Source of the DNA: Wenzhouxiangella sp. 15190
Lineage (GTDB): Bacteria; Pseudomonadota; Gammaproteobacteria; Xanthomonadales; Wenzhouxiangellaceae
Length of the DNA: 64,000 bases
Assembly: GCF_003417465.1 (NCBI RefSeq)
Contig: NZ_QVMV01000027.1
Span: forward strand, 124,001 to 188,000
Direction of reading: 5' to 3'
Within the stretch, counting starts at the first letter, position 1; each line of letters opens with the position of its first letter. Under the pieces are notes generated by a model, which saw only the letters and a program-made list of their open reading frames with translations, did no database searches and was not told where the DNA came from. A program made the translations under genes and the position numbers. Shown piece by piece: positions 1 to 64,000 of this stretch.

Positions 1-103
1 TTTAGATAAAACAAATAGATTGACGGGCAACTGAAACGCGTTAAGCCCCTGTTTCTTTTACAGCGGGATGACGATGTGTATAAGATCAAGAGGGAATCAT
101 GCC

Positions 104-652
104 GTGAAGCGCAATCTGAGGCCCTGGCAGGGCTCGCAACCCACGCTGGGAGACCGGATCTGGGTCGACCCCGATGCGAGTGTCATCGGCCGGGTCGAGT
201 TGGCCGATGATGTATCGATCTGGCCCGGCGCGGTCCTGCGCGGCGACGTGAACGTCATTCGGGTGGGTGCGCGCACCAATATCCAGGACGGCACGATCTG
301 TCACGTCACCCACGACGGCCCCTACACACCCGGCGGCCTGCCGCTGGAATTGGGCGCGGACATCACGGTCGGTCACGGCGCCATCCTGCACGCCTGCAGT
401 ATCGGCGACCGCTGCCTGATCGGCATGGGTGCGCTGGTGCTCGACGGCGCCGAAATCGCCGAGGACGTCATGCTCGCCGCCGGCAGCCTGGTCAGCCCGG
501 GCAAGCAGTTGTCCGCGGGCTGGCTGTATCGGGGTCGCCCGGCCGAGCCCGTACGCGAGCTTTCCGAGCGGGAACTGGAAATGCTGCGCTATTCGGCCGA
601 GCATTACGTGCACCTGAAAGACCGCTATCTGAAAGAAGGGGAAAACGCATGA
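104..652 (+). CDS. gamma-class carbonic anhydrase-like (YrdA family)
   Basis: About 182 residues of left-handed beta-helix hexapeptide repeats, very close in layout to E. coli YrdA. The three zinc histidines of the gamma carbonic anhydrase family are visible in HVTHDG and VGHGAILH, after the conserved RGDV and GARTNIQDG motifs. The family is cytoplasmic and trimeric; CO2 hydration is proven only for some members. I chose the GTG at 104 because AGAGGGA lies just upstream and because this start gives the usual family length. An ATG at 68 is also open. The stop overlaps the next start (ATGA), so the gene is probably co-transcribed with the aldo/keto reductase. Confidence 0.85.
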   Translation: MKRNLRPWQGSQPTLGDRIWVDPDASVIGRVELADDVSIWPGAVLRGDVNVIRVGARTNIQDGTICHVTHDGPYTPGGLPLELGADITVGHGAILHACSIGDRCLIGMGALVLDGAEIAEDVMLAAGSLVSPGKQLSAGWLYRGRPAEPVRELSERELEMLRYSAEHYVHLKDRYLKEGENA

Positions 653-1488
653 ACGATGTGCCGACAATCGCGGCAAACGGCGTCAATATGCCGGCCCTGG
701 GCTTCGGCACATTCGAGCTCGACGAGGCCACAGTGGAAGAAATCCTGCCGCACGCCCTCGAACTCGGCTACCGCCACATCGACACGGCCCAGATCTACCG
801 CAACGAATCCGCCGTCGGGCGCGCCATCAAGCGCGTGGGTGTTCAGCGCGAAGACCTTTTCATCACCACCAAGGTCTGGGTCGACCAGTACGAACCGGCC
901 GCATTCATCCGGTCGGTGCAAGGCAGCCTCGAGCGTCTTCAGACCGACTACGTGGATCTGCTGCTGCTGCACTGGCCGGTGTTCGGCGGTCACGGCATGA
1001 ACCCCACGCTGGAGGCGCTGATGCGCGCGCGGCGTGACGGCCTGACCCGCCATATCGGCATCAGCAACTTCACCATCGACCAGACCGAACAGGCCGTAGC
1101 GTTCTGCGGCGAGGGTCAGCTGGCGACCAACCAGGTCGAGTACCACGTCTATCTGGGCCAGGACCGGTTGCGGCGGGTCCTGGCGCGCCACAACCTGATC
1201 CTGACCGCCTACATGCCTCTGGCCAAGGCGCGCACGGTCAACGATCCGGTGCTTTGGGAAATCGGGGAACAGTACGGCAAGACGGCCGCCCAGGTGGCGC
1301 TACGCTGGCTGGTCGAGCAGGACCGCGTGGCGGCGATTCCCGCCACCTCGAACCCGCATCACGCCGCGACCAACTTCGACATTTTCGATTTCCAGCTCAG
1401 CGAGGCCGACCAGGAGCGCATCGCCGGCCTGGAGAAGAAGCGCCGAATCTGCAAGCCGGAAGCGCTGTCACCAGAGTGGGATGACTAG
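649..1488 (+). CDS. aldo/keto reductase (2,5-diketogluconate reductase type)
   Basis: This 279-residue protein is a complete single-domain aldo/keto reductase. The catalytic tetrad is readable: Asp and Tyr in HIDTAQIYRNE, Lys in TTKVW and His in LLLLHWP. NADPH-binding motifs follow near the C-terminus (IPATSN). It should reduce small aldehydes or ketones in the cytosol with NADPH; DkgA/DkgB-like proteins are the nearest family, and the true substrate cannot be read. The start overlaps the stop of the carbonic anhydrase gene by four bases, which indicates translational coupling. Confidence 0.88.
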   Translation: MNDVPTIAANGVNMPALGFGTFELDEATVEEILPHALELGYRHIDTAQIYRNESAVGRAIKRVGVQREDLFITTKVWVDQYEPAAFIRSVQGSLERLQTDYVDLLLLHWPVFGGHGMNPTLEALMRARRDGLTRHIGISNFTIDQTEQAVAFCGEGQLATNQVEYHVYLGQDRLRRVLARHNLILTAYMPLAKARTVNDPVLWEIGEQYGKTAAQVALRWLVEQDRVAAIPATSNPHHAATNFDIFDFQLSEADQERIAGLEKKRRICKPEALSPEWDD

Positions 1489-1562
1489 CGTCTGCCAACG
1501 ACTATCCGCTGAAGCCGCTGGCTTGCCGTTGACGCTCGAAGCCGGATCGATTGGCCATGAGG

Positions 1563-1715
1563 AAGCACCAAATCACAAGTACCAATTTACAAACAAATCT
1601 CGAAGGACCGAATTTTCAATGACCGAAACGAATCGGGGCGCTTCGAATGCCTGAGGTCATGTTTCGATCATTCGGACATTGAAACATTGGTCCTTGTTTG
1701 AGAATTGGTGCTTGG
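1563..1715. repeat. hairpin element E1, AAGCACC family
   Basis: Dispersed inverted-repeat element filling the gap between two convergent genes. The left arm (1563-1628) starts AAGCACCAAATC and ends GACCGAAAC. The right arm (1661-1715) ends GAATTGGTGCTTGG and is its imperfect reverse complement. The loop holds a 23-base block (1634-1656) found exactly, in reverse complement, at 42290-42312. The rest of the 1489-1804 gap contains no gene. Confidence 0.8.
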
Positions 1716-1804
1716 AAATTGAGAATTTCCAGGCCGGGCCATTGCCGAAGCGTTAACGGGCCCCTAGATCGGGAATCCCGGACAACCCGGCGGGAATCGC
1801 CTTT

Positions 1805-2590
1805 TCAGTCCTTCTTCTTCTCACCGCCGAGGGCATCCATTACGCCCAGGAAGGGCTTCACGAAATCGAGCGGCATCGGGAAGATGATGGTCGAGTTCTG
1901 CTCGCCGCCGATCTCGGTCAGGGTCTGCATGTAGCGTAGTTGCAGGGCACCCGGCGCCTCGGCCAGCTTGGTGGCCGCCTCGACCAGCTTGACGGAGGCC
2001 TGCTGCTCGCCGTCGGCGTGGATGACCTTGGCGCGCCGCTGACGTTCCGCCTCGGCCTGCTTGGCGATGGCGCGGATCATCGATTCGTCGAGATCGACGT
2101 GCTTGATCTCGACGTTGCTCACCTTCACGCCCCAGCCGTCGGTCTGGCGGTCGAGGATCTCCTGGATGTCGGCGTTGAGCTTGTCGCGCTCGGCCAGCAT
2201 TTCGTCGAGTTCGTGCTTGCCCAGCACGGAGCGAAGGGTCGTCTGGGCCAGTTGGCTGGTCGCGTCCATGAATCGCTCGACGTTGATGACCGCCTTTTCC
2301 GGATCGATCACGCGGTAGTAAACCACCGCATTGACCTTGACCGAGACGTTGTCCTGAGAAATCACGTCCTGGGTCGGCACATCCATGACGACGGTTCGCA
2401 GGTCGACGCGCACCATCTGCTGGATGATGGGAATGACGATGATCAGGCCCGGCCCCTTGACCATGTAGAAGCGACCGAGCGTGAAAATGACGCCGCGTTC
2501 GTACTCACGCAGGATCTTGATCGTGTTGGCGACCAGCAGGACCAGCAGGACCAGGCCGGTGCCAAGAAAGGAAATATAGTCGAGACTCAT
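1805..2590 (-). CDS. SPFH/Band-7 slipin, stomatin-like
   Basis: A 261-residue protein with one N-terminal membrane segment (about residues 8-28), then a Band-7/SPFH domain ([29 protein letters not shown]) and a coiled coil rich in Ala/Glu/Arg ([14 protein letters not shown]). Slipins form membrane-attached oligomers and are typically paired with NfeD proteases, as here. I chose the ATG at 2590 because AGGAGCG precedes it and it lies 13 bases after the nfeD-like stop; an upstream in-frame ATG at 2617 would overlap that gene. The pair is probably an envelope quality-control operon. Confidence 0.9.
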
Positions 2591-2603
2591 CACATCGCTC
2601 CTT

Positions 2604-4115
2604 TTAGGATGATTCAATCGGTCGCACTTTCAGGACCAGGCCTTCGATGGCCGTGACCTCCACGACCTGGCCGCGCTCGATCGGTGCGTCGGATTCAGCA
2701 CTCCAGTCCTCGCCCTCGAGGTGCACGCGTCCCTGACCCTCGTGAAAATCGCTGATCGCCTCGGCCTGGCGACCGGCCAGCGCCTCGCGGCCGGCAGTCT
2801 GCGGCCGCCGGAAAGCCTTCGCGGCGAAATAGACGATGGCCAAAAACACCAGCGCCGAGGCCAGCCCCATGGCGGCAATGATCCCGGTGTTGATGCCCAT
2901 GCCGGGTACGTCGCTGTCCATCAGAATGATCGAGCCGACAACTACGGCGATCACGCCCCCGATCCCGAGTATGCCCAGCGAGGGCACGAAAAGCTCCACG
3001 GCGATCAGGGCGAAACCCAGCAACATCAGGGCCAGCCCCACATAGTTGACCGGCAGGATCTGGAAGGCATAGAGCGCCAACAGCAGGCAGATGCCGCCGA
3101 TCACGCCCGGAACGAGCGCACCGGGGTTGTAGCCTTCCAGGATCAGGCCGTAGATGCCGATCATCAGCAGAAGGTAGGCCAGCGTGGGATTGGTCAGCAC
3201 GCTCAAAAAGCGGTTGCGCCAGTCCGGCTCCTTCTCGACGATCCGCGCTCCGGCGGTGTTCAATGTCAGGGTGCCGGAAGCCATCCGGACCTCGCGGCCG
3301 TCGATGGTCTCGAGCAGGGACGGAATATCCGGGCTGACCAGGTCGATGACGTTCATTTCCTCGGCCTGGGAGGAAGTCAGGCTGACGGCTTCGCGCACGG
3401 CGCGCTCGGCCCAGTCGGCATTGCGGCCGTGACGTTCGGCGAGGCCGCGGATGTAGGCCACAGCATCCTCCACGGCTTTCCGGCTCATGGCATCGCCCGG
3501 TTGTGATCCACCGGACGCTTCCCCGGAGTCGGTCTGTTCGTCGGCTTCGGACGAATCCTCTGCCGAGTCTTCTCCATTCTCGTCGGAAGACTGCTCTTCC
3601 TCTTCGAGCGCATCACGCGCCCGCTCCATGGGCGAGGCTGGCTCTTCCTGGTCGCCTCCGCCGCCACCGCCGCCGATTTGCACGGGCGTGGCCGCCCCCA
3701 GGTTGGTCGACGGCGCCATCGCCGCGATGTGACTGGCATAGAGCATGTAGGTTCCGGCACTGGCCGCGCGCGCGCCCGGTGGCCCGACCCAGGTGGCCAC
3801 CGGCACCTGCGAGTTGAGCATCTTCTTGATCATGTCGCGCATCGAGGCGTCCAGGCCACCGGGTGTGTCCATGCGCAGGACCACAAGGGCCGCGCCGGCG
3901 GACTCGGCTTCCTCGATGCCGCGAATGACGTAATCCCGCGTTGCCGGTCCGATGCCCCCTTCGACCTCCAGGACATGAACCACGGACGAGTCCGGATCAT
4001 CGGTCGACGGCGCCTGTGCCCACGCTGCCAGGGCGAGCATGAGTGCCGCGAACATCATCAACCAACGACCGGATCGTGCTGGGCGAATAGGTTTGCATTT
4101 TTTGTTGTCCATCAC
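2604..4115 (-). CDS. nfeD: NfeD-family membrane serine protease (long form)
   Basis: 503 residues: signal peptide or anchor (about 15-35), ClpP-class protease domain, four to five membrane segments (about 305-440) and a C-terminal OB-fold NfeD domain. The nucleophile serine is in [13 protein letters not shown] and the expected lysine lies downstream in the protease domain. Long NfeD proteins cleave the C-terminus of partner stomatins, and the slipin gene follows immediately. The protease domain is interrupted by an acidic, low-complexity stretch of about 50 residues (about 150-205, rich in Glu, Asp and Ser) that is probably a disordered loop. Confidence 0.9.
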
Positions 4116-4238
4116 GGATTACATTAGACCTTTGAAGGCGTGATCGCAACGTGCGCGCTTTGAATCGGCGCGTCTACGCCCCAACCATCGACAACGAGCG
4201 AAACGCAGTCAATCGATCAATCCGATCAGGAGAACAGC

Positions 4239-4658
4239 ATGAACGAAAACAGCATGCGAGAGCAGCTGAGCATGAATGGCGAAGCGCTTTATCGGGAAGA
4301 GACCTTCACTGACCGCAGTGTGGGAACGATCCAGCGACTAACCCCGGTGACCGCGAACGGCGATGACGATTCGTCGCGCTCGGTGCGCTACATCGGCCAA
4401 ACGCAGGTGATGAGCCCGGCCGGCGCGCTGCCGATCACTTTCGAACTGGAAGTCGACTCATTGTCCGATGCCGTAGCCGGCTTCCCAGAAGCGGCCGAGA
4501 AAGCCGTGGAGGAAACCGTCGAGGAACTCAAGCGCCTGCAGCGCGAGGCACAGTCGTCGATCACGGTGCCCGGCCAGGAAGGCGGCGGTCAGTTCGGCGG
4601 CATGGGCGGCCAGGGCGGACCCGGCGGGATGGGTCCCGGCGGCGGGATCCAGATTTGA
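4239..4658 (+). CDS. hypothetical protein with Gly-rich tail
   Basis: 139 residues with no signal peptide or membrane segment; AGGAG sits seven bases before the ATG. Residues 1-85 look globular, residues about 85-110 form a charged helix (EKAVEETVEELKRLQREA), and the last 25 residues are nearly all Gly with Gln, Met and Pro (FGGMGGQGGPGGM). I do not recognise the family and assign no function. It is divergent from nfeD and convergent with the ABC permease gene, so it is probably monocistronic. Confidence 0.7.
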   Translation: MNENSMREQLSMNGEALYREETFTDRSVGTIQRLTPVTANGDDDSSRSVRYIGQTQVMSPAGALPITFELEVDSLSDAVAGFPEAAEKAVEETVEELKRLQREAQSSITVPGQEGGGQFGGMGGQGGPGGMGPGGGIQI

Positions 4659-4668
4659 GGACTGGTTC

Positions 4669-5454
4669 CTAGGTACGGAGCCCCGTACCCCTGGACAGCA
4701 GCAGCAGGCTGACCGAACCGAGGATCGCGCCAAAGAGAAGAATCATGAAGTAGGCCAGTCCCAGGGATACGTCACTGATGCCGAGCATGCCGTAACGAAG
4801 TGCGTTGACCATGTAGAGGATGGGATTGCCCAGGGCCACCTGCTCCCAGATGCCGGGCAACAGGCCGACGGAGAAGAACACGCCCCCGAGATAGGTCATC
4901 GGCTGCAGCACGAAGGTGGGAATGATGGCGATGTCGTCGAACTTCTGTGCGTAGATGGCGTTGATGAAGCCGCCGAGCGCGAACACCACGGCCGTCAGGA
5001 ACAGGATCGACAGCGTAACCAGCACGTTGTTCATGAAAAAGCCGGAGAAGAAGCCGGCCACCAGCCAGACCAGGAAACCGACGGTGAGGGCACGAAACAT
5101 CGCGCCCGAGACATAACCGGCCAGAATGATCCAGGGTGGCAGCGGGCTGATCAGCAGTTCCTCGATGTGCTTGCCGAACTTGGCACCGAAGAACGAGCTG
5201 GTGATGTTGCCGTAGCTGTTGGTGATCACCGACAGCATGATCAGCCCCGGCACGATGAACTCCATGTAGTCGATGCCGCCCATCTCGCCCACGCGCCGGC
5301 CGATGATCGAACCGAAGATGACGAAATACAGCGTCATCGTGATCACCGGCGGGATCAGGGTTTGCGGCCAGATGCGCAGGATGCGCGTGACCTCCTTGAT
5401 CAGGATGGTCTTGTAGCCGGTCCAGTAAGTGCGTGCGGAAACGTCGACGCTCAT
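4669..5454 (-). CDS. ABC-2 type transporter permease (YadH-like)
   Basis: 261 residues with six predicted membrane helices and the ABC-2 permease fold (IPPVITMTLYFVIFG near the N-terminus, LGNPILYMVNALRYGMLG near the C-terminus). Length and pattern match E. coli YadH. Its start overlaps the stop of the ATPase gene by four bases, so the two form one exporter. The substrate is unknown; related pairs export lipids, polysaccharides or drugs. Confidence 0.9.
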   Translation of the reverse strand: MSVDVSARTYWTGYKTILIKEVTRILRIWPQTLIPPVITMTLYFVIFGSIIGRRVGEMGGIDYMEFIVPGLIMLSVITNSYGNITSSFFGAKFGKHIEELLISPLPPWIILAGYVSGAMFRALTVGFLVWLVAGFFSGFFMNNVLVTLSILFLTAVVFALGGFINAIYAQKFDDIAIIPTFVLQPMTYLGGVFFSVGLLPGIWEQVALGNPILYMVNALRYGMLGISDVSLGLAYFMILLFGAILGSVSLLLLSRGTGLRT

Positions 5455-6374
5455 GCCACCTCCTCGCCGATACCCACCAGGCGCATGAACAGTTCCTCGA
5501 GGCGGTTGGCCTTGTTCCGCATGGAGATGACCTCCACGCCCTGCTCCTCGAGTACCCGAAAGAGCCGGTTGAGGCTGCGTGATTTCGGAATACTCGCCTC
5601 CAGTGTAGTGGGGTCACGCTGCACGATCTCGATGCCGTCGACCTCGGGCAGCGTCCTGTTCGGCGCGCGCAGATCGAGTACGAAGGTCTCGACCTGCAGC
5701 TTGCCCAGCAGGGTCTTGACCGAGGTGTTTTCGATGATGCCGCCGTGATCGATGATGGCGACGTTGTGACAGAGGTTCTCGGCCTCCTCGAGATAGTGCG
5801 TGGTGAGAATCACGGTCGTGCCGGCAGCGTTGATCTCGGAGATGAATTTCCACATCGAGCGGCGGATCTCGATGTCGACACCGGCCGTGGGCTCGTCGAG
5901 GATCAGCAGCTTGGGCTCGTGCACCATCGCCCGGGCGATCATCAAACGCCGCTTCATGCCGCCGGAGAGCTGGCGTGACGGGCCGAAGGCCTTGTCCCAG
6001 AGGCTCAGCTTCTTCAAATAGTACTCGGCACGCTCGCGCGCGAGGCGACGTGGCACCCCGTAGTAACCACCCTGGTTGACGACGATGTCGAAGGGCTTCT
6101 CGAACTGGTTGAAGTTGACCTCCTGCGGAACGAGGCCGATCTGCGCCATGGCGCGTGAGCGGTTCTTGCGGACACTGATCCCGAACACCTCCGCCTCGCC
6201 GGAGGTGGCATTGACGAGCGAACTGACGATACCGATCAGCGTCGACTTGCCGGCCCCGTTGGGCCCGAGCAGGGCGAAGAAGTCGCCTTCGGCGACCGAG
6301 AGGTTCACGCCCCGCAGGGCGACGACGTCGTTGCGGTAGACCTTTCTGAGGTCGCGAACTTCCAGCGCATTCAT
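5451..6374 (-). CDS. ABC transporter ATP-binding protein (YadG-like)
   Basis: 307 residues. Walker A GPNGAGKST (about residue 38), Q-loop in GLVPQEVNFNQ, signature LSGGMKRRL, Walker B LLILDEPTAGVD and the H-loop in ILTTHYLEE are all intact. A C-terminal extension of about 80 residues follows the NBD, as in YadG-type ATPases. It energises the membrane permease encoded immediately downstream, whose start overlaps this stop. Confidence 0.93.
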   Translation of the reverse strand: MNALEVRDLRKVYRNDVVALRGVNLSVAEGDFFALLGPNGAGKSTLIGIVSSLVNATSGEAEVFGISVRKNRSRAMAQIGLVPQEVNFNQFEKPFDIVVNQGGYYGVPRRLARERAEYYLKKLSLWDKAFGPSRQLSGGMKRRLMIARAMVHEPKLLILDEPTAGVDIEIRRSMWKFISEINAAGTTVILTTHYLEEAENLCHNVAIIDHGGIIENTSVKTLLGKLQVETFVLDLRAPNRTLPEVDGIEIVQRDPTTLEASIPKSRSLNRLFRVLEEQGVEVISMRNKANRLEELFMRLVGIGEEVA

Positions 6375-6532
6375 GACAATCGACCTATTGGTTTCGAACG
6401 AGCGGCAAGGCAGAATAGCAGGCTGTTTCCGGCCTGCTGTGCCGGGCGACTCACATTACAGGGAATCTTCGGACGATTATACGCGGCTGCTCCGCCTGGA
6501 ATCGATCACGACTTCCTTCAAGGTCCAATCAA

Positions 6533-8013
6533 GTGGGATTCAAATCCAGATTTCGAGCCATCTTCTGCGGCGTCCTCATCGGTCTGACCAGCGCGCCGGC
6601 TCTTGCCCAGGAAGACCGCGTCGAGGACCGCTGGGCCGGGTTGAACAAGTGCGAACTCTCGGCCGCAGGCGGACGCCTGACCGCCGACGCGCTCTGCGGC
6701 ACGCTCACCGTAGCTGAAAACCCGGAACAACCCGAAGGGCGGCAACTGGAACTGGCGTTTGCCGTCAAGGAGGCCCGCGCCAGCGCGGTGCTCGAAGATC
6801 CGGTGGTCTTCCTGGCCGGCGGGCCGGGTCAGTCGGCACGCGACGCATTGCCGATCATGCAGCGCGCGCTGCGCGAGCTCAACCGCGAGCGCGACCTGAT
6901 CTTCCTCGATCAGCGCGGCACCGGTGGTTCCAACGCGCTGGAGTGCGGTTTCGACGACCAGGGAGAGCTCTGGCTGGAACCGGACTGGGACGAGGTCAAC
7001 CGACAATTGCGGGGCTGCCTCGACGACTGGGAGGCGGATGTCCGCCTCTATACCACCACGCAAGGCGCGTCCGACCTCGAGGCCTTTCGCGAAGCCTTTG
7101 GATTCGAATCGCTGAATCTCATCGGCGGTTCTTACGGCACCCGCATGGCCCAGGTCTACCTGCGCAACTATCCGGAGCGGGTGCGCAGCGTGGTGCTCGA
7201 CGGCGTGGTGCCGACGCGCCTGGCCCTGGGCGCCGAACACGCCATGATGCTCGACCGTGCACTCGGCAAGGTGTTTACCGCCTGCAGCGAAGACGCCACC
7301 TGCGGCGGTGCCTTTCCCGGCCTCCAGTCAGCCTTCGAAGAACTCAAGACCCGCTATCGCAACGAGAACCCGCAACTGGTGGTGACCCACCCCCGCACCG
7401 GCGAGGGCATCGACTTGCACTTCACCCGGGACGTATTGGCCAGCGCGCTGCGCTTTCTCGCCTACAACCCCGAAACACAGATGATGATTCCCTACCTGGT
7501 GCACGAGGCAGCCAGCACGGGCAGCCCGGCACGCCTGGCAAGCCAGGCCATGATCGTCTCCGACCGGATGAACGACATGATAGCCATCGGACTCAATTTC
7601 GCCGTCGGCTGCAGTGAGGACTGGCCGGTCTGGCCGGACGACATCGATCAATCCGAAACCCTGCTGGGCGACAGCATGACCGAAATCTACGAGCAGGTCT
7701 GCTCCTGGTGGCCGGCCGGCGACACACCGGCGGATTTTCACGAGCCCTTCGACGCCGACGTGCCCGTGTTGCTGATGTCGGGTGAGCTCGACCCCGTAAC
7801 GCCGCCGGACTACGGCGAGGAGGCGGCCGCACAATTTTCCGACAGTCGCCACCTGGTCGCCGACGGCCGCGGCCATATCGTGCTCACCAACCCCTGCATG
7901 AGCTCGATTGCCACGCAGTTCGTGCGTGATGCCGGCGTGTCCGACCTCGACGTCGACTGCATGGACCGCATCGGCCACGAACCCTTCTTCATCGACCTGC
8001 TCGGACCGGCGCC

Positions 8014-8017
<4 letters not shown>
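6533..8017 (+). CDS. secreted alpha/beta hydrolase, TAP-type peptidase
   Basis: 494 residues with an N-terminal signal peptide (about 1-24, ending APALAQ). The alpha/beta-hydrolase core shows an oxyanion region (VFLAGGPGQSAR), a nucleophile elbow GGSYGTRMAQVY and a C-terminal TAP-like domain containing LLMSGELDPVTPP (acid) and GRGHIVL (His). This is the layout of tripeptidyl and proline-iminopeptidase-like enzymes, so I infer periplasmic aminopeptidase activity. The stop overlaps the natA-like start, placing it at the head of a three-gene operon with an ABC exporter. Confidence 0.88.
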
Positions 8018-8750
<733 letters not shown>

Positions 8751-8754
<4 letters not shown>

Positions 8755-9920
8755 ACGCCGTTTTCCTCAAGGAACTGCTCGACAATTTCCGCGACCGGCG
8801 GGTCATCCTCAACACCCTGGTGATCGGCCCGCTGATGGGGCCGGTGATCTTCGCGGTCATGATTTCCTTCATGGCCAGCCAGGCGGCCGAGCGCGCGGAG
8901 TCGCAGCTCGAACTGCCCGTCATCGGAGCCGAGAACGCCCCCAACCTGATCGGCTTTCTGGAGCGTCAGGGCGTGCTGATCGAGGAACCGCCGGAAGAGC
9001 CCGAGGCCGCCGTACGCGCCGAGGACGAGGAAGTCATCCTGCGCGTCGGCCCGGACTTCGCCGAGGACTGGGAAGCGGGTCGACCGGCCACCGTGGAGAT
9101 CATTGCCGACCAGTCGCGGCGCTACACCGGCACCACGATCAGCCGGGTGCGTTCCTACCTCAACGGCTACAGCCAGCAGATCAGCCAGTTGCGGCTGCAG
9201 TTGCGGGGCGTGCATCCGGAAATCACGCGTCCGATCAACGCCACGGTGACCGACCTGTCCACGCCCGAGTCGCGCGGCGGCGCCGTGCTGGCCTTCCTGC
9301 CTTACTTCATCCTGATCACGGTGTTCATGGGGTCCATGCACATGGCCATTGATACCACCGCCGGCGAGCGCGAACGCAAGTCGCTCGAGCCGCTGTTGAT
9401 CAACCCGTTGCCACGTTGGCAGATCATGACCGGAAAGCTTTGCGCGACGACCTTCTTCGCCCTGGCCACGCTGGGCCTGGGACTGGTTGCCTTCGTCTAC
9501 GCCATGGGCTTCCTGCCCGTGGCCGCCATGGACGTGGCGCTCAACCTCGATTTCCGGGTTGCGGGTCTCGCCTTCCTGCTGGTCGCACCCGCCGCGCTGC
9601 TGGCAGCGGCGCTGCTGACCATCCTGGCCTCGTTCGCCAAGAGCTTCCGCGAGGCGCAGAGCTACATGGGCATGGTCGTCCTCATTCCCATGATCCCGAG
9701 CTTCTGGATCCTGATCGATCCCAGCCGCGCCGAGACCTGGATGACGCTGATCCCGCTTCTGAGCCAGAACGTGCTGATTCTCGAGCTGGTCCGTGGCGAA
9801 GCGGTCAATTGGGCCTGGTTCGGGCTGAGCATCGGCACCACCGCTGCGGTGGCCGGCATCCTGGCCGCCGTAGCGGGCACGCTCTACAACCGGCCGAAGC
9901 TGATCTTCACCTCGGGTTGA
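8751..9920 (+). CDS. natB: ABC transporter permease, NatB-like
   Basis: 389 residues. One N-terminal membrane helix is followed by a large periplasmic region (about 50-175) and five or six C-terminal helices, the ABC-2 layout of NatB. The conserved segment ERERKSLEPLLINPLPRWQIMTGK lies at about 205 and is typical of this family. It pairs with the NatA-like ATPase just upstream. In a possibly halophilic host, export of sodium is a sensible role but is not shown by sequence. Confidence 0.87.
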
Positions 9921-9939
9921 GCAACAGAAAAAACCAGGT

Positions 9940-9967
9940 AACCACGGAAAACACCGAAAACACGGAA
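9940..9967. repeat. half hairpin element E2, CACGGAAAACAC type
   Basis: A solitary arm made of near-repeats of CACGGAAAA/CACCGAAAA. I found no facing arm before the next gene, so it looks like half of an inverted-repeat element. It sits between two co-directional genes. Confidence 0.5.
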
Positions 9968-10080
9968 TGGCGATGTCGGGGTCAAACTCGGGGCAATCCG
10001 GTGGGCTCCAGGCTGGCCCGTCATGATGTTCCAGTAGAACGCGCTAGAATCGGGGGCACGATCACCATCGGAGATATGAC

Positions 10081-11073
10081 ATGCGCAACTTTCTGATCCC
10101 CCTGTCGATTGCCCTCACCAGCACCGTCGCGGCAGCACAGGACGAGGGCGCCGTCGCTGAAATCGAAATTCGCGAATGGCAGGTTCCGTGGGAATCCAGC
10201 CGCCCGCGGGATCCCGACGTCGCGGCCGACGACCGCATCTGGTTCGTTGGCCAGGGCGACGACTACGTCGCCGTTTTCGATCCGGAAAGCGAGGAATTCA
10301 AGCGCTACGACCTGCCCGAGGGCGCCGGGCCCCACAACGTGATCGTGACCGACGACCAGGAGATCTGGTACGCCGGCAATCGTGCGGCTCACCTGGGCCG
10401 GCTCGATCCCGAATCCGGCGATATCGAGCAGGTGGCAACCCCCGAAGAGCGTGCTGCCGACCCACACACCCTGATCGAGGACTCGAAAGGCCGGATCTGG
10501 TTCACTTCACAGTGGAGCAATCACATCGGCCGCTACGACCGCGACAGCGGGGAGATCGAACTGGTGGGCGTCACGGAGAAGAACTCGCGGCCCTACGGCA
10601 TCGTGCTCGACGACGAAGGCAACGCCTGGGTCGCCCTGTTCGGCACCAACAAGCTGGGCCGCGTCGATTCTGAAACCTTCGAACTGACCGAAATCGAGCT
10701 ACCGCGCGAGGACGCGCGTCCGCGGCGCCTGGCACTGACGGACACGGGGCTTTTTTACGGCGACTACAACAAGGGTTATCTGGGCCACCTTGATCCCGAA
10801 AGCGGGGAAATCACCGAATGGCGCATGCCCGGAGAGGACAAGTCGGGCGCCTACGCCATGGCCGCCGACGACGAGGGCCGGATCTGGTTCGTGGAAACCT
10901 GGCAGGATCCCAATCGCTTCGTCGGCTTCGATCCGGAAACGGAGTCCTTCTTCGCCATGGGCGACGTCCCCAGCGGCGGCGGCACCGTGCGCCACATGGT
11001 GTTCGACCCGGAAACGGACAGCATCTGGTTCGGGACGGACACGAATTATCTCGGTCGGGCCGAGGTGCCGTGA
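10081..11073 (+). CDS. secreted virginiamycin B lyase-like beta-propeller
   Basis: 330 residues with a clear signal peptide (about 1-20, ending VAAAQ). Six or seven blade repeats carry the motif D-x-x-G-x-I/A-W-F/V (RIWFTSQWSN, RIWFVETWQD, SIWFGTDTN), the pattern of Vgb lyase/SMP-30-like propellers. True streptogramin cleavage is documented for few members; most environmental homologues have unknown substrates. Located in the periplasm or outside the cell. It stands alone between natB and a hairpin element. Confidence 0.8.
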   Translation: MRNFLIPLSIALTSTVAAAQDEGAVAEIEIREWQVPWESSRPRDPDVAADDRIWFVGQGDDYVAVFDPESEEFKRYDLPEGAGPHNVIVTDDQEIWYAGNRAAHLGRLDPESGDIEQVATPEERAADPHTLIEDSKGRIWFTSQWSNHIGRYDRDSGEIELVGVTEKNSRPYGIVLDDEGNAWVALFGTNKLGRVDSETFELTEIELPREDARPRRLALTDTGLFYGDYNKGYLGHLDPESGEITEWRMPGEDKSGAYAMAADDEGRIWFVETWQDPNRFVGFDPETESFFAMGDVPSGGGTVRHMVFDPETDSIWFGTDTNYLGRAEVP

Positions 11074-11119
11074 CGCGGGAGCTGGTTTGCCGTCCGGATC
11101 GTGTGCGGGGCTGCTGGGT

Positions 11120-11228
11120 CTTTCGTGAATAGAAAGAAGAAAATAGAAAATAGAGAAAAGAGCCAAGCGACAGTGGCTGGGGGGCTGTCTTTTTCTATTT
11201 ACTATTCACTATTTACTATTTACGAAAG
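11120..11228. repeat. hairpin element E3, AATAGAAA type
   Basis: Left arm 11120-11160 (CTTTCGTGAATAGAAAG, then repeated GAAAATAG units) pairs with the right arm 11190-11228 (CTATTTACTATTCAC through TTTACGAAAG). The arms have an irregular 7-8 base period; the loop is about 29 bases. It fills the space between two convergent genes. Confidence 0.75.
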
Positions 11229-11279
11229 GGCAGATCACCGCCCCGCCGCGCAAGGCGCCCCCAAGCGCTCAAACCTAAC

Positions 11280-12050
11280 CTAATTCTTCGGCGGCCACGG
11301 AACAAACGGCGACGTCGTGCGCTGGTACTCCCGGTAGGCGTCGCCGCGCGATTTCAGGGACTGTTTCTCGGTGTAGGGAATCCCCGAAACTCGGTACAGG
11401 AACAACAGCATCACCACAGGACCCAACCAGGCCAGCCACTGGTGTGGCGCGCCCATGGCCACCAGCGGGTAGCTGAACCAGTGCAGCCACTCGAAGAAAT
11501 AATTGGGATGGCGGGAATAGCGCCACAGTCCGGCACGGCAGACCTTGCCCTGGTTCGCGGCCTCGGCCTTGAAGGCGGCCAGTTGCCGGTCGGCCAGCGA
11601 TTCCCCGGCCAGACTGACAAACCATATCGCGACCCCGGCGATCACCCAGCCATCCAGGGCGGGGGACGGGTCATTGACCACCACCCAGGCGGGCAGGGCG
11701 AACAGCCAGGCAACGAATGCCTGTACCAGGAAGAAGAAGAAAAAGAACAGATTTGCGCGCTGGCCGAAATGCGCTCGCATCGCCTGGTAGCGCCCGTCTT
11801 CCTCGTCCTGGGCGGCCAGCCGCCGGATCAGGTGAACGGCAAGCCGCTGGGACCAGATGGCGGCCAGCAACACACCCACCAATCGCTTTTCAATTGCGCC
11901 ATCGCCAACCACCGCAAAGGCAATCGCCTGCAGGCCGATCAACAGTGCCCACGCGGCATCCACCCAGTCGGCGCGTTTGGAGCGAATCTGCCACAGCCAG
12001 AGCGCGAGCATGACCGTGCCACAACCCGCGAGAGCGAGCCATAATTCCAT
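11280..12050 (-). CDS. DUF1295 membrane protein (steroid 5-alpha-reductase/ICMT fold)
   Basis: 256 residues with six or seven membrane helices. The C-terminal cofactor-binding signature of the family is present: GLWRYSRHPNYFFEWLHW followed by GIPYTEKQSLKSRGDAYREYQR. DUF1295 proteins are related to steroid 5-alpha-reductases and isoprenylcysteine methyltransferases and are thought to act on lipids in the inner membrane. A run of seven phenylalanines (FFFFFFF) occurs in one helix. No operon partner is visible. Confidence 0.85.
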   Translation of the reverse strand: MELWLALAGCGTVMLALWLWQIRSKRADWVDAAWALLIGLQAIAFAVVGDGAIEKRLVGVLLAAIWSQRLAVHLIRRLAAQDEEDGRYQAMRAHFGQRANLFFFFFFLVQAFVAWLFALPAWVVVNDPSPALDGWVIAGVAIWFVSLAGESLADRQLAAFKAEAANQGKVCRAGLWRYSRHPNYFFEWLHWFSYPLVAMGAPHQWLAWLGPVVMLLFLYRVSGIPYTEKQSLKSRGDAYREYQRTTSPFVPWPPKN

Positions 12051-12113
12051 GTTTCATTAACCCGGCAGCAATGCAGATTGCATTCAGGTTGATAAGATTA
12101 GCAGACAAGCAAA

Positions 12114-12134
12114 CGCCCGCCGTGAAGGCGGGCG
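12114..12134 (-). terminator. intrinsic terminator-like hairpin
   Basis: CGCCCGCC / GGCGGGCG perfect 8-bp stem with a 5-base loop. Read on the minus strand it is followed by TTTGCTTGT, a weak U-rich tract. It lies downstream of the 52-residue minus-strand ORF and so marks its probable 3' end. Confidence 0.55.
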
Positions 12135-12228
12135 TCGGCATCCGACCGATGGTGCTGGCCGGTCAGGCAGGTGCATCGAAGTGCACCGCGGGTTCCCCTT
12201 CCCGAATTCTGGTCGGGTGCCGGCTTTG

Positions 12229-12387
12229 TCAGCCGGCGACAGCGTGCAGGCTCTGTTCCTGCTCCAGCTGCATCAGCCACTCGACAACGACTTCGTCGGC
12301 GAGCAGGTTGTCGAATCCGTTTTCGTCACCGTGGTCGGCCAGTTCCACGTCTTGTTCCTTTTCAGCGGCTCGGATGTTTTCTGCCAT
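12229..12387 (-). CDS. small acidic peptide of unknown function (52 aa)
   Basis: Open frame of 53 codons from ATG at 12387, preceded by AAGGTG. The product starts MAENIRAAEKEQDVEL, is strongly acidic (17 Asp/Glu) and ends in a helical stretch (VVVEWLMQLEQEQSL). No Cys, signal peptide or membrane segment is present. I do not recognise it. Support that it is real comes from its surroundings: palindromic operator-like sites upstream (12401-12424 and 12509-12534), a terminator-like hairpin downstream, and a 536-base gap otherwise without genes. It could also be the body of a small regulatory RNA. Confidence 0.45.
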   Translation of the reverse strand: MAENIRAAEKEQDVELADHGDENGFDNLLADEVVVEWLMQLEQEQSLHAVAG

Positions 12388-12400
12388 GGGTGGCACCTTG

Positions 12401-12534
12401 TGTCAGTTTTTGCGGTCACTGACATACATGCAGGTGCCGTGCCAAACCGCCACAAACCCCATTTTCGGTGTCGGGCAAGTGCTTTTTGGGCAATTTCTAC
12501 CCGATAAGTGACAGTTTTCGTCCACTGCCTGACA
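12401..12534. promoter_or_regulatory. repeated TGTCAGT/ACTGACA operator-like sites
   Basis: A perfect 7-bp inverted repeat, TGTCAGT-10 bases-ACTGACA, spans 12401-12424. A related copy, TGACAGTTTTC with CACTGCCTGACA, spans 12509-12534. Both lie between the minus-strand small ORF and the plus-strand EamA gene, so they could serve a divergent promoter. The cognate regulator is not identifiable. Confidence 0.5.
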
Positions 12535-12586
12535 TCCAGCGTCATTCACGGGCACAATAGTCCGCCGCCGAGCCGCATTTCCTGCC

Positions 12587-13489
12587 ATGCCCGCCCGTCA
12601 TTTCGCCTTTCTGCTGTTCATTTGCCTGCTGTGGGCGGGAAATTTCCTCGCCGCTGCCTGGGCGGTCCGCATTCTCGAGCCGGTAACGTTCACGGTCGTG
12701 CGCTTCGCCCTGGTTCTGGTGTTGCTCATCCCGTTCCTGCGGGTGCCCCAGCGCGACCAGTGGACAACCCTGCTGGCCTGCTGCTGGTGCATGGGGGCCA
12801 TTCACTTCGGCCTGGTGTTTCTGGCGCTCGGACGCTCGGAAGACGTTTCGTCCATTGCCTTGCTGATGCAGATCTACGTGCCCCTTTCCACCCTGATGGC
12901 CGTACTTTTGCTCGGCGAGCGCATCGGCTGGCGCACCACCAGCGGTATTCTGGTCGCCTTCGGCGGGGTACTCGTCATCGGATTGGACCCCCTCGTCCTG
13001 GCGCAACTCGATGTCATGGCACTGGTCCTGTGCTCTGCCCTGTCGCTGGCCACCGGTACCATCCTCATGCGGCGGCTCAAGGGGATCGGGGTATTCAGCT
13101 TCCAGGCATGGAATGCCCTGCTTTCACTTCCGCCCCTGGCATTGCTCGCCGTATGGCTGGAAACCCCGTCGGATGTCGTCCGCCTCACCACGGCAAGGCC
13201 GGACGTCTGGTTCGCGGTCGCCTATTCGGCCATCGCCGCCTCGATCATCGGCCACGGTGGTTTTTACTGGCTGATCCAGCGACACGAGGTCAACCGGATC
13301 ACCCCCTATCTTCTGCTCGTGCCCATTCTCGCCGTCGTGCTCGGCATACTGTTCTGGGGCGACCGGCCCGGGCCGCGCCTGCTCATCGGCGGCGCGCTGG
13401 TGCTTGGCGGCGTACTCTGGATCACCCTGCGTGCACGTTGGCGCCGGCCCCGACCCCGCAGGGTCGAGCCCGCACCGCCGGCAAGCTAG
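12587..13489 (+). CDS. EamA/DMT-family exporter
   Basis: 300 residues with ten membrane helices arranged as two EamA repeats (about 5-135 and 145-285). Characteristic segments include LLWAGNFLAAAWAVR in repeat one and ILAVVLGILFWGDRPGPRLLIGGALVLGGV in repeat two. Members export amino acids or other metabolites across the inner membrane; the substrate is not readable. The gene is divergent from the small peptide gene and shares its regulatory gap. Confidence 0.88.
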   Translation: MPARHFAFLLFICLLWAGNFLAAAWAVRILEPVTFTVVRFALVLVLLIPFLRVPQRDQWTTLLACCWCMGAIHFGLVFLALGRSEDVSSIALLMQIYVPLSTLMAVLLLGERIGWRTTSGILVAFGGVLVIGLDPLVLAQLDVMALVLCSALSLATGTILMRRLKGIGVFSFQAWNALLSLPPLALLAVWLETPSDVVRLTTARPDVWFAVAYSAIAASIIGHGGFYWLIQRHEVNRITPYLLLVPILAVVLGILFWGDRPGPRLLIGGALVLGGVLWITLRARWRRPRPRRVEPAPPAS

Positions 13490-13555
13490 TTGTGATCTCT
13501 CAGTAGGTTGTCCCAAGTTCAGAATGGGTTCAGTGGACAAGCGGATAATGTCGGC

Positions 13556-13972
13556 ATGAATCTCGCGCGCTCCATTTTCGGTTTCGGCCCCTTCCTGCTG
13601 GTGACCGTCCTGGTCGCGCTGCTGGCGGCCACCGACAGCCGGGCGCGTCCGCCCCACGGCCAGCATGCCTGGCCGCCACCGACCGAATACCATCGCCTGG
13701 AGCACCCGCAGCATCGCCTGGCCTACTGGTATGCCAACGAGTCCATGCGCCAAGCCCAGGAAGCACGCGAGATGGTGTGTGGCTTTGCCGGCCAGCGCTG
13801 GACCCTGGACTGGGAAGTCCACTACCGCTGGGCGTTGCGCGCCGCACCGCGACGCGTTTACCAGCGCGTCGAGGAACGTGACCGGCACCTGACCACCTGC
13901 CGAAGCCGCAAGCTGCGCGACTACCAGCGACAGCCCTATCGCCGCGATCCGGACGGCTACGGTCGCGGCTGA
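13556..13972 (+). CDS. hypothetical exported protein
   Basis: About 138 residues with an N-terminal hydrophobic segment (MNLARSIFGFGPFLLVTVLVALLAA) that reads as a signal peptide or anchor, followed by a basic, Arg/Tyr/His-rich region (HRLEHPQHRLAYWYANESMRQ) with two cysteines. No domain recognised. I prefer the ATG at 13556 because it begins the hydrophobic segment; the frame stays open upstream to 13508. Confidence is moderate because the family is unknown. Confidence 0.55.
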   Translation: MNLARSIFGFGPFLLVTVLVALLAATDSRARPPHGQHAWPPPTEYHRLEHPQHRLAYWYANESMRQAQEAREMVCGFAGQRWTLDWEVHYRWALRAAPRRVYQRVEERDRHLTTCRSRKLRDYQRQPYRRDPDGYGRG

Positions 13973-14060
13973 CGCATTTCGTCACCCTTCCCCGGCGCAG
14001 CCGATAACCACCGTCGTACCGCTCGAACCGTCACAGGTATTGGCTTCTTCACACAACCAT

Positions 14061-14080
14061 GTTAGTGTACTAACGCGTTA
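14061..14080. promoter_or_regulatory. overlapping palindromes ahead of yerC-his
   Basis: GTTAGT-GT-ACTAAC (14061-14074) overlaps the perfect palindrome TAACGCGTTA (14071-14080), 16 bases before the regulator start. The first resembles the style of TrpR operators (ACTAGT half-sites). The next gene encodes a TrpR-superfamily protein, so an autoregulatory operator is a natural reading. Confidence 0.5.
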
Positions 14081-14095
14081 TTACATTAGATCGCC

Positions 14096-14410
14096 ATGAA
14101 ACAGCACGAGCCACAACACATGCAGGCCAACCGCGCCGCCCGCTCCAGCCTGGCCGAGGCACTGATGGCCATGCGCACGCCCGCGGAAATGCGCGCCCTT
14201 CTCAAGGACCTGACCACGCCGGCCGAACTGGAAGCACTGGTCGACCGCTGGCGCGTGGTGCGTTATCTCGACCAGGGCAAGCCCTACCGCGAGATCCACG
14301 ACCTGACCGGCGTGAGTGTGACGACGATCGGGCGCGTTGCGCGCTACCTGGAAAATGGCAACGGGGGTTACCGGCTTGCGCTGGAGCGTATCAAACAGGG
14401 CGAATCCTGA
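14096..14410 (+). CDS. TrpR-superfamily regulator (YerC/YecD-like)
   Basis: 104 residues, all helical. The HTH is readable at about 65-85 (YREIHDLTGVSVTTIGRVARYL), preceded by LTTPAELEALVDRWRVVRYLDQGKPY, the YerC/YecD signature. These proteins share the TrpR fold but are not tryptophan repressors. It is the first gene before hisG in the same direction and carries palindromes just upstream, so I infer it controls the his operon and itself. The effector is unknown. Confidence 0.85.
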   Translation: MKQHEPQHMQANRAARSSLAEALMAMRTPAEMRALLKDLTTPAELEALVDRWRVVRYLDQGKPYREIHDLTGVSVTTIGRVARYLENGNGGYRLALERIKQGES

Positions 14411-14427
14411 TGAAAAAGCGTGCCACG

Positions 14428-14562
14428 CAAATTCGAAATCCGAAACACGAAATCCGAAACAAACTCGAAGCACGAAATATGAAAACGAGCGCTGCTGAAG
14501 GTTGTTTCGAATTTTGAATTTTGGATTTCCTTCGAATTTGGTGCTTCGGATTTCGTGCTTTG
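14428..14562. repeat. hairpin element E4, TTCGAAAT family
   Basis: Left arm 14428-14486, repeated ATTCGAAATCCGAAACA-like units; right arm 14501-14562, the imperfect complement (GTTTCGAATTTTG to GGATTTCGTGCTTTG); loop about 14 bases. It lies inside the transcription unit between the regulator and hisG, so the RNA should fold into a stem of some 55-60 bp. Confidence 0.78.
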
Positions 14563-14609
14563 GTCAAAGACGAAACCACCGAAATTGAATCGATAACGAA
14601 GAGTTTCTA

Positions 14610-15500
14610 ATGAACCGCATACAGATCGCCATCCAGAAGTCCGGCCGACTGGCCGACAAGTCGCTCAACCTGCTCGAGCGCTCCGGGCTGCATTTCGCAC
14701 GCAGTAAGGACAAGCTGTTCTGGTACGGCCGCAACCTGCCCGTCGACCTGCTGCTGGTCCGCGATGACGACATTCCGCGCCTGCTGATCGAGGGCGTGTG
14801 CCAACTCGGCATCGTCGGCGAAAACGTGGCAGAGGAAAAACTGCTCGAAGCACGCCAGGGCAGGCCCGGTCTGAAACTCGAGAGTCTGCGGTCACTCGAT
14901 TTCGGCCACTGCCAGCTCAAGCTGGCCGTGCCCGAAGACTCGACGGCGGCTTCCATCGCCGACCTGGCCGGCAAACGCCTGGCCACCAGCTACCCGCAGC
15001 TCACCCGCCGTTTTCTCGAGGACAACGGCGTCGAGGCCGACATCGTGATGCTCAACGGCGCGGTCGAGATCGCACCCAGCCTGGGCACGGCTGACGCCAT
15101 CGTCGACCTGGTCTCCACCGGCACCACGCTCAGGGCAAATCACCTGAAAGCCATCGAGCCGGTCATGACCAGCCAGGCCGCGCTTTACCGCTGCCCGCAG
15201 CGAATCGATGCCGACGGCGAGACCCTGCTGGCCAAGCTGCTGACCCGTATCCAGGGTGTGCAGCAGGCGGCCGAGACCAAGTACGTGATGCTGCACGCCC
15301 CGCGATCGCGCCTGGCCGAGATCTCGTCGATCCTGCCCGGTGCCGAGTCGCCCACCATCCTGCCGCTGGAAGGCCAGGAAGACCGCGTCGCCGTACACGC
15401 GGTATGCACCGAACAGGTGTTCTGGGAGCACCTCGAGGAACTCAAGGACGCCGGCGCCTCGGCCGTGCTGGTGTTACCCGTGGAGAAGATGCTGGCATGA
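14610..15500 (+). CDS. hisG: ATP phosphoribosyltransferase, long form
   Basis: 296 residues, matching the long hexameric HisG form with its own C-terminal histidine-sensing ACT-like domain, so no HisZ partner is needed. First step of histidine synthesis: ATP plus PRPP. Motifs: IAIQKSGRL at the N-terminus, the PRPP loop DAIVDLVSTGTTLRAN (about 168-183) and the C-terminal regulatory region. The stop overlaps the hisD start. The gene follows hairpin element E4 rather than a histidine-rich leader peptide. Confidence 0.97.
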   Translation: MNRIQIAIQKSGRLADKSLNLLERSGLHFARSKDKLFWYGRNLPVDLLLVRDDDIPRLLIEGVCQLGIVGENVAEEKLLEARQGRPGLKLESLRSLDFGHCQLKLAVPEDSTAASIADLAGKRLATSYPQLTRRFLEDNGVEADIVMLNGAVEIAPSLGTADAIVDLVSTGTTLRANHLKAIEPVMTSQAALYRCPQRIDADGETLLAKLLTRIQGVQQAAETKYVMLHAPRSRLAEISSILPGAESPTILPLEGQEDRVAVHAVCTEQVFWEHLEELKDAGASAVLVLPVEKMLA

Positions 15501-16819
15501 GGATTGTCATGACAATCGTCGCCTGGAACACGCTGGAACGAGAAGAGCGCAAGCGCCTGCTCGCTCGCCCGGCCATGGAAACCACCGAGGACTTGCGCAG
15601 CTCCGTTGCCGCGATCATCGATGCGGTTCGGCGCGGCGGTGATGCGGCCGTGGTCGATTACGGCAAGCGTTTCGATGGCCGTGCACCTGAATCGCTCCTG
15701 GCGACGCCCGACGAGCTTGCCATGGCGCAGGACGAACTCGATCCGGCCATCGTGCGCGCCATCGACACCGCCATCGGCACCGTCACGCGCTTCCACGAAG
15801 CCGCCCGGCCGCAAGACCTGATGGTCGAGACCGCGAAGGGCGTGACCTGCGAGGCGCGCTGGCGCGCACTCGACCCGGTCGGTCTGTACGTGCCCGCCGG
15901 TACCGCGCCGCTGCCCTCGACGGCGGTCATGCTGGGCGTGCCCGCGCGACTGGCCGGTTGCCGAAACATTGTTCTGGCCACACCACCGGGCGCGGACGGG
16001 CGCGCCGACGCCGCGGTTCGCCATATCGCCCATCGGCTCGAGATCGATACCGTCCTGGTCGCCGGCGGAGCACAGGCCGTCGCGGCCATGGCCTACGGCA
16101 CGGAATCGGTCCCGAAGGTCGTGCGCGTGTTCGGCCCGGGCAACCGATTCGTGACCGAGGCCAAGCGCCAGGCCGCGCAGGATCCCGCCGGCGCGGCCAT
16201 GGACCTGCCGGCCGGCCCGTCGGAGGTGATGGTGATCGCCGACGAGTCGGCCGAGGCCGACTTCGTCGCCATGGACCTGCTCAGCCAGGCCGAACACGGC
16301 CCGGACTCGCAGGTCTTTCTGGTCACCGATTCCGATGCGCTCGCCCGCGACGTCTTCTCTTCCCTGGAACGTCTCACCGCCGAACTGCCGCGCGCCGAAA
16401 CCGCCGGCCGGGCGCTCGAACACGGCGCGATCATCGTCGTCGATCGGCTCGACGAGGCGGTCGGGGTCGCCAACGATTACGCGCCGGAACACCTGATCAT
16501 CGCCACGGACAATGCACGCGAACTGTGCAACGACATCACCAGCGCCGGTTCGGTCTTCCTCGGCCACTACACGCCCGAGGCCCTGGGCGACTATATCTCC
16601 GGCACCAATCACGTGCTGCCCACCGGCGGCTGGGCGCGCTCGTACGCCGGCCTGGCGCTGACCGACTTCATGCGCCGCATGACCGTGCAGGAAGCCACGC
16701 CCGAGGGCCTGCGCACGCTCGGCCCGGACGGCGCGCGGCTGGCCGCGCACGAGGGCCTCGACGCTCACCGCCTGGCCATCCAGATGCGCCTCGACCGGAT
16801 CGGGGAGTCGCCGAAATGA
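15497..16819 (+). CDS. hisD: histidinol dehydrogenase
   Basis: 440 residues. Catalyses the last two oxidations to histidine with NAD and zinc. Family motifs are clear: [42 protein letters not shown] and QAEHGPDSQ, with catalytic Glu and His in APEHLII and SGTNHVLPT. The ATG at 15497 overlaps the hisG stop; ATG 15509 is an alternative. The overlap with hisC continues the coupled operon. Confidence 0.97.
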
Positions 16820-17880
16820 GCGTCGCCGACCTTGCGCGGGAGGAGATCCGGGCCCTGAAGCCGTATGCCTCGGCGCGGGCCCTGGCCGACAGCGCCGGCA
16901 TCCTGCTCAACGCCAACGAAAACCCCTGGCCGCCGGAAGGCGACGCCGGCCTGGCGCTCAACCGCTATCCCGAACCGCAGCCGGCCGCGCTCAGGCACAA
17001 GCTGGCCGAATACTACGGTATCGACGAACAGAACCTGCTGTTGACCCGCGGCAGCGACGAGGGCATCGACCTGCTCAACCGCGTTTTCGTCCGCCCCGGC
17101 GAAGACGGCGTGATCACCTGCCCGCCGTGCTTCGGCATGTATGCGCTATCGGCGCGCATCCAGGGCGCGAGATTGCAGGAAGTCCCGCTGATCGAGACCG
17201 CTGAAGACTTCGAGCTCGATCTCGACGGCCTGTCCGCGGCAGCGCCGGCGAAGCTGCTGTTCCTGTGCTCGCCCAACAACCCCACCGGCAACGGCCTGGC
17301 GGGCGAAACCGTGCTGGCGCTGGCACGCGAGCGGGCCGAGCAGGGGCTGGTCGTCCTCGACGAGGCCTACATCGAATTCTCCGAGCGGCAGTCACTGGCA
17401 AAGCGGATTGCGCAGCAGCCCAACCTGGTCGTGCTGCGCACCTTGTCCAAGGCCTTCGGCCTGGCCGGCTGCCGCCTCGGCGCGCTGATTGCATCAGTTG
17501 AAGTGGTCGAGCTCCTGCGGCGCATCATCCCGCCCTACCCGCTGCCCACACCCGCGGTGGCGGCCGCCGAGACCGTACTCGAACCGGAGGCCGTCGCGTA
17601 CCGGCGTGAACAGCTCGACTTGTTGATGGACGACAAGCGCCGCCTGGTCCAGGCGCTCGAGACACACGCGTCGATCCGGCGCGTGTGGCCCGGCGAGGCC
17701 AATTTCGTGCTCGTTCGCGCCGACGACGGCCCCGGCCTGGTGCGCGACGCCGCAGCCGCCGGCATTCGCCTGCGCGATCAATCAAGCCAGCCGGGGCTTT
17801 CCGACTGCGTGCGCATTACCCTGGGCACGCCCGAGGAAAACACGACTTTTATCGAATTTTTGCAGGCCTGGGACCCATGA
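16816..17880 (+). CDS. hisC: histidinol-phosphate aminotransferase
   Basis: 354 residues, fold-type I PLP enzyme. The PLP lysine is in LRTLSKAFGLAGCRLG; LNANENPWPP at the N-terminus and SPNNPTGNG (about 155) are typical of HisC. Converts imidazole acetol phosphate to histidinol phosphate using glutamate. Starts at ATG 16816 over the hisD stop and ends over the hisB start. Confidence 0.96.
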   Translation: MSVADLAREEIRALKPYASARALADSAGILLNANENPWPPEGDAGLALNRYPEPQPAALRHKLAEYYGIDEQNLLLTRGSDEGIDLLNRVFVRPGEDGVITCPPCFGMYALSARIQGARLQEVPLIETAEDFELDLDGLSAAAPAKLLFLCSPNNPTGNGLAGETVLALARERAEQGLVVLDEAYIEFSERQSLAKRIAQQPNLVVLRTLSKAFGLAGCRLGALIASVEVVELLRRIIPPYPLPTPAVAAAETVLEPEAVAYRREQLDLLMDDKRRLVQALETHASIRRVWPGEANFVLVRADDGPGLVRDAAAAGIRLRDQSSQPGLSDCVRITLGTPEENTTFIEFLQAWDP

Positions 17881-18938
17881 AGAAGATTCTTTTCATCGAC
17901 CGCGACGGCTGCCTGATCGCCGAGCCCGAAGACGAGCAGGTCGATTCCCTCGACAAGTTCCGCCTGATGCCGGGCGTGATTCCGGCGCTGCTGAAGCTCA
18001 GGGACGCCGGTTTCCGTTTTGTCATGGTCAGCAACCAGGACGGCCTGGGCACCGAGGCCTTTCCCGAAGCCGACTTTCGCGGCCCGCAGGAGTTGCTGCT
18101 GCAGATCCTGGAAAGCCAGGGCATCGCCTTCGACGCCATACACATCGATCCGACCCTGTCCGAGGACAACGCACCGACCCGCAAGCCGGGTGTCGGCATG
18201 CTGCTCGACTACCTGCGCGACCCCGAGCTCGACCGGAAACAATCGGCCGTCATCGGCGACCGGGAAACCGACCTGGAACTGGCCGACAACATGGGCCTGC
18301 GCGGTTTTCGCATCGGTACCGACGGCCTGGACTGGCCGGGCGTCGCCCGCGCCCTGCTCCAAACCGCGCGCGTCGGCGAGGTGCGGCGGAAAACACGGGA
18401 AACCGATATCTCCGTTCGCGTGGATCTGGACGCGACGGGGCCGACCTCGATCGGGACCGGTATCGGCTTCTTCGACCACATGCTCGAGCAGGTTGCCGCC
18501 CACGGCGGCTTCGCGCTGTCACTGCAATGCAAGGGGGATCTCGAAGTCGACGAACACCACACCGTCGAGGACTGCGCCCTGGCCCTGGGTGCCGCGCTCG
18601 ACAAGGCGCTCGGCGATCGCAGCGGCATCGGCCGCTACGGCTTCCTGCTGCCGATGGACGAATCGCTGGCACAGGTCGCCGTCGACCTGTCCGGCCGCCC
18701 CGCCATCGTCTTCGACGCCGATTTCCCGCGCGAGTCGGTCGGCGGCCTGCACACCGAGATGGTCGAACATTTCTTCGCCTCCCTGGCCCAGGCCTTGCGC
18801 TGTGCCATTCACGTCAAGGTCGAGGGCGAAAACACCCACCATATGGTCGAGGCCTGTTTCAAGGGAGTGGGGAGAGCCTTGCGGCCGGCTCTGGCGAGAA
18901 CCGGGTCCGGAATGCCTTCGACGAAGGGAATGCTTTGA
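17877..18938 (+). CDS. hisB: bifunctional histidinol-phosphatase / IGP dehydratase
   Basis: 353 residues joining two enzymes. The N-terminal HAD phosphatase (1-165) starts MKKILFIDRDGCL with the nucleophile DxD and ends with GDRETDLELADNMG. The C-terminal IGP dehydratase (170-353) carries the metal-binding DHMLEQ and DEHHTVEDCALALG motifs and NTHHMVEACFK. This fusion is typical of Gammaproteobacteria. It is the last gene of the tightly overlapped block hisGDCB; a 220-base gap with hairpin element E5 follows. Confidence 0.96.
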   Translation: MKKILFIDRDGCLIAEPEDEQVDSLDKFRLMPGVIPALLKLRDAGFRFVMVSNQDGLGTEAFPEADFRGPQELLLQILESQGIAFDAIHIDPTLSEDNAPTRKPGVGMLLDYLRDPELDRKQSAVIGDRETDLELADNMGLRGFRIGTDGLDWPGVARALLQTARVGEVRRKTRETDISVRVDLDATGPTSIGTGIGFFDHMLEQVAAHGGFALSLQCKGDLEVDEHHTVEDCALALGAALDKALGDRSGIGRYGFLLPMDESLAQVAVDLSGRPAIVFDADFPRESVGGLHTEMVEHFFASLAQALRCAIHVKVEGENTHHMVEACFKGVGRALRPALARTGSGMPSTKGML

Positions 18939-18945
18939 TGAAAGC

Positions 18946-19117
18946 AAATTCGAAACTCGAAGCACCAAAAAGGAAAATCAAATTCGAAATTCGAATATCG
19001 AAATCCGAAACAAACACGAAGCACGAAATTCGAAACGGCGGGTGTCCCGCCCGCCGCGTTTCGTGTTTGGGTTTTCGAACTTGTTTCGGATTTGGTGCTT
19101 CGAATTTCGAATTTCCG
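18946..19117. repeat. hairpin element E5, TTCGAAAT family
   Basis: Left arm 18946-19036 with repeated AATTCGAAAT units; right arm 19058-19117 is its imperfect complement. The tip is a GC-rich hairpin GGCGGG-TGT-CCCGCC (19037-19051). It separates hisB from hisH within the operon. Same family as the element before hisG. Confidence 0.8.
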
Positions 19118-19158
19118 AGCCGTCTCGAAGGCAACCACGTTCAGGGACCATCCACATC

Positions 19159-19746
19159 ATGACCGTAGCCATCATCAACTCCGGTGGCGCAAACCTCGGC
19201 TCGGTCCAACACGCCTTGAACCGCCTCGGTGTCGAATCGGTGCTCACGCGCGATGCGGATACCATCCGCTCGGCCGAGCGGGTGATCCTGCCCGGCGTGG
19301 GCGCGGCGGCCTGGTCGATGAATGCCCTGCGCGAGGCCGAACTGGTCGAGGTGATCCGCGCGCTCACCCAGCCGGTGCTGGGCATCTGCCTGGGCCTGCA
19401 GTTGATGTTCGACTCGTCCGAGGAGGGCGATGTGGACTGCCTCGGCCTGATTCCCGGGCGCGTACGGAAGCTCGAGGTCGATGACAGCCTGAGACTGCCG
19501 CACATGGGCTGGAATCAGGTCGAGTGGGTGGCCGACGACCCGCTGGCCGCAGGCCTCGACGGCAGCGAGTGGTATTACTTCGTGCACGGCTATGCCGCGC
19601 CGGTCGATCATGCCGTTGCGGTCAGCGAACACGGCCAGCGCTTCGCGGCGGTGGTGCGCCACAAGAACTTCGCCGCCTGCCAGTTCCATCCGGAGAAGTC
19701 CGCAAGCGCCGGCGCGCGTATCCTGCAGAACTTCCTTGAAATCTAA
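19159..19746 (+). CDS. hisH: IGP synthase glutaminase subunit
   Basis: 195 residues, class I glutamine amidotransferase. The catalytic Cys is in LGICLGLQLMF and the His/Glu pair in CQFHPEKS; the N-terminus VAIINSGGANLGS is diagnostic. It delivers ammonia to HisF. It stands isolated between two hairpin elements, unlike the overlapping genes upstream. Confidence 0.96.
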   Translation: MTVAIINSGGANLGSVQHALNRLGVESVLTRDADTIRSAERVILPGVGAAAWSMNALREAELVEVIRALTQPVLGICLGLQLMFDSSEEGDVDCLGLIPGRVRKLEVDDSLRLPHMGWNQVEWVADDPLAAGLDGSEWYYFVHGYAAPVDHAVAVSEHGQRFAAVVRHKNFAACQFHPEKSASAGARILQNFLEI

Positions 19747-19751
19747 AAAAG

Positions 19752-19907
19752 ATAATGGTCCACAGATGAACACAGATAAACACAGATACTGCAAACAAGA
19801 GAATCCCCCGGGCTCGTGCCGGACAGTTGGCTCTCATGCCGAACGGCGCGATAAAGGAATTGATTGTCTTTATCTGTGTTCATCCGTGTTCATCTGTGGA
19901 CAATTCT
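19752..19907. repeat. hairpin element E6, CACAGATGAACA type
   Basis: Left arm near 19757-19788 consists of a 12-base unit (CACAGATGAACA, CACAGATAAACA, CACAGATA). The right arm 19870-19901 is its near-perfect complement: 29 of 32 positions pair by my count, and AAAAGA/TCTTTT flanks extend the stem. The loop is about 80 bases. It lies between hisH and hisA; the right arm also extends the hisA frame upstream, which could mislead start calling. Confidence 0.85.
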
Positions 19908-19911
19908 TTTC

Positions 19912-20646
19912 ATGAACTTGATACCAGCCATCGATCTCAGGGGCGGGCGCGTGGTGCGCCTGCAGCAGGGCGACTACGAGCGCGAGACGCGTTATGACGA
20001 CGATCCGCTGGCGCTGGCGAAGCGTTATGCCGATGCCGGTGCGACACTGATCCACATCGTCGATCTCGACAGCGCCCGCTCCGGCGGTGAAACGAACCTG
20101 GCCACCATCGAGCACCTGTGCCGCGAACTGGACGTCGCCGTGCAGACCGGCGGCGGCGTGCGCTCGCGCGAGGATTTCCAGCGCCGGCTCGACGCCGGCG
20201 CCGATCGCGTGGTCATCGGCAGCCTGTGCGTACGTGAGCCCGAAACCGTGGCCGAATGGCTGGACACATCCGGGAGTGAACACATTGTCGCCGGCCTGGA
20301 TGTAAGCCGGGGAATGGACGGCGGCTGGATGCCGCGCGCCGCCGGATGGACCGAGGCGGGCGATATCGACCTGTTCGCCCTGCTCGATCGACTGATCGAT
20401 GCCGGACTGAAACACCTGCTGTGCACCGATATCGAACGCGACGGCATGTTCGCCGGGCCTTCGCTGGCGCTCTACGAGTCGGTCTGTGACCGATCCCCGT
20501 CGCTGGCCGTTCAGGCGTCCGGTGGTATCGGATCGGCCGCGGACCTGGTCGAAGTCGCACAGACCGGGGTGGCCGGCTGCATCGTCGGCCGCGCCCTGCT
20601 CGAGGGCCGCGTCCACTTGAGCGAGATCGTCAAATGGTCGCGGTAA
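19912..20646 (+). CDS. hisA: phosphoribosylformimino-AICAR-ribotide isomerase
   Basis: 244 residues, TIM barrel with [22 protein letters not shown] at the N-terminus and catalytic Asp residues in AIDLRGG and DLDSARSG. It performs the Amadori rearrangement of ProFAR. The true start is ATG 19912; an ATG at 19864 lies inside hairpin element E6 and encodes element-derived residues only. It overlaps hisF by 13 bases. Confidence 0.96.
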
Positions 20647-21401
20647 GGCTCATCCCCTGCCTGGACGTACGCGACGGGCGGGTCGTCAAGGGCGTGCGCT
20701 TCCGCAACCACCGCGACATGGGCGATATCGTGGCGCTGGCCGAGCGCTACCGCGACGCCGGCGCCGACGAGCTTGTCTTCTACGACATCAGCGCCAGCCC
20801 CGAAAAGCGCAGCGTCGACACCGCCTGGGTCGAACGCGTGGCCGAGGCCATCGACATTCCTTTCTGCGTGGCTGGCGGCATTCGCGGTGTCGACACCGCC
20901 CGCGCCGTGCTGCATGCCGGCGCCGACAAGATCTCCGTCAACTCGCCGGCCCTCGAGCGCCCGGCGCTGATCGACGAACTGGCCGACGCGTTCGGCTCGC
21001 AGTGCGTCGTCGCGGGTATCGATTCGATCCGCGAGGACGGCCGCTGGCGCGTACGCCAGTACACCGGCGACCCCGACAACATGGTCGACCCCCGGCGCGA
21101 CACGCTCAGTTGGGTAACCGAAGTCCAGCGCCTGGGCGCCGGCGAGATCGTGCTCAACTGCATGGATGCCGACGGCGTGCGCGAAGGCTACGACATCGAA
21201 CAACTCTCGTCTGTGCGAAGTATCTGCCGGGTACCACTGATCGCCTCTGGCGGCGCCGGTGCGCCCGAGCACTTCCTCCAGGCGTTTGCCGAAGCCGACG
21301 TCGACGGCGCACTGGCCGCAACCGTGTTCCACTCCGGCCAGATCGCCATCCCCGACCTCAAGGCCTGGCTCCACCAGCATCAAGTGGTGGTACGAAGTTG
21401 A
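20634..21401 (+). CDS. hisF: IGP synthase cyclase subunit
   Basis: 255 residues, TIM barrel. The N-terminus ([17 protein letters not shown]) and the second catalytic Asp in NCMDADG are characteristic. With HisH it forms imidazole glycerol phosphate and AICAR. The start lies inside the 3' end of hisA, indicating coupled translation. Confidence 0.97.
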
Positions 21402-21438
21402 CGCATGAATCAACCAACCCGATTTCCAGGAACCACCA

Positions 21439-22059
21439 ATGAATGACCGACTGGACAAAGACATCGAACTGGACTGGAGCAAAGGCGACGGACTGCTGCC
21501 GGCCATCGTGCAGGACGCCGACAGCGGGCGGGTGTTGATGCTGGGCTACATGAACGCCGAGGCACTGGAGAAAACGCGCCAATCCGGCCGTGTCACGTTC
21601 TACTCGCGCAGCAAGCAGCGCTTGTGGACCAAGGGCGAGACCTCCGGCAATCACCTGGAATTCGTCGACGCGCTCGTCGACTGCGATCGCGACACGTTGT
21701 TGGTGCTGGCCCGGCCGCTGGGCCCGACCTGTCATCTGGGAAGCGATACCTGCTTCGGCAACACTCCTGTGCCGACGGCGGGTTTTCTGACCAGCCTGGA
21801 ACGAACCATCCAGTCACGTGCCGGCAGCGACCCGGAAGAAAGCTACACCGCGCGGCTACTGGCCGAGGGCACGAAGCGCTGTGCCCAGAAAGTCGGGGAA
21901 GAAGGTGTGGAAGTCGCACTCGCCGCTGTGGCCGGCGGGCGCGAAGAGCTTGAATCAGAAGCGGCCGACCTGCTCTATCATCTGCTGGTATGCCTGCAGT
22001 CCGCCGGCAGCGACCTGGATTCGGTCGTCGAGATCCTGATCAAGCGGCACAGGCGCTGA
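21439..22059 (+). CDS. hisI: bifunctional PR-AMP cyclohydrolase / PR-ATP pyrophosphatase
   Basis: 206 residues with two domains. The cyclohydrolase (1-115) has the zinc/magnesium site in [13 protein letters not shown] and CHLGSDTCF. The pyrophosphohydrolase (120-206) carries the acidic motif [20 protein letters not shown]. It catalyses steps two and three of the pathway and is the last his gene; the convergent EAL gene overlaps its 3' end by 20 bases, so no terminator is visible. Confidence 0.96.
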
Positions 22060-22843
22060 GTTCCAGGGCCGGCTCCCCGGCCCGCAGGAAGTCGTTTTCC
22101 GCTTCGTCCATTTCGACCAGCTCGGGGCGACCGAAATAGTAGCCCTGGAACTGACCCACGCCGGCGCGGCGCAGCCATGCCAGTTCCGCTTCGTTCTCGA
22201 TGCCGGCGGCAATTGCCTGAATGCCCAATACCTTGCAGCTCGCCAGTACGCCCAGAACCATCGCCTGGCGGCGCAGGCTGCCGTGAATGCCGGCGATCAA
22301 TTCCCGATCGAGCTTGACGTACTCCGGGCGCAGAACGGCCAGGCGCTTCAGGCCGGCTTCGCCCGTGCCGAAGTTGTCAGCAGCCACGCGGAAGCCGAAA
22401 TCGTTGGCCCGAGCCCGAACTCGTGCGAGCTGACGCGGGCTGCCCAGCCGCTCGAGCGAGTTGAACTCCAGCACGATTTGCTGCGGTTCGAAGCGGCTGG
22501 CCCGGACGGCCTCTGCCGTGGATGTCAGCGCAGACTCCAGGTTCTCCGGATCGACTTCCGTGCAATTGATGTGGAGGTCGCCAGTCAGGCCAAGGCGGCT
22601 GGCCTCGTGAATGGCACCCAGCCGGCAGGCCTGATCGAAGTAGAAGAGATTCTCCGGCCGAACCGAGGCGAGGATCTGCGCCGGCGACTCGCCCCTGCAG
22701 CCACGCACCAGGGCTTCATGACCGACAACCCCGCCGGAGGCTTCATCAACAAGCGGCTGGAAGGCGAAACGAATACCGACATCCAGAACGCCCAGGTAGT
22801 CGTCGAGACGCGTGTTGATATCGCTGTTGTCGAATCCCGGCAT
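22040..22843 (-). CDS. degenerate EAL-domain protein
   Basis: 267 residues, essentially one EAL domain with no sensor domain or membrane segment. [28 protein letters not shown] and QGYYFGRP align with conserved EAL motifs. Two catalytic positions are changed: the metal-binding DDFGTG reads DNFGTG, and AEGVE reads AAGIE. Cyclic-di-GMP hydrolysis is therefore doubtful; binding or a protein-interaction role is more likely. The ATG at 22843 has GGAGAG upstream; the frame is open to 22912. Confidence 0.85.
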
Positions 22844-23044
22844 CGTTACTCTCCTTCCTCGGTTTGGTGTTCGAAATGTTGCCTGGGAAGGTAAATGCAA
22901 TCGGCGTGCCAATGATCGAAATCAGCTATCTCGACAAGGGCAACCCTGACCGGAACAGTGAATGTGTTCACGCTTTGGGCCGGTCCGCGGGCCCTTTCCC
23001 GCAGGGCGTCCTGTCGCTATACGGCGCGGGTTTACCCAAAAACG

Positions 23045-23749
23045 TCAGCGAAGGCGCTCGAGAAGGTGCTCGCGCTGCGCCAGGCGCGCCCAGAACCGGC
23101 CGCAGAGGAACCAGCACAGGAAGGCCGCCTCGCGGATACTGGCGGCCAGGTTGCCGAACGTAAAGCGCCATCGCGGTTCGGCCGGCACCGGCACGGCGTC
23201 GAGGCCGAGCTGACGGGCATAGGCCAGTACACGGGCGAGATGAAAGCGGCTCGTGACCACACCGAACCGAGCTCCGGGCGGCAGCAGGCCGCGAGCGTGA
23301 CGAAGATTGGCGAAGGTATCGGTCGAAAATTCCTCGAGCACGATGCGCTCGGCGTCAACTTCGGCTTGTTCGACCAGCCAGTCGCGGCCTGCGGCCGCCT
23401 CGGACGGCTCGCCGCCGCCGGCCAGCAGCAAGCGCAGGTCCGGATCCTTCGCCGCCAGCCGCCCGGCGCGACTCAGGCGCTGACGATACACGGGCGAGGG
23501 CCGCCCCGCCTCCAGCACGTATCCGCAAACGATCAGCCAGTCGACATCGGGCCGCCCACTCACCGACCGGGCCCGGCGCAGCACCCACAACCAGGTGATC
23601 ACGAGCGTCAGGCCACCACTCATGATCAGCATCAACGTGCTGGCCAACAGGGATTCACGCAGGGCCGAATCCGACAGTGCATCGCGGATAGTCAGGCTGG
23701 ACACGGTACTCATTGCCACTTCAGAGACGATCTGGACAGGCATCATCAT
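23045..23749 (-). CDS. YdcF/SanA/ElyC-family (DUF218) membrane protein
   Basis: About 234 residues. One N-terminal membrane helix (about 35-57) precedes a DUF218 domain with VDWLIVCGYVLEAG, LLLAGGGEPSEA, LEEFSTDTFANL and GVVTSRFHLARV, the order seen in YdcF and ElyC. ElyC and SanA affect envelope integrity and peptidoglycan precursor supply; the exact role here is unknown. Three ATGs in a row open the frame (23743-23749); ATG 23713 is another option. The gene is divergent from the pigment ketosynthase. Confidence 0.8.
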   Translation of the reverse strand: MMMPVQIVSEVAMSTVSSLTIRDALSDSALRESLLASTLMLIMSGGLTLVITWLWVLRRARSVSGRPDVDWLIVCGYVLEAGRPSPVYRQRLSRAGRLAAKDPDLRLLLAGGGEPSEAAAGRDWLVEQAEVDAERIVLEEFSTDTFANLRHARGLLPPGARFGVVTSRFHLARVLAYARQLGLDAVPVPAEPRWRFTFGNLAASIREAAFLCWFLCGRFWARLAQREHLLERLR

Positions 23750-23768
23750 AGACCTTGCCGTATCGTGA

Positions 23769-23797
23769 TTGCGACCGGTCGCCACCCTGCCTATACT
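23769..23797 (+). promoter_or_regulatory. sigma70-like promoter of the KS gene
   Basis: TTGCGA (23769-23774), exactly 17 bases, then TATACT (23792-23797). This places transcription start near 23804, ahead of the ketosynthase gene, and divides it from the divergent YdcF-family gene. Confidence 0.6.
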
Positions 23798-23848
23798 GGC
23801 GCACCGCTCGCAATGGCCCGCACAGCAGCCGGATACACGCCGAACCGC

Positions 23849-25027
23849 ATGAACGACCTGCACATCGCCGCCATGACCCTGACCTGTGCCGCCGGTACCG
23901 GCCTCGACGCGGTGCGTCCAGCGCTGCTCAAGGGCCGTAGCGGTCTGCGGGCCAACGACTACCCAAACTGCTCTCTCGAGACCTGGATCGGTCGCGTCGA
24001 CGGCGTCGAGGACGTGACGCTCGAAGGCGACCTGGCGCGCTTTCAGTGCCGCAACAACCAGCTGGCCACGCTGGCCCTGGATCAGGACGGATTCCGCGAA
24101 AGCGCCGCCGCCCTCCTCGAACGCCACCGCCCCGAACGCATCGCCTGCGTGATCGGCACCTCGACGGCGGGCATCAGCAGCACCGAAGTCGCCTACCGCA
24201 ACCTCGACGATGCCGGTCACTTCCGCCCCGAGCACGTTATGCCCTGGGTGCACACACCGCATACATCGGCGGCCTTCGTCGCCGCGGCACTGGGCCTGAA
24301 CGGGCCGGTGCAGACCGTCTCCACGGCCTGCTCGTCCTCGGCCAAGGTCTTCGCCACCGCCGCGCGGCTGATCGAGTCCGGCTGGGCCGACGCGGCCGTG
24401 GTCGGCGGCGTCGACAGCCTGTGCCTGTCGGTACTCTACGGCTTCCATTCCCTGGAACTGGTCTCGCCCGAGCCCTGTCGGCCGTTCGACCGTGACCGCA
24501 ACGGGCTGAACCTGGGCGAGGCCGCCGGATTCGCCATCGTCGAGCGCGACCCCGGCGAGTCCCTGGGCCGCCTGCTGGGATGGGGCGAAACCTCCGACGC
24601 GCACCATATGGCCTCGCCGCACCCCGAGGGCGCCGGAGCAATCGCGGCCATTCGCCGGTCCCTGGAGCGGGCCGGGCTGGCGCCGGAGGCCGTCGGCTAC
24701 GTCAACTGTCACGGCACCGCCACGCCCATGAACGACCGCATCGAAACCATGGCGCTGAGGACCGTATTCGATACACCCCCGCCGGCGAGCTCGACCAAGG
24801 CCTGGACCGGCCACACCCTGGGCGCGGCCGGCATTACCGAAACGGTGTTCAGCCTGCTGGCGTTGAACGACGGCTACCTGCCGGCCAGTCTCAACTGCAA
24901 CGAACCCGAACCCGAAGCCGCCGACTTCATCCTGCGCGAGGGAAGGCAGGAGAAGGTCGAAGCGGTGATGTCCAACTCCTTCGGCTTCGGCGGTTCCAAC
25001 TGCACGCTGATCATGGGGGCGGCATGA
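23849..25027 (+). CDS. beta-ketoacyl-ACP synthase of aryl polyene pathway
   Basis: 392 residues, condensing enzyme with an intact Cys-His-His triad: Cys in VSTACSSSAKV (about 159), His in CHGTATPMND (about 290) and His in WTGHTLGAAG (about 325). This is an ApeO/FabB-like ketosynthase that would extend an aryl-primed polyene chain with malonyl-ACP. I chose ATG 23849 because MNDLHIA aligns with family N-termini; an ATG at 23813 is open too. The stop overlaps the chain-length factor start, the usual KS-CLF arrangement. Confidence 0.88.
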   Translation: MNDLHIAAMTLTCAAGTGLDAVRPALLKGRSGLRANDYPNCSLETWIGRVDGVEDVTLEGDLARFQCRNNQLATLALDQDGFRESAAALLERHRPERIACVIGTSTAGISSTEVAYRNLDDAGHFRPEHVMPWVHTPHTSAAFVAAALGLNGPVQTVSTACSSSAKVFATAARLIESGWADAAVVGGVDSLCLSVLYGFHSLELVSPEPCRPFDRDRNGLNLGEAAGFAIVERDPGESLGRLLGWGETSDAHHMASPHPEGAGAIAAIRRSLERAGLAPEAVGYVNCHGTATPMNDRIETMALRTVFDTPPPASSTKAWTGHTLGAAGITETVFSLLALNDGYLPASLNCNEPEPEAADFILREGRQEKVEAVMSNSFGFGGSNCTLIMGAA

Positions 25028-25812
25028 ACGTCCATATCCTCGGCTGCGGAGTCAGCGCACCCGGCCTGCCCGATATCGAGGCCCTGTCGCAGGTGCTCGC
25101 CGGCGGCGAACTGGGCGAAGACAAGCCGGGCAGCGGCAACATTTCCCTGCTCTCGCCGCGCGAGCGCCGTCGCTGCCCGGAGACCGTGCGCCTGTCCATG
25201 GCTGCCGCCGAGCAAGCCTGCCAGACGGCCGGCCTCGATCCGTCCGAGCCCGATGCCGTTTTCGCCTCCGGAATGGGTGACCTGGCGATCAGCGATTACA
25301 TGTGCCGCACACTGGCGGAAACGCCGGACCTGCTCTCGCCGATGCGCTTTCACAACTCGGTACACAACGCCGCGGCCGGCTACTGGTCGATCGGCGCGGG
25401 TGGTCGCGGCGACGTCACCGCGCTCAGCGGCGCGACCGACAGCCTGGTGACGGGCCTGATGGAAGCGGCCAGCCACATTCTGACCGACCATCGGCCGGTA
25501 CTGCTGGTGGTCTACGACTCCGCTGCCGACGGCCCGATGCGCGCCGTGTGGCCGGCAAATCACCCCTTCGCCAGTGCCTTTGTAATGGGGGTGGCCGAAG
25601 GAAACCAAGGCAGCGCCATCAAGCTCGGACCCGAGCCCGCTCGCGTCGATGACGACTGCCCGTCGCTGCCGGCCGGTCTGGCCGAGCGCGCCGCCGACAA
25701 TCCGGCCGCGCGCGCACTGCACCTGCTCGCTTTGCTGCAGGGCTATCATCGCGGACCTGTTCATCTGGCCGCCCGCCAAGGCCCCGGACTGCGCATCGAG
25801 CCGGTGACATGA
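25024..25812 (+). CDS. ketosynthase-like chain-length factor (ApeC-like)
   Basis: 262 residues, an N-terminal half ketosynthase (Ketoacyl-synt_2 type). It keeps MNVHILGCGVSAPG and the segment FHNSVHNAAAGYWSIG but has no TACSS-type nucleophile, so it cannot condense on its own. Such partners bind the active KS as a heterodimer and set polyene chain length. Overlaps of four bases with both neighbours support co-expression with the KS and the glycosyltransferase. Confidence 0.82.
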   Translation: MNVHILGCGVSAPGLPDIEALSQVLAGGELGEDKPGSGNISLLSPRERRRCPETVRLSMAAAEQACQTAGLDPSEPDAVFASGMGDLAISDYMCRTLAETPDLLSPMRFHNSVHNAAAGYWSIGAGGRGDVTALSGATDSLVTGLMEAASHILTDHRPVLLVVYDSAADGPMRAVWPANHPFASAFVMGVAEGNQGSAIKLGPEPARVDDDCPSLPAGLAERAADNPAARALHLLALLQGYHRGPVHLAARQGPGLRIEPVT

Positions 25813-26543
25813 CCACCGCCGCGGTCATTCCCGCCCACAACGAAGTCCGCACGATCCGCCCCCTGGTGGCGGCCGTACGCGATCGGGTAGAAACGGTCAT
25901 CGTCGTCGATGACGGCTCGACCGATGGCACCGGCGAGGCCGTGGCCGGCCTCGACATCCACCTGCTCCGCAACGAAAGCGCCGGCGGCAAGGCGGCCGCC
26001 CTGGCCGCCGGCTTCGCCGCCGCGCTCGAGACGCAAGCAACCCGGATCGCCACGCTCGACGGCGACGGGCAACACGACCCCGCCGAACTGGACCGCCTTC
26101 TGGAAGCCGCGCGCCGGCATCCCGAGCACCTGGTGGTGGGCGCCCGCGTTCGCCAGCGCCATCGCCAGCCCGGCATCCGCCGTTTCGCCAATCGCTTCGC
26201 CGATTTCTGGATTTCCTGGGCCAGCGGCCAGCGCCTGCCCGACAGCCAGAGCGGCTACCGCGTCTATCCCCGCGGCCTGCTCGAACGCGTCAAGCCCTCG
26301 ACCGCAAGGCGCCACGGCTTCGTCTTCGAAACCGCCATGCTCATCGACGGCGCACGCGCCGGATACCCGGCGTTGGCCGTCGAAATCGACAGCATCTATC
26401 GTGACAACGCCCGCCCCAGCTACTTCCGTCCCGGCAAGGACGTGTGGGAGATCTTCTGGTTCGTATGCCGGCGAATCGTGCTCGCCGGCTTCTATCCCCA
26501 GGGCCTGTGGCGGATGATCACGCGTCCGGCCCGCTTCGGCTGA
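25809..26543 (+). CDS. family 2 glycosyltransferase
   Basis: 244 residues, GT-A fold. TAAVIPAHNEVRTI at the N-terminus, VIVVDDGSTDGTGE (nucleotide-sugar binding DD) and TLDGDGQHDPAELD (DxD metal site) are canonical for dolichol-phosphate-mannose-synthase-like GT2 enzymes. No large C-terminal membrane domain. Aryl polyene clusters often carry such a gene, so glycosylation of the pigment or its lipid anchor is a plausible role. Confidence 0.87.
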   Translation: MTTAAVIPAHNEVRTIRPLVAAVRDRVETVIVVDDGSTDGTGEAVAGLDIHLLRNESAGGKAAALAAGFAAALETQATRIATLDGDGQHDPAELDRLLEAARRHPEHLVVGARVRQRHRQPGIRRFANRFADFWISWASGQRLPDSQSGYRVYPRGLLERVKPSTARRHGFVFETAMLIDGARAGYPALAVEIDSIYRDNARPSYFRPGKDVWEIFWFVCRRIVLAGFYPQGLWRMITRPARFG

Positions 26544-26546
26544 AGC

Positions 26547-26563
26547 ACCCGGTTTTGCCGGGT
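26547..26563. terminator. bidirectional hairpin between convergent genes
   Basis: ACCCGG-TTTTG-CCGGGT, a perfect 6-bp stem in the 21-base gap between the glycosyltransferase (+) and the DUF4124 gene (-). No T-tract of note on either side, so termination strength is uncertain. Confidence 0.45.
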
Positions 26564-26564
26564 A

Positions 26565-27062
26565 TCACCGGCGAAAGATCGGATGGTCTTCGTACACTTC
26601 CCGGTTGTGGAAGGGCATGTCGGCCACATCCCCGGAATCGATGCCGAGCTTTTCGTCGACCTCGCGCAATTCGCCGATCATCGTCTTGCGTCGTTCCGGC
26701 TCGAGGTGTCTGCGCTTGAGCCCCGACAGCAATTTCTTTCGCTTGCGCTCCAGCGACAGTCGTTCATTGCGAGACAGCGCTCGGCCACCCCGGGCATTCC
26801 CGGAGCCGGACCGGTTCGGGCTTGAACCGTCATCAGACCCCGCAGACATTCGGTAAGCGGGGGCGCCCGTCTGCGACGATCGCCGGTGTCCCTGGTGCGG
26901 CGTGGCATCGACGCGGTCGGCCTCGCCGATGTCGGATCGGCAGGGCAGGTCCGAAAAGATGGTGGAACCATCGGCAAGCTGGCAACGGTAGACCTGCTGG
27001 GCATCCACATCGGCGGCCAGGCAGGTCGTCAGCAGCAATATCAAGGTCATTGGCTTGTTCAT
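26565..27062 (-). CDS. DUF4124-domain exported protein
   Basis: 165 residues with a signal peptide (about 1-21, ending ADVDA). Then the DUF4124 core QQVYRCQLADGSTIFSDLPC with its two cysteines, a low-complexity Ser/Gly/Arg linker and a basic helical tail (RLSLERKRKKLLSGLKRRHLE). DUF4124 proteins are periplasmic and common in Gammaproteobacteria; their function is unknown. It lies in the pigment cluster on the opposite strand and is probably not part of the pathway. Confidence 0.82.
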   Translation of the reverse strand: MNKPMTLILLLTTCLAADVDAQQVYRCQLADGSTIFSDLPCRSDIGEADRVDATPHQGHRRSSQTGAPAYRMSAGSDDGSSPNRSGSGNARGGRALSRNERLSLERKRKKLLSGLKRRHLEPERRKTMIGELREVDEKLGIDSGDVADMPFHNREVYEDHPIFRR

Positions 27063-27179
27063 ACGTCCCCCGTATGTGCTTGAGCGAACGGGGCACAAGC
27101 TAGCAAGCGCGACCGGCCGGGCACCATGGGAATTTTGCTCGGATACGGGTGCGAACACGGCGATGGATGCGTGGCGCCT

Positions 27180-27185
27180 TATAAT
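27180..27185 (+). promoter_or_regulatory. TATAAT -10 box, possibly leaderless start
   Basis: A perfect TATAAT ends six bases before the ATG at 27192. The expected transcription start falls on or beside the start codon and no Shine-Dalgarno is visible, which suggests a leaderless mRNA. I see no good -35. Confidence 0.45.
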
Positions 27186-27191
27186 CGGTGC

Positions 27192-28862
27192 ATGACAAGC
27201 GCTCACGATGCCATTCCCGTCGAAACTGACGTCGCCATCCTCGGCGGCGGGCTCGCCGGACTCACCCTGGCCCTGCAGCTGAAGCAGTCGGATGCCGACG
27301 TCCGGGTCACGGTCGTCGAACGCAACCGCCACCCGGTGCCCAAAGCCGCGCACAAGGTCGGCGAGTCGACCGTGGAAATCGCCGCCGACTACTTCTCCAA
27401 CGTGCTGGGACTGGCCGATCACATCGAACGCGATCAGCTGCGCAAGTACGGCTTGCGCTTTTTCTTCCACGCCGGCCGCCACGACGACCTGGCGCAAGCC
27501 GCCGAACTGGGCGCGGCCCACCTGCTGACCGTGCCCAGTTACCAACTCGACCGCGGCATCTTTGAAAACCATCTGGGCGAGCGTGCGCGCGAGCTCGGCA
27601 TCGAGTTCATTGACGGCGCCCGCGTGGCCGGCACCGAACTCGCCGACGACGGCGACGCACCGCAGCATGTGCAGGTCCAACGCGACGGCGAGACGCGCAT
27701 CATCGAATCCCGCTGGGTCGTCGACGCCATGAGCCGGGCCTCGCAGCTGCGTCGCAAGCTCGAGCTCGTCGAGGACAACGGCCATCACTGCTCGAGCGTC
27801 TGGTTCCGTATCGACCGGCGAATCGACATCGACGACTGGAGCGAAGACGCTGACTGGCAAGCGCGCTGCAGCGACCTGCCGCGCTGGCTGTCGACCAATC
27901 ACCTGATGGGCAGCGGCTACTGGGTCTGGCTGATTCCACTGGCCTCGGGCTCGACCAGCGTGGGCATCGTCTTCGACAACGCCCTGCACGACTTCGACTC
28001 GCTCAAGACCTTCGACGGCGCCATGGCCTGGCTGGCCGAACATCAGCCGCGCTGCCACCGGGCGATCCGCGAGGCCGGCGGCGAGCTGCAGGACTTCCGC
28101 TTCCTGCGCCACTTCTCGCACGGCTCCCGAGCCGTCTTTTCGGGGCAGCGATGGGCCATGACCGGGGAGGCGGGCGTCTTTCTCGACCCCTTCTATTCAC
28201 CCGGCAGCGATTTCATCGCGATCTCGAACACCTACGTCACCGACCTGATACTGCGCGAGATGGCCGGCGAGAACATCGCGCGGCGCGCCCGGCTTTATGA
28301 ACGCTGTTATTTTTCTTTCTACGAGTCCTCGCTGGCACTCTACCGCGGCCAGTACCCCCTGTTCGGCCACTTCCGGGCGATGAGCGCCAAGACCGTCTGG
28401 GACTATGCCTACTACTGGGGCGTGCTGGCGCTGCTGTTCTTCGCCCGCCGCCTGACCGACATGACCTTTTTCGCGCATCATGGCGACGAGCTCGACCGGC
28501 TCAGGCGCATCAACGTCGAGATCCAGGCCATGTTCCGACAGTGGGCCGAGGTGGAAACCGATCGCGAAGCAGCCGGCGTGCTGGTCGACCAGTCGGCCTC
28601 GCCGCTTCTGGTGCGCCTCAACCGCGAGCTCACCGAAGTGGCCGGAGAATCCGACGAAGCGCTGACAAGGCGGCTGCGCCGCAACGCCGACATGCTGCAC
28701 GCCCTGGCCCTTCAGTTGCAGGCGATTGCCCCAGCCGGTGCGCGTGCCGAACTGGGTGCAGTTGAAGCCGCTCGCGGGACCGAAGAAAACCTGCTCGCCG
28801 GCCTGCCCCGGGCCCTGACCGAATGTCGTGAAGGCGCCGAGACCGCCGTCAGTTCCGGCTGA
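27192..28862 (+). CDS. FAD-dependent halogenase-like oxidoreductase
   Basis: 556 residues. N-terminal dinucleotide fold DVAILGGGLAGLTLALQ, a GEST motif in HKVGESTVEI, the WxWxIP-type signature YWVWLIPL (about 244) and the FAD/tunnel segment GEAGVFLDPFYSPGSDFI. The C-terminal 150 residues are a helical extension. These are marks of the flavin-dependent halogenase/geranylgeranyl-reductase group; xanthomonadin-type clusters include such genes and their pigments are brominated. I infer a halogenase or polyene oxidoreductase. Its 3' end overlaps the convergent chorismatase gene by 14 bases. Confidence 0.78.
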   Translation: MTSAHDAIPVETDVAILGGGLAGLTLALQLKQSDADVRVTVVERNRHPVPKAAHKVGESTVEIAADYFSNVLGLADHIERDQLRKYGLRFFFHAGRHDDLAQAAELGAAHLLTVPSYQLDRGIFENHLGERARELGIEFIDGARVAGTELADDGDAPQHVQVQRDGETRIIESRWVVDAMSRASQLRRKLELVEDNGHHCSSVWFRIDRRIDIDDWSEDADWQARCSDLPRWLSTNHLMGSGYWVWLIPLASGSTSVGIVFDNALHDFDSLKTFDGAMAWLAEHQPRCHRAIREAGGELQDFRFLRHFSHGSRAVFSGQRWAMTGEAGVFLDPFYSPGSDFIAISNTYVTDLILREMAGENIARRARLYERCYFSFYESSLALYRGQYPLFGHFRAMSAKTVWDYAYYWGVLALLFFARRLTDMTFFAHHGDELDRLRRINVEIQAMFRQWAEVETDREAAGVLVDQSASPLLVRLNRELTEVAGESDEALTRRLRRNADMLHALALQLQAIAPAGARAELGAVEAARGTEENLLAGLPRALTECREGAETAVSSG

Positions 28863-29823
28863 CCGCCTCGATTTCAACCAGCAGATCCGAACGACAGATA
28901 TCGCCGCGCAGTCCGGCCAGATGAATGCCGGGCCAGCGCTCGCGCAGGCGCCGCTCGATCATCGGCCAATCCCGGGCGTGGCGAACGTACACACGCAGCA
29001 AGCTGGCGTGATCGAACTCCGCCAACCCGGGACGACCCAGCTGTTGTGCCGATTCCGACAATAGAGTCTCGAGATTGCGGATCACTTCTTCGAGCTGCCC
29101 ATTGACGTCGTCTACATGCAGGCTGCGGTGGCCCACCACGCTGGCGGTGCCGGAGATCATCAGCAGCATCGAATCGTTTGCACCTGCCACGGCTGTCGCG
29201 CGGGCGAAAGAGGGACTGCGCGGTCCGTACCGTCGCGGATACCGGTAGGCGCTGACCTGGCGCGGATTCTCGATATTGATGCCCGGCAATGGGGCACAGA
29301 GCAGGTAGATCCTCAGAAGCGGCTCATCGCTGCCGATGGCGGTGCCGGCGCACAGTTCGCCGTCGCCGTAGCCGAGCTTTTCCAGTGCGGCGGCGCGCCC
29401 CAGGCAGAAACGGCGATAGCGTTCGGCGTCCCCGTCGCCGGCGTTGATCGCCGGCAGATAATTCCATGCGCGCAGCAAATGACGACAGCCCGCTTCATCG
29501 GCAACCGATAGCAGCCGCTCGTAAGCGCCCTCGACCGCCTCTCGCGGGTCTGCGACTGGGTCGTCGGGCCACTCGAGCGCCAGAAAGAGCAGGTCGCCGG
29601 CGCGCCGCCAGACAATATCGCCCGAGCGCCCGGATTGCACCACCGCCTCCATGCGCCAGTCTTCCGTCTCGAGGTTGCCACCCAGCCATTCCAGGCCACA
29701 ACCGACGGCGCCGGTCCGGGGCGTGGCCAGGGCGAAATGCAGCAGGGTGGCTTCGTCCGGCGCCCGACCGGGCTCGACCGTCAAACCACCGGGCAGGTCG
29801 ACGCGCCGGGCCTCATGCTGCAT
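28849..29823 (-). CDS. xanB2: XanB2-type chorismatase (hydroxybenzoate synthase)
   Basis: 324 residues. YRYPRRYGPRSPSFARA and MLLMISGTASVVGHRSLHVDD are signatures of the chorismatase family (XanB2, Hyg5, FkbO), whose C-terminal half has a RidA-like fold. XanB2 converts chorismate to 3- and 4-hydroxybenzoate, giving the aryl starter of xanthomonadin and precursors for ubiquinone. ATG 29823 overlaps the upstream flavoprotein gene by 11 bases, so the two are one operon. Upstream in-frame codons to 29877 would run into that gene. Confidence 0.87.
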   Translation of the reverse strand: MQHEARRVDLPGGLTVEPGRAPDEATLLHFALATPRTGAVGCGLEWLGGNLETEDWRMEAVVQSGRSGDIVWRRAGDLLFLALEWPDDPVADPREAVEGAYERLLSVADEAGCRHLLRAWNYLPAINAGDGDAERYRRFCLGRAAALEKLGYGDGELCAGTAIGSDEPLLRIYLLCAPLPGINIENPRQVSAYRYPRRYGPRSPSFARATAVAGANDSMLLMISGTASVVGHRSLHVDDVNGQLEEVIRNLETLLSESAQQLGRPGLAEFDHASLLRVYVRHARDWPMIERRLRERWPGIHLAGLRGDICRSDLLVEIEAVSRN

Positions 29824-31174
29824 TATCCAACTCCATTCGGGCATTGCGCAGGCGCCTTCGACGGGCCCGGATGGCATCCGGCATGAATCGCAGACTGGTC
29901 AACGCATAGATCAGGCGGAACAACCTCAGGCGGCGTCGCACGCGGGGGTTGTCGTGCAGATCACCGGCCAACACGGAAATGACCGACTGGCGGAGTCCGA
30001 AGAGGTTACTCGGGTTGAGAAACAGGTGGCGCATGGCCGGTGCCGGGAAACGGTAAATGAACCAGCACAACTCACGCACGCCACGGCGCACCTTGCGGCG
30101 ATAGGTCTTGCGGGCCCGAACCGCCGCACGCACGTCGCCCGCGAGTTCGGCGCGCACGATGTCCGCGCCCAGCCGGGCGCTGTACATGGCAAAGAACACG
30201 CCGGAGGAAAACACCGGATCGACGAACATGCCGGCATCGCCGACCAGCAACCACTTGCCGCCCATCATCTGGCGCGAGAAATAGGAATAGTTGCCGGTGG
30301 CGGTGATCGGTGAGACCGGTTCGGCGGTCTTCATGCGCTCGGCGGCATGCGGATTGAGCGCCAGGGTACCGAAGAGAAAGCCCTCGACGTCGCGTCCGCG
30401 GCCACGCAGATAGGCCGGATCGCATACGGCACCGACACTCATCACGCCGTCGGCCAGGGGGATCATCCAGATCCAGCCGTGCTCGAACCAGTAGATGCTG
30501 ATATTGCCGCCCGCCTCGCCGCGCCGGCGCGGCACGTTGCGGAAATGCCCGTAGAGCGCGGCCGTGCCATGTTCCCGATTGCGCTGCTGCAGGCCGAACC
30601 GCTTCGACAGCAGCGCGCCGCGTCCGCTGGCATCGACCACGAAGCGCGACTTCAAACGTTGCTCGGCGCCGGCATGCCTGACCGTCAGCTCGGGCTCACC
30701 GCCCTCGAAGTCGACGCCGGTCACGCGCGCCTTCTGGAAAGACCGCGCGCCGCAGTCGGCGGCATGATCGAACAGCATCCGGTCGAACTCGGAGCGGCGA
30801 ACCTGCCAGGCGTGGCCGCAGCCATCCGGTACATCCAAGGCCTCGTCGAAGCGGATCTCGTGGCGTTTCTCCCTGGCCGCGTCACTGGTGAAGTCCGCAC
30901 CGGGCTTGAATACGCCGAGACCGGCCAGTCGATCCTCAAGCCCCAGCTCGCGAAGGATCTTCATGTTGTGCGGCAACAGGGACTCACCGATATGAAAACG
31001 CGGGTGCTCGTCCTTTTCGAGCAGCACCACCCGGTGGCCATCACGGGCCAGCAGGCTGGCCATCGTCGCGCCGGCCGGACCTCCACCGATCACCGCCACG
31101 TCAGTGCGTTCCGGCATCGGAACCGGCGGAGATGCGTGAGAGGGAAGTTCGGTTGGCGCGAGCTTGTATGGCAT
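29813..31174 (-). CDS. second FAD-dependent halogenase-like oxidoreductase
   Basis: 453 residues: VAVIGGGPAGATMASLLARDG, FHIGESLLPHNMKIL, the WxWxIP-type motif GWIWMIPLADG (about 230) and GDAGMFVDPVFSSGVFF. Shorter than the flavoprotein encoded at 27192-28862 but of the same group. It begins a two-gene minus-strand unit with the chorismatase, divergent from the ACP operon. A role in pigment tailoring (halogenation or ring oxidation) is inference from context. The start at 31174 lies just seven bases after a TATAAT. Confidence 0.78.
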   Translation of the reverse strand: MPYKLAPTELPSHASPPVPMPERTDVAVIGGGPAGATMASLLARDGHRVVLLEKDEHPRFHIGESLLPHNMKILRELGLEDRLAGLGVFKPGADFTSDAAREKRHEIRFDEALDVPDGCGHAWQVRRSEFDRMLFDHAADCGARSFQKARVTGVDFEGGEPELTVRHAGAEQRLKSRFVVDASGRGALLSKRFGLQQRNREHGTAALYGHFRNVPRRRGEAGGNISIYWFEHGWIWMIPLADGVMSVGAVCDPAYLRGRGRDVEGFLFGTLALNPHAAERMKTAEPVSPITATGNYSYFSRQMMGGKWLLVGDAGMFVDPVFSSGVFFAMYSARLGADIVRAELAGDVRAAVRARKTYRRKVRRGVRELCWFIYRFPAPAMRHLFLNPSNLFGLRQSVISVLAGDLHDNPRVRRRLRLFRLIYALTSLRFMPDAIRARRRRLRNARMELDNAA

Positions 31175-31181
31175 CTTCCGT

Positions 31182-31187
31182 ATTATA
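31182..31187 (-). promoter_or_regulatory. TATAAT -10 box of the flavoprotein-chorismatase unit
   Basis: On the minus strand TATAAT is followed by seven bases and then the ATG at 31174, so transcription should begin at the start codon. This is the second candidate leaderless start in the cluster. No convincing -35. Confidence 0.45.
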
Positions 31188-31315
31188 ATGTCGTTAACAA
31201 GGCTGACTGTCGCCGTCGACGGTCAGCGCCCCGATTCGTAACATCATATTCATGTAAGGACATTGACCCGGGCGGTTCGGCGCATGAGGCGTCGCCGCAA
31301 CCGGGAGGAGCAGAA

Positions 31316-31591
31316 ATGAGCACACAGCAGTCTCCGCAGGAGCACGAACTGGCCCAGCTGATCGTCAGCTCGCTCAACCTCGAGGATCTCTCGCCCGAGG
31401 AAATCGAGCCGGAAAAGCAGTTGTTCGGGGGTGAGTACGGACTCGACTCCATCGACGCGCTCGAACTGGCCGTCGCCATTTCCAAGCAATACGGCGTGCA
31501 GCTCAAGGCCGACGACGAGCGCAATCGTCACGCCTTCGCCAACCTGCGCGCGCTCAACGAGCACGTGCAGTCCCTGCGCGAACAGGGATGA
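31316..31591 (+). CDS. acyl carrier protein of the pigment pathway
   Basis: 91 residues; GGAGGAG is placed seven bases before ATG 31316. The phosphopantetheine serine is Ser45 in YGLDSIDALEL. A four-helix PP-binding domain carries the growing aryl polyene. It opens a run of nine genes through 38757, nearly all overlapping by four or more bases. Only one ACP gene is visible in the cluster, whereas some E. coli-type clusters have two. Confidence 0.93.
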   Translation: MSTQQSPQEHELAQLIVSSLNLEDLSPEEIEPEKQLFGGEYGLDSIDALELAVAISKQYGVQLKADDERNRHAFANLRALNEHVQSLREQG

Positions 31592-32229
31592 CCGACGGGC
31601 CGACCCGCCAGGCACCCCTCATGCCTCGCTGGCGACTGATCGCCCTGGCCCTCTATCCGGTGCTGGTCTATGTCTCGCTGTACCTGGGCCGGCCCGAGCT
31701 TCGTTCACTGTGCCTGCCGCTGCTGGCGCTGCTGTTCCTGCCGCTTCTGCCGGGCATGGTCGGGCGGACGATCCTGATGGGCGCCGCGCTTGCGCTGGCA
31801 GGCCTGGCCCTGTTCGCACCCTCACTGGCGCTGTGGCCACCGGGCGTGATCTTCGTCGGTCTCGGCATCTGGTTCGCCTGCACCCTCAGGGCCGGCACCA
31901 CACCGGTTATCGAACGCTTTGCCAACCTGGTCCATGCGAACAACGGCACCGCGGCGCCCGACCATGCAGGCCGCTGGCTGAGGGGCTGGACCCTGGCCTG
32001 GGCGATCGTGCTCGCGGCGATCGGCGGCGTGGCGCTGTGGCTGGCCGCCGATGATCGCGCCCAGGCCTGGTTGCTCTGGGTCGTGATCGCCGCGCCCCTG
32101 CTCATGCTGGCCACGCTCTGGCTGGAACTGCTGCTGCGACGGCGTGTTTTCCCCGAGGACGACCATCCCGGCCTGATCCGCTTCCTGCTGGACGTGGTAC
32201 GCATTCAACCGCATCATTTCGCCCGATGA
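31588..32229 (+). CDS. multi-pass membrane protein of the pigment cluster
   Basis: 213 residues with six predicted membrane helices (for example LIALALYPVLVYVSLYLG and AWAIVLAAIGGVALWLAA) and a basic C-terminus. It resembles the small membrane proteins (COG4648-like) conserved beside ACP genes in aryl polyene clusters. Function unknown; acting in membrane assembly of the pigment is inference. Overlaps the ACP stop and the ligase start. Confidence 0.75.
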   Translation: MTDGPTRQAPLMPRWRLIALALYPVLVYVSLYLGRPELRSLCLPLLALLFLPLLPGMVGRTILMGAALALAGLALFAPSLALWPPGVIFVGLGIWFACTLRAGTTPVIERFANLVHANNGTAAPDHAGRWLRGWTLAWAIVLAAIGGVALWLAADDRAQAWLLWVVIAAPLLMLATLWLELLLRRRVFPEDDHPGLIRFLLDVVRIQPHHFAR

Positions 32230-33557
32230 CGACGCTTCCCCTGACCAATCGCTCGCCCGACGAGCTCGTCATGCTGCACGACGACGAACCGGTGAGCATC
32301 GGCCGCTTCATCGCGCGTGCCGGCATGCTGACCCGACAGCTTCCCGAAGGCAGTCCGGTCATCAATCTCTGCCAGGACCGCCACGCCTTCAGTGTGACCT
32401 TTGCGGCGGCCATCATGGGCGGCGGCTGCAACCTGCTGCCGGCCAATCGTCTCAAGGCCACCGTCGACGAACTCGTGAGCAGCTTTGATGGCGCAGTGGT
32501 CGTCGCCGACCGGCCGCTGGAGGGTTTTACCGGAGCGTACGTCGACCCGACCGAAGCACTCGAAAGCCAGGATATGGACCGGGGCATTCCGAAGATTCCG
32601 GCCGATCAGCTGGCCGCCGTGGTCTTCACCTCCGGCAGCACCGGGCGTTCATCGCGCATCGAGAAGCCCTGGCAAACGCTCCACGACAGCAGCTTGATCA
32701 ATCTGGCCCAACTCGATCCTCCGCCCGGCGCCCGCGTACTGGCAACCGTGCCGCCGCAGCACATGTGGGGCCTGGAGACGTCCGTGCTCATGCCCTGGTT
32801 CGGACCGGTGACCGTCGCCTCGGCCCATCCATTTTTTGTCGCCGATATCTGTCGGCAACTCGATCGGATCGAGCATCCCCGCGTTCTGGTCTCCACACCA
32901 GTTCACCTGCGGGCCCTGGTGGAATCGGACGCCGAACTGCCGGCCATCGAACGGGTCTACTCGGCGACCGCGCCCCTGAGCCGTTCCCTGGCACGGGATA
33001 TCGAGCGGCTCAGCGGCGCGAAGGTCGTCGAAATCTACGGCTGCTCCGAAACCGGCTGTCTGGCCAGGCGCCAGACCGCCCGGGTCGAGGACTGGCAGTT
33101 GTTCGAAGCCTTCGAACTGACATCCGACGGAGACGGCACCGTGGCCCGCGCTGCGCACCTGCCCGGGCCGGTCCGCCTGATGGATCACCTGGCGCTTCGC
33201 ACCGATGCCCGCTTCCGCTTGCTGGGCCGCCAAAGCGACCTGGTCAATATCGCCGGCAAGCGCGCCTCCCTGGCGGAACTGACCGGCATCCTGCTCGACA
33301 TTCCGGGAGTCCTCGACGGCGTCATTTTCCAGCCGCCGGAAACCGACGACGCACCCGCCACCCGTCTGGCCGCCCTGGTCGTGGCGCCCAATCTCGAAGC
33401 GGCCGACATCCGCCGCGCCCTCGGTCGCCGAGTCGATGCGGCTTTCATGCCGCGGCCGCTGCGGCTGGTTGAGCGCCTGCCGCGGGCCGAGACCGGCAAG
33501 CTGCCCCGGCAGTCCTTGCTGCAGCTCTTCGCGCAAACCTGCAGGCAGGCAGGATGA
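32226..33557 (+). CDS. AMP-forming aryl/acyl ligase (hydroxybenzoate activating)
   Basis: 443 residues, adenylate-forming enzyme slightly shorter than typical acyl-CoA ligases. ATP loop VFTSGSTGRSSR (about 137), EIYGCSETG (about 271), hinge region with LLGRQSDLVNIAGKRAS and the catalytic lysine in RAETGKLPR near the C-terminus. In xanthomonadin synthesis a related ligase loads hydroxybenzoate onto the ACP; adjacency to the ACP and presence of a chorismatase support that job here. Confidence 0.85.
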   Translation: MTTLPLTNRSPDELVMLHDDEPVSIGRFIARAGMLTRQLPEGSPVINLCQDRHAFSVTFAAAIMGGGCNLLPANRLKATVDELVSSFDGAVVVADRPLEGFTGAYVDPTEALESQDMDRGIPKIPADQLAAVVFTSGSTGRSSRIEKPWQTLHDSSLINLAQLDPPPGARVLATVPPQHMWGLETSVLMPWFGPVTVASAHPFFVADICRQLDRIEHPRVLVSTPVHLRALVESDAELPAIERVYSATAPLSRSLARDIERLSGAKVVEIYGCSETGCLARRQTARVEDWQLFEAFELTSDGDGTVARAAHLPGPVRLMDHLALRTDARFRLLGRQSDLVNIAGKRASLAELTGILLDIPGVLDGVIFQPPETDDAPATRLAALVVAPNLEAADIRRALGRRVDAAFMPRPLRLVERLPRAETGKLPRQSLLQLFAQTCRQAG

Positions 33558-33862
33558 ATCCGATCGACGTCATCTGCCGTATTCCGGCCGATCATCCGGC
33601 GCTGCCGGGGCATTTCCCCGACAACCCCATCGTGCCGGGCGTCGTGCTGCTCGAACTGGTTCAGCGCCAGGCGCGCGTGCTGGCCGGCTTCCGCGACGGT
33701 CCGACGCACTGGCAGCGCATCAAGTTCCTGCATCCGGTTCGGCCCGAAGAATCGATTCGCCTGCATATCGAGGGCACCGCCGACCAGTTTTCCTTCGTCA
33801 TCAAATCCGAGGACGGCCAGGCCGTCGCGCGTGGACAGTGCCGTCATGGCGCATTGGCGTGA
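33554..33862 (+). CDS. hotdog 3-hydroxyacyl-ACP dehydratase (FabZ/ApeI-like)
   Basis: 102 residues, a compact single hotdog domain. The catalytic histidine lies in HPALPGHFPDNPIVPGVVLLE, the FabA/FabZ-type signature. It would dehydrate 3-hydroxyacyl intermediates, leaving double bonds that are not reduced because no enoyl reductase is present in the cluster. Coupled by overlaps to the ligase and acyltransferase genes. Confidence 0.85.
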   Translation: MNPIDVICRIPADHPALPGHFPDNPIVPGVVLLELVQRQARVLAGFRDGPTHWQRIKFLHPVRPEESIRLHIEGTADQFSFVIKSEDGQAVARGQCRHGALA

Positions 33863-34784
33863 ACGCCCGGAGGGCGGTAACCGCTTCTGGCTCGTCCTGA
33901 TCCGCTGGTGCATCCTCCACGTCGGACGCGGCTTCGCCCAGTTCTGCATGTTCCCGACGACGCTGTACTTCTTCCTGGTGCGCGGGTCCGAACGGCGCGC
34001 TTCCAGGGAATGGCTCCGGCGTGTCGGCGCACCGCACCAGGGCTGGTGGGGCGTGATGATCCACATCTATACCTTTGCCATCACCATCGTCGACCGCGTG
34101 CTGCTGCTGGCCGGCCGGGGCGACGAACTCGACGTTCATCCCGAGGGCGTCGAACACCTGCACGACATGCTCGACCGGGGGCACGGCTGCATGCTGCTGG
34201 GGTCGCACCTGGGCAGCTTCGAGGCGATTCGCGTCTTCAACCGACAGGCCCCGTCGCAATACCGCAAGCTCAAGGTTGTGATGGACCGCAACCAGAACTC
34301 ACTGATGACGCAGATGATGGAGGAAATCTCCCCGGATATTCGCGACACCGTCATCGACGCAAGTCAGCCCGGGCCCGCTATCGTGCTTGAAGCCGGCGGC
34401 GTCATGGAAGACGGCGGCATGGTTGCCATGCTGGCCGACCGCACCTGGGGCAGCGAGGCTGCCGTGGCGGTTTCCTTTCTGGACCGCCCGACCCGCCTGC
34501 CGGCTTCACCGTTGGCGATTGCCGATATACTCGACGCGCCGGTCGTCATGGTGTTCGGCCTCTACGAGGGCCGGCGGCGCTATCGGCTGGTGTTCGAACC
34601 GCTGCCGGCAACGGCCGCACGGTCGAAGTCGCGTAGTGAGCGGCGGCGCTTGCTGAACGAACGGATTCAACACTACGCCGACCGCCTGGCGCACTATGCG
34701 CGTCAATACCCCTACAATTGGTTCAACTTCTATGATTTCTGGACTGCTGACACTGATCCTGATCGCCGCGGCGACGACGACTGA
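33846..34784 (+). CDS. lysophospholipid/lipid A-type acyltransferase
   Basis: 312 residues of the LpxL/HtrB superfamily. The HX4D-like element is in GSHLGSFEAIRVF (about 122) and LADRTWGSEAAVAVSFLDRP follows; one N-terminal membrane-associated helix. In aryl polyene clusters such an enzyme moves the polyene acid onto a lipid or sugar anchor. ATG 33846 overlaps the dehydratase by 17 bases; ATG 33831 is also open. The 3' end overlaps the LolA-like gene by 53 bases. Confidence 0.85.
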   Translation: MAHWRERPEGGNRFWLVLIRWCILHVGRGFAQFCMFPTTLYFFLVRGSERRASREWLRRVGAPHQGWWGVMIHIYTFAITIVDRVLLLAGRGDELDVHPEGVEHLHDMLDRGHGCMLLGSHLGSFEAIRVFNRQAPSQYRKLKVVMDRNQNSLMTQMMEEISPDIRDTVIDASQPGPAIVLEAGGVMEDGGMVAMLADRTWGSEAAVAVSFLDRPTRLPASPLAIADILDAPVVMVFGLYEGRRRYRLVFEPLPATAARSKSRSERRRLLNERIQHYADRLAHYARQYPYNWFNFYDFWTADTDPDRRGDDD

Positions 34785-35316
34785 CGCCGGCGCACCCGAG
34801 AATCTCGACGAACTGCTCTCGTCCCTGGCTCCGGAAGACGATCGCACCGAGTTGCATTTCGTCGAGCGGCGCAGTTCGCCTTTGCTGTCCGAGCCGCTTG
34901 TCGTGACCGGCCGGATCTGGCGCAACCTTCACGGCCATCTCGTGCGCCAGACGCTTGAACCCCGTGAAACAAAACATACGCTGAGCTCGAACATGGTCAT
35001 CATCGAGCGCCCCGGGCACTCGTCCCGCAATTACAGCCTCGGTCACATCCCGGAATTGGCGGTGCTCTACCACGGCCTGTCCGCGCTGCTGACCGGCGAC
35101 GCCGATGCCCTGCGCGAACGCTTCAAACACGAGCTGACGGGTAAAGAATGCGGAGAAGAATGCTGCTGGCGACTCACCCTGAAGCCGCGCGACGAAGCGC
35201 TGGCCGCACAGGTCGAGTCGCTCTCGCTCAGCGGCAAGGACGATAGGCTTGAGCGCTTCGTACTCGCCCTGTCCGACGGCGAGAAAATCGAAACCGAACT
35301 GAGCCGCCAGCCGTGA
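34732..35316 (+). CDS. LolA-like periplasmic carrier of the pigment cluster
   Basis: 194 residues with a short signal peptide (MISGLLTLILIAAATTTDA) and a LolA-type half-barrel: LLSSLAPEDDRTELHFVERRSSPLL near the N-terminus and GRIWRNLHGHLVRQTL. Two adjacent Cys in GEECCW are unusual. LolA-related proteins in aryl polyene clusters are thought to carry the lipid-like pigment across the periplasm. The start sits within the 3' end of the acyltransferase gene. Confidence 0.8.
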   Translation: MISGLLTLILIAAATTTDAGAPENLDELLSSLAPEDDRTELHFVERRSSPLLSEPLVVTGRIWRNLHGHLVRQTLEPRETKHTLSSNMVIIERPGHSSRNYSLGHIPELAVLYHGLSALLTGDADALRERFKHELTGKECGEECCWRLTLKPRDEALAAQVESLSLSGKDDRLERFVLALSDGEKIETELSRQP

Positions 35317-37568
35317 GACACATCTGGCGCCCACTGCTGGCCCTGTTGCTATTGGCTGGCGCCGGCGCCCTTGCCGTTTCCGCCCTGGAACTCGACTACC
35401 GCCTGGACGCCTTCCTGCCCGCCCCCGAAACGGCCCGCCAACAGATCGTCGTCGACCAGGTCTCCGGCGGCAGCACCGCCCGCCTGATTCTTGCCGCCGT
35501 CGACGGGGAAGATCCCCTGGCGATGGCCGAAACCAGCCGCGCGCTGGCCGAACGCTGGCGCGGCCTCAAGGGCGTCGAACGCGTCGACAACGGCGATTGG
35601 TCGCGGCAGGAAGCCCTCCTCGACAAACTCATGCAGGCCCGCTTTGTCCTGGCAGGCGACGTCGCGGAACGCGTGACACCCGAAGCCGTGGCCGAAGCAC
35701 TGAACAACCGCCTGGCCGACCTGACCGTCGCCGGCCGGCGGGCCGAATCGCTGATCGCCCGCGACCCGCTTGGCATGGTCGAGGAACTCGCCGCCGGCCT
35801 GGCCGAGGGTCGGCAGACCCAGCGGATCGACGGCGCATGGTTCGATGCCGCCGGCGAGCGCGCCTTGCTGATCGTCCATTCGTCGCATGCTCCCTATGCC
35901 ATCGACCAGCAGGAACGGTTGCTCGAGGCTCTGCGTTCGAGCTTTACCGACATCGCCCCCGATCGGCAGCGCCTTGAACTCGCCGGTGCCCCCGTCATCG
36001 GTGTGGCCAGCGCCACGGCTTCCAGGTCCGACGCGCTCCGTTTGAGTCTCTGGGGCAGCGCGCTATTGCTGGTGGTGCTGGCGTTTGCCTGGCGCTCGGT
36101 CAGTGCCATCATCGCCGGCGCCGTACCGCTGGCTTTCGGCGTGGTCTGCGGACTGACCGTAACCGTTCTGGCTTTCGGCCAGGTGCACGGCCTGACCCTG
36201 GCCTTCGGCTTCACGCTTCTCGGCGTCGCGCTCGACTACCCCGTCCACCTGTTCGGCCACGCCGACCGGCGCGCCCTGTCGGCAACCGCCCGCAACATCC
36301 GCGCGCCCCTGCTGCTGGGCGTGACCAGCACCCTGATCGCCTATGTCGCAATCTGGCTGTCCGACAGCCCGGGCCTGGCGCAGCTTGGCGCGTTTTCGGC
36401 CGCCGGCCTGGCCGGCGCGGCCCTGGCCACGCAGTTCCTGCCCGCGCTCAACCCGGCCCTGCCCCGGCGGGTGGAGCCAACCCGGGTCAGTCCGTTCAAC
36501 TGGCCGGCCGTACCCCTGCTGCTCGGTCTGGCCGCACTGGGTTTCCTGGTCTGGCAGGGCGAGGCGCGCTGGTCCCACGACCTCTCGCGCCTGAGCCCGA
36601 TCGATCGCAGCCAGATCGCCGCCGACCGCGAACTTCGGGCTGCAGTCGGCGGCGGTGAAGTCCGCCATCTCATCGCGACCAGCGGTGAAACCCTGGAAGC
36701 CGCACTCGAGGCGAGCGAGCAAACAGTGGAGCTGCTGGAGAGCGCCCGCGAGCAGGGCCTGATCGAGGGCTGGCAGGCCGCTACTGAGTTATTGCCGACC
36801 GAGGAGACCCAGCGGCACCGCCTGTCCGCATGGCCGACGGCCGAAGCGATGCGCAAGCGCCTGGAGTCCGCCGACTCGGGTTTTCGCTCCGGCGCGTTCG
36901 AGCCCTTCCTGGCCGACCTCGACCGGGCCCGATCCCGGGGGCCGATTTCACGCAACTTCTGGGACGGCACCCCGCTGGCCGCCCGGCTCGATTCACAGCT
37001 GACGAAGACGGCGACAGGCTGGAATACGCTGATCCAGCCCGTCGGCCTGTCCGACGCCGAGACACTTGCCGCATTCCTGGCGCGCAACGATGCGCCGGCC
37101 CAGCTGATCGATCTCGCCGAAGGGTCGCAAGCCATGGTGGCCGCATGGCGGCAGGAGGCTTCGCTGAGCCTGGGCCTGGCCGCCGCGCTGATCGTGCTGC
37201 TGCTCTGGCTTCGACTGCGTCATCCCGTCGAAACCCTGGCAGTCCTTCTGCCCCCGGCCTCGGCGGTCCTGGTCGCCGCCGCGACGATGAGCCACCTCGA
37301 CGGCGGGCTGACCATCGTCCACCTCATCGGCCTATTGCTGACCGCCGGCATCGGCCTGGACTTCGCGCTGTTTTCTCGCAACTTCCGCACCGATCCGCCG
37401 GCAGCGGCGCGCAGCCGCCGGGCGATCAACACCTGCGCGGCATCGACCGGCGGGGTCTTCCTGGTCCTCGGCCAGTCGACCATCGGCATGCTGCAGATGC
37501 TCGGCTTGACCGTGGCGCTGGGCATTTTGCTATCTTGGCTGTTTTCACGAATTGGGCTTCCCCGGTGA
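35313..37568 (+). CDS. MMPL/RND-family pigment exporter
   Basis: 751 residues, twelve membrane helices in two blocks (one N-terminal helix plus five at about 240-385, one plus five at about 395-745) with two periplasmic loops. The conserved LLGVALDYPVHLFGH and TAGIGLDFALFSRNF segments carry the acidic proton-relay position. MMPL proteins are standard in aryl polyene clusters and should move the pigment ester outward. Starts at GTG over the LolA-like stop and ends over the next GTG. Confidence 0.9.
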   Translation: MRHIWRPLLALLLLAGAGALAVSALELDYRLDAFLPAPETARQQIVVDQVSGGSTARLILAAVDGEDPLAMAETSRALAERWRGLKGVERVDNGDWSRQEALLDKLMQARFVLAGDVAERVTPEAVAEALNNRLADLTVAGRRAESLIARDPLGMVEELAAGLAEGRQTQRIDGAWFDAAGERALLIVHSSHAPYAIDQQERLLEALRSSFTDIAPDRQRLELAGAPVIGVASATASRSDALRLSLWGSALLLVVLAFAWRSVSAIIAGAVPLAFGVVCGLTVTVLAFGQVHGLTLAFGFTLLGVALDYPVHLFGHADRRALSATARNIRAPLLLGVTSTLIAYVAIWLSDSPGLAQLGAFSAAGLAGAALATQFLPALNPALPRRVEPTRVSPFNWPAVPLLLGLAALGFLVWQGEARWSHDLSRLSPIDRSQIAADRELRAAVGGGEVRHLIATSGETLEAALEASEQTVELLESAREQGLIEGWQAATELLPTEETQRHRLSAWPTAEAMRKRLESADSGFRSGAFEPFLADLDRARSRGPISRNFWDGTPLAARLDSQLTKTATGWNTLIQPVGLSDAETLAAFLARNDAPAQLIDLAEGSQAMVAAWRQEASLSLGLAAALIVLLLWLRLRHPVETLAVLLPPASAVLVAAATMSHLDGGLTIVHLIGLLLTAGIGLDFALFSRNFRTDPPAAARSRRAINTCAASTGGVFLVLGQSTIGMLQMLGLTVALGILLSWLFSRIGLPR

Positions 37569-38005
37569 CCGAACGGATCACGGACATCGAAACCCGCGTG
37601 CCGCACGCCGGCGCCATGGTGCTGATCGAAGAGGTCGTCAGCCATGACGACTCGCGCATTACCTGCCGCGCCGAAACCGGCCGGCTCGAGGACCACCCGC
37701 TGGGGCGCAAGGGCCGGCTGCCGGCCAGCGCCCTGGCCGAGTACGGCGCGCAGGCCATGGCCGTGCACGGCAGTCTGCTGGCGGCCGAAGACGCACCGGC
37801 GCGGGAGGGCCGGCTGGTGGCCCTGCCCGAACTCGAACTCGGCATCGCCGCCCTGGAGGCGCCGGCTGAACTGATCATCCATGCCGACCGCATCGGCGGC
37901 AGCGCCATGGGCGAGGTCTACGAATTCCGCGTGCTCAGTGACGACGCCATGCTGGCGCGCGGCCGCGCCACCATCATGTTCCCGTCTTCGGGGACGGCGG
38001 CATGA
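37565..38005 (+). CDS. ApeP-like hotdog dehydratase
   Basis: 146 residues; GTG start overlapping the MMPL stop. The N-terminal RVPHAGAMVLIEEVVSHD and central LAEYGAQAMAVHG match the hotdog 3-hydroxyacyl-ACP dehydratase family (COG4706) found in aryl polyene loci, different from the FabZ-like dehydratase at 33554-33862. Two distinct dehydratases, as in the E. coli pathway (ApeI and ApeP), would support iterative dehydration of the polyene. Confidence 0.85.
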   Translation: MTERITDIETRVPHAGAMVLIEEVVSHDDSRITCRAETGRLEDHPLGRKGRLPASALAEYGAQAMAVHGSLLAAEDAPAREGRLVALPELELGIAALEAPAELIIHADRIGGSAMGEVYEFRVLSDDAMLARGRATIMFPSSGTAA

Positions 38006-38757
38006 GCCGCGCAACAAGCGGCCGCCGACCCGATCCCTGCCGGGCGCTGGTGACCGGCGGCTCGGGTGAGATCGGCGAGGCCATCTGCCGGTCACTGGCG
38101 GCCGACGGTCATGACGTCCTGGTTCACGCCGGCCGCGGTCTCGAGCGCGCCGAGTCCGTGGCTCAAGCCATCCGCAACGACGGCGGCCGGGCCGATGCGG
38201 TGCAGTTCGATCTGGCCGACGGCGCGGCGACCCGCGCGGCAGTGGCGGAACTGGTCGAGACATCACCGCTGGGCGTAGTGATACACAACGCCGGCATCCA
38301 TGACGACGCCCCGATGGCCGGCATGTCGCCGCAACAATGGCAGCGCGTCATCGAGATCAATCTCAACGGCTTCTACAACGTGGTCCAGCCGGCGCTCCTG
38401 GGCATGGCACGCTTGCGCTGGGGCCGGGTCGTCGCCGTCTCGAGCGTGGCCGCACGCCTCGGCAACCGGGGGCAGGTCAACTATTCGGCGGCCAAGGCCG
38501 GCCTGCACGGCGCGGTCGCCTCGCTGGCGCGCGAAATGGCCAGCCGGGGCGTCAGCGCCAACGCCATCGCGCCGGGCGTGATCGACACCGGCATGCTGGG
38601 CGAGCTCGATCGCGACAGCCTGCTGGCGGCCATCCCGGCCGGCCGCTTCGGCCGGCCCGACGACGTGGGTGCGCTGGCGGCCTTCCTGTGCTCGGACGCC
38701 GCCGGTTACATCAACGGGCAGGTAATTGGGGTCGACGGCGGCATGGCACCGGGTTGA
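38002..38757 (+). CDS. 3-ketoacyl-ACP reductase (FabG/ApeQ-like)
   Basis: 251 residues, classical SDR. Cofactor motif TGGSGEIGEAI, NAG in VIHNAGIHDD, catalytic Ser in VAVSSVAARLG and YxxxK in VNYSAAKAG. NADPH-dependent reduction of 3-ketoacyl-ACP in each elongation cycle. Last gene of the ACP operon; hairpin element E7 follows. Confidence 0.92.
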   Translation: MSRATSGRRPDPCRALVTGGSGEIGEAICRSLAADGHDVLVHAGRGLERAESVAQAIRNDGGRADAVQFDLADGAATRAAVAELVETSPLGVVIHNAGIHDDAPMAGMSPQQWQRVIEINLNGFYNVVQPALLGMARLRWGRVVAVSSVAARLGNRGQVNYSAAKAGLHGAVASLAREMASRGVSANAIAPGVIDTGMLGELDRDSLLAAIPAGRFGRPDDVGALAAFLCSDAAGYINGQVIGVDGGMAPG

Positions 38758-38840
38758 GGAATACCCGCTTGCTACGTTTTTGGAGTCCCCGATAGGGGAT
38801 CCGTAAATCCCTCACCTTTGTGCGATTGATGGAGCTTAAA

Positions 38841-39095
38841 AAATTCCAAATTTCAAGCACCAAATCTCAAACAAATTCGAATGACCAAATTTTTAATGAC
38901 CGAAACGGACATGGCGCCAAAGTGACAGGCTTGTGCCGATTGCAGATGTAAGTGCCCAATTGCAAGATCGGTAAGGGCTAAGCCGGCCCGGGATTTCTGC
39001 AAGTCGCATAATGCGGCCGCCGTCACCGTTTAGGTCATTGGGATTTCGTTCATTGGGATTTGTTTGAAAATTAGTGCTTGTGATTTGGTGCTTCG
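38841..39095. repeat. hairpin element E7, AAGCACC family, long loop
   Basis: Left arm 38841-38907 (AAGCACCAAATCTCAAAC to ATGACCGAAAC) and right arm 39027-39095 (GTTTAGGTCATTGGG to GATTTGGTGCTT). The arms belong to the family of the elements at 1.6 and 42.3 kb, but the loop is a different sequence of about 120 bases. It occupies the 370-base gap between convergent fabG-like and AsmA genes, which holds no ORF I would accept. Confidence 0.78.
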
Positions 39096-39126
39096 ACCAA
39101 TCGACCGATGGTCGTTAACAGGCTTC

Positions 39127-41232
39127 TTAAACTCCTCCTGCCGGAGGTGGGTCGCTTTCAGTTTCTTCTTGTGACTCGTCGACCTCGGGGTCTTCCTCGG
39201 GTTCTTCGTCTTTTTCCTGCTTTTCGAGCAGGCCGCGCAGGAGGTTGCGGCCGGCTTCCCGGCGGCGCTCGCCCTCGTCAGGTTCGGCGCCCTCCTGAGC
39301 CGGCTCGCCTTCTTCCTGCGTTTCGGCTGACTCTTCTTCCGATTCACCTTCGTCGTCGTCATCCAGCGCCTCGAGCAGGCGTCGGCCGAGCTCCTCGCGC
39401 ACGGCGCCCTCGGCCAGCGCGGCCAGGTCGACGCTGACCGTTGGTGCGGTCAGTTCACCGGAAATGCCCAGCGGGATCCGGCCGTTGGTGGCACGACGAA
39501 GGGCACGGGGAAGCTGCTGCGTGAGTTCCTCGCCCAGATCCAGCGCCAGCACATAGTCGACCCGGTTGGCACCCAGGTCGATGCGACCCTGGCCGGTCGC
39601 CGCATAGCCGGCCGCGGCCAGGTTCAGGTCGGGCAGCTCGACGACGCCGTCTTCGATCGTCAGACCCCCGTCGAGCGTTCGGAAGCGGGTCTCGCCACCG
39701 AAAGTCCGGGCGATGTTCCCCAGATTGTCGGTGGTCAATTCCTGCTCGATAAGGGCCCGCAGGTCCACGCCCTGAAGAACGCCATCGGCAATGGCGAAAT
39801 TGCCGTTGCCGGCGAGCGAGGCCAGCATCTGCTCTGGACTGAAGCCGCTGAAGCGCACATCCATGGTGAACTCGCCCTGGCCGTCAACCGGCGACTGGCT
39901 GGTGAACAACGAAGCCAGCTCGGCAACCCGAACTCCCGACAGGTTGGGGCTAAGCACGACCTCGGGAGGCTGCTGAGTAAAGTCCACCCGCGCGCTGCCC
40001 TCGAACTGTCCACCGAAAAGCCGGGCCGATAGCGGATCAAGCGTCAATTCACCGCCGCTGAGGCGGCTGCGGGCCGTGACATCCGTAAGGCGTGCGCCCT
40101 CGGCCATCACCAGTTCACCGAGCTCCAGTGAGAAGTCCAGGTCGAACATGTCGAGCGCGCTGAAGTCCTGGGCGGGCCCGCCGTCGGCGTCATCCCCGGC
40201 ATCGCCGCTGCCCTGACCGCCTTCGGGAACGAGGGTGGTCAGATCCAGCCGTTCACCCGTGACGTTCAATCGGCCGCCGATGCGCTCGCCGACAGTGGCT
40301 TCACCGTCGAGGTTCAGGGCTTGGCCATTCAGTGTCAGGCGGGCCGCCGGCAGGCTGGCGCGCACAACTTCTCCGATGGTGGCCGTAATGGCCTGCTCGG
40401 CCGATAACTCAGCGTTCAGCTCGCCCATTTCGACGCGATTGGCGAAGGATGTCAGCTCGATACGAAGCGGATCGGCCAAGGGCTCGACCACCAGGCTGCC
40501 CTCCGCTTCGCCTTCGGCACCCGCTGCAAGGAGGGTATAGCGCAGCGACCAGTCCGAAAGGGCCACTTGCGCGAGATCCGCCGCCACACGCACGGTTCCG
40601 TCAAGCGCCAGGGTCACCACGGCCTCGCCGCCCTCGACCAGGCGGCCATCGAGCGAAAGTGGCAAATCCGCTCCGGCCGCGAAGGAATCGAGAGAGAGGC
40701 TGTCGAGATGCAGCTCCGTGCGGGAGTCGGCTGCGAGGTCGATCAGGTTCAACACCACGTTGCGGAACTGCACCCCGCCGGTACGGATCTGCGAAAGATC
40801 CGTCGGCTCATTGGAATCGGGCGCCGTTTCCGAACCGGCGAACAGGCCGTCCAGATTGCTCGATCCGTCACGGCCGGTCACCACGTTGAGGTCGGCCTGC
40901 CCGATGGTCACGGTTCCGATCTCGATTTCGCCGCGCAGCAGCGGCAGAACACGCACGGACGCCGAGGCACGCTCGATACTCGCCAGGGACGGAGCCTGCT
41001 CGAACTCGGATTGATTGTCGACGGTCACGTCCCGTATATCGAGCGCCAGCCAGGGGAAGAACGTCAGTTCCATCGGGCCTTCCAGCCTGACTTCGCGGCC
41101 GAGTTGCTCGCTGGCCCGAGCGGCCAGTTGCTCGCGATAATCGTCCGGATCGATCAACAAGGCGGCGGTCACGACCGCCACGATCAGCAGGGCGATGAGG
41201 ATGAAGACAAGGAGAATGATCTTGCGCAGCAT
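39127..41232 (-). CDS. AsmA-family envelope protein
   Basis: 701 residues. One N-terminal membrane helix (IILLVFILIALLIVAVVTAALLI) is followed by an AsmA domain beginning DPDDYREQLAARASEQLGREVRLEG and a C-terminal AsmA repeat (FDLDFSLELGELVM to LPRALRRATNGRIPLGISGELTAPTVSVD). AsmA-like proteins span the periplasm and help phospholipid transport to the outer membrane. The tail of about 75 residues is highly acidic (Glu-rich) and probably disordered. Confidence 0.88.
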   Translation of the reverse strand: MLRKIILLVFILIALLIVAVVTAALLIDPDDYREQLAARASEQLGREVRLEGPMELTFFPWLALDIRDVTVDNQSEFEQAPSLASIERASASVRVLPLLRGEIEIGTVTIGQADLNVVTGRDGSSNLDGLFAGSETAPDSNEPTDLSQIRTGGVQFRNVVLNLIDLAADSRTELHLDSLSLDSFAAGADLPLSLDGRLVEGGEAVVTLALDGTVRVAADLAQVALSDWSLRYTLLAAGAEGEAEGSLVVEPLADPLRIELTSFANRVEMGELNAELSAEQAITATIGEVVRASLPAARLTLNGQALNLDGEATVGERIGGRLNVTGERLDLTTLVPEGGQGSGDAGDDADGGPAQDFSALDMFDLDFSLELGELVMAEGARLTDVTARSRLSGGELTLDPLSARLFGGQFEGSARVDFTQQPPEVVLSPNLSGVRVAELASLFTSQSPVDGQGEFTMDVRFSGFSPEQMLASLAGNGNFAIADGVLQGVDLRALIEQELTTDNLGNIARTFGGETRFRTLDGGLTIEDGVVELPDLNLAAAGYAATGQGRIDLGANRVDYVLALDLGEELTQQLPRALRRATNGRIPLGISGELTAPTVSVDLAALAEGAVREELGRRLLEALDDDDEGESEEESAETQEEGEPAQEGAEPDEGERRREAGRNLLRGLLEKQEKDEEPEEDPEVDESQEETESDPPPAGGV

Positions 41233-41394
41233 CTTCTGGCTCCTCCGGGAGCGAAGTCATGAGAAAGCTTATCAGATTCCCGCGGCCCGACTGCCCGGCG
41301 CCGGGCAGTCCGCAATCGGCGCTACAGATTCAGTACTTGCGCATGCACGCCTGCGGTTGTTTCATGGGAGGAAACCTGAAGCGGAGGATCGACC

Positions 41395-42216
41395 ATGGAT
41401 AACGGCGAACCGGACTTTCGGGAACTCAAGGAGCGACTGCACGCCACCTGGACGGCGGGCGACTACGGCAAGGTCGCCGAAGGCCTCGAAGAGGGTGCCC
41501 GGAGATTCTTCCGGCGACTCGACCTCAATCCCGGCGAGCGTGTCCTGGATGTGGCCTGCGGCAGCGGCCAGGTGGCTCTGCTGGCCGCCGCGTCCGGCGC
41601 CAAAGTCACCGGCGTCGACCTCGCACCGGTCTGGATCGAGCAGGCTCGGGCGCGGGCGGCTTCGGCCGGCCTGGAGGCACAATTCGACGTGGGTGACGCG
41701 GAAGACCTGCCCTACGAGGACGAGGGCTTCGACCTCACCATCAGCTTGATCGGCGCCATGTTCGCCCCGAGGCCCGAGCGGGTCACTGCCGAACTGCTGC
41801 GCGTCACCCGGCCCGGGGGCCGCATCGTGCTGGGCAACTGGACGCCCGAGAGTTTCGTAGGCGACTTCTTCCGGACCGTCGGCCGGCATGTTCCCCCGCC
41901 CGACATGCCTTCGCCCTTGCTATGGGGCGACGAAGCAACCGTCGAGCAGCGCCTGGGCGCGCAGGTGGCCGAATTGTGGATGACGCGCCTGCCCTACGAA
42001 CTGGTGCATGCCGAAGCACCGGAGGAAGTCGTCGGCTTCTACCGGGAACACTTCGGACCCCTCAAACAGGCATTCGCCGCGCTCGATGCCGACGCACAAT
42101 CCGCCCTCCAGGCCGACCTGATGGCGTTGTGGACCGGCGACCGCGTCGACACCAGCGAGGGCACCCGCGCCCAGAGCGAAATCCTGGAGGTCGTCGCGAT
42201 CAAGCCGACCGGCTGA
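41395..42216 (+). CDS. class I SAM-dependent methyltransferase
   Basis: 273 residues, UbiE/Methyltransf_25-like. Motif I VLDVACGSGQVALLAA (about 45), acidic loop VTGVDLAPVWIEQA, motif II region VGDAEDLPYEDEGFD and GGRIVLGNWTPESF. The methyl acceptor cannot be deduced. It stands alone, divergent from the AsmA gene and followed by hairpin element E8. Confidence 0.87.
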   Translation: MDNGEPDFRELKERLHATWTAGDYGKVAEGLEEGARRFFRRLDLNPGERVLDVACGSGQVALLAAASGAKVTGVDLAPVWIEQARARAASAGLEAQFDVGDAEDLPYEDEGFDLTISLIGAMFAPRPERVTAELLRVTRPGGRIVLGNWTPESFVGDFFRTVGRHVPPPDMPSPLLWGDEATVEQRLGAQVAELWMTRLPYELVHAEAPEEVVGFYREHFGPLKQAFAALDADAQSALQADLMALWTGDRVDTSEGTRAQSEILEVVAIKPTG

Positions 42217-42221
42217 ATAAT

Positions 42222-42388
42222 GTCCAAGTACCAAGCACCAATTCTCAAACAAGAACCAATGTTTCAATCACCGAATGTTCAAAACGTGGCCTCAGGCATT
42301 CGAAGCGCCCCGGCTCGTTTCGGTCATTGGAGAATTCGGTCATTGAGATTTGTTTGTAAATTGGTGCTTGGAATTTGAAAATTTCAAA
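42222..42388. repeat. hairpin element E8, AAGCACC family, inverted copy of E1
   Basis: Left arm 42222-42284 and right arm 42316-42388 form the same kind of stem. The reverse complement follows the element at 1563-1715 almost base for base, including the loop (exact 23-base block at 42290-42312). It lies between convergent genes. Confidence 0.85.
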
Positions 42389-42440
42389 ACTCCTCCGTCG
42401 CCCAAAGACGAGGGATTAATGGCTTCCTTGACCGGAGACT

Positions 42441-43058
42441 CTAAATTCCAAACCAGGCAAACGCGTACCCCTCCATCAACTCCTCTCGGTGCGACGAGAC
42501 CATTTCGACCACTTCGTCGGGGACCTGGTAGTCGCGCATCTGCGGTGCCTGGTCGCCGAACGAGGCCACGGCGACTTCCTGTCCCAGGGCGCGATAGATC
42601 TGGTTGCGCACGTAGAGATATTCCTGCAGCGAAAAGTTATAGCGGTTGAGCGCTTCGACCTGGACGCGCTTGGCCTCGATCAGCAGTTCGCCGAGACCCT
42701 GGTAGGCGGTAAACAGTTCGCCGATGTTGGCATCACGCTGCTCTTCGTCGATTTGCTCCTGCATCGATTCGAAACGTTGCTCGAGATCACCGAGCTCGCC
42801 CTCCATGGCCTGGCGCATGTCGCGCTGGGCAACGAGGAAGCGCTGGAACTGCTCGTTGGTAATGCTACCGTCCTCGGGCGGTGAAAACCCGTCCTGACGC
42901 TCGACCTGCTCGTTGAGCTCGGCATACTCCTGCACGAACTCTTGCACGCCCCCGGCAAACTCCCAGGCCGGCTTGATAAAGAAGAAATAGCCGGCCGTGC
43001 CTCCGACACCGACCAGTACGACGACAACGATCAGGCAGCCAACAAGAAATTTCTGCAT
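42441..43058 (-). CDS. hypothetical membrane-anchored coiled-coil protein
   Basis: 205 residues. MQKFLVGCLIVVVVLVGVGG is one membrane anchor, followed by a Gln/Glu-rich helical periplasmic domain (FLVAQRDMRQAMEGELGDLEQRF). No family recognised. The ATG at 43058 has GGAAGAG before it; the frame continues upstream to 43127 without better support. Monocistronic and divergent from the phosphodiesterase-like gene. Confidence 0.7.
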   Translation of the reverse strand: MQKFLVGCLIVVVVLVGVGGTAGYFFFIKPAWEFAGGVQEFVQEYAELNEQVERQDGFSPPEDGSITNEQFQRFLVAQRDMRQAMEGELGDLEQRFESMQEQIDEEQRDANIGELFTAYQGLGELLIEAKRVQVEALNRYNFSLQEYLYVRNQIYRALGQEVAVASFGDQAPQMRDYQVPDEVVEMVSSHREELMEGYAFAWFGI

Positions 43059-43186
43059 TTTTCGCTCTTCCTGTTTTTCCGAGTGCCCAGAAGAACGGTT
43101 TTTCGTCCCGGATTCGGTCACGATCACCCAAAATTCAACAATTCGAGGCCGACGAACGATTAGACTTCGAGTGTCTCTTCACGGCT

Positions 43187-44668
43187 TTGTTATCGATGCT
43201 CGATCGTTTCTTCACCGCTTTTTACCTGCCCGCCGTACTGATTTTCGCCGCGCTCCTGTCGGGCTGCCAGGCGGACCCTGCAGGTCCCGCGGGCGACAAG
43301 CCCGCACCGCTGTTGCTGATTTCGATCGATGGTTTCCGCCACGACTACATCGAGCGGTTCGACAGCCCGGCGATCGACCGCATGATTCGCGAGGGTTTCT
43401 ACGCCGACAGTCTGCACCAGGCCTTCCCCACCAAGACTTTCGCCACGCACTACACCCTGGTGACCGGCCGCCATCCGGGCACGCACGGCGTGGTGGCAAA
43501 CAATATGTGGGATCCGAAACGCGAGGCCAGTTTTTCACTCGGCGACCGCGAGGCGGTCAATGACGGTTTCTGGTACCAGGGCGGCGAGCCGATCTGGGTA
43601 ACCGCCGAGCAACAGGGGCTGACCGCAGCCACCTTTTTCTGGCCCGGCTCGGAGGCCATGATCCAGCGCACCCGCCCAACGCATTACCGAGCCTACGACG
43701 GCCGAGTGCCGCACGCCGAGCGCATCGACCAGGTGCTGGAGTGGCTGGCAATGCCCGAAGAAGAGCGTCCGGACTTCCTCACCCTCTACTTCAGTCGGGT
43801 CGACTCGCGCGGCCACAGCGACGGGCCCGCCTCGACGGCCACCCTCGACGCCGCAGCCCGGATCGACGACGAACTGGGTCGCTTGTTCTCGGAACTGGAA
43901 GCCAGGGGTCAACTCGACGCAATCAACATCATTCTCGTATCCGACCATGGCATGTCGGAGGTCAGTCGCGAGCGAACCGTGGCGCTGGACGAGCACCTGG
44001 ATCTGTCGAAGGTCCGTGTCTCCGACTGGGGTCCGGCCGCGCAGCTCTGGGCCGGGGAAATGAGTGCCGACGAGATCGTCGCCGCCCTCGAGGACGCCGA
44101 TCACCTGAGTGCCTGGCAACGCAAGGACATCCCGGAGCGCTATCACTTCGGCAGCCACTACCGCGTGCCCGACGTGCTGGTCGAAGCCGATCCGGGCTGG
44201 CTGATTTCCAGCAAGCCCTACATGGCCAATCCGAATCCGCCCAAGGGCATGCACGGCTGGGATCCGGCGCTGGCCGAGATGCACGGCGTTTTCGTCGCGA
44301 GAGGACCTGATTTCACGCCCGGGAGTCGCGCGCCAACCGTTCGCAGCGTCAGCGTTTATCCGCTGATGGCCCACCTGCTCGATCTGGAGCCGGCCGAAAA
44401 CGAAGGTCGACTGGCCACCTTCCTGCCCTACCTCGACGCCGAAGACACGCCCGACTACCGCATCGAGCGCTTCACATGCGAGACTGGCACGATCGAAACC
44501 CGTATCGGCCCGGAGCACATGGCCCTGCACATGGGTGAATTCATCCACGTGCTCAAGCGCCAGGGTCCGGGGCGCTTCGAACAGGTCGACCTGCAGTTCG
44601 AGATTGAAGGCGATCGGGCAACCGGCCGGGTCGACGGAAATGCTTTGGGGGAGTGCCAACGCCTATAG
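43187..44668 (+). CDS. alkaline phosphatase-superfamily lipoprotein (NPP-like)
   Basis: 493 residues with a lipoprotein signal (LIFAALLSGC). Nucleotide pyrophosphatase/phosphodiesterase fold: metal Asp in LLLISIDGFRHDYIE, nucleophile Thr in AFPTKTFATHYTLVTG, VDSRGHSDGP and SDHGMSEV. It probably hydrolyses phosphodiester substrates in the periplasm or at the cell surface. ATG 43196 is an alternative start. Monocistronic, convergent with the BCCT gene. Confidence 0.87.
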   Translation: MLSMLDRFFTAFYLPAVLIFAALLSGCQADPAGPAGDKPAPLLLISIDGFRHDYIERFDSPAIDRMIREGFYADSLHQAFPTKTFATHYTLVTGRHPGTHGVVANNMWDPKREASFSLGDREAVNDGFWYQGGEPIWVTAEQQGLTAATFFWPGSEAMIQRTRPTHYRAYDGRVPHAERIDQVLEWLAMPEEERPDFLTLYFSRVDSRGHSDGPASTATLDAAARIDDELGRLFSELEARGQLDAINIILVSDHGMSEVSRERTVALDEHLDLSKVRVSDWGPAAQLWAGEMSADEIVAALEDADHLSAWQRKDIPERYHFGSHYRVPDVLVEADPGWLISSKPYMANPNPPKGMHGWDPALAEMHGVFVARGPDFTPGSRAPTVRSVSVYPLMAHLLDLEPAENEGRLATFLPYLDAEDTPDYRIERFTCETGTIETRIGPEHMALHMGEFIHVLKRQGPGRFEQVDLQFEIEGDRATGRVDGNALGECQRL

Positions 44669-44761
44669 GGCTGCCGGTAGGGCCGCGTCGACCCCCGAGC
44701 GACGATTCCCCGGACCGGCTGGAGCGTAAACCTGCTCAGCTGACGTCAGATCCAGCGCTTT

Positions 44762-46396
44762 TCAGCGCCCCTGACCATCTTCATCGCGCACATCACCGGC
44801 CTCCGGGTCGATGTTTTCGCGTTCGACATCATGCTCCTCGAGCAGGCGCTGAATGCGTTCGCGCAAAAGCGCCTCGTGCAACTCCTTCTGTCGCTGCTCG
44901 TCGCGGAAGGCGCGTAGCAGGGAGGTGGCCATGAAGATCATCAGAACCATGAATGGAAAGGCGGCGATGATCGAGATGGTCTGCAGCGCACCCAGGCCGC
45001 CGCTGATCAGCAACGTGCCGGTGACCAGCACCGTTGCCACGCCCCAGATCAGGCGTACCGATCGGCCCGGGTTGAGCCGCCCTCGGCTGGTGAACATGCC
45101 CAGCACGAAAGTCGCCGAATTGGCCGAAGTGATTACGAACAGCACGATGAGCAGCAGTACGGCCGGCCCGAGCACGCCGGCGGCCGGCAAAAGCTCCAGC
45201 ATCCGGAAAAGCGCCGAGCTCACTTCGGTGGTCACCGCATCCCCCAGGCCGGCGTCTTCGAACAGTTCGAAGTGCAGGGCCGAACCGCCGAAGGTGGCGA
45301 ACCAGACCATGCTCAGCAGGACAGGCACGCCGATGACGCCGAGCACGAACTCACGCACCGTCCGCCCCCGCGAGATTCGGGCAATGAAACTGCCCACGAA
45401 CGGCGCCCACGAAAGACCCCAGGCCCAGTAGAAGATCGTCCAGCGCTCGACCCAGTCGTCACCGGTGTAAGGCTCCATCACCAGGCTCATACCGATCAGG
45501 TTGGCGAAGTAGTCGCCGAGCGCATTGGTCAGCACCGCGGTGATGAAATCCGTAGGCCCGGCGAAGAACACGAACACCAGCACCACGGCGGCGAGCAGCA
45601 TGTTGGCATCGCTGACCCAGCGAATGCCCGCCTCCAGTGGCGTCAACGAGGCCAGCAGGAAGATCACCGCAATGCCGGCCAGGATGGCCAGCTGGTTATC
45701 CAGCCCGAAGTCGATGCCGGCCACCGTGTCCAGGCCACTGTTGATCTGGATGACCCCCAGGCCCAGTGTGGTCGCCACGCCGAACACCGTCGACAGTACC
45801 GCCAGCGTGTTGATGCCGTAGCCAACCGGGCCGTCGACCCGCTCGCCCAGACTGGCGCGGAAAGTCTCGCTGATCATCCCCGGCCGGCCCAGGCGGAACC
45901 GGGCATAGGCGATGGCCAGGCCAACGACGCCGAAATTGGCCCACTGGTGAAAACCCCAGTGGAAGAACGAGTACTGCATGGCCAGTCCTGCCGCCTCGGC
46001 GCTGCGCGGCTCGGCCATGCCCAGCGGCGACTCGACGAAGTGGCTCATGGGCTCGGCCACACCCCAGAAGACCAAGCCGACGCCCATGCCGGCCGAGAAG
46101 ATCATGCCCAGCCAGGTGGGATAGGGAAACTCCGGCGCCTCGCCATCGGCGCCCAGGCGGATCGATCCGTAGGCGCTGAAGCCCACCCCGATACAGAAGA
46201 TCAGGAAGCCGGTGGTGGCGAACAGGTACAGCCAGCCGAAGTGCGAGGTGGTGAACTCCAGCACGCTCGCGGCACCCGAGGCAAGCTGTTCGGGCATGTG
46301 CACGCCCAGGATCACGAAGCCGGACATGACCGCCAGCGAAATGATCAGCGTCCAGGGGGCATTCGCGACGCGGTATTTGACAGCGGACCAGGTCAT
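44762..46396 (-). CDS. BCCT-family betaine/choline/carnitine transporter
   Basis: 544 residues with twelve membrane helices. The BCCT signature is visible: GMGVGLVFWGVAEPMSHF in helix 3 and WTIFYWAWGLSWAPFVGSFIARISRGRTVREF around helix 8, containing the Trp residues of the substrate box. Imports trimethylammonium osmolytes with sodium or protons. The C-terminal charged tail (about 60 residues) may sense osmolality as in BetP. Fits a salt-adapted host. Confidence 0.92.
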   Translation of the reverse strand: MTWSAVKYRVANAPWTLIISLAVMSGFVILGVHMPEQLASGAASVLEFTTSHFGWLYLFATTGFLIFCIGVGFSAYGSIRLGADGEAPEFPYPTWLGMIFSAGMGVGLVFWGVAEPMSHFVESPLGMAEPRSAEAAGLAMQYSFFHWGFHQWANFGVVGLAIAYARFRLGRPGMISETFRASLGERVDGPVGYGINTLAVLSTVFGVATTLGLGVIQINSGLDTVAGIDFGLDNQLAILAGIAVIFLLASLTPLEAGIRWVSDANMLLAAVVLVFVFFAGPTDFITAVLTNALGDYFANLIGMSLVMEPYTGDDWVERWTIFYWAWGLSWAPFVGSFIARISRGRTVREFVLGVIGVPVLLSMVWFATFGGSALHFELFEDAGLGDAVTTEVSSALFRMLELLPAAGVLGPAVLLLIVLFVITSANSATFVLGMFTSRGRLNPGRSVRLIWGVATVLVTGTLLISGGLGALQTISIIAAFPFMVLMIFMATSLLRAFRDEQRQKELHEALLRERIQRLLEEHDVERENIDPEAGDVRDEDGQGR

Positions 46397-46420
46397 TGAA
46401 TAGCCGTGTCGCCGTATGAA

Positions 46421-46954
46421 TCAGTGCCGGTGCTGATGACGATGGCCGCTCGCTTTCTCCCCATAGCCGCGCAGCCGCATGTACTCGGCGACCTGTTCGT
46501 CATCGAGCAGTTCGAGCTGCTCCAGGTGAGCCTGCAGGTGGATCAGGCGAATCTGTCCCTCGATGCGCGCACTCCGGGAGACCAGTTCGACCAAGCGTTG
46601 GCGAGACATCGACGCTCCAGCGAAGGTCTCTTCCAGTTCGGTCTCCACCGCAATGAGATCCCGGCCGAGCGCACCGGCGCGCTCGCGCATGGTCTCATGC
46701 AGCGCCTCGGTGCGGCGAATCTGGTCGGCGTCGAGGTCGAGGTCATCGGCCAGTTCCAGGACATGCTTCGGCCCCGGATAGCCGTTGAGTTCGGCCGCCT
46801 TGGCGTAGCCCAGGCCGTGACCGGCCTTCAGGCCCGCGATGCGCTCCGCGGACAATGCCTTGATCTGCCGACCTTGCTCGTCGGCGTAAGGAGACTCGGC
46901 GATCACGCTGGTACCGAAAAGCAGCAGGAAACAAGCGGCCAGGCATTTATGCAT
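46421..46954 (-). CDS. Spy/CpxP-like periplasmic heavy-metal resistance protein
   Basis: 177 residues with a signal peptide (MHKCLAACFLLLFGTSVIA) and a helical domain carrying NGYPGPKHVLELADDLDLDADQ and TEALHETMRERAGALG, the spacing of LTXXQ-type Spy/CpxP/ZraP proteins. The tail is His-rich (GHRHQHRH), suited to metal binding. Chaperone or metal-sensing role in the periplasm is the family expectation. It follows the BCCT gene in no obvious operon. Confidence 0.78.
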   Translation of the reverse strand: MHKCLAACFLLLFGTSVIAESPYADEQGRQIKALSAERIAGLKAGHGLGYAKAAELNGYPGPKHVLELADDLDLDADQIRRTEALHETMRERAGALGRDLIAVETELEETFAGASMSRQRLVELVSRSARIEGQIRLIHLQAHLEQLELLDDEQVAEYMRLRGYGEKASGHRHQHRH

Positions 46955-46992
46955 CAGTTAATGCTCCGAATGAGTGAGATCATGGGGTCATT

Positions 46993-47271
46993 CTAGTCAA
47001 ACAAGCCGGCCTCTTCGCCTGCCAGTAGACGCATCCCCTTCGGCGGCATGCCGCAGCACTGCGCCCCCATTCGACGGGCCAGTTCCGCGGCAGCCGGTGA
47101 GAAAAAGAGTTCTGCCTTGCAGTGAAGATTCCCGGAAACGTGGACCAGGTAAACGGCCCAGCCCGGCGGGGCGCCGGAACGCTCGAACACACGCTTGCAG
47201 CGGCGTCGAATGTCATCCAGCTCGGCTTCGGCGAGAAGTGCATCGCCCAGCTCGAGCCGGTACCAGCTCAC
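46993..47271 (-). CDS. hypothetical cytosolic protein
   Basis: 92 residues starting MSWYRLELGDALLAEAELDDI. The centre has VYLVHVSGNLHCKAELFFSP and a CCGMPPKG motif near the C-terminus. I do not recognise the family. The start overlaps the racemase stop by four bases, so it is expressed with that gene. Confidence 0.7.
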   Translation of the reverse strand: MSWYRLELGDALLAEAELDDIRRRCKRVFERSGAPPGWAVYLVHVSGNLHCKAELFFSPAAAELARRMGAQCCGMPPKGMRLLAGEEAGLFD

Positions 47272-47981
47272 GTTTGCGGTGGTTCATGCTCGCCGAGCGC
47301 GAAGTCGACCGCCGCTCGAACATGCAGTTCAGTCGTATCGAACACGGGCAAGGCGACATCATCCTCACCGATCAGCAAGGCGATTTCCGTGCAACCCAGG
47401 ATGACGGCTTCGGCGCCCTGTTCGGCTAGGTCGGCGATGACGCGCTGATAGGCGCGGCGGGAGTCGGACTCGATGCGCTCGGCGCAGAGTTCATCGAAGA
47501 TCACGCGATGGACCATCTCCCGATCGGCCTCCCCGGGCACCAGGACCTCCAGCCCGAAGCGCTCGGCGAGGCGCTGTCGGTAGAAAGGCTGTTCCATGGT
47601 AAAGCGCGTCCCCAACAGACCCACGCGGCAACAGCCCGCCGCCTTGATCGCCTCGCCCGTGGGGTCGGCAATATGCAACAGGGGTACCTCGACCGCGGAT
47701 TCGATCGACTCGGCCACCTTGTGCATGGTGTTGGTACACAACACGATGCCTTCGGCACCACCGGCGACCAGCCGCCGCGCGGCATCAGCCAGCAATTCAC
47801 CCGCCTCGTCCCAGCGCCCGGCATGCTGCAGGCGCTCGACGGTTTCGAAGTCCACGCTGTAGAGCAGCAGTCGGGCGGAGTGGAGTCCGCCCAGACGCTC
47901 TGTCACGAGCTGGTTGAGCCGACGGTAGTAACTGATCGTCGACGTCCAGCTCATGCCGCCGAGAAGCCCGAGAAGTTTCAT
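47268..47981 (-). CDS. aspartate/glutamate racemase family protein
   Basis: 237 residues. LLGLLGGMSWTSTISYYRRLN at the N-terminus, first catalytic Cys in VLCTNTMH and second in ILGCTEIALLI: both cysteines needed for cofactor-independent racemisation are present. Similar to YgeA-type broad-specificity amino-acid racemases. I chose ATG 47981, with GGAGCG upstream, over 48008. Confidence 0.88.
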   Translation of the reverse strand: MKLLGLLGGMSWTSTISYYRRLNQLVTERLGGLHSARLLLYSVDFETVERLQHAGRWDEAGELLADAARRLVAGGAEGIVLCTNTMHKVAESIESAVEVPLLHIADPTGEAIKAAGCCRVGLLGTRFTMEQPFYRQRLAERFGLEVLVPGEADREMVHRVIFDELCAERIESDSRRAYQRVIADLAEQGAEAVILGCTEIALLIGEDDVALPVFDTTELHVRAAVDFALGEHEPPQT

Positions 47982-48009
47982 GTCTGCATTCGCTCCGTTT
48001 GCCATCACC

Positions 48010-48474
48010 TTAAACCCAACGTCTCGTGCGCCGGCAATAGTCCAGGTAGTCCGCTCCGAATTGCTCGGCCAGGGCCCGCTCTTCGGGAATGATCTGGAAG
48101 CGCGTCATCCAGACGACGTAGAGAGCCGGGCCGAGCAAGGCCCAGGGGGCGGCCAGCCAGACAGCCCAGCCGATCAGCGCAACAAGGAACCCGAGATACA
48201 TCGGATTGCGGCTGTAGTGATAGACGCCGCTTCGAACCACGGTACTGGATTCCTCGGGCGCCATCGGGTTGACCGTGGTATTCGCCCGACGGAACTCAAG
48301 CAGACCGGCCACGACCAGAACGACAGCGGCGACCAACAGCAGCCCGGCCAGACCCAATCGCAGCCAGAATGCGGACTCGAAGCTCACGGTCGCCCGGGCA
48401 GTACCCCACATGGCTGCGGCGACAAGCGCGACCACCAGCAAGGGCGGGAGTTTTGCTTCCACGCTAGACAGCAT
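48010..48474 (-). CDS. isoprenylcysteine methyltransferase-like (ICMT/PEMT) membrane protein
   Basis: 154 residues with four membrane helices. The cofactor-binding signature GVYHYSRNPMYLGFLVALIGW followed by EERALAEQFGADYLDYCRRTRRW is diagnostic of the ICMT/PEMT superfamily. It likely methylates a small lipid-soluble substrate in the inner membrane; the substrate is unknown. Its start overlaps the upstream NUDIX gene by 11 bases. Confidence 0.85.
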   Translation of the reverse strand: MLSSVEAKLPPLLVVALVAAAMWGTARATVSFESAFWLRLGLAGLLLVAAVVLVVAGLLEFRRANTTVNPMAPEESSTVVRSGVYHYSRNPMYLGFLVALIGWAVWLAAPWALLGPALYVVWMTRFQIIPEERALAEQFGADYLDYCRRTRRWV

Positions 48475-48898
48475 CGGTTTCCCTTCTGCCCAGAAAGGCC
48501 GGCAGTATGTGCCGCCGGCTCAACGGCGCGACGTTCAGGTTCCCGGGATCATCCGGATCGACCCAGGCCAGTTCCTCGATCTCGGCGGCAGCCCGAGGCT
48601 CGCCCTCGATGGCCACCACGAACGCTTCGGCGCGAACACGCCGGCCGGGCTCGTGTACCGCTTGCGCCTCGAACTCACCCAGGAGAACGGCTCGCGCCGG
48701 ATCGAAATTGACGCCGATTTCCTCGCGCAGTTCGCGCGCCAGCGTGGTCAGGGAATCCTCGCCCGACTCGCGCTTGCCGCCGGGCTGGATGAAGAACGCC
48801 GAAGCGCACTTTCGAACCAGCAGGACACGACCACGCTCGTCGGCGATCACGGCAGCAACCGTCCGGATCAATCGGTCGCCCACGAGCGTTTCTTCCAT
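48464..48898 (-). CDS. NUDIX hydrolase
   Basis: 144 residues. The complete Nudix box reads GKRESGEDSLTTLARELREEIG, matching Gx5Ex7REUxEExGU. The family hydrolyses nucleoside diphosphate derivatives such as oxidised nucleotides; substrate not readable. ATG 48898 (METLVG-type N-terminus) is preferred over a long upstream extension that reads as another frame of the neighbouring hydrolase. Confidence 0.9.
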   Translation of the reverse strand: MEETLVGDRLIRTVAAVIADERGRVLLVRKCASAFFIQPGGKRESGEDSLTTLARELREEIGVNFDPARAVLLGEFEAQAVHEPGRRVRAEAFVVAIEGEPRAAAEIEELAWVDPDDPGNLNVAPLSRRHILPAFLGRRETDAV

Positions 48899-48905
48899 TC
48901 TGTAA

Positions 48906-49826
48906 TCACTCCTGAGCGTGTTCGATCTCGAGCAGGGACAGAACCACCGATCGCGACTCGGTCCAGGCCTGCGCGAAGGGCGCGATCGGGTCGAAGTGCC
49001 CGGCCCCCTCCATGATATGCCGTATCGCTTCACCGCCGGCCGCGCGGATGCGGGCGGCATGTACGACGCTCTGATTCGTGGGCACGATGGCATCCTCGCG
49101 ACCGTGGGCCAGGTGAACCGGCACCCCCGGCGGCAACAGGTGATCCGGGCTGGCCAGTACCAGCCGATCCTGGCGGCGCGATTCGTCCTCGCCGAGCAAT
49201 TGGGCTGCGGAGTGATTGCAGGCGCCGTCGCCTTCGGCGTATCGCCCCAGGTCGCTGATGGCCGCCAGGGTCACCACGCCCCTCAAGCCTGACGGCAATC
49301 GGGCATGCCATTGGTGATCGGAAGGCAATTGGTCGCGAGCGGCCAGCCACAGCGCCAGGTGGCCACCGGCCGAATGTCCGAGCAACACAACATGATCGAG
49401 GTTCAGCGGATGATGCCGCGCGAGCCGATCGAGTCGTTCGAACCCGGCGACGATGTCGTCGAACGTACCCGGCCAGCCACCCCCGGGCTCGCCCAGGCGA
49501 CGATACTCGAGCGACCACACCGCTACGCCGGCCTCACGCAGATCATCGGCCAGGGGCGCGACGTGGTCCAGGCCGTATTCCACCCGCCAGCAACCCCCGT
49601 GAATCAGCACGACGACCGGGAACGGACCGTCGCCATCGGGCAGATACAGATCGCCGAACTGCGATTCGGCATCACCATAGCGTTCGCGCAGTTGTGGTTC
49701 GGGCTGGGGCTGCTCGACGATCTCGCGCCATTCGACCGGGTTCCCGGCCATCGCGGTCGTACTCACGAACACGCCGGCAAGCAGCCAGCCGATCGCAAAG
49801 GTCGTGATTTCCGAGTCAATGAACAT
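48906..49826 (-). CDS. secreted alpha/beta hydrolase (esterase/BD-FAE type)
   Basis: 306 residues with a signal peptide (about 1-27). VVVLIHGGCWRVEYG is the HGGxW oxyanion motif, nucleophile in LLGHSAGGHLALWLA, and Asp/His in HGREDAIVPTNQ and GAGHFDPI. This is the esterase/lipase (kynurenine formamidase-like) group. Periplasmic; substrate unknown. ATG 49826 gives a proper signal peptide. Confidence 0.87.
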   Translation of the reverse strand: MFIDSEITTFAIGWLLAGVFVSTTAMAGNPVEWREIVEQPQPEPQLRERYGDAESQFGDLYLPDGDGPFPVVVLIHGGCWRVEYGLDHVAPLADDLREAGVAVWSLEYRRLGEPGGGWPGTFDDIVAGFERLDRLARHHPLNLDHVVLLGHSAGGHLALWLAARDQLPSDHQWHARLPSGLRGVVTLAAISDLGRYAEGDGACNHSAAQLLGEDESRRQDRLVLASPDHLLPPGVPVHLAHGREDAIVPTNQSVVHAARIRAAGGEAIRHIMEGAGHFDPIAPFAQAWTESRSVVLSLLEIEHAQE

Positions 49827-49839
49827 GATCTTTTTCCAT

Positions 49840-50085
49840 TCATTCCTTCCGTCCGCTGCGCGCGCGACTTTCGCGCCGCATGATCCAGCCAAGCACACCG
49901 AAGGTTACCGCAGCGGCCAGCAGGAACAAGCCGAACATCAGAAAGGACGCGTGCCAGAAGAGGACGGATTGGTCCGGCTCACCCATCACCGACCAGGCCG
50001 ACCAGGCATACATACCAACCAGCAGCAGGCCGAAAACGCCCGCGAGAAAACTCAGCGCATAAAGCAACGCCTCACGCCAGCTCAT
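49840..50085 (-). CDS. small two-helix membrane protein
   Basis: 81 residues with two membrane helices (LSFLAGVFGLLLVGMYAWSAW and FLMFGLFLLAAAVTFGVLGWIM) and a basic tail. Family not recognised. It follows the zinc-ribbon gene after two bases and lies 13 bases before the hydrolase, so all three may be one operon. Confidence 0.65.
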   Translation of the reverse strand: MSWREALLYALSFLAGVFGLLLVGMYAWSAWSVMGEPDQSVLFWHASFLMFGLFLLAAAVTFGVLGWIMRRESRARSGRKE

Positions 50086-50087
50086 GA

Positions 50088-50369
50088 TCACGGATTGGGG
50101 CGCATGTTGAAACGTCGCAGGCGATGATCGCAGTAGCGGCATTGCCAGGTGGTTCGAAATGTATCGCTCTCGAGCGCTTCCAGCGCAAACTCGCGCTTGC
50201 AGGCCGGACAGCGCTCACCCCACAGGAGAAAATTATAGATAACCACCGCCAACGTAAGCGGCCAGATCCAGAACCAAAACGCCGTGCCGTCGTTGAAGCC
50301 GTAGAAGAACACGAGGCTGGCAAGAAAGGCGCCAGCAATGATCAGCCGGAGTCGTTGCTTGCGTTTCAT
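50088..50369 (-). CDS. small membrane protein with C4 zinc ribbon
   Basis: 93 residues. Two membrane helices near the N-terminus, then CPACKREF and WQCRYCDHRL, a four-cysteine zinc-ribbon pattern in the cytosolic tail. I do not recognise a named family. The ATG at 50369 is preferred over an upstream extension. Confidence 0.65.
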   Translation of the reverse strand: MKRKQRLRLIIAGAFLASLVFFYGFNDGTAFWFWIWPLTLAVVIYNFLLWGERCPACKREFALEALESDTFRTTWQCRYCDHRLRRFNMRPNP

Positions 50370-50502
50370 GGTCGGTATCCCGTCGCTGGCGCAGCCCCAA
50401 TAATAACGCGCGCCATCCTTGCGACCACCAGTTCCCAATTGAAGGACGGGCAATCGACGTCTGCTAGACTCCCGGCGTCACCGACGCAAAGTGAATGAGT
50501 CC

Positions 50503-51369
50503 ATGCAAATCTGGATCAACGGTCAACTGGTGCCGGAAAACGAAGCCCGGGTTTCGGTGTTCGACTCCGGCTTCGTGCTTGGTGACGGCGTCTGGGAGGG
50601 TGTGCGAGTGGTCGGCGGGAAGCCGGCCTTTCTGGGCGCCCACCTCGATCGTTTGAAGGAAGGCGCCAAGGTGCTGATGCTCGCCGGCGTACCGGACGAG
50701 CTGGAATTGCGCGAGGCCGTCGCGACCGTCATCGAAAGCAACGAACTGGTCGATGACGCCCATCTGCGCATCATGCTCACCCGCGGCGTGCGGCGCGAAC
50801 CCTACCAGGATCCGCGACTGGTTCACGGCGGCCCGACCCTGGTGATCATCCCCGGCCACCACCCGGTCACCGACGAGATCCTGACCAGGCCCCAGCGACT
50901 GTTCACCGTGCACGTCCGCCGCGGCGCGCCGGACGTCCAGGACCCGCGCCTGAACAGCCACAGCAAGCTCAACTGCATCATGGCCTGCATCCAGGCCAGC
51001 GTGGCCGGCGCCGACGAGGCGCTGATGCTCGACCCCGACGGCTTCGTTGCCACCTGCAACTCCACGCATTTCTTCATCGTGCGCGACGGCACGGTGATGA
51101 CCTCCGACGGACGCTACTGCCTGGGCGGCATCACGCGCGGCCACGTCCTGTCGCTGTGCCGGGCACACGGCATCCCCTGTGTGGAAAAGACCTTCAGCCT
51201 GACCGACGTCTACGCCGCCGAAGAGGCATTCACAACCGGCACGCTTGCTGGCCTGCGGCCCGTTGGCGAGGTCGACGGCCGCACGATCGGTGCGGGCCAG
51301 CGCGGTCCGGTCTCGCAGCGTCTGCAACAACTCTACGCCGAGTTGCTCGAGCGTGAAGTCGGTGCCTGA
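50503..51369 (+). CDS. class IV aminotransferase (BCAT/D-amino-acid type)
   Basis: 288 residues, fold-type IV PLP enzyme. VFDSGFVLGDGVWEGVRV is the N-terminal motif; the PLP lysine is in NSHSKLNCIMA (about 151), and FVATCNSTHFFIV with CLGGITRGHVLSLC follow. Probably a branched-chain or D-amino acid transaminase. The upstream in-frame GTG at 50491 is an alternative start. Coupled to the sulfotransferase-like gene by overlap. Confidence 0.88.
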   Translation: MQIWINGQLVPENEARVSVFDSGFVLGDGVWEGVRVVGGKPAFLGAHLDRLKEGAKVLMLAGVPDELELREAVATVIESNELVDDAHLRIMLTRGVRREPYQDPRLVHGGPTLVIIPGHHPVTDEILTRPQRLFTVHVRRGAPDVQDPRLNSHSKLNCIMACIQASVAGADEALMLDPDGFVATCNSTHFFIVRDGTVMTSDGRYCLGGITRGHVLSLCRAHGIPCVEKTFSLTDVYAAEEAFTTGTLAGLRPVGEVDGRTIGAGQRGPVSQRLQQLYAELLEREVGA

Positions 51370-52099
51370 GGCGCTGCGCATCGCCATGTGGTCGGGGCCG
51401 CGCAACATCTCCACGGCGATGATGCGCGCCTTCGAAAACCGCCCCGACTGCAGCGTCAGCGACGAGCCGCTCTACGGCGCCTGGCTCAGGATGAGCGGTG
51501 AGCCGCACCCGATGCGCGAAACAGTCATCGAGGCGATGGTCGCCGACTGGCGCTCGGTGGTCGAGACCCTGACCGGCCCGGCGCCCGACGGCGCCGCCGT
51601 CTGGTACCAGAAACACATGACCCACCACATCCTGCCGGAGATGATGGAAGCCGACTGGCTGTCGAAGCTGACCCATGTCTTCCTGATCCGCGACCCGCGC
51701 CATGTGGTGGCTTCCTACCTGGGAAAACGCGACACCGTATCTCCCCGGGACATCGGCGTGCCGCAGCAGCAGGCCATCTACGACTTCGTCCTCGGCCGAG
51801 TGGGGCAGGAACCGCCGGTGATCGACAGCGGCGAGTTCCTGGGCGACCCGGAAGGCCACCTGCGCGCGCTGTGCCGACGGCTCGAGATCGAATTCCGTCC
51901 CGAGATGCTCAGCTGGCCCAGGGGGCCGCGCGACACAGACGGTGTCTGGGCGCCGCACTGGTACCAGAAGGTATGGGAATCGACCGGCTTCGGTCCGCCG
52001 CCGGATGACCCGCCGCAACTCGAAGGCCGCGCGAAGGCCGTCGCCGATACCTGCCGACCGCTCTACGAGCAGCTATACGCGCTTCGGATTACGCCCTGA
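51362..52099 (+). CDS. sulfotransferase-family protein
   Basis: About 245 residues. AMWSGPRNISTAMMRAFENR at the N-terminus is a P-loop-like PAPS-binding motif and VFLIRDPRHVVASYL matches the 3'-phosphate-binding motif of sulfotransferases. Proteins of this type are often encoded beside class IV aminotransferases, as here. True PAPS use is unproven. The GTG at 51362 overlaps the upstream stop; ATG 51386 is the alternative. Confidence 0.78.
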   Translation: MPEALRIAMWSGPRNISTAMMRAFENRPDCSVSDEPLYGAWLRMSGEPHPMRETVIEAMVADWRSVVETLTGPAPDGAAVWYQKHMTHHILPEMMEADWLSKLTHVFLIRDPRHVVASYLGKRDTVSPRDIGVPQQQAIYDFVLGRVGQEPPVIDSGEFLGDPEGHLRALCRRLEIEFRPEMLSWPRGPRDTDGVWAPHWYQKVWESTGFGPPPDDPPQLEGRAKAVADTCRPLYEQLYALRITP

Positions 52100-52125
52100 A
52101 CCCCCGCAAACCTCGGGCGACCACT

Positions 52126-53298
52126 TCATTCAGCGTTGTCCTCGGGACAGGTCGTCGGGAACCAGCGCGACGACAGCGCCAGCACCACGCCGATCGCCGC
52201 GATGACGCAAAAAGCATCCACGTAACCCAGACGTGTCTCCAGGATGCCGACCAGCGGCGAACCGGCCGCCTGGCCAAGTGCGATGGCCAAAAAGGGAATG
52301 ACCGGGCCCAGCGACGGATGGTGGCGCAGCAAGCGCACGCCCGTGACCAGATGAATACCAGTCAGCATCATGTAGACGGCCCCGAACAGGGCCGCCGAGG
52401 CCAACACGATGCTCAGGGAGCCGGGCCACAGGGCGACGGTGAGCAGGGACGCGCTCATGGCGGCGAGCGCCAGCCCCTGGGTCAGGGCGATGCCGATCCG
52501 GTCGGCCAGATCGCTGGCCGCACCACCGGCCAGGCCGGCCAGACCCAGAGCCAGCCACAGCCAGGCGCTGCTGCTTTTGGGCAGCTCGCCGACGGACTGG
52601 ATCAGATCGGGGGCAAAGACCCAGTAGGCCGAACTGGTCAGACCCATGCCGAAAGAGAACAGCGCAAGCCGGCGCAGCGCCTTGCGCCCGGTCGAGAGCG
52701 AACCGGTACTGTTTTCGCCGGCATATTCCATGCCCGCCGAACTCGGCACGAACCACCAGGCCAGGAGCGCACAGAAAACCGCCACCAGGGCGAATCCGAC
52801 GTAGCTGCCGCGCCACTGGCTCGCCAGCCACAAGGCGGTCGGCACCGACACGACCACGCCCAGGCTGGTCCCGGCATTCATGATCGCGCCGACGCGACCG
52901 TGAACGGCAGGGCGAACTGCCGCCCGCATGCCGCCCGACAACGCCGGCATCATCAGGCCGGTGCAGATGCCGCAGGCAAACACGCCGCCGGCAAGCATCC
53001 AGGCGTTTTGAGACTGGCTGATGACCAGCAGGCCGAGCACCCCGAAAAGGCAGGACGTCAAGGCTGCGCCCCTGGCCCCGAGCCGGTCCACGACGCCGGC
53101 GGCAAAAACACTGGCGAAACAAAAACTCAGGTAGGGCACGGCGCCGACGCGACCGATGATCTCGGGTGACAAACCGAGGTCGGCGCGAATCGAGGGCACG
53201 TAAAGGCCAAACGCGAAACGCGCCAGGCCGTAACTCATGGCGATCAGTGCCGCGCCCAGCGCAGCATAACGGGTGGCGTTGAGCGTCCGGCTGCCCAC
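52126..53298 (-). CDS. MFS transporter (YbfB/CynX-like)
   Basis: 390 residues with twelve membrane helices. ALIAMSYGLARFAFGLYVPSI and loop 2-3 motif FAAGVVDRLGARGAAL are typical of MFS proteins, particularly the YbfB/YjiJ-type group. Substrate unknown. It is convergent with the sulfotransferase-like gene and separated from the amidohydrolase by 63 bases. Confidence 0.87.
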   Translation of the reverse strand: MGSRTLNATRYAALGAALIAMSYGLARFAFGLYVPSIRADLGLSPEIIGRVGAVPYLSFCFASVFAAGVVDRLGARGAALTSCLFGVLGLLVISQSQNAWMLAGGVFACGICTGLMMPALSGGMRAAVRPAVHGRVGAIMNAGTSLGVVVSVPTALWLASQWRGSYVGFALVAVFCALLAWWFVPSSAGMEYAGENSTGSLSTGRKALRRLALFSFGMGLTSSAYWVFAPDLIQSVGELPKSSSAWLWLALGLAGLAGGAASDLADRIGIALTQGLALAAMSASLLTVALWPGSLSIVLASAALFGAVYMMLTGIHLVTGVRLLRHHPSLGPVIPFLAIALGQAAGSPLVGILETRLGYVDAFCVIAAIGVVLALSSRWFPTTCPEDNAE

Positions 53299-53361
53299 CC
53301 GCCCTAGCTTGAGCCAGGCACCGGGCGCATCAAGACGTCACCGGCTCGAGCACTACACCAA

Positions 53362-54783
53362 TCATTCTGCGGCGTAGGTCGTAATAGGCACCAGCTCCCC
53401 GGCACGCATCACGTGCGTGATGCTCCGGTAAGCGCCGGCTGATTGACTGGGATTATCTTCGAGTACGATCAGGTCGGCCAGTTTGCCGGCCGCCAGCGTC
53501 CCGAAGTCGTCCAGGCCACCCATTGCGGCCGCACCGTTGCGCGTGGACATGACAAGGATTTCCGAAGGCGGAATGCCGGCCGATTCCATGGCCTCCATCT
53601 CGGCATAGATGGACGGTCCGTGCAGGGTCAGCGGGTTGCCGGCATCGGTACTGGTCACCACGGGAACACCGGCCTCGTGCACCCGGATCAGATTCAATCC
53701 GGCGATGGCCCGGCCAGCCCCTTCATCGAGAAAACCCGAAAACACCCTCTCCAGGATCGCCCCTGTCAGCTGGCCGGCCGACCCGAGCTGGCCGGCCTCG
53801 GCAATCACCCGCTTGGTTTCGGAATCCACGCAACCATTGGGATCATCGATGGGCGGTGGTTCGACCCCCACCCTCACGCTGCTCATCGCACGACCCCAGT
53901 TCGCACCGACGATCAGGGTGGGCGCATAAAAGGCCTCGGCTTCTTGCAGGAGCTGGATGAACTCCTCATCTACGAGCTGATCTTCGACGCTGTGTACCAG
54001 CATCTGCGCACCGGCACGCAGGGCGGCCTTGGCATTTCGCAGCTCGGTCGCGTGCACGATCAGCGGCAGGCCGGCCTCGCGGGCGGCGTCTCCGATCAAG
54101 CCGACACGCTCGTCCATCGCCTCGCGCTGATTGGCTGGCGGATCCAGATACCAGACCTTGATCGCCTGCGCCCCTATCTCGACCAGCTGTTCCACGCTCT
54201 CCCTGGCGGCCTCGTCGGAATCCATCGGCAGGAACGTGTCCGTCCCCATCGCGCTCATCACGCCGAAGACCGGCTCGTAGTGGGTGATCAGCGGGCCGGC
54301 GGCCTTGTAGTGCGGCCGCTGCGAGGCGTCTTCATTCGACCGTCCGACGTCTAGCGTCCAGGGCAGCCCGCCGACGTCGTAGACGGCCGTGATACCCGAA
54401 CACAGGTACGCGCGATGCCAGCGGCCGGGATCATCGCGCAGGGATCGCTGCAACGTCTCGTAGTCGTAGTGATCGGTTCCGATCCCGCTGTCGGGCCGGC
54501 CATCCAGCCAGCCGGTCTGCGCGTAATGCACGTGGCCGTCGACCAATCCGGGGGTGATGTGTCGCCCGGCCAGTTCGATGACTTCCACCTGGCCGTTCGT
54601 CACGCAATCGACCCGGGAACCAACACAGGTGATTCGCTCGTCCTCGATGAGTATGACGGCATCCTCCAGCGCCGGGCCGCCCGTCCCGTCATGGACGGTC
54701 GCACCGACCAGCGCGAGCTGCCCGGCCAGGGCGGGAGTGGCGAACAGTGTGACGATCGTCAGCAGGCAGGTTCCTTTCATCAT
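53362..54783 (-). CDS. secreted amidohydrolase (imidazolonepropionase-like)
   Basis: 473 residues with a signal peptide (about 1-20). Metal-binding VDGHVHYAQTG, a conserved Lys in AIKVWYL, His in IVHATEL and VHSVEDQL, and Asp in VTSTDAGNP: the set expected for a binuclear amidohydrolase. Likely a periplasmic enzyme for cyclic dipeptides or similar amides, but the substrate is not readable. Confidence 0.87.
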   Translation of the reverse strand: MMKGTCLLTIVTLFATPALAGQLALVGATVHDGTGGPALEDAVILIEDERITCVGSRVDCVTNGQVEVIELAGRHITPGLVDGHVHYAQTGWLDGRPDSGIGTDHYDYETLQRSLRDDPGRWHRAYLCSGITAVYDVGGLPWTLDVGRSNEDASQRPHYKAAGPLITHYEPVFGVMSAMGTDTFLPMDSDEAARESVEQLVEIGAQAIKVWYLDPPANQREAMDERVGLIGDAAREAGLPLIVHATELRNAKAALRAGAQMLVHSVEDQLVDEEFIQLLQEAEAFYAPTLIVGANWGRAMSSVRVGVEPPPIDDPNGCVDSETKRVIAEAGQLGSAGQLTGAILERVFSGFLDEGAGRAIAGLNLIRVHEAGVPVVTSTDAGNPLTLHGPSIYAEMEAMESAGIPPSEILVMSTRNGAAAMGGLDDFGTLAAGKLADLIVLEDNPSQSAGAYRSITHVMRAGELVPITTYAAE

Positions 54784-54836
54784 CGGGCTCCGGTTGATTA
54801 TTGTGGTTCTGAACAGGCTGTGGGGGCGTCGCTGGC

Positions 54837-55451
54837 TCAGGCGGGCGCCACCAGTTCGTCACGCGCGTTGCCGATCACCCGAAGGGCGGAACGCAGGAGA
54901 TACAAAACCAGCAGGGAGGCCACCACGATGTCCGGCCAGCCGGTGCCGGTCAGCCACACGGCACCGGCGGCGAGGAATACGGACAGGTTGGCCACGATAT
55001 CGTTTCGAGAGCACTCCCAGACCGAACTCATGTTCACATCGTCGGCGCGGTGGCGCCACAGCAGGTACAGGCAGGTGCCGTTGGCCGCCAATGCGATCAG
55101 GCTGAAAAGTCCCATCAACTCGAAGACCGGGGTTGTCGGCACGAAAAGACGATAGACGATCTGACCGGCCACGACGCCGGCTGCGAGCAGGATGAAGCCG
55201 CCCTTGAGCAGGGCCACGCGCGCCTTGGTGCGCCGCCCGCGCGCCACGGCATAGAGGCTGATCGCGTAGGTGAAGGCATCGCCGAGATTGTCCAGGCTAT
55301 CGGCCAACATGGCGCTCGAACGAGCCACGAGCGCCGCGGCCACGATGACGAGAAACATCACCGCGTTGATGACAAAGACCGCACGCAAAGTGCCGCGCTG
55401 GCGCTGCTGCAGCAGCGCCATCGAATCATCGTGATCGCAGCATCCGCTCAT
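54837..55451 (-). CDS. cation diffusion facilitator-like transporter, short
   Basis: 204 residues with five or six membrane helices. MLADSLDNLGDAFTYAIS in helix 2 and ECSRNDIVANLSVFLA in helix 5 are the metal-site helices of CDF proteins. It lacks the usual C-terminal cytosolic ferredoxin-like domain (family about 300 residues). The N-terminus is Cys/His/Asp-rich (CCDHDD). Likely exports Zn, Co or similar ions. Confidence 0.82.
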   Translation of the reverse strand: MSGCCDHDDSMALLQQRQRGTLRAVFVINAVMFLVIVAAALVARSSAMLADSLDNLGDAFTYAISLYAVARGRRTKARVALLKGGFILLAAGVVAGQIVYRLFVPTTPVFELMGLFSLIALAANGTCLYLLWRHRADDVNMSSVWECSRNDIVANLSVFLAAGAVWLTGTGWPDIVVASLLVLYLLRSALRVIGNARDELVAPA

Positions 55452-55476
55452 GGTTTAAGACGGGTCAAAAATGGCG

Positions 55477-55493
55477 TGGCGGCTGTTCCGCCA
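55477..55493 (-). terminator. hairpin after the SMR gene
   Basis: TGGCGG-CTGTT-CCGCCA, a 6-bp stem between the SMR and CDF genes. On the minus strand ATTTTTG follows four bases later, an imperfect terminator. Confidence 0.4.
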
Positions 55494-55534
55494 GTTCAAA
55501 CTTGAATGACCAGTCTAACTCACGGCCCGACGCT

Positions 55535-55870
55535 TTACCCGTTGGCCAGGGTCTTCGAAAAGAGATTGATGACCGCCACACCGATCACGATCAGCACGAT
55601 TCCAACGATGGCCGGGGTATCCAGGGGCTGGTCGAAGGCTGCGTAGCCGACCAGCGCGATCAGTGCCACGCCTGCACCGGCCCAGATGGCGTATGCAATG
55701 CCGACCGGCAGCGTCTTGAGCGCCAGGCCGAGAAAGAAAAACGCGACGACGTAGGCCACGATAACCACAACCGAGGGGACCAGTCGTGTGAACCCTTCCG
55801 CACTTTTCAGGAACGAGGTGCCGATCACTTCGGCGACGATCGCGATCGACAGATACAGCCAGTGAGGCAT
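55535..55870 (-). CDS. small multidrug resistance (SMR) transporter
   Basis: 111 residues, four membrane helices. Glu14 in AIVAEVIGTSFLKSAEGFT is the essential proton/substrate residue of EmrE, and AYAIWAGAGVALIALVGY with FDQPLD are typical. The presence of KSAEGFT and AIWAG suggests the EmrE/QacE drug-efflux subgroup rather than Gdx/SugE. I looked for and did not find a guanidine riboswitch upstream. Confidence 0.92.
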   Translation of the reverse strand: MPHWLYLSIAIVAEVIGTSFLKSAEGFTRLVPSVVVIVAYVVAFFFLGLALKTLPVGIAYAIWAGAGVALIALVGYAAFDQPLDTPAIVGIVLIVIGVAVINLFSKTLANG

Positions 55871-55945
55871 TGCAGATCTCCGTTTGCTGCAGGCAGTTCC
55901 CTATTCATACGGGCGGAATCGAGATACACCGGCAAGCCCGGGTAC

Positions 55946-56224
55946 TCATGCGCGCTGGCCGGCGTCGGTGCGCAGCCGCTCGAACTCCTGTGCGAAGCCT
56001 TCCCGGTCACGCGGTGAGATATAGACGGTCTGCCCGGCACCGTAATCGATGCGGAGCCGATCGAGCAAAAGGGCGGGGCTGGCGATCGGATTGGCGCTGG
56101 GCTCGGCCGACTGAATGGTGGACAGCAGGACGCGCCACCGAAATGGCCCGCTACTGATTCGCAGCTCCTTATCGTCCAGTCGGTACTTCGTGTCCAGGAG
56201 CAGCCAGGTATCAATTCGGGATTT
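55946..56224 (-). pseudogene. truncated bacterial PH-domain (DUF1200) remnant
   Basis: An open frame of about 92 codons with no start codon reads RIDTWLLLDTKYRLDDKEL, RISSGPFRWRVLLSTIQ and YISPRDREGFAQEF, matching the bPH_4/DUF1200 pattern. The normal N-terminal membrane helices are missing: a TAG lies immediately upstream of the homologous part and no ATG or GTG fits. I call it a 5'-truncated remnant upstream of the SMR gene. The 56225-56423 gap holds nothing else I can identify. Confidence 0.6.
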
Positions 56225-56441
56225 CTAGACTCACGCCATCGTTCCCTGCAACATGCGTTCGAAAAAGATCCGGTGGCTCAGGAGGGCGCCGATTTACCAC
56301 CTTGCCCATTTTTAAGGGACAGCCATTCCGAGTTCCGATGACCCCGCCATTCCCGGCCACGGACAATTGCATCGGCACTACGGTTGCCCCATTTTTGATC
56401 CTGAACGATTAAACTAAAGTGATTTGGACGGGACCGATTCC

Positions 56442-57656
56442 GTGACCGCGTTGATCATGGCCGCAAAACGGGGACTCGCCGATCTCCAGCTCTGGAGCCG
56501 ACGGACGCTGTCCTGGCGAATCCTGATCCCGTTCGGCCTGCTGGCGCTCGGCCTGCTGTTTCCGGAGGCCGGACAGATCATGGTCGCGACCATCAGCGAG
56601 GCCTACCTGCAGGTCAGCGTATTCGTCGCGTTCACCCTGGCGCTGATCTACGGCGCCGAGCGCCTTTTCAATTTCGACACGGCCGCATTCCTGACCGGCC
56701 ACCCACGCAGCCAGGTGCCCATTGCCGCCTTCCTGGGGGCATTGCCCGGCTGCGGCGGCGCCATCGTGGTGGTAACCCAGTACGTCAACGGTCACGTCGG
56801 CTTCGGCGCGCTGATTGCTGTGCTCACCGCAACCATGGGCGACGCCGCCTTCCTGCTGCTGGCACGCGAACCGACGACCGGGTTGATCGTGTTCGGCATG
56901 GGCATGGCAGTCGGCAGCCTCAGCGGCTATCTACTCGAAGCCATTCACGGCCGCGATTTCATGCGCCAGCAATCGCTGATTTCACCCGAAGAGGCCGAGC
57001 GGCGCGCCACGGCCGGCCGCCACCGTCCGGCGTCGATCAAGGCCCTTCATCCCATCTGGGTATTGCTGATGTTGCCGGGCGTTGTATTCGCCGTCCCCAT
57101 CGCCATGCAGATCGACCCCAACACCTGGTTCGGAGCGCTGGCCGTCTACCAGCCGGTCACCTTGCTGGGCTTCGCCGGCGGGGTACTGGCCCTGATGATG
57201 TGGGCGGCACACCTGTCCTCCGACCCCGGCCACCAGTACACCGCCGCCAACCCCAACGACCTGGCCACGCCCCAACCGACGCCGACCTCGCGTGTGATCA
57301 ACGACACCAACTTCGTCACCGTCTGGGTCATCGCCGCCTTCTTGCTGTTCGAACTCGGTGTGCATTTTTCCGGCGCCGACCTCAACTCGTGGTTTGCCGT
57401 GTGGGCGCCGCTGACACCGCTGATCGCCGCGCTGGTCGGCTTCCTCCCCGGCTGCGGCCCGCAGATCATCGTTACCACGCTCTACCTCACCGGCGCCATC
57501 CCGATGTCCGCGCTGTTCGCCAATGCCATCAGCAACGACGGCGACGCGCTGTTCCCGGCCATCGCCCTGGCGCCGAAAGCCGCCATCGTGGCCACGCTGT
57601 ATACCGGCATTCCGGCACTGATCGTCGGGTACACGATGTACTTTCTGATGGACTGA
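56442..57656 (+). CDS. putative manganese/metal permease (ArsP_2-like)
   Basis: About 404 residues with ten to twelve membrane helices in two related halves. Each half carries a G-PGCG motif, AFLGALPGCGGAIVVV (about 108) and GFLPGCGPQIIVTT (about 338), an internal repeat typical of the putative manganese transporter family. The exact start is unsure: TTG 56424, GTG 56442 or ATG 56457; GGGA favours GTG. No operon partner. Confidence 0.75.
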   Translation: MTALIMAAKRGLADLQLWSRRTLSWRILIPFGLLALGLLFPEAGQIMVATISEAYLQVSVFVAFTLALIYGAERLFNFDTAAFLTGHPRSQVPIAAFLGALPGCGGAIVVVTQYVNGHVGFGALIAVLTATMGDAAFLLLAREPTTGLIVFGMGMAVGSLSGYLLEAIHGRDFMRQQSLISPEEAERRATAGRHRPASIKALHPIWVLLMLPGVVFAVPIAMQIDPNTWFGALAVYQPVTLLGFAGGVLALMMWAAHLSSDPGHQYTAANPNDLATPQPTPTSRVINDTNFVTVWVIAAFLLFELGVHFSGADLNSWFAVWAPLTPLIAALVGFLPGCGPQIIVTTLYLTGAIPMSALFANAISNDGDALFPAIALAPKAAIVATLYTGIPALIVGYTMYFLMD

Positions 57657-57675
57657 AATCCGATTGGCTGCTCGG

Positions 57676-58116
57676 TCAGGATTGCATGTCCTGCGACTGG
57701 CTGGCGTGTGGGAAGGCTTCCTGAATGCTGCCACGCACGGGGCGCGACAGAAAGGTCTTCCTTAGCAGTGTCGTGGACAGGGGTTGGCGCCGATTCCAGG
57801 GCAACAGGGACACAAATCGCGCCATGCCGCAGTATCCGACAAGCACCAGGGCCCAGGTACCGATGGTTGGCAGCCAATACAAGAGTTGCAGGGGTTCGGG
57901 GAACGCGACGAGCAGCAAGGCCAGGTACCAGGCCCTGACCTGGATGGGGAAGGCGGCGAGGTTTTTCTCCCGCAGCAGGTAATGGATCAGCTGGATGACC
58001 GTGAGCGCGATGGCAAGAGGGAATCCAGGCAGATAACCCAAAACACCTGCGGTCAGGAGGCAAGCGGTGGCGAGCCAGTACCACCAGCTGAGCTTGTTGT
58101 AGTCGATCATCAACAT
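57676..58116 (-). CDS. hypothetical small membrane protein
   Basis: 146 residues with three or four membrane helices (YWLATACLLTAGVLGYLPGFPLAIALTVIQL and WLPTIGTWALVLVGYCGMAR) and a basic tail of 45 residues. Similar conserved proteins beginning with IDYNKLSWWYW-like sequences exist in Gammaproteobacteria by my recollection; no function is known to me. Confidence 0.65.
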   Translation of the reverse strand: MLMIDYNKLSWWYWLATACLLTAGVLGYLPGFPLAIALTVIQLIHYLLREKNLAAFPIQVRAWYLALLLVAFPEPLQLLYWLPTIGTWALVLVGYCGMARFVSLLPWNRRQPLSTTLLRKTFLSRPVRGSIQEAFPHASQSQDMQS

Positions 58117-58229
58117 GGCGATCGCGGATGCCGGTTATGGAGAGATACGGAATGGTGAGGGATTTGCCGCCAATGCATTGGCGGGGAGCCGCCTCGATCA
58201 AAAGCGCTCGGCGACCCGGCAATGCCGGG

Positions 58230-58976
58230 TCAGTGTGCCAGTACCAGCATCTGGAAAGCCATCATCACCGCAAAGGCCACAGTCACGGCGGTGGCGGCCG
58301 AACCGGAATCCACCTTTTCGAGTGCGTCGGGAAACAGTTCCGAGAAGAGCATCCAGATCATCGCCCCGGCCGCCAGCCCCAGCCCAACCGGCAGGAACGG
58401 CCGGAAGGTCTCGACGAAGATATAGGCGGGAGCGGCCATCAGCGGCTGCGGCAGGCTGGTGAAGATCGCCCACAGCGCCGCTTTCCATACCGGCGTTCCA
58501 CGCGGGACCAGTACCAGGGCGATGGCCAGGCCTTCGGGCACGTTGTGGAAGGCGATCGCCAGGGTGATGTAGGTGCCCAGGCCTTCGGTGCCGGCAAAGG
58601 CCACTCCCACGCCGATGCCCTCGGCAAAGGAATGGGCCGTCATGATGCCGAGGATCAGCAGCGCTTTCGTGGCGTTCGCGCCCACCAGTTGCGCCACTTC
58701 GACATCGCCCCGGCTCGACAGCCAGCGGTCGGCGAGGACGATGGCGACGAGCCCGGCCAGCACACCGCCCAGCGTCAGTACCACATCGATCGAAACACCC
58801 TCGGCGATCAGGCTGTGGCTGGCGGCCAGCATCAATCCGGCTGCGGCGGCATTCGACCAGCCCATGGTCCGATCGGACACCTTTCTGACGAACAGGAAAG
58901 GCAGGGCACCCACGCCGGTCATCACCGCGGTAAAGAACGCCGCGGCTACAACGATCCAGAGGGCGGTCTCGGTCAT
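58230..58976 (-). CDS. ZIP-family metal transporter
   Basis: 248 residues, eight membrane helices. The two metal-binding helices are clear: MTAHSFAEGIGVGVAF (helix IV) and AFHNVPEGLAIALVL (helix V), with His/Glu ligands intact. Probably Zn or Fe import. The start overlaps the GNAT stop by four bases, so the two are co-transcribed. Confidence 0.9.
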   Translation of the reverse strand: MTETALWIVVAAAFFTAVMTGVGALPFLFVRKVSDRTMGWSNAAAAGLMLAASHSLIAEGVSIDVVLTLGGVLAGLVAIVLADRWLSSRGDVEVAQLVGANATKALLILGIMTAHSFAEGIGVGVAFAGTEGLGTYITLAIAFHNVPEGLAIALVLVPRGTPVWKAALWAIFTSLPQPLMAAPAYIFVETFRPFLPVGLGLAAGAMIWMLFSELFPDALEKVDSGSAATAVTVAFAVMMAFQMLVLAH

Positions 58977-59527
58977 CGATCAGTACCAGCGTTGTGCACT
59001 GCGAACCGAACGGGTTTGAACACGAAGTCCTCGGGGCCTGGAATCTGCATGGGATAGTAAGCCACGCCGTGCTTTTCCTGCTGCCCCGCCGTTGCCCCGA
59101 AACCCATCTTGCGATAGGCCTCGGTCGCATACCGCGATGCATTGACGGTAAGCGGCGCCGGCGCCGGAGATTCTCGCCACGGATTCGTCGCCTCGAACAG
59201 TAGCTGGCGGGCCAGGCCTCTTCGCTGAAAGGGTGTGTCCACAAACAGATAGTAAACGTGCGTCGGTGTGCTCATTGCGACGACGCCGGCCAGCGCTCGA
59301 TCGGTTTCCGCGACATGGAACTCGAAACCCGACTCGAAGCGTTCGAGCATTCTCTCGGGCGCCAGTTCGGCCAGAAAGAATCGCCCGCCGGCCTCCGATA
59401 GATCCGGCAGAACGTATCGTCGGGTCAGTTCGGTCAGAAGTTGACTGATGGCTCCGGCATCGCCAACAACGGCCCGTCTGATGTGCGGCGCCGTTCCAGT
59501 CGATCGGCGCTCGTCACTGGACGTCAT
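58973..59527 (-). CDS. GNAT-family N-acetyltransferase
   Basis: 184 residues. The acetyl-CoA motif VDTPFQRRGLARQLL (R/QxxGxG/A type) is at about 93-107, and the N-terminus is TGTAPHIRRAVVGDAGAISQL, the normal GNAT start. Substrate unknown. Linked to the ZIP gene. Confidence 0.87.
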   Translation of the reverse strand: MTSSDERRSTGTAPHIRRAVVGDAGAISQLLTELTRRYVLPDLSEAGGRFFLAELAPERMLERFESGFEFHVAETDRALAGVVAMSTPTHVYYLFVDTPFQRRGLARQLLFEATNPWRESPAPAPLTVNASRYATEAYRKMGFGATAGQQEKHGVAYYPMQIPGPEDFVFKPVRFAVHNAGTDR

Positions 59528-59547
59528 ATTAGCCTGTCACCGCTGGG

Positions 59548-59910
59548 TCAGACCCAGACATCGTTTTCGGCCTCAAGCTCGCTGTCGGCGTCACCGGTGT
59601 TGACCACACCCCGTGGCTCCACGAGCAGCACGTGGCACTCTTCGTCGGCGAAAGGCCGATGCGCCACGCCCCTGGGAACCACGTACATCTCGCCCTCGTC
59701 CAGTTCGACCGTGCCGTCATGCAGTTCGATACCCATGGAGCCAGCCAGCACCAGAAAGACCTCGTCGGTGTCGTCGTGGCGGTGCCAGACGAATTTTCCC
59801 TCGAACTTGGCCAGCTTGAACTGGTAGTCGTCCATTTCGGCAACGACCCGTGGCGACCAGTGCTCGGAGAATCGCTCGAGTTTTTCCTTGAGATTGATGA
59901 CCCCGGACAT
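59548..59910 (-). CDS. cupin-domain protein
   Basis: 120 residues, one RmlC-like cupin. Motif 1 FVWHRHDDTDEVFLVLAG contains the metal His/His/Glu ligands and motif 2 is MYVVPRGVAHRPFADEE. Small stand-alone cupins bind metal and may act as isomerases, dioxygenases or sensors. ATG 59910 begins the family N-terminus; a longer open frame upstream has no support. Confidence 0.88.
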   Translation of the reverse strand: MSGVINLKEKLERFSEHWSPRVVAEMDDYQFKLAKFEGKFVWHRHDDTDEVFLVLAGSMGIELHDGTVELDEGEMYVVPRGVAHRPFADEECHVLLVEPRGVVNTGDADSELEAENDVWV

Positions 59911-59939
59911 GTGGACGGCCGCTCCATTAACTGATGAGG

Positions 59940-60163
59940 CTAATCTTGCGACGATTGACCCTTCCGCGCAAGGAGATACCCGGCAGAGCCCACCAGGATC
60001 AGAAGCAGCGGAATCGCGCCGGGCTCGCTGTCGGCAATGATCTTCATGATCATCAACATGACGCCCAGGACAACCAGGCCCAACGCAAGATAGCGGCGGA
60101 CCAGCCAATCGCGCGCCAGGGAAGTCCGGTGTCTGGCGGGGTGTCTTCGGGATGCCCGGCCAT
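59940..60163 (-). pseudogene. frameshifted small two-helix membrane protein
   Basis: Starting at ATG 60163, MAGHPEDTPPDTGLPWR is in one frame; RDWLVRRYLALGLVVLGV and the second helix (IPLLLILVGSAGYLLA) continue in another. Removing one GC pair from the CGCGCG tract restores one frame of 74 codons. Either a real 2-base insertion or an assembly error. Not recognised as a known family. Confidence 0.5.
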
Positions 60164-60430
60164 GGTGCGTACTCCGCTTTGGGGAGCGAGTACATTAACC
60201 GGGTTTCAGGGCGGGGAGATGGCCGAAAAATGGCGGCCATCTGGCAACGTCGGTCATCCGTGTCGGCAAGCTCGGTCGCTCTGATGGAATTGGGCTTGAT
60301 CAAGTGCAACCGTAATCTCTCTTCCCCCAGTTGCTCGATCCTGTTGGCGCCGCCTGAGGCACTGAAGCCCTGGATCTAATCGGCACCTCCATAGGTGGTG
60401 GAAAGTAATTCCGGCGGATCTTTTCAAAGC
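60164..60430. other. no gene seen; one hairpin
   Basis: 267 bases with no convincing ORF on either strand. It holds a perfect hairpin GATGGCCG-8 bases-CGGCCATC at 60218-60241 and a small one at about 60387. Transitional sequence between the chromosome-like region and the cassette array. Confidence 0.5.
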
Positions 60431-60712
60431 TCATAGAGCGAGATTCGAACCCTTTTCCATGTAGGTATCCCTTTTGCCAATCCGGGCACGATGGAAGTTC
60501 TCGTCGACTGGCGTAACCTCCACACCCAACCGTACGCCGTTGGAGAATGCCAATGCATCCAGTTCGCCGGGCCCCGGATTCCAGGATTCTGAAAAGTCTC
60601 CGGTGCCGGGAGCGATAACCTATTGACGGGGGGAGTCCGAGTCAGCGCAGGGTTGCAGTTCATCGACCGACACCGCAAGGGCGAGCAACATCAAAACAGT
60701 TTCCACGAGCAT
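60431..60712 (-). pseudogene. small exported-protein ORF with in-frame TAG
   Basis: MLVETVLMLLALAVS looks like a signal peptide at ATG 60712, followed by VDELQPCADSDSPRQ and then TAG (60620-60622). The same frame continues for another 62 sense codons with coding-like composition (VIAPGTGDFSESWNPGPGEL, RIGKRDTYMEKGSNLAL) to TGA. Either a nonsense-mutated gene or two unrelated pieces. No family recognised. Confidence 0.4.
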
Positions 60713-60766
60713 GCTGTTCTCTTTGCTGCACAGAGAAGTGTTCTGCCTGGTAAGGATGCACATGTT

Positions 60767-60901
60767 CTACGGTGACAAACCCCCAGGCTCCATGTGCATC
60801 TCGAACTTCAGTTTTTCACATTGAGCCTCTGTGCCAGTTTGATGAAAGAATATCTTCTCGCCGGTAACTGGGTTTTCGATTATTTCATCGGCGCTTTCCA
60901 T
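60767..60901 (-). pseudogene. cupin gene fragment, frameshifted
   Basis: ATG 60901 with GGAGGAG upstream opens ENPVTGEKIFFHQTGTE, KLKFEMHMEPGG, the start of a cupin of about 150 residues, then stops after 44 codons. In another frame just after the GGGGG run the text continues VEHVHPYQAEHFSVQ, the expected metal-site motif. One missing G explains it; homology then ends near 60715. Looks like a decayed cassette gene. Confidence 0.6.
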
Positions 60902-60972
60902 GCTTTCTCCTCCAGTTGATCCTCAAAAAAGCACTGCTGGTTCATGCCCGTGACCTGTTCTCGGGGGAAATT

Positions 60973-61047
60973 GCATAATACTCAGCGTCAGCGGCTCAAC
61001 CAAGAGCGTAGCGAGTGATTTGGTCCGACTGCATGCGATTGTTAGGC
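60973..61047 (-). other. attC-like site 1 (75 bp)
   Basis: Minus strand: R'' GCCTAAC followed by AATCGCATGCAGTC, an ACCAA/TTGGT stem around 61000-61025, and a degenerate R' ATTATGC in place of GTTATGC. Marks the end of the MipA/OmpV cassette. Confidence 0.6.
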
Positions 61048-61182
61048 CATATTATTCAATTTATACCAGTAGACCGCAATCTGTTCAGAATGGACTTTCA
61101 TATTTTAAGATTAGAGGTCGAAAATCAGTTAGAACCAAATCTTCAAACGTGAAGTGACCGTATCTGATCTATCCACAGAAGG

Positions 61183-61220
61183 TTCACGCAGAATTCACAT
61201 ACTCGGAGAGATCTTATATA
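61183..61220 (+). promoter_or_regulatory. promoter with tandem TTCAC repeats before mipA-like gene
   Basis: TTCAC at 61183 and 61194, an 11-base period typical of OmpR-type response-regulator sites, followed by TTATATA (61214-61220) as a -10 candidate. It explains how an inverted cassette gene is expressed. Confidence 0.45.
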
Positions 61221-61246
61221 CCAACATAACTTGGTACGTAATTTAA

Positions 61247-62074
61247 ATGAAAACGTTTACAGGTTTGCTGTTGGCAGTGTTCATATTTGCGCTCCTCTTT
61301 CAAACAGCATTAGCACAGGACGGAAAAACAGCTTTGGTGCCCTTACCCTCGGTCGACGACTTTACGAGGGGTGATGATGGCTGGGGTTTCGGGCTGGGCC
61401 TGGGTGTTGAATACGAATCTGCCTACGAAGGATCGGATGAATTCGGCTTCGAAGTCCAGCCTGCTGGTGCAGCACAATGGCGCAGGGGTGATGACGTTTT
61501 CTACTGGGCCGGTGAGGCGCTTGGGTGGCGTGGCCTTCGTGCTGATACGTGGCTTTTCGACGCCGCCCTGGCCTTCGATGAAGGTCGTGAAGAAAGTGAT
61601 TCCGATGACGGTCGATTGGATGGACTCGGCGATTCAGATGAGGGTCTTGAACTTGTGCTGCAAGCCCGTCGCGCTTTCGATGCCAATTGGCGTTATTGGC
61701 TGGATGGTCGAGTCGTAACCGGCGAGAACGGAAACCTTGGTCTTTTCGGGGCCGGGCGCCGCTTCGGCAACCAGAATGACGGAACCGGTTCTGAACTTGC
61801 TATCGTTGCAGTTTTTCACGATAGCGAGCGTGCCAATAGAGATTTCGGAGTCACCGCATTGCAGTCAGCTGCATCGGGACTGAATGAGACCGACCTGAGC
61901 GGCGGATTCCGCTCGATTGGGGTCAATTACAATTATCGTAATTACATCAACGAGAATTGGCAGATTTTCGGCGAGGCGCTCTATGAGCGTTATAGTAGCG
62001 ACATTGAGGATAGCCCAATCGCACGCAACAACTATGAAGCCGAAGTAGGCGTCGGATTCATTTACGTATTCTAG
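61247..62074 (+). CDS. MipA/OmpV-family outer membrane protein
   Basis: 275 residues with a signal peptide (about 1-23, ending ALAQ). GWGFGLGLGVEYESAYEGSD at the N-terminus of the mature protein and EVGVGFIYVF at the end, with alternating beta strands, fit the MipA/OmpV outer-membrane barrel. Its strand is opposite to the cassette orientation, and it brings its own AT-rich promoter region (61050-61246). Codon use is less GC-rich than the core genes, consistent with acquisition. Confidence 0.85.
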   Translation: MKTFTGLLLAVFIFALLFQTALAQDGKTALVPLPSVDDFTRGDDGWGFGLGLGVEYESAYEGSDEFGFEVQPAGAAQWRRGDDVFYWAGEALGWRGLRADTWLFDAALAFDEGREESDSDDGRLDGLGDSDEGLELVLQARRAFDANWRYWLDGRVVTGENGNLGLFGAGRRFGNQNDGTGSELAIVAVFHDSERANRDFGVTALQSAASGLNETDLSGGFRSIGVNYNYRNYINENWQIFGEALYERYSSDIEDSPIARNNYEAEVGVGFIYVF

Positions 62075-62077
62075 GCC

Positions 62078-62163
62078 GCCTAACGATTTAGCTAAGCGGC
62101 ACGCGTAAGCGCATCCGGTAGAGTCCCGATAGGGACGGAACGTACTTTGGCGACTTGTTATAA
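62078..62163 (-). other. attC-like site 2 (86 bp)
   Basis: Minus strand: R'' TTATAAC, AAGTCGCC, a perfect GTCCC-TATC-GGGAC hairpin inside, CTTAGCTAAATC, R' GTTAGGC. Same length and the same inner blocks (ACGTTCCG, CTTAGCTAA) as the site at 63876-63961. Confidence 0.75.
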
Positions 62164-62179
62164 AAGAGCCTGAAAGGGG

Positions 62180-62482
62180 CTAAGGTAGCCGGCACAAATC
62201 ACGCTTCTCTAGACGTTCAACCAGTCTCACAGCATCCTTAAGCTTTTGAGTTACGCGTTCTCGTTGGTTGGCATCTACCACTAGATCAGGTCTGATATGG
62301 GGCACTTCGCTTCGCAAGAAAGTACAGTTCATTCGAATTAGTTCCTCATACGACTGGCTTTCTGCGGCCTTGATATTTCCCGTATAGATGTATGCTGAGG
62401 ATTGAGCCTGGGCACGGTGCAGATAGCGCCGGGCTTCATCGATGAACTTCGAGGGATTTGCTCCGGATTGCTCTGGAGTCAC
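62180..62482 (-). CDS. hypothetical cassette-encoded protein
   Basis: About 100 residues, mostly helical and charged: GANPSKFIDEARRYLHRAQAQ, AAESQSYEELIRM, RPDLVVDANQRERVTQKLKD. No membrane segment. Family not recognised. The frame is open up to 62512, but that stretch is attC sequence, so the start is likely the GTG at 62482 or later. The stop is 17 bases before the next attC, as expected for a cassette. Confidence 0.6.
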   Translation of the reverse strand: MTPEQSGANPSKFIDEARRYLHRAQAQSSAYIYTGNIKAAESQSYEELIRMNCTFLRSEVPHIRPDLVVDANQRERVTQKLKDAVRLVERLEKRDLCRLP

Positions 62483-62488
62483 ACTGAA

Positions 62489-62560
62489 AGCTAACACCGA
62501 GCTCACAGGCAAAAATTGAGCGCAGCGAAATCTCTTGTCCTGTGCAGCGCCTGGTTATAC
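62489..62560 (-). other. attC-like site 3 (72 bp)
   Basis: Minus strand: R'' GTATAAC, CAGGCGCTG, stem CACAGGACAAG/TTTTTGCCTGTG, GAGCTCGGT, R' GTTAGCT. A textbook attC outline. Confidence 0.8.
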
Positions 62561-62999
62561 GGCACTTCTTACCTGCTCAAGCACGCGTGTGAGCCGATCA
62601 AGATTTTGCTCATTTGCCGGGCCTGCCCTTTCTTTGACTACCTGCGCAGTTTGAGCATCGTCGAACACCTGAGTCCAGGTTACGTGCGTTCCACGACCTT
62701 TAGCAGTGAGTTCAACTGTGAGTCGAAAATTTGGCGGGCAGTCATGTTGAATGACTATTTTCGAATTGGGTTCAAGTGCTTCGAACCTGCTCTCGTTCTG
62801 GTAGTCGGTTCCGTCTGGGGCGTGCATAACGAACTTCCAGCGCCCCCCCTTCCGTGAACTCATGAATTTCGAAGGTATTTGAAAAACCCTCAGGCCCCCA
62901 CCATGCGGCCAACAATTCAGGCGAAGCAAATGCCCCGTAAATTTCTTCTGGGGAAAAAGGCAGAGTTCTGGAAGTACGCAGCGTCCTGTCGTCAGTCAT
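62555..62999 (-). pseudogene. AHSA1/SRPBCC-domain gene with frameshift
   Basis: ATG 62999 opens TLPFSPEEIYGAFASPELLAAWWGPEGF, the AHSA1 (START-like) N-terminus. After EGG at the C7 run (62843-62849) the homology moves to the second frame, RWKFVMHAPDGTDY, then FRLTVELTAKGRGTHVTWTQVF to the stop at 62555. One extra base in the homopolymer is enough. Intact, it would be about 147 residues. The gene starts 34 bases after attC site 4 and ends inside site 3. Confidence 0.75.
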
Positions 63000-63032
63000 T
63001 CATGGAACTCCGAGTTGCGTGGGATTCGCGCC

Positions 63033-63083
63033 GTATAACGCCGGGAATCAGCCGGGCGGTTGTATGCGTCGGCTGAGTTAGCC
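63033..63083 (-). other. attC-like site 4 (51 bp)
   Basis: Minus strand: GGCTAAC, stem TCAGCCG/CGGCTGA, then CCCGGC and R' GTTATAC. Shorter than usual attC sites (about 57 bp minimum) but bounded by proper core sites. Confidence 0.65.
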
Positions 63084-63125
63084 TGGTTAGCTCTCGAGAT
63101 TGACTTAGTGTCTACTTTAATAAAT

Positions 63126-63791
63126 CTATCGGTGTCGACCGAAGAACTGTGGATTAGTCTTGATGAATGAGTCAATCCAACGTTCGAGAAAGGATTCGTT
63201 GTTAGCCGTTTTGATATAGCCATACCCAAGCACTGCTATTATCAAGGCTCCCGCAGCATCGACAATAAGATCCCACATTGTGTCAGTCAAACCAGAAGGA
63301 TCACCTAGCATCTCCTTTTGCATATTCATACCGAAGTAGCTATCCATACTGAACTCGAAAATCTCCCAGAAGACGCCTATGCCTACTGCGAACAAGAAGG
63401 CAAAAAAGGCAATGAAGCCGGGTTGCATACTCACGTCAATATCTTCTGTTTCGTTTAGTATGTATACCAATAGAAATCCAATAATCCCAAGCAAAAACCC
63501 AGACCCAGTATGAAGAACCAGATCCCACCACCAGAAACGGACGTAGTACCCATGAACTTCACCAAGAAATACCGACGCAAAAACGAAGGTAATTGCGAGA
63601 AGCACAAACTCAGGAGGGATAAAAACGCTAAATCGCCTTGACAGAAATAGTGGGACGAGTGTTACTAAAATGATTCCACTCGTGATCACAGCGGCAAGCC
63701 ACTGCTGTTCCCAGACAGCAGCCACAACCCCAACAGCTAGTATTAACTGGAGCACTAAGGTCAATCGGCGATGTATCAATTGTTGCCTCAT
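63126..63791 (-). CDS. DUF2238 (YjdF-like) inner membrane protein
   Basis: 221 residues with five or six membrane helices. WWWDLVLHTGSGFLLGIIGFLLVY, GVFWEIFEFSMDSYFGMNMQ and LTDTMWDLIVDAAGAL are the conserved blocks of the DUF2238/YjdF family. Function unknown. It lies between attC sites 5 and 4 in canonical orientation and has low GC, so it is a cassette gene. Confidence 0.85.
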   Translation of the reverse strand: MRQQLIHRRLTLVLQLILAVGVVAAVWEQQWLAAVITSGIILVTLVPLFLSRRFSVFIPPEFVLLAITFVFASVFLGEVHGYYVRFWWWDLVLHTGSGFLLGIIGFLLVYILNETEDIDVSMQPGFIAFFAFLFAVGIGVFWEIFEFSMDSYFGMNMQKEMLGDPSGLTDTMWDLIVDAAGALIIAVLGYGYIKTANNESFLERWIDSFIKTNPQFFGRHR

Positions 63792-63875
63792 TCAGATGCC
63801 ACTCTAGTGATGGTTAGCTTAAATAAATCGAAAGGATTATCGCCGCTTCCACACCACTATCAAGGCAGAGTAGCG

Positions 63876-63961
63876 AGCTAACGATTAGCTAAGCGGCGCG
63901 CCTCTGGCGCGTCCGGTGGAGGCCCGACAGGGCCGGAACGTACTTGAGCGACTTGTTATGC
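63876..63961 (-). other. attC-like site 5 (86 bp)
   Basis: Minus strand: R'' GCATAAC, AAGTCGCTCAAG, hairpins GGCCC-TGTC-GGGCC and CGCGCC-AGA-GGCGCG, CGCTTAGCTAATC, R' GTTAGCT. L'' and L' match classical attC sites well. It closes a cassette whose gene lies beyond the window edge. Confidence 0.85.
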
Positions 63962-64000
63962 GATTTGCTGCAAGGAATTTGCAAGATCGCGGCCCGCAGT

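Follow-up and report, generated by a model that had tools for sequence, protein, structure and literature searches.

Background

Integron integrases recombine attI with folded single-stranded attC sites, and the resulting arrays grow at the attI end. In Xanthomonas, intI is located downstream of ilvD and is often inactivated by a frameshift or a large deletion, and additional CALINs are found in about half of the genomes (PMC12444791). Taxon-typed attC sites have been described as well (PMC8352920).

The locus analyzed here is at the right end of the window, that is, the whole 64-kb stretch of DNA that was analyzed (positions 124001-188000 of contig C39 of genome G000); the contig ends at 188501, 501 bases beyond the window. 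Very probably, the attC array there belongs to a sedentary chromosomal integron with a destroyed integrase and represents the distal portion of this element. The element comprises attC sites in a single orientation, an intI remnant, an attI-like motif and a conserved chromosomal address. As in the chromosomal integrons of Xanthomonas, the address is fixed and vertically inherited, intI is inactivated, the cargo is mostly of unknown function with toxin-antitoxin cassettes, and there is probably a CALIN elsewhere (PMC12444791). Unlike the ilvD location in Xanthomonas, the address in this other genus is pntAB on the integrase side and permease/cupin on the distal side, and it is newly documented for a lineage-specific chromosomal integron. 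With at least two attC sites and a functional integrase absent, the contig taken alone matches the IntegronFinder definition of a CALIN, and a standard tool would call it one; in contrast to a CALIN, however, comparative evidence places an intI remnant and attI at the proximal end of the array, which argues for a full integron that has decayed and against a cluster that lacked an integrase from the start. The attC architecture equals that of class 1 mobile integrons, and a class 1 attC model detects the array sites. However, unlike class 1 integrons, which are defined by intI1 together with qac/sul1 or a Tn402 context, the array has chromosomal flanks; no qac/sul1 or Tn402-type genes were found in ORF and family searches of the window, and the window cassettes carry no Tn402/Tn3 functions or recognized resistance genes. 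The element adds one more case to a well-known kind and leaves the integron concept unchanged.

The preliminary description of this DNA considered integrons to be little described in such hosts. This is only partly fair: the Xanthomonas cases are well described (PMC12444791), and a full-length integron integrase scoring above the curated cut-off is encoded in 33 of the 61 relatives from the genus, family and order, compared to 0 of 14 controls at this threshold. A literature search on Wenzhouxiangella integrons yielded one paper in which each of the two terms occurs once.

attC sites of the array

Rfam, at gathering thresholds, gave no RNA family match in the window or in L013-L016 and, therefore, a purpose-built attC model was used. 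This covariance model (CM) was constructed from 13 class 1 plasmid attC sites, with the R''/R' and L''/L' structure set by hand, and was run without filters on both strands of the complete 64-kb window; the 13 are the well-aligned sites, the alignment of 20 class 1 sequences having misplaced L' at long loops. The second detector, a PSSM combined with arm-pairing, was trained on 20 attC sites from plasmid class 1 integrons. Three other approaches were discarded: a first heuristic with untrained arms was too unspecific; strict RYYYAAC/GTTRRRY pairing returned next to no matches because the R'' and R' of genuine sites in this DNA differ at 2-3 positions; and single-stranded folding energy of the bottom strand, compared with shuffles, was exceptional at one site (z -3.30) and near zero at the others, so that four of the five sites were not separated from shuffles. 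The features of the array are listed below from right to left, in window numbering.

about 63981-64391, right of the window: HicA/HicB-like gene pair, with its attC at 63876-63961
63876-63961, minus: attC of the HicA/HicB-like cassette (CM 23.0 bits, E 0.0011; PSSM 33.0)
63126-63791, minus: DUF2238-like membrane protein, 221 aa, open frame (PF09997 20.4 bits, below the cut-off of 26.4)
63033-63092, minus: attC-like site of the DUF2238 cassette, marginal (CM 15.6 bits, E 0.12, rank 4 in 64 kb)
62555-62999, minus: frameshifted AHSA1/START-like gene, 75-aa and 124-aa frames (PF08327 E 4.7e-15 on the 3' part)
62489-62560, minus: attC of the AHSA1 cassette (CM 17.7 bits, E 0.032; PSSM 28.2)
62180-62512, minus: 110-aa ORF, open frame
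62078-62163, minus: attC of the 110-aa ORF cassette (CM 17.4 bits, E 0.039; PSSM 30.1)
61247-62074, plus: MipA-family outer membrane protein, 275 aa (PF06629 E 1.1e-33)
60973-61047, minus: distal-most attC, marginal, with a decayed R' (GTATTATGC) (PSSM 28.4, left arm 20.1)
60768-60903, minus: gene remnant of the last cassette, 44 codons, from translation

The preliminary description had claimed five attC-like sites, all in minus orientation, and had proposed a covariance-model search as the check. In this search, ranks 1-4 in the 64 kb are four of the proposed sites, all on the minus strand within the last 2 kb, and the next-best match anywhere in the window scores 12.4 bits, although the E-values of three of the four sites are weak (0.03-0.12). 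The PSSM detector scores four sites, all except 63033-63092, at 28.2-33.0, compared to at most 17.4 in the remaining window; two 0.5-Mb Markov nulls stay below 22, and 6 sites at 22 or higher, some of which are possibly real, occur in about 505 kb of DNA from other bacterial sources. Overall, the two detectors jointly bear out all five sites, each being detected by at least one of them and three by both, and two sites are marginal. The weakest call is 63033-63092, for which the PSSM detector gives no match, so that the CM and the position of the site carry it. The distal-most site, 60973-61047, with its degenerate R', is absent from the unfiltered CM matches in the 64 kb.

The arms are clearest at 63876-63961, with R'' GCATAAC, R' GTTAGCT and L'' GCT(C)AAG, which pairs with L' CTTAGC and contains an extrahelical C. 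This extrahelical base (GCT-C-AAG vs CTTAGC) sets the site orientation as minus, from which the integrase is expected on the right-hand side. In the site at 62078-62163, which is 89% identical to the repeated attC of the array, L'' is partly degraded (GCCAAAG vs GCTCAAG). As the orientation predicted, the array runs off the window edge toward the integrase side, and the further attC expected right of 64000 is indeed present at the contig end (L013:9920-9999), after the HicA/HicB-like cassette.

A class 1 attC located just upstream of aadA2 on a Vibrio alginolyticus plasmid (L079:7368-7460) has a long core, TACGTTCCGG...CCTCCACCGGAC, in common with the attC type of this genus, a hint as to the source of the aadA2 cassette.

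Cassettes and cargo

Several cassettes of the array are pseudogenes. In the first pair right of the window, hicA is frameshifted and matches Pfam with E 6e-7 on its 3' part, and its 79-aa partner, which has no Pfam match above threshold, would be HicB judging by position. The cargo list of the preliminary description holds up in part: the AHSA1 gene is present but extends over two frames, whereas the DUF2238 match falls below the Pfam cut-off. The outer membrane protein is also there and is MipA-like, but it is encoded on the plus strand, against the direction of the array, between two minus-strand attC sites. For the 110-aa ORF, Pfam and NCBIfam give no match; its start, as annotated, overlaps with the attC before it, and the true start may be internal. 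The “cupin remnant” dissolves into a 44-codon frame without a Pfam match. Left of this remnant, neither the PSSM detector nor the CM finds an attC-like site in the window, and the remnant is the distal edge of the array.

Homologues of the DUF2238-like protein with 70-78% identity are found in records labelled Desulfobacterota, Nitrospirota and Gammaproteobacteria, and none of those from other phyla is flanked by an attC within 600 bp. The gene is widely shared, and its spread need not be through cassettes. The unusually even distribution of this protein over phyla suggests recent horizontal transfer outside integrons.

The integron head and the broken integrase

The preliminary description expected intI and attI to the right of 64000. 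An attI-like site and intI were found, but on another contig, C28, and intI is broken. On C28, pntA and pntB precede the intI remnant, which is on the minus strand; the attI-like site, a 148-aa ORF and an attC that is cut by the contig end come next. The remnant matches TIGR02249 positions 1-46 and 276-314 inside 0.23 kb, with scores of 42.2 and 32.8 bits, far from the cut-off of 265 that marks an integron integrase, and the TIGR02249 search detected no integron integrase above this cut-off anywhere in G000. Compared to the intI of the sister species G003, about 0.7 kb was lost internally, the alignment breaking between G003 positions 4122 and 4835, which corresponds to HMM positions about 47-275 of 315. 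From general knowledge of tyrosine recombinases, the lost stretch presumably holds the catalytic Arg and the His-x-x-Arg boxes, with the Tyr region left in place. The remnant on C28 is most likely unable to act, and it is conceivable in principle that the deletion arose through misassembly. The 5' region of intI, where the cassette promoter Pc would lie, is retained. The attI-like sequence on C28 ends in CCACCTAGTTATTAGTTATG, and the candidate attI motif, CCACCTAGTT(A/C)TTAGTTA, is common to G003 and occupies the position expected between intI and the first cassette.

Synteny and alternative joins

A repeated attC of 81-86 bp is found at the ends of C39, C28 and C42, at the start of C26 and also at C26:3770. 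Four contig ends (C39, C28, C42 and C26) fall inside this one repeat, which indicates that the assembly broke there, and two pairings of the ends are allowed by sequence. Short-read assemblies break at attC repeats, such that window-by-window scans catch only pieces of integrons.

In G003, pntB (93% identical) is followed by a methyltransferase, an intact 319-aa intI, attI with the shared motif, and two cassettes with attC; the attC sites of G003 are 90-96% identical to those of G000. Contig C35 of G003 is collinear with the window at 55.7-59.9 kb, continues through a LysE gene and ends in an attC of minus orientation (8325-8411). In the congener G026, which is assembled into one contig, homologues of the window region at 42.4-48.0 kb are located at 3623.7-3630.8 kb, followed by about 15 attC repeats in the orientation of the window (3640.8-3653.5 kb), a plus-strand intI at 3654.66 kb, and reversed C28 homologues from 3655.9 kb. 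The pntAB genes of G026 are elsewhere in the genome, that is, the integrase-side flank is partly rearranged there, and the flanks are not identical between G000 and G003 or G026. The chromosomal location is conserved in both related species. Given the synteny in G026 and G003, one integron is the best reading, with the window array at one end and the C28 head at the other; the array is non-contiguous in G000, and the C39-C28 join would follow from the gene order in the two congeners. At the DNA level, G000 and G026 have no cassettes in common, only attC, which indicates that cassettes probably turned over since the two diverged. Intact and broken integrases coexist at one locus within the genus, so that array turnover with and without the integrase can be compared.

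The other pairing that the shared repeat allows, C28 with C26 and C42 with the window contig, would make the window array a stand-alone CALIN unrelated to the C28 remnant. This appears improbable because, in G026, one array and one intI lie on one contig between sequences homologous to the window flank on one side and to C28 on the other, whereas in G003, the pntB side carries intI with an array and the window-flank side carries an array; moreover, such pairing would part hsdM/hsdS (C42) from hsdR (C26), which are collinear in G065, G014 and G044. Hardly credible, and largely refuted, is the possibility that the repeats belong to another family, such as intergenic REP/ERIC-like elements lying by chance between small ORFs: despite the unremarkable folding energy at four of the five sites and the modest CM scores, a model made from unrelated class 1 attC puts these sites at the top of the window, they have RYYYAAC/GTTRRRY cores, the L'' extrahelical base and one orientation, and the same repeats directly follow an intact intI in two congeners.

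For the decayed chromosomal integron, the following scenario can be proposed. Cassettes, each consisting of a gene or gene pair with one attC, would have been added serially by IntI through recombination of the folded attC bottom strand with attI. Growth would have proceeded from the intI/attI end (C28, beside pntAB, right of the window) toward the left-hand flank inside the window, which would make all attC sites point one way and the left end the oldest; this end bears a decayed attC along with what is left of a cassette. The single orientation, the attI-proximal intI remnant and the distal decay would all fit IntI-driven growth. The internal loss of about 0.7 kb from intI would later have stopped the integrase, and decay of the array would be reflected in the frameshifts of AHSA1 and hicA and the degraded attC arms. 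Distal cassettes would need promoters of their own for expression. Thus reconstructed, the array would have been mobile in the past and would be inactive at present, probably remaining static unless an IntI arrives from outside.

Features next to the array and in congeners

A ZIP-like metal transporter gene in the window (58230-58976) was not found in any of the 29 congeners searched and, because the congeners lack it, was unusable as a synteny marker. The region 57676-59527, which includes this gene and its neighbors, among them a GNAT-like gene, interrupts the permease-cupin order of G003 and, on sequence comparison, looks like a recent insertion beside the array edge.

The G026 array contains two near-identical transposase genes (L077:6834-7925 and 10384-11475), with a third partial match at L072, about 2.5 kb. 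These transposases are IS110-like by appearance, and their placement suggests an IS targeting or tolerating attC arrays.

A probable second attC cluster between hsdS and hsdR

If C39 is joined to C28, C42 and C26 are the remaining pair and would be joined as well. C42 carries hsdM, hsdS, an attI-like motif, a 135-aa ORF and attC (region L016:5746-6268). The motif, CCACCTAATTCTTAGTTATG, at C42:5746-5765, is identical to the attI core of G003 in 17 of 18 positions. C26 starts within attC and encodes 151-aa, 203-aa, DUF3800, 213-aa and small 79-aa ORFs (cluster region L015:1-4640); a second attC is located at 3770-3855, and further along are a methyltransferase, a serine hydrolase and hsdR, at 7904. 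The class 1 model gives the attC sites of this cluster low scores, 12.5-12.8 bits, and one is cut by the contig end. In the three genomes with collinear hsdS and hsdR (G065, G014 and G044), 1-3 kb of other DNA separates the two genes, and no attC was detected between them. Thus, on the joined contigs, an integrase-less attC cluster likely resides between hsdS and hsdR. More tentatively, this second cluster might have entered the type I restriction-modification locus via the attI-like CCACCTAATTCTTAGTTATG acting as a secondary site, a scenario that we consider possible rather than probable. If so, integrase-driven insertion would have put cassettes at an existing variable site among defense genes.

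Close to this cluster, a DUF222-HNH endonuclease gene (L015:6353-7702) has partial copies of its 3' end at L015:2250-2420 and 4640-4760, scattered amid the cassette-like ORFs as if the whole gene or just its end had been duplicated more than once.
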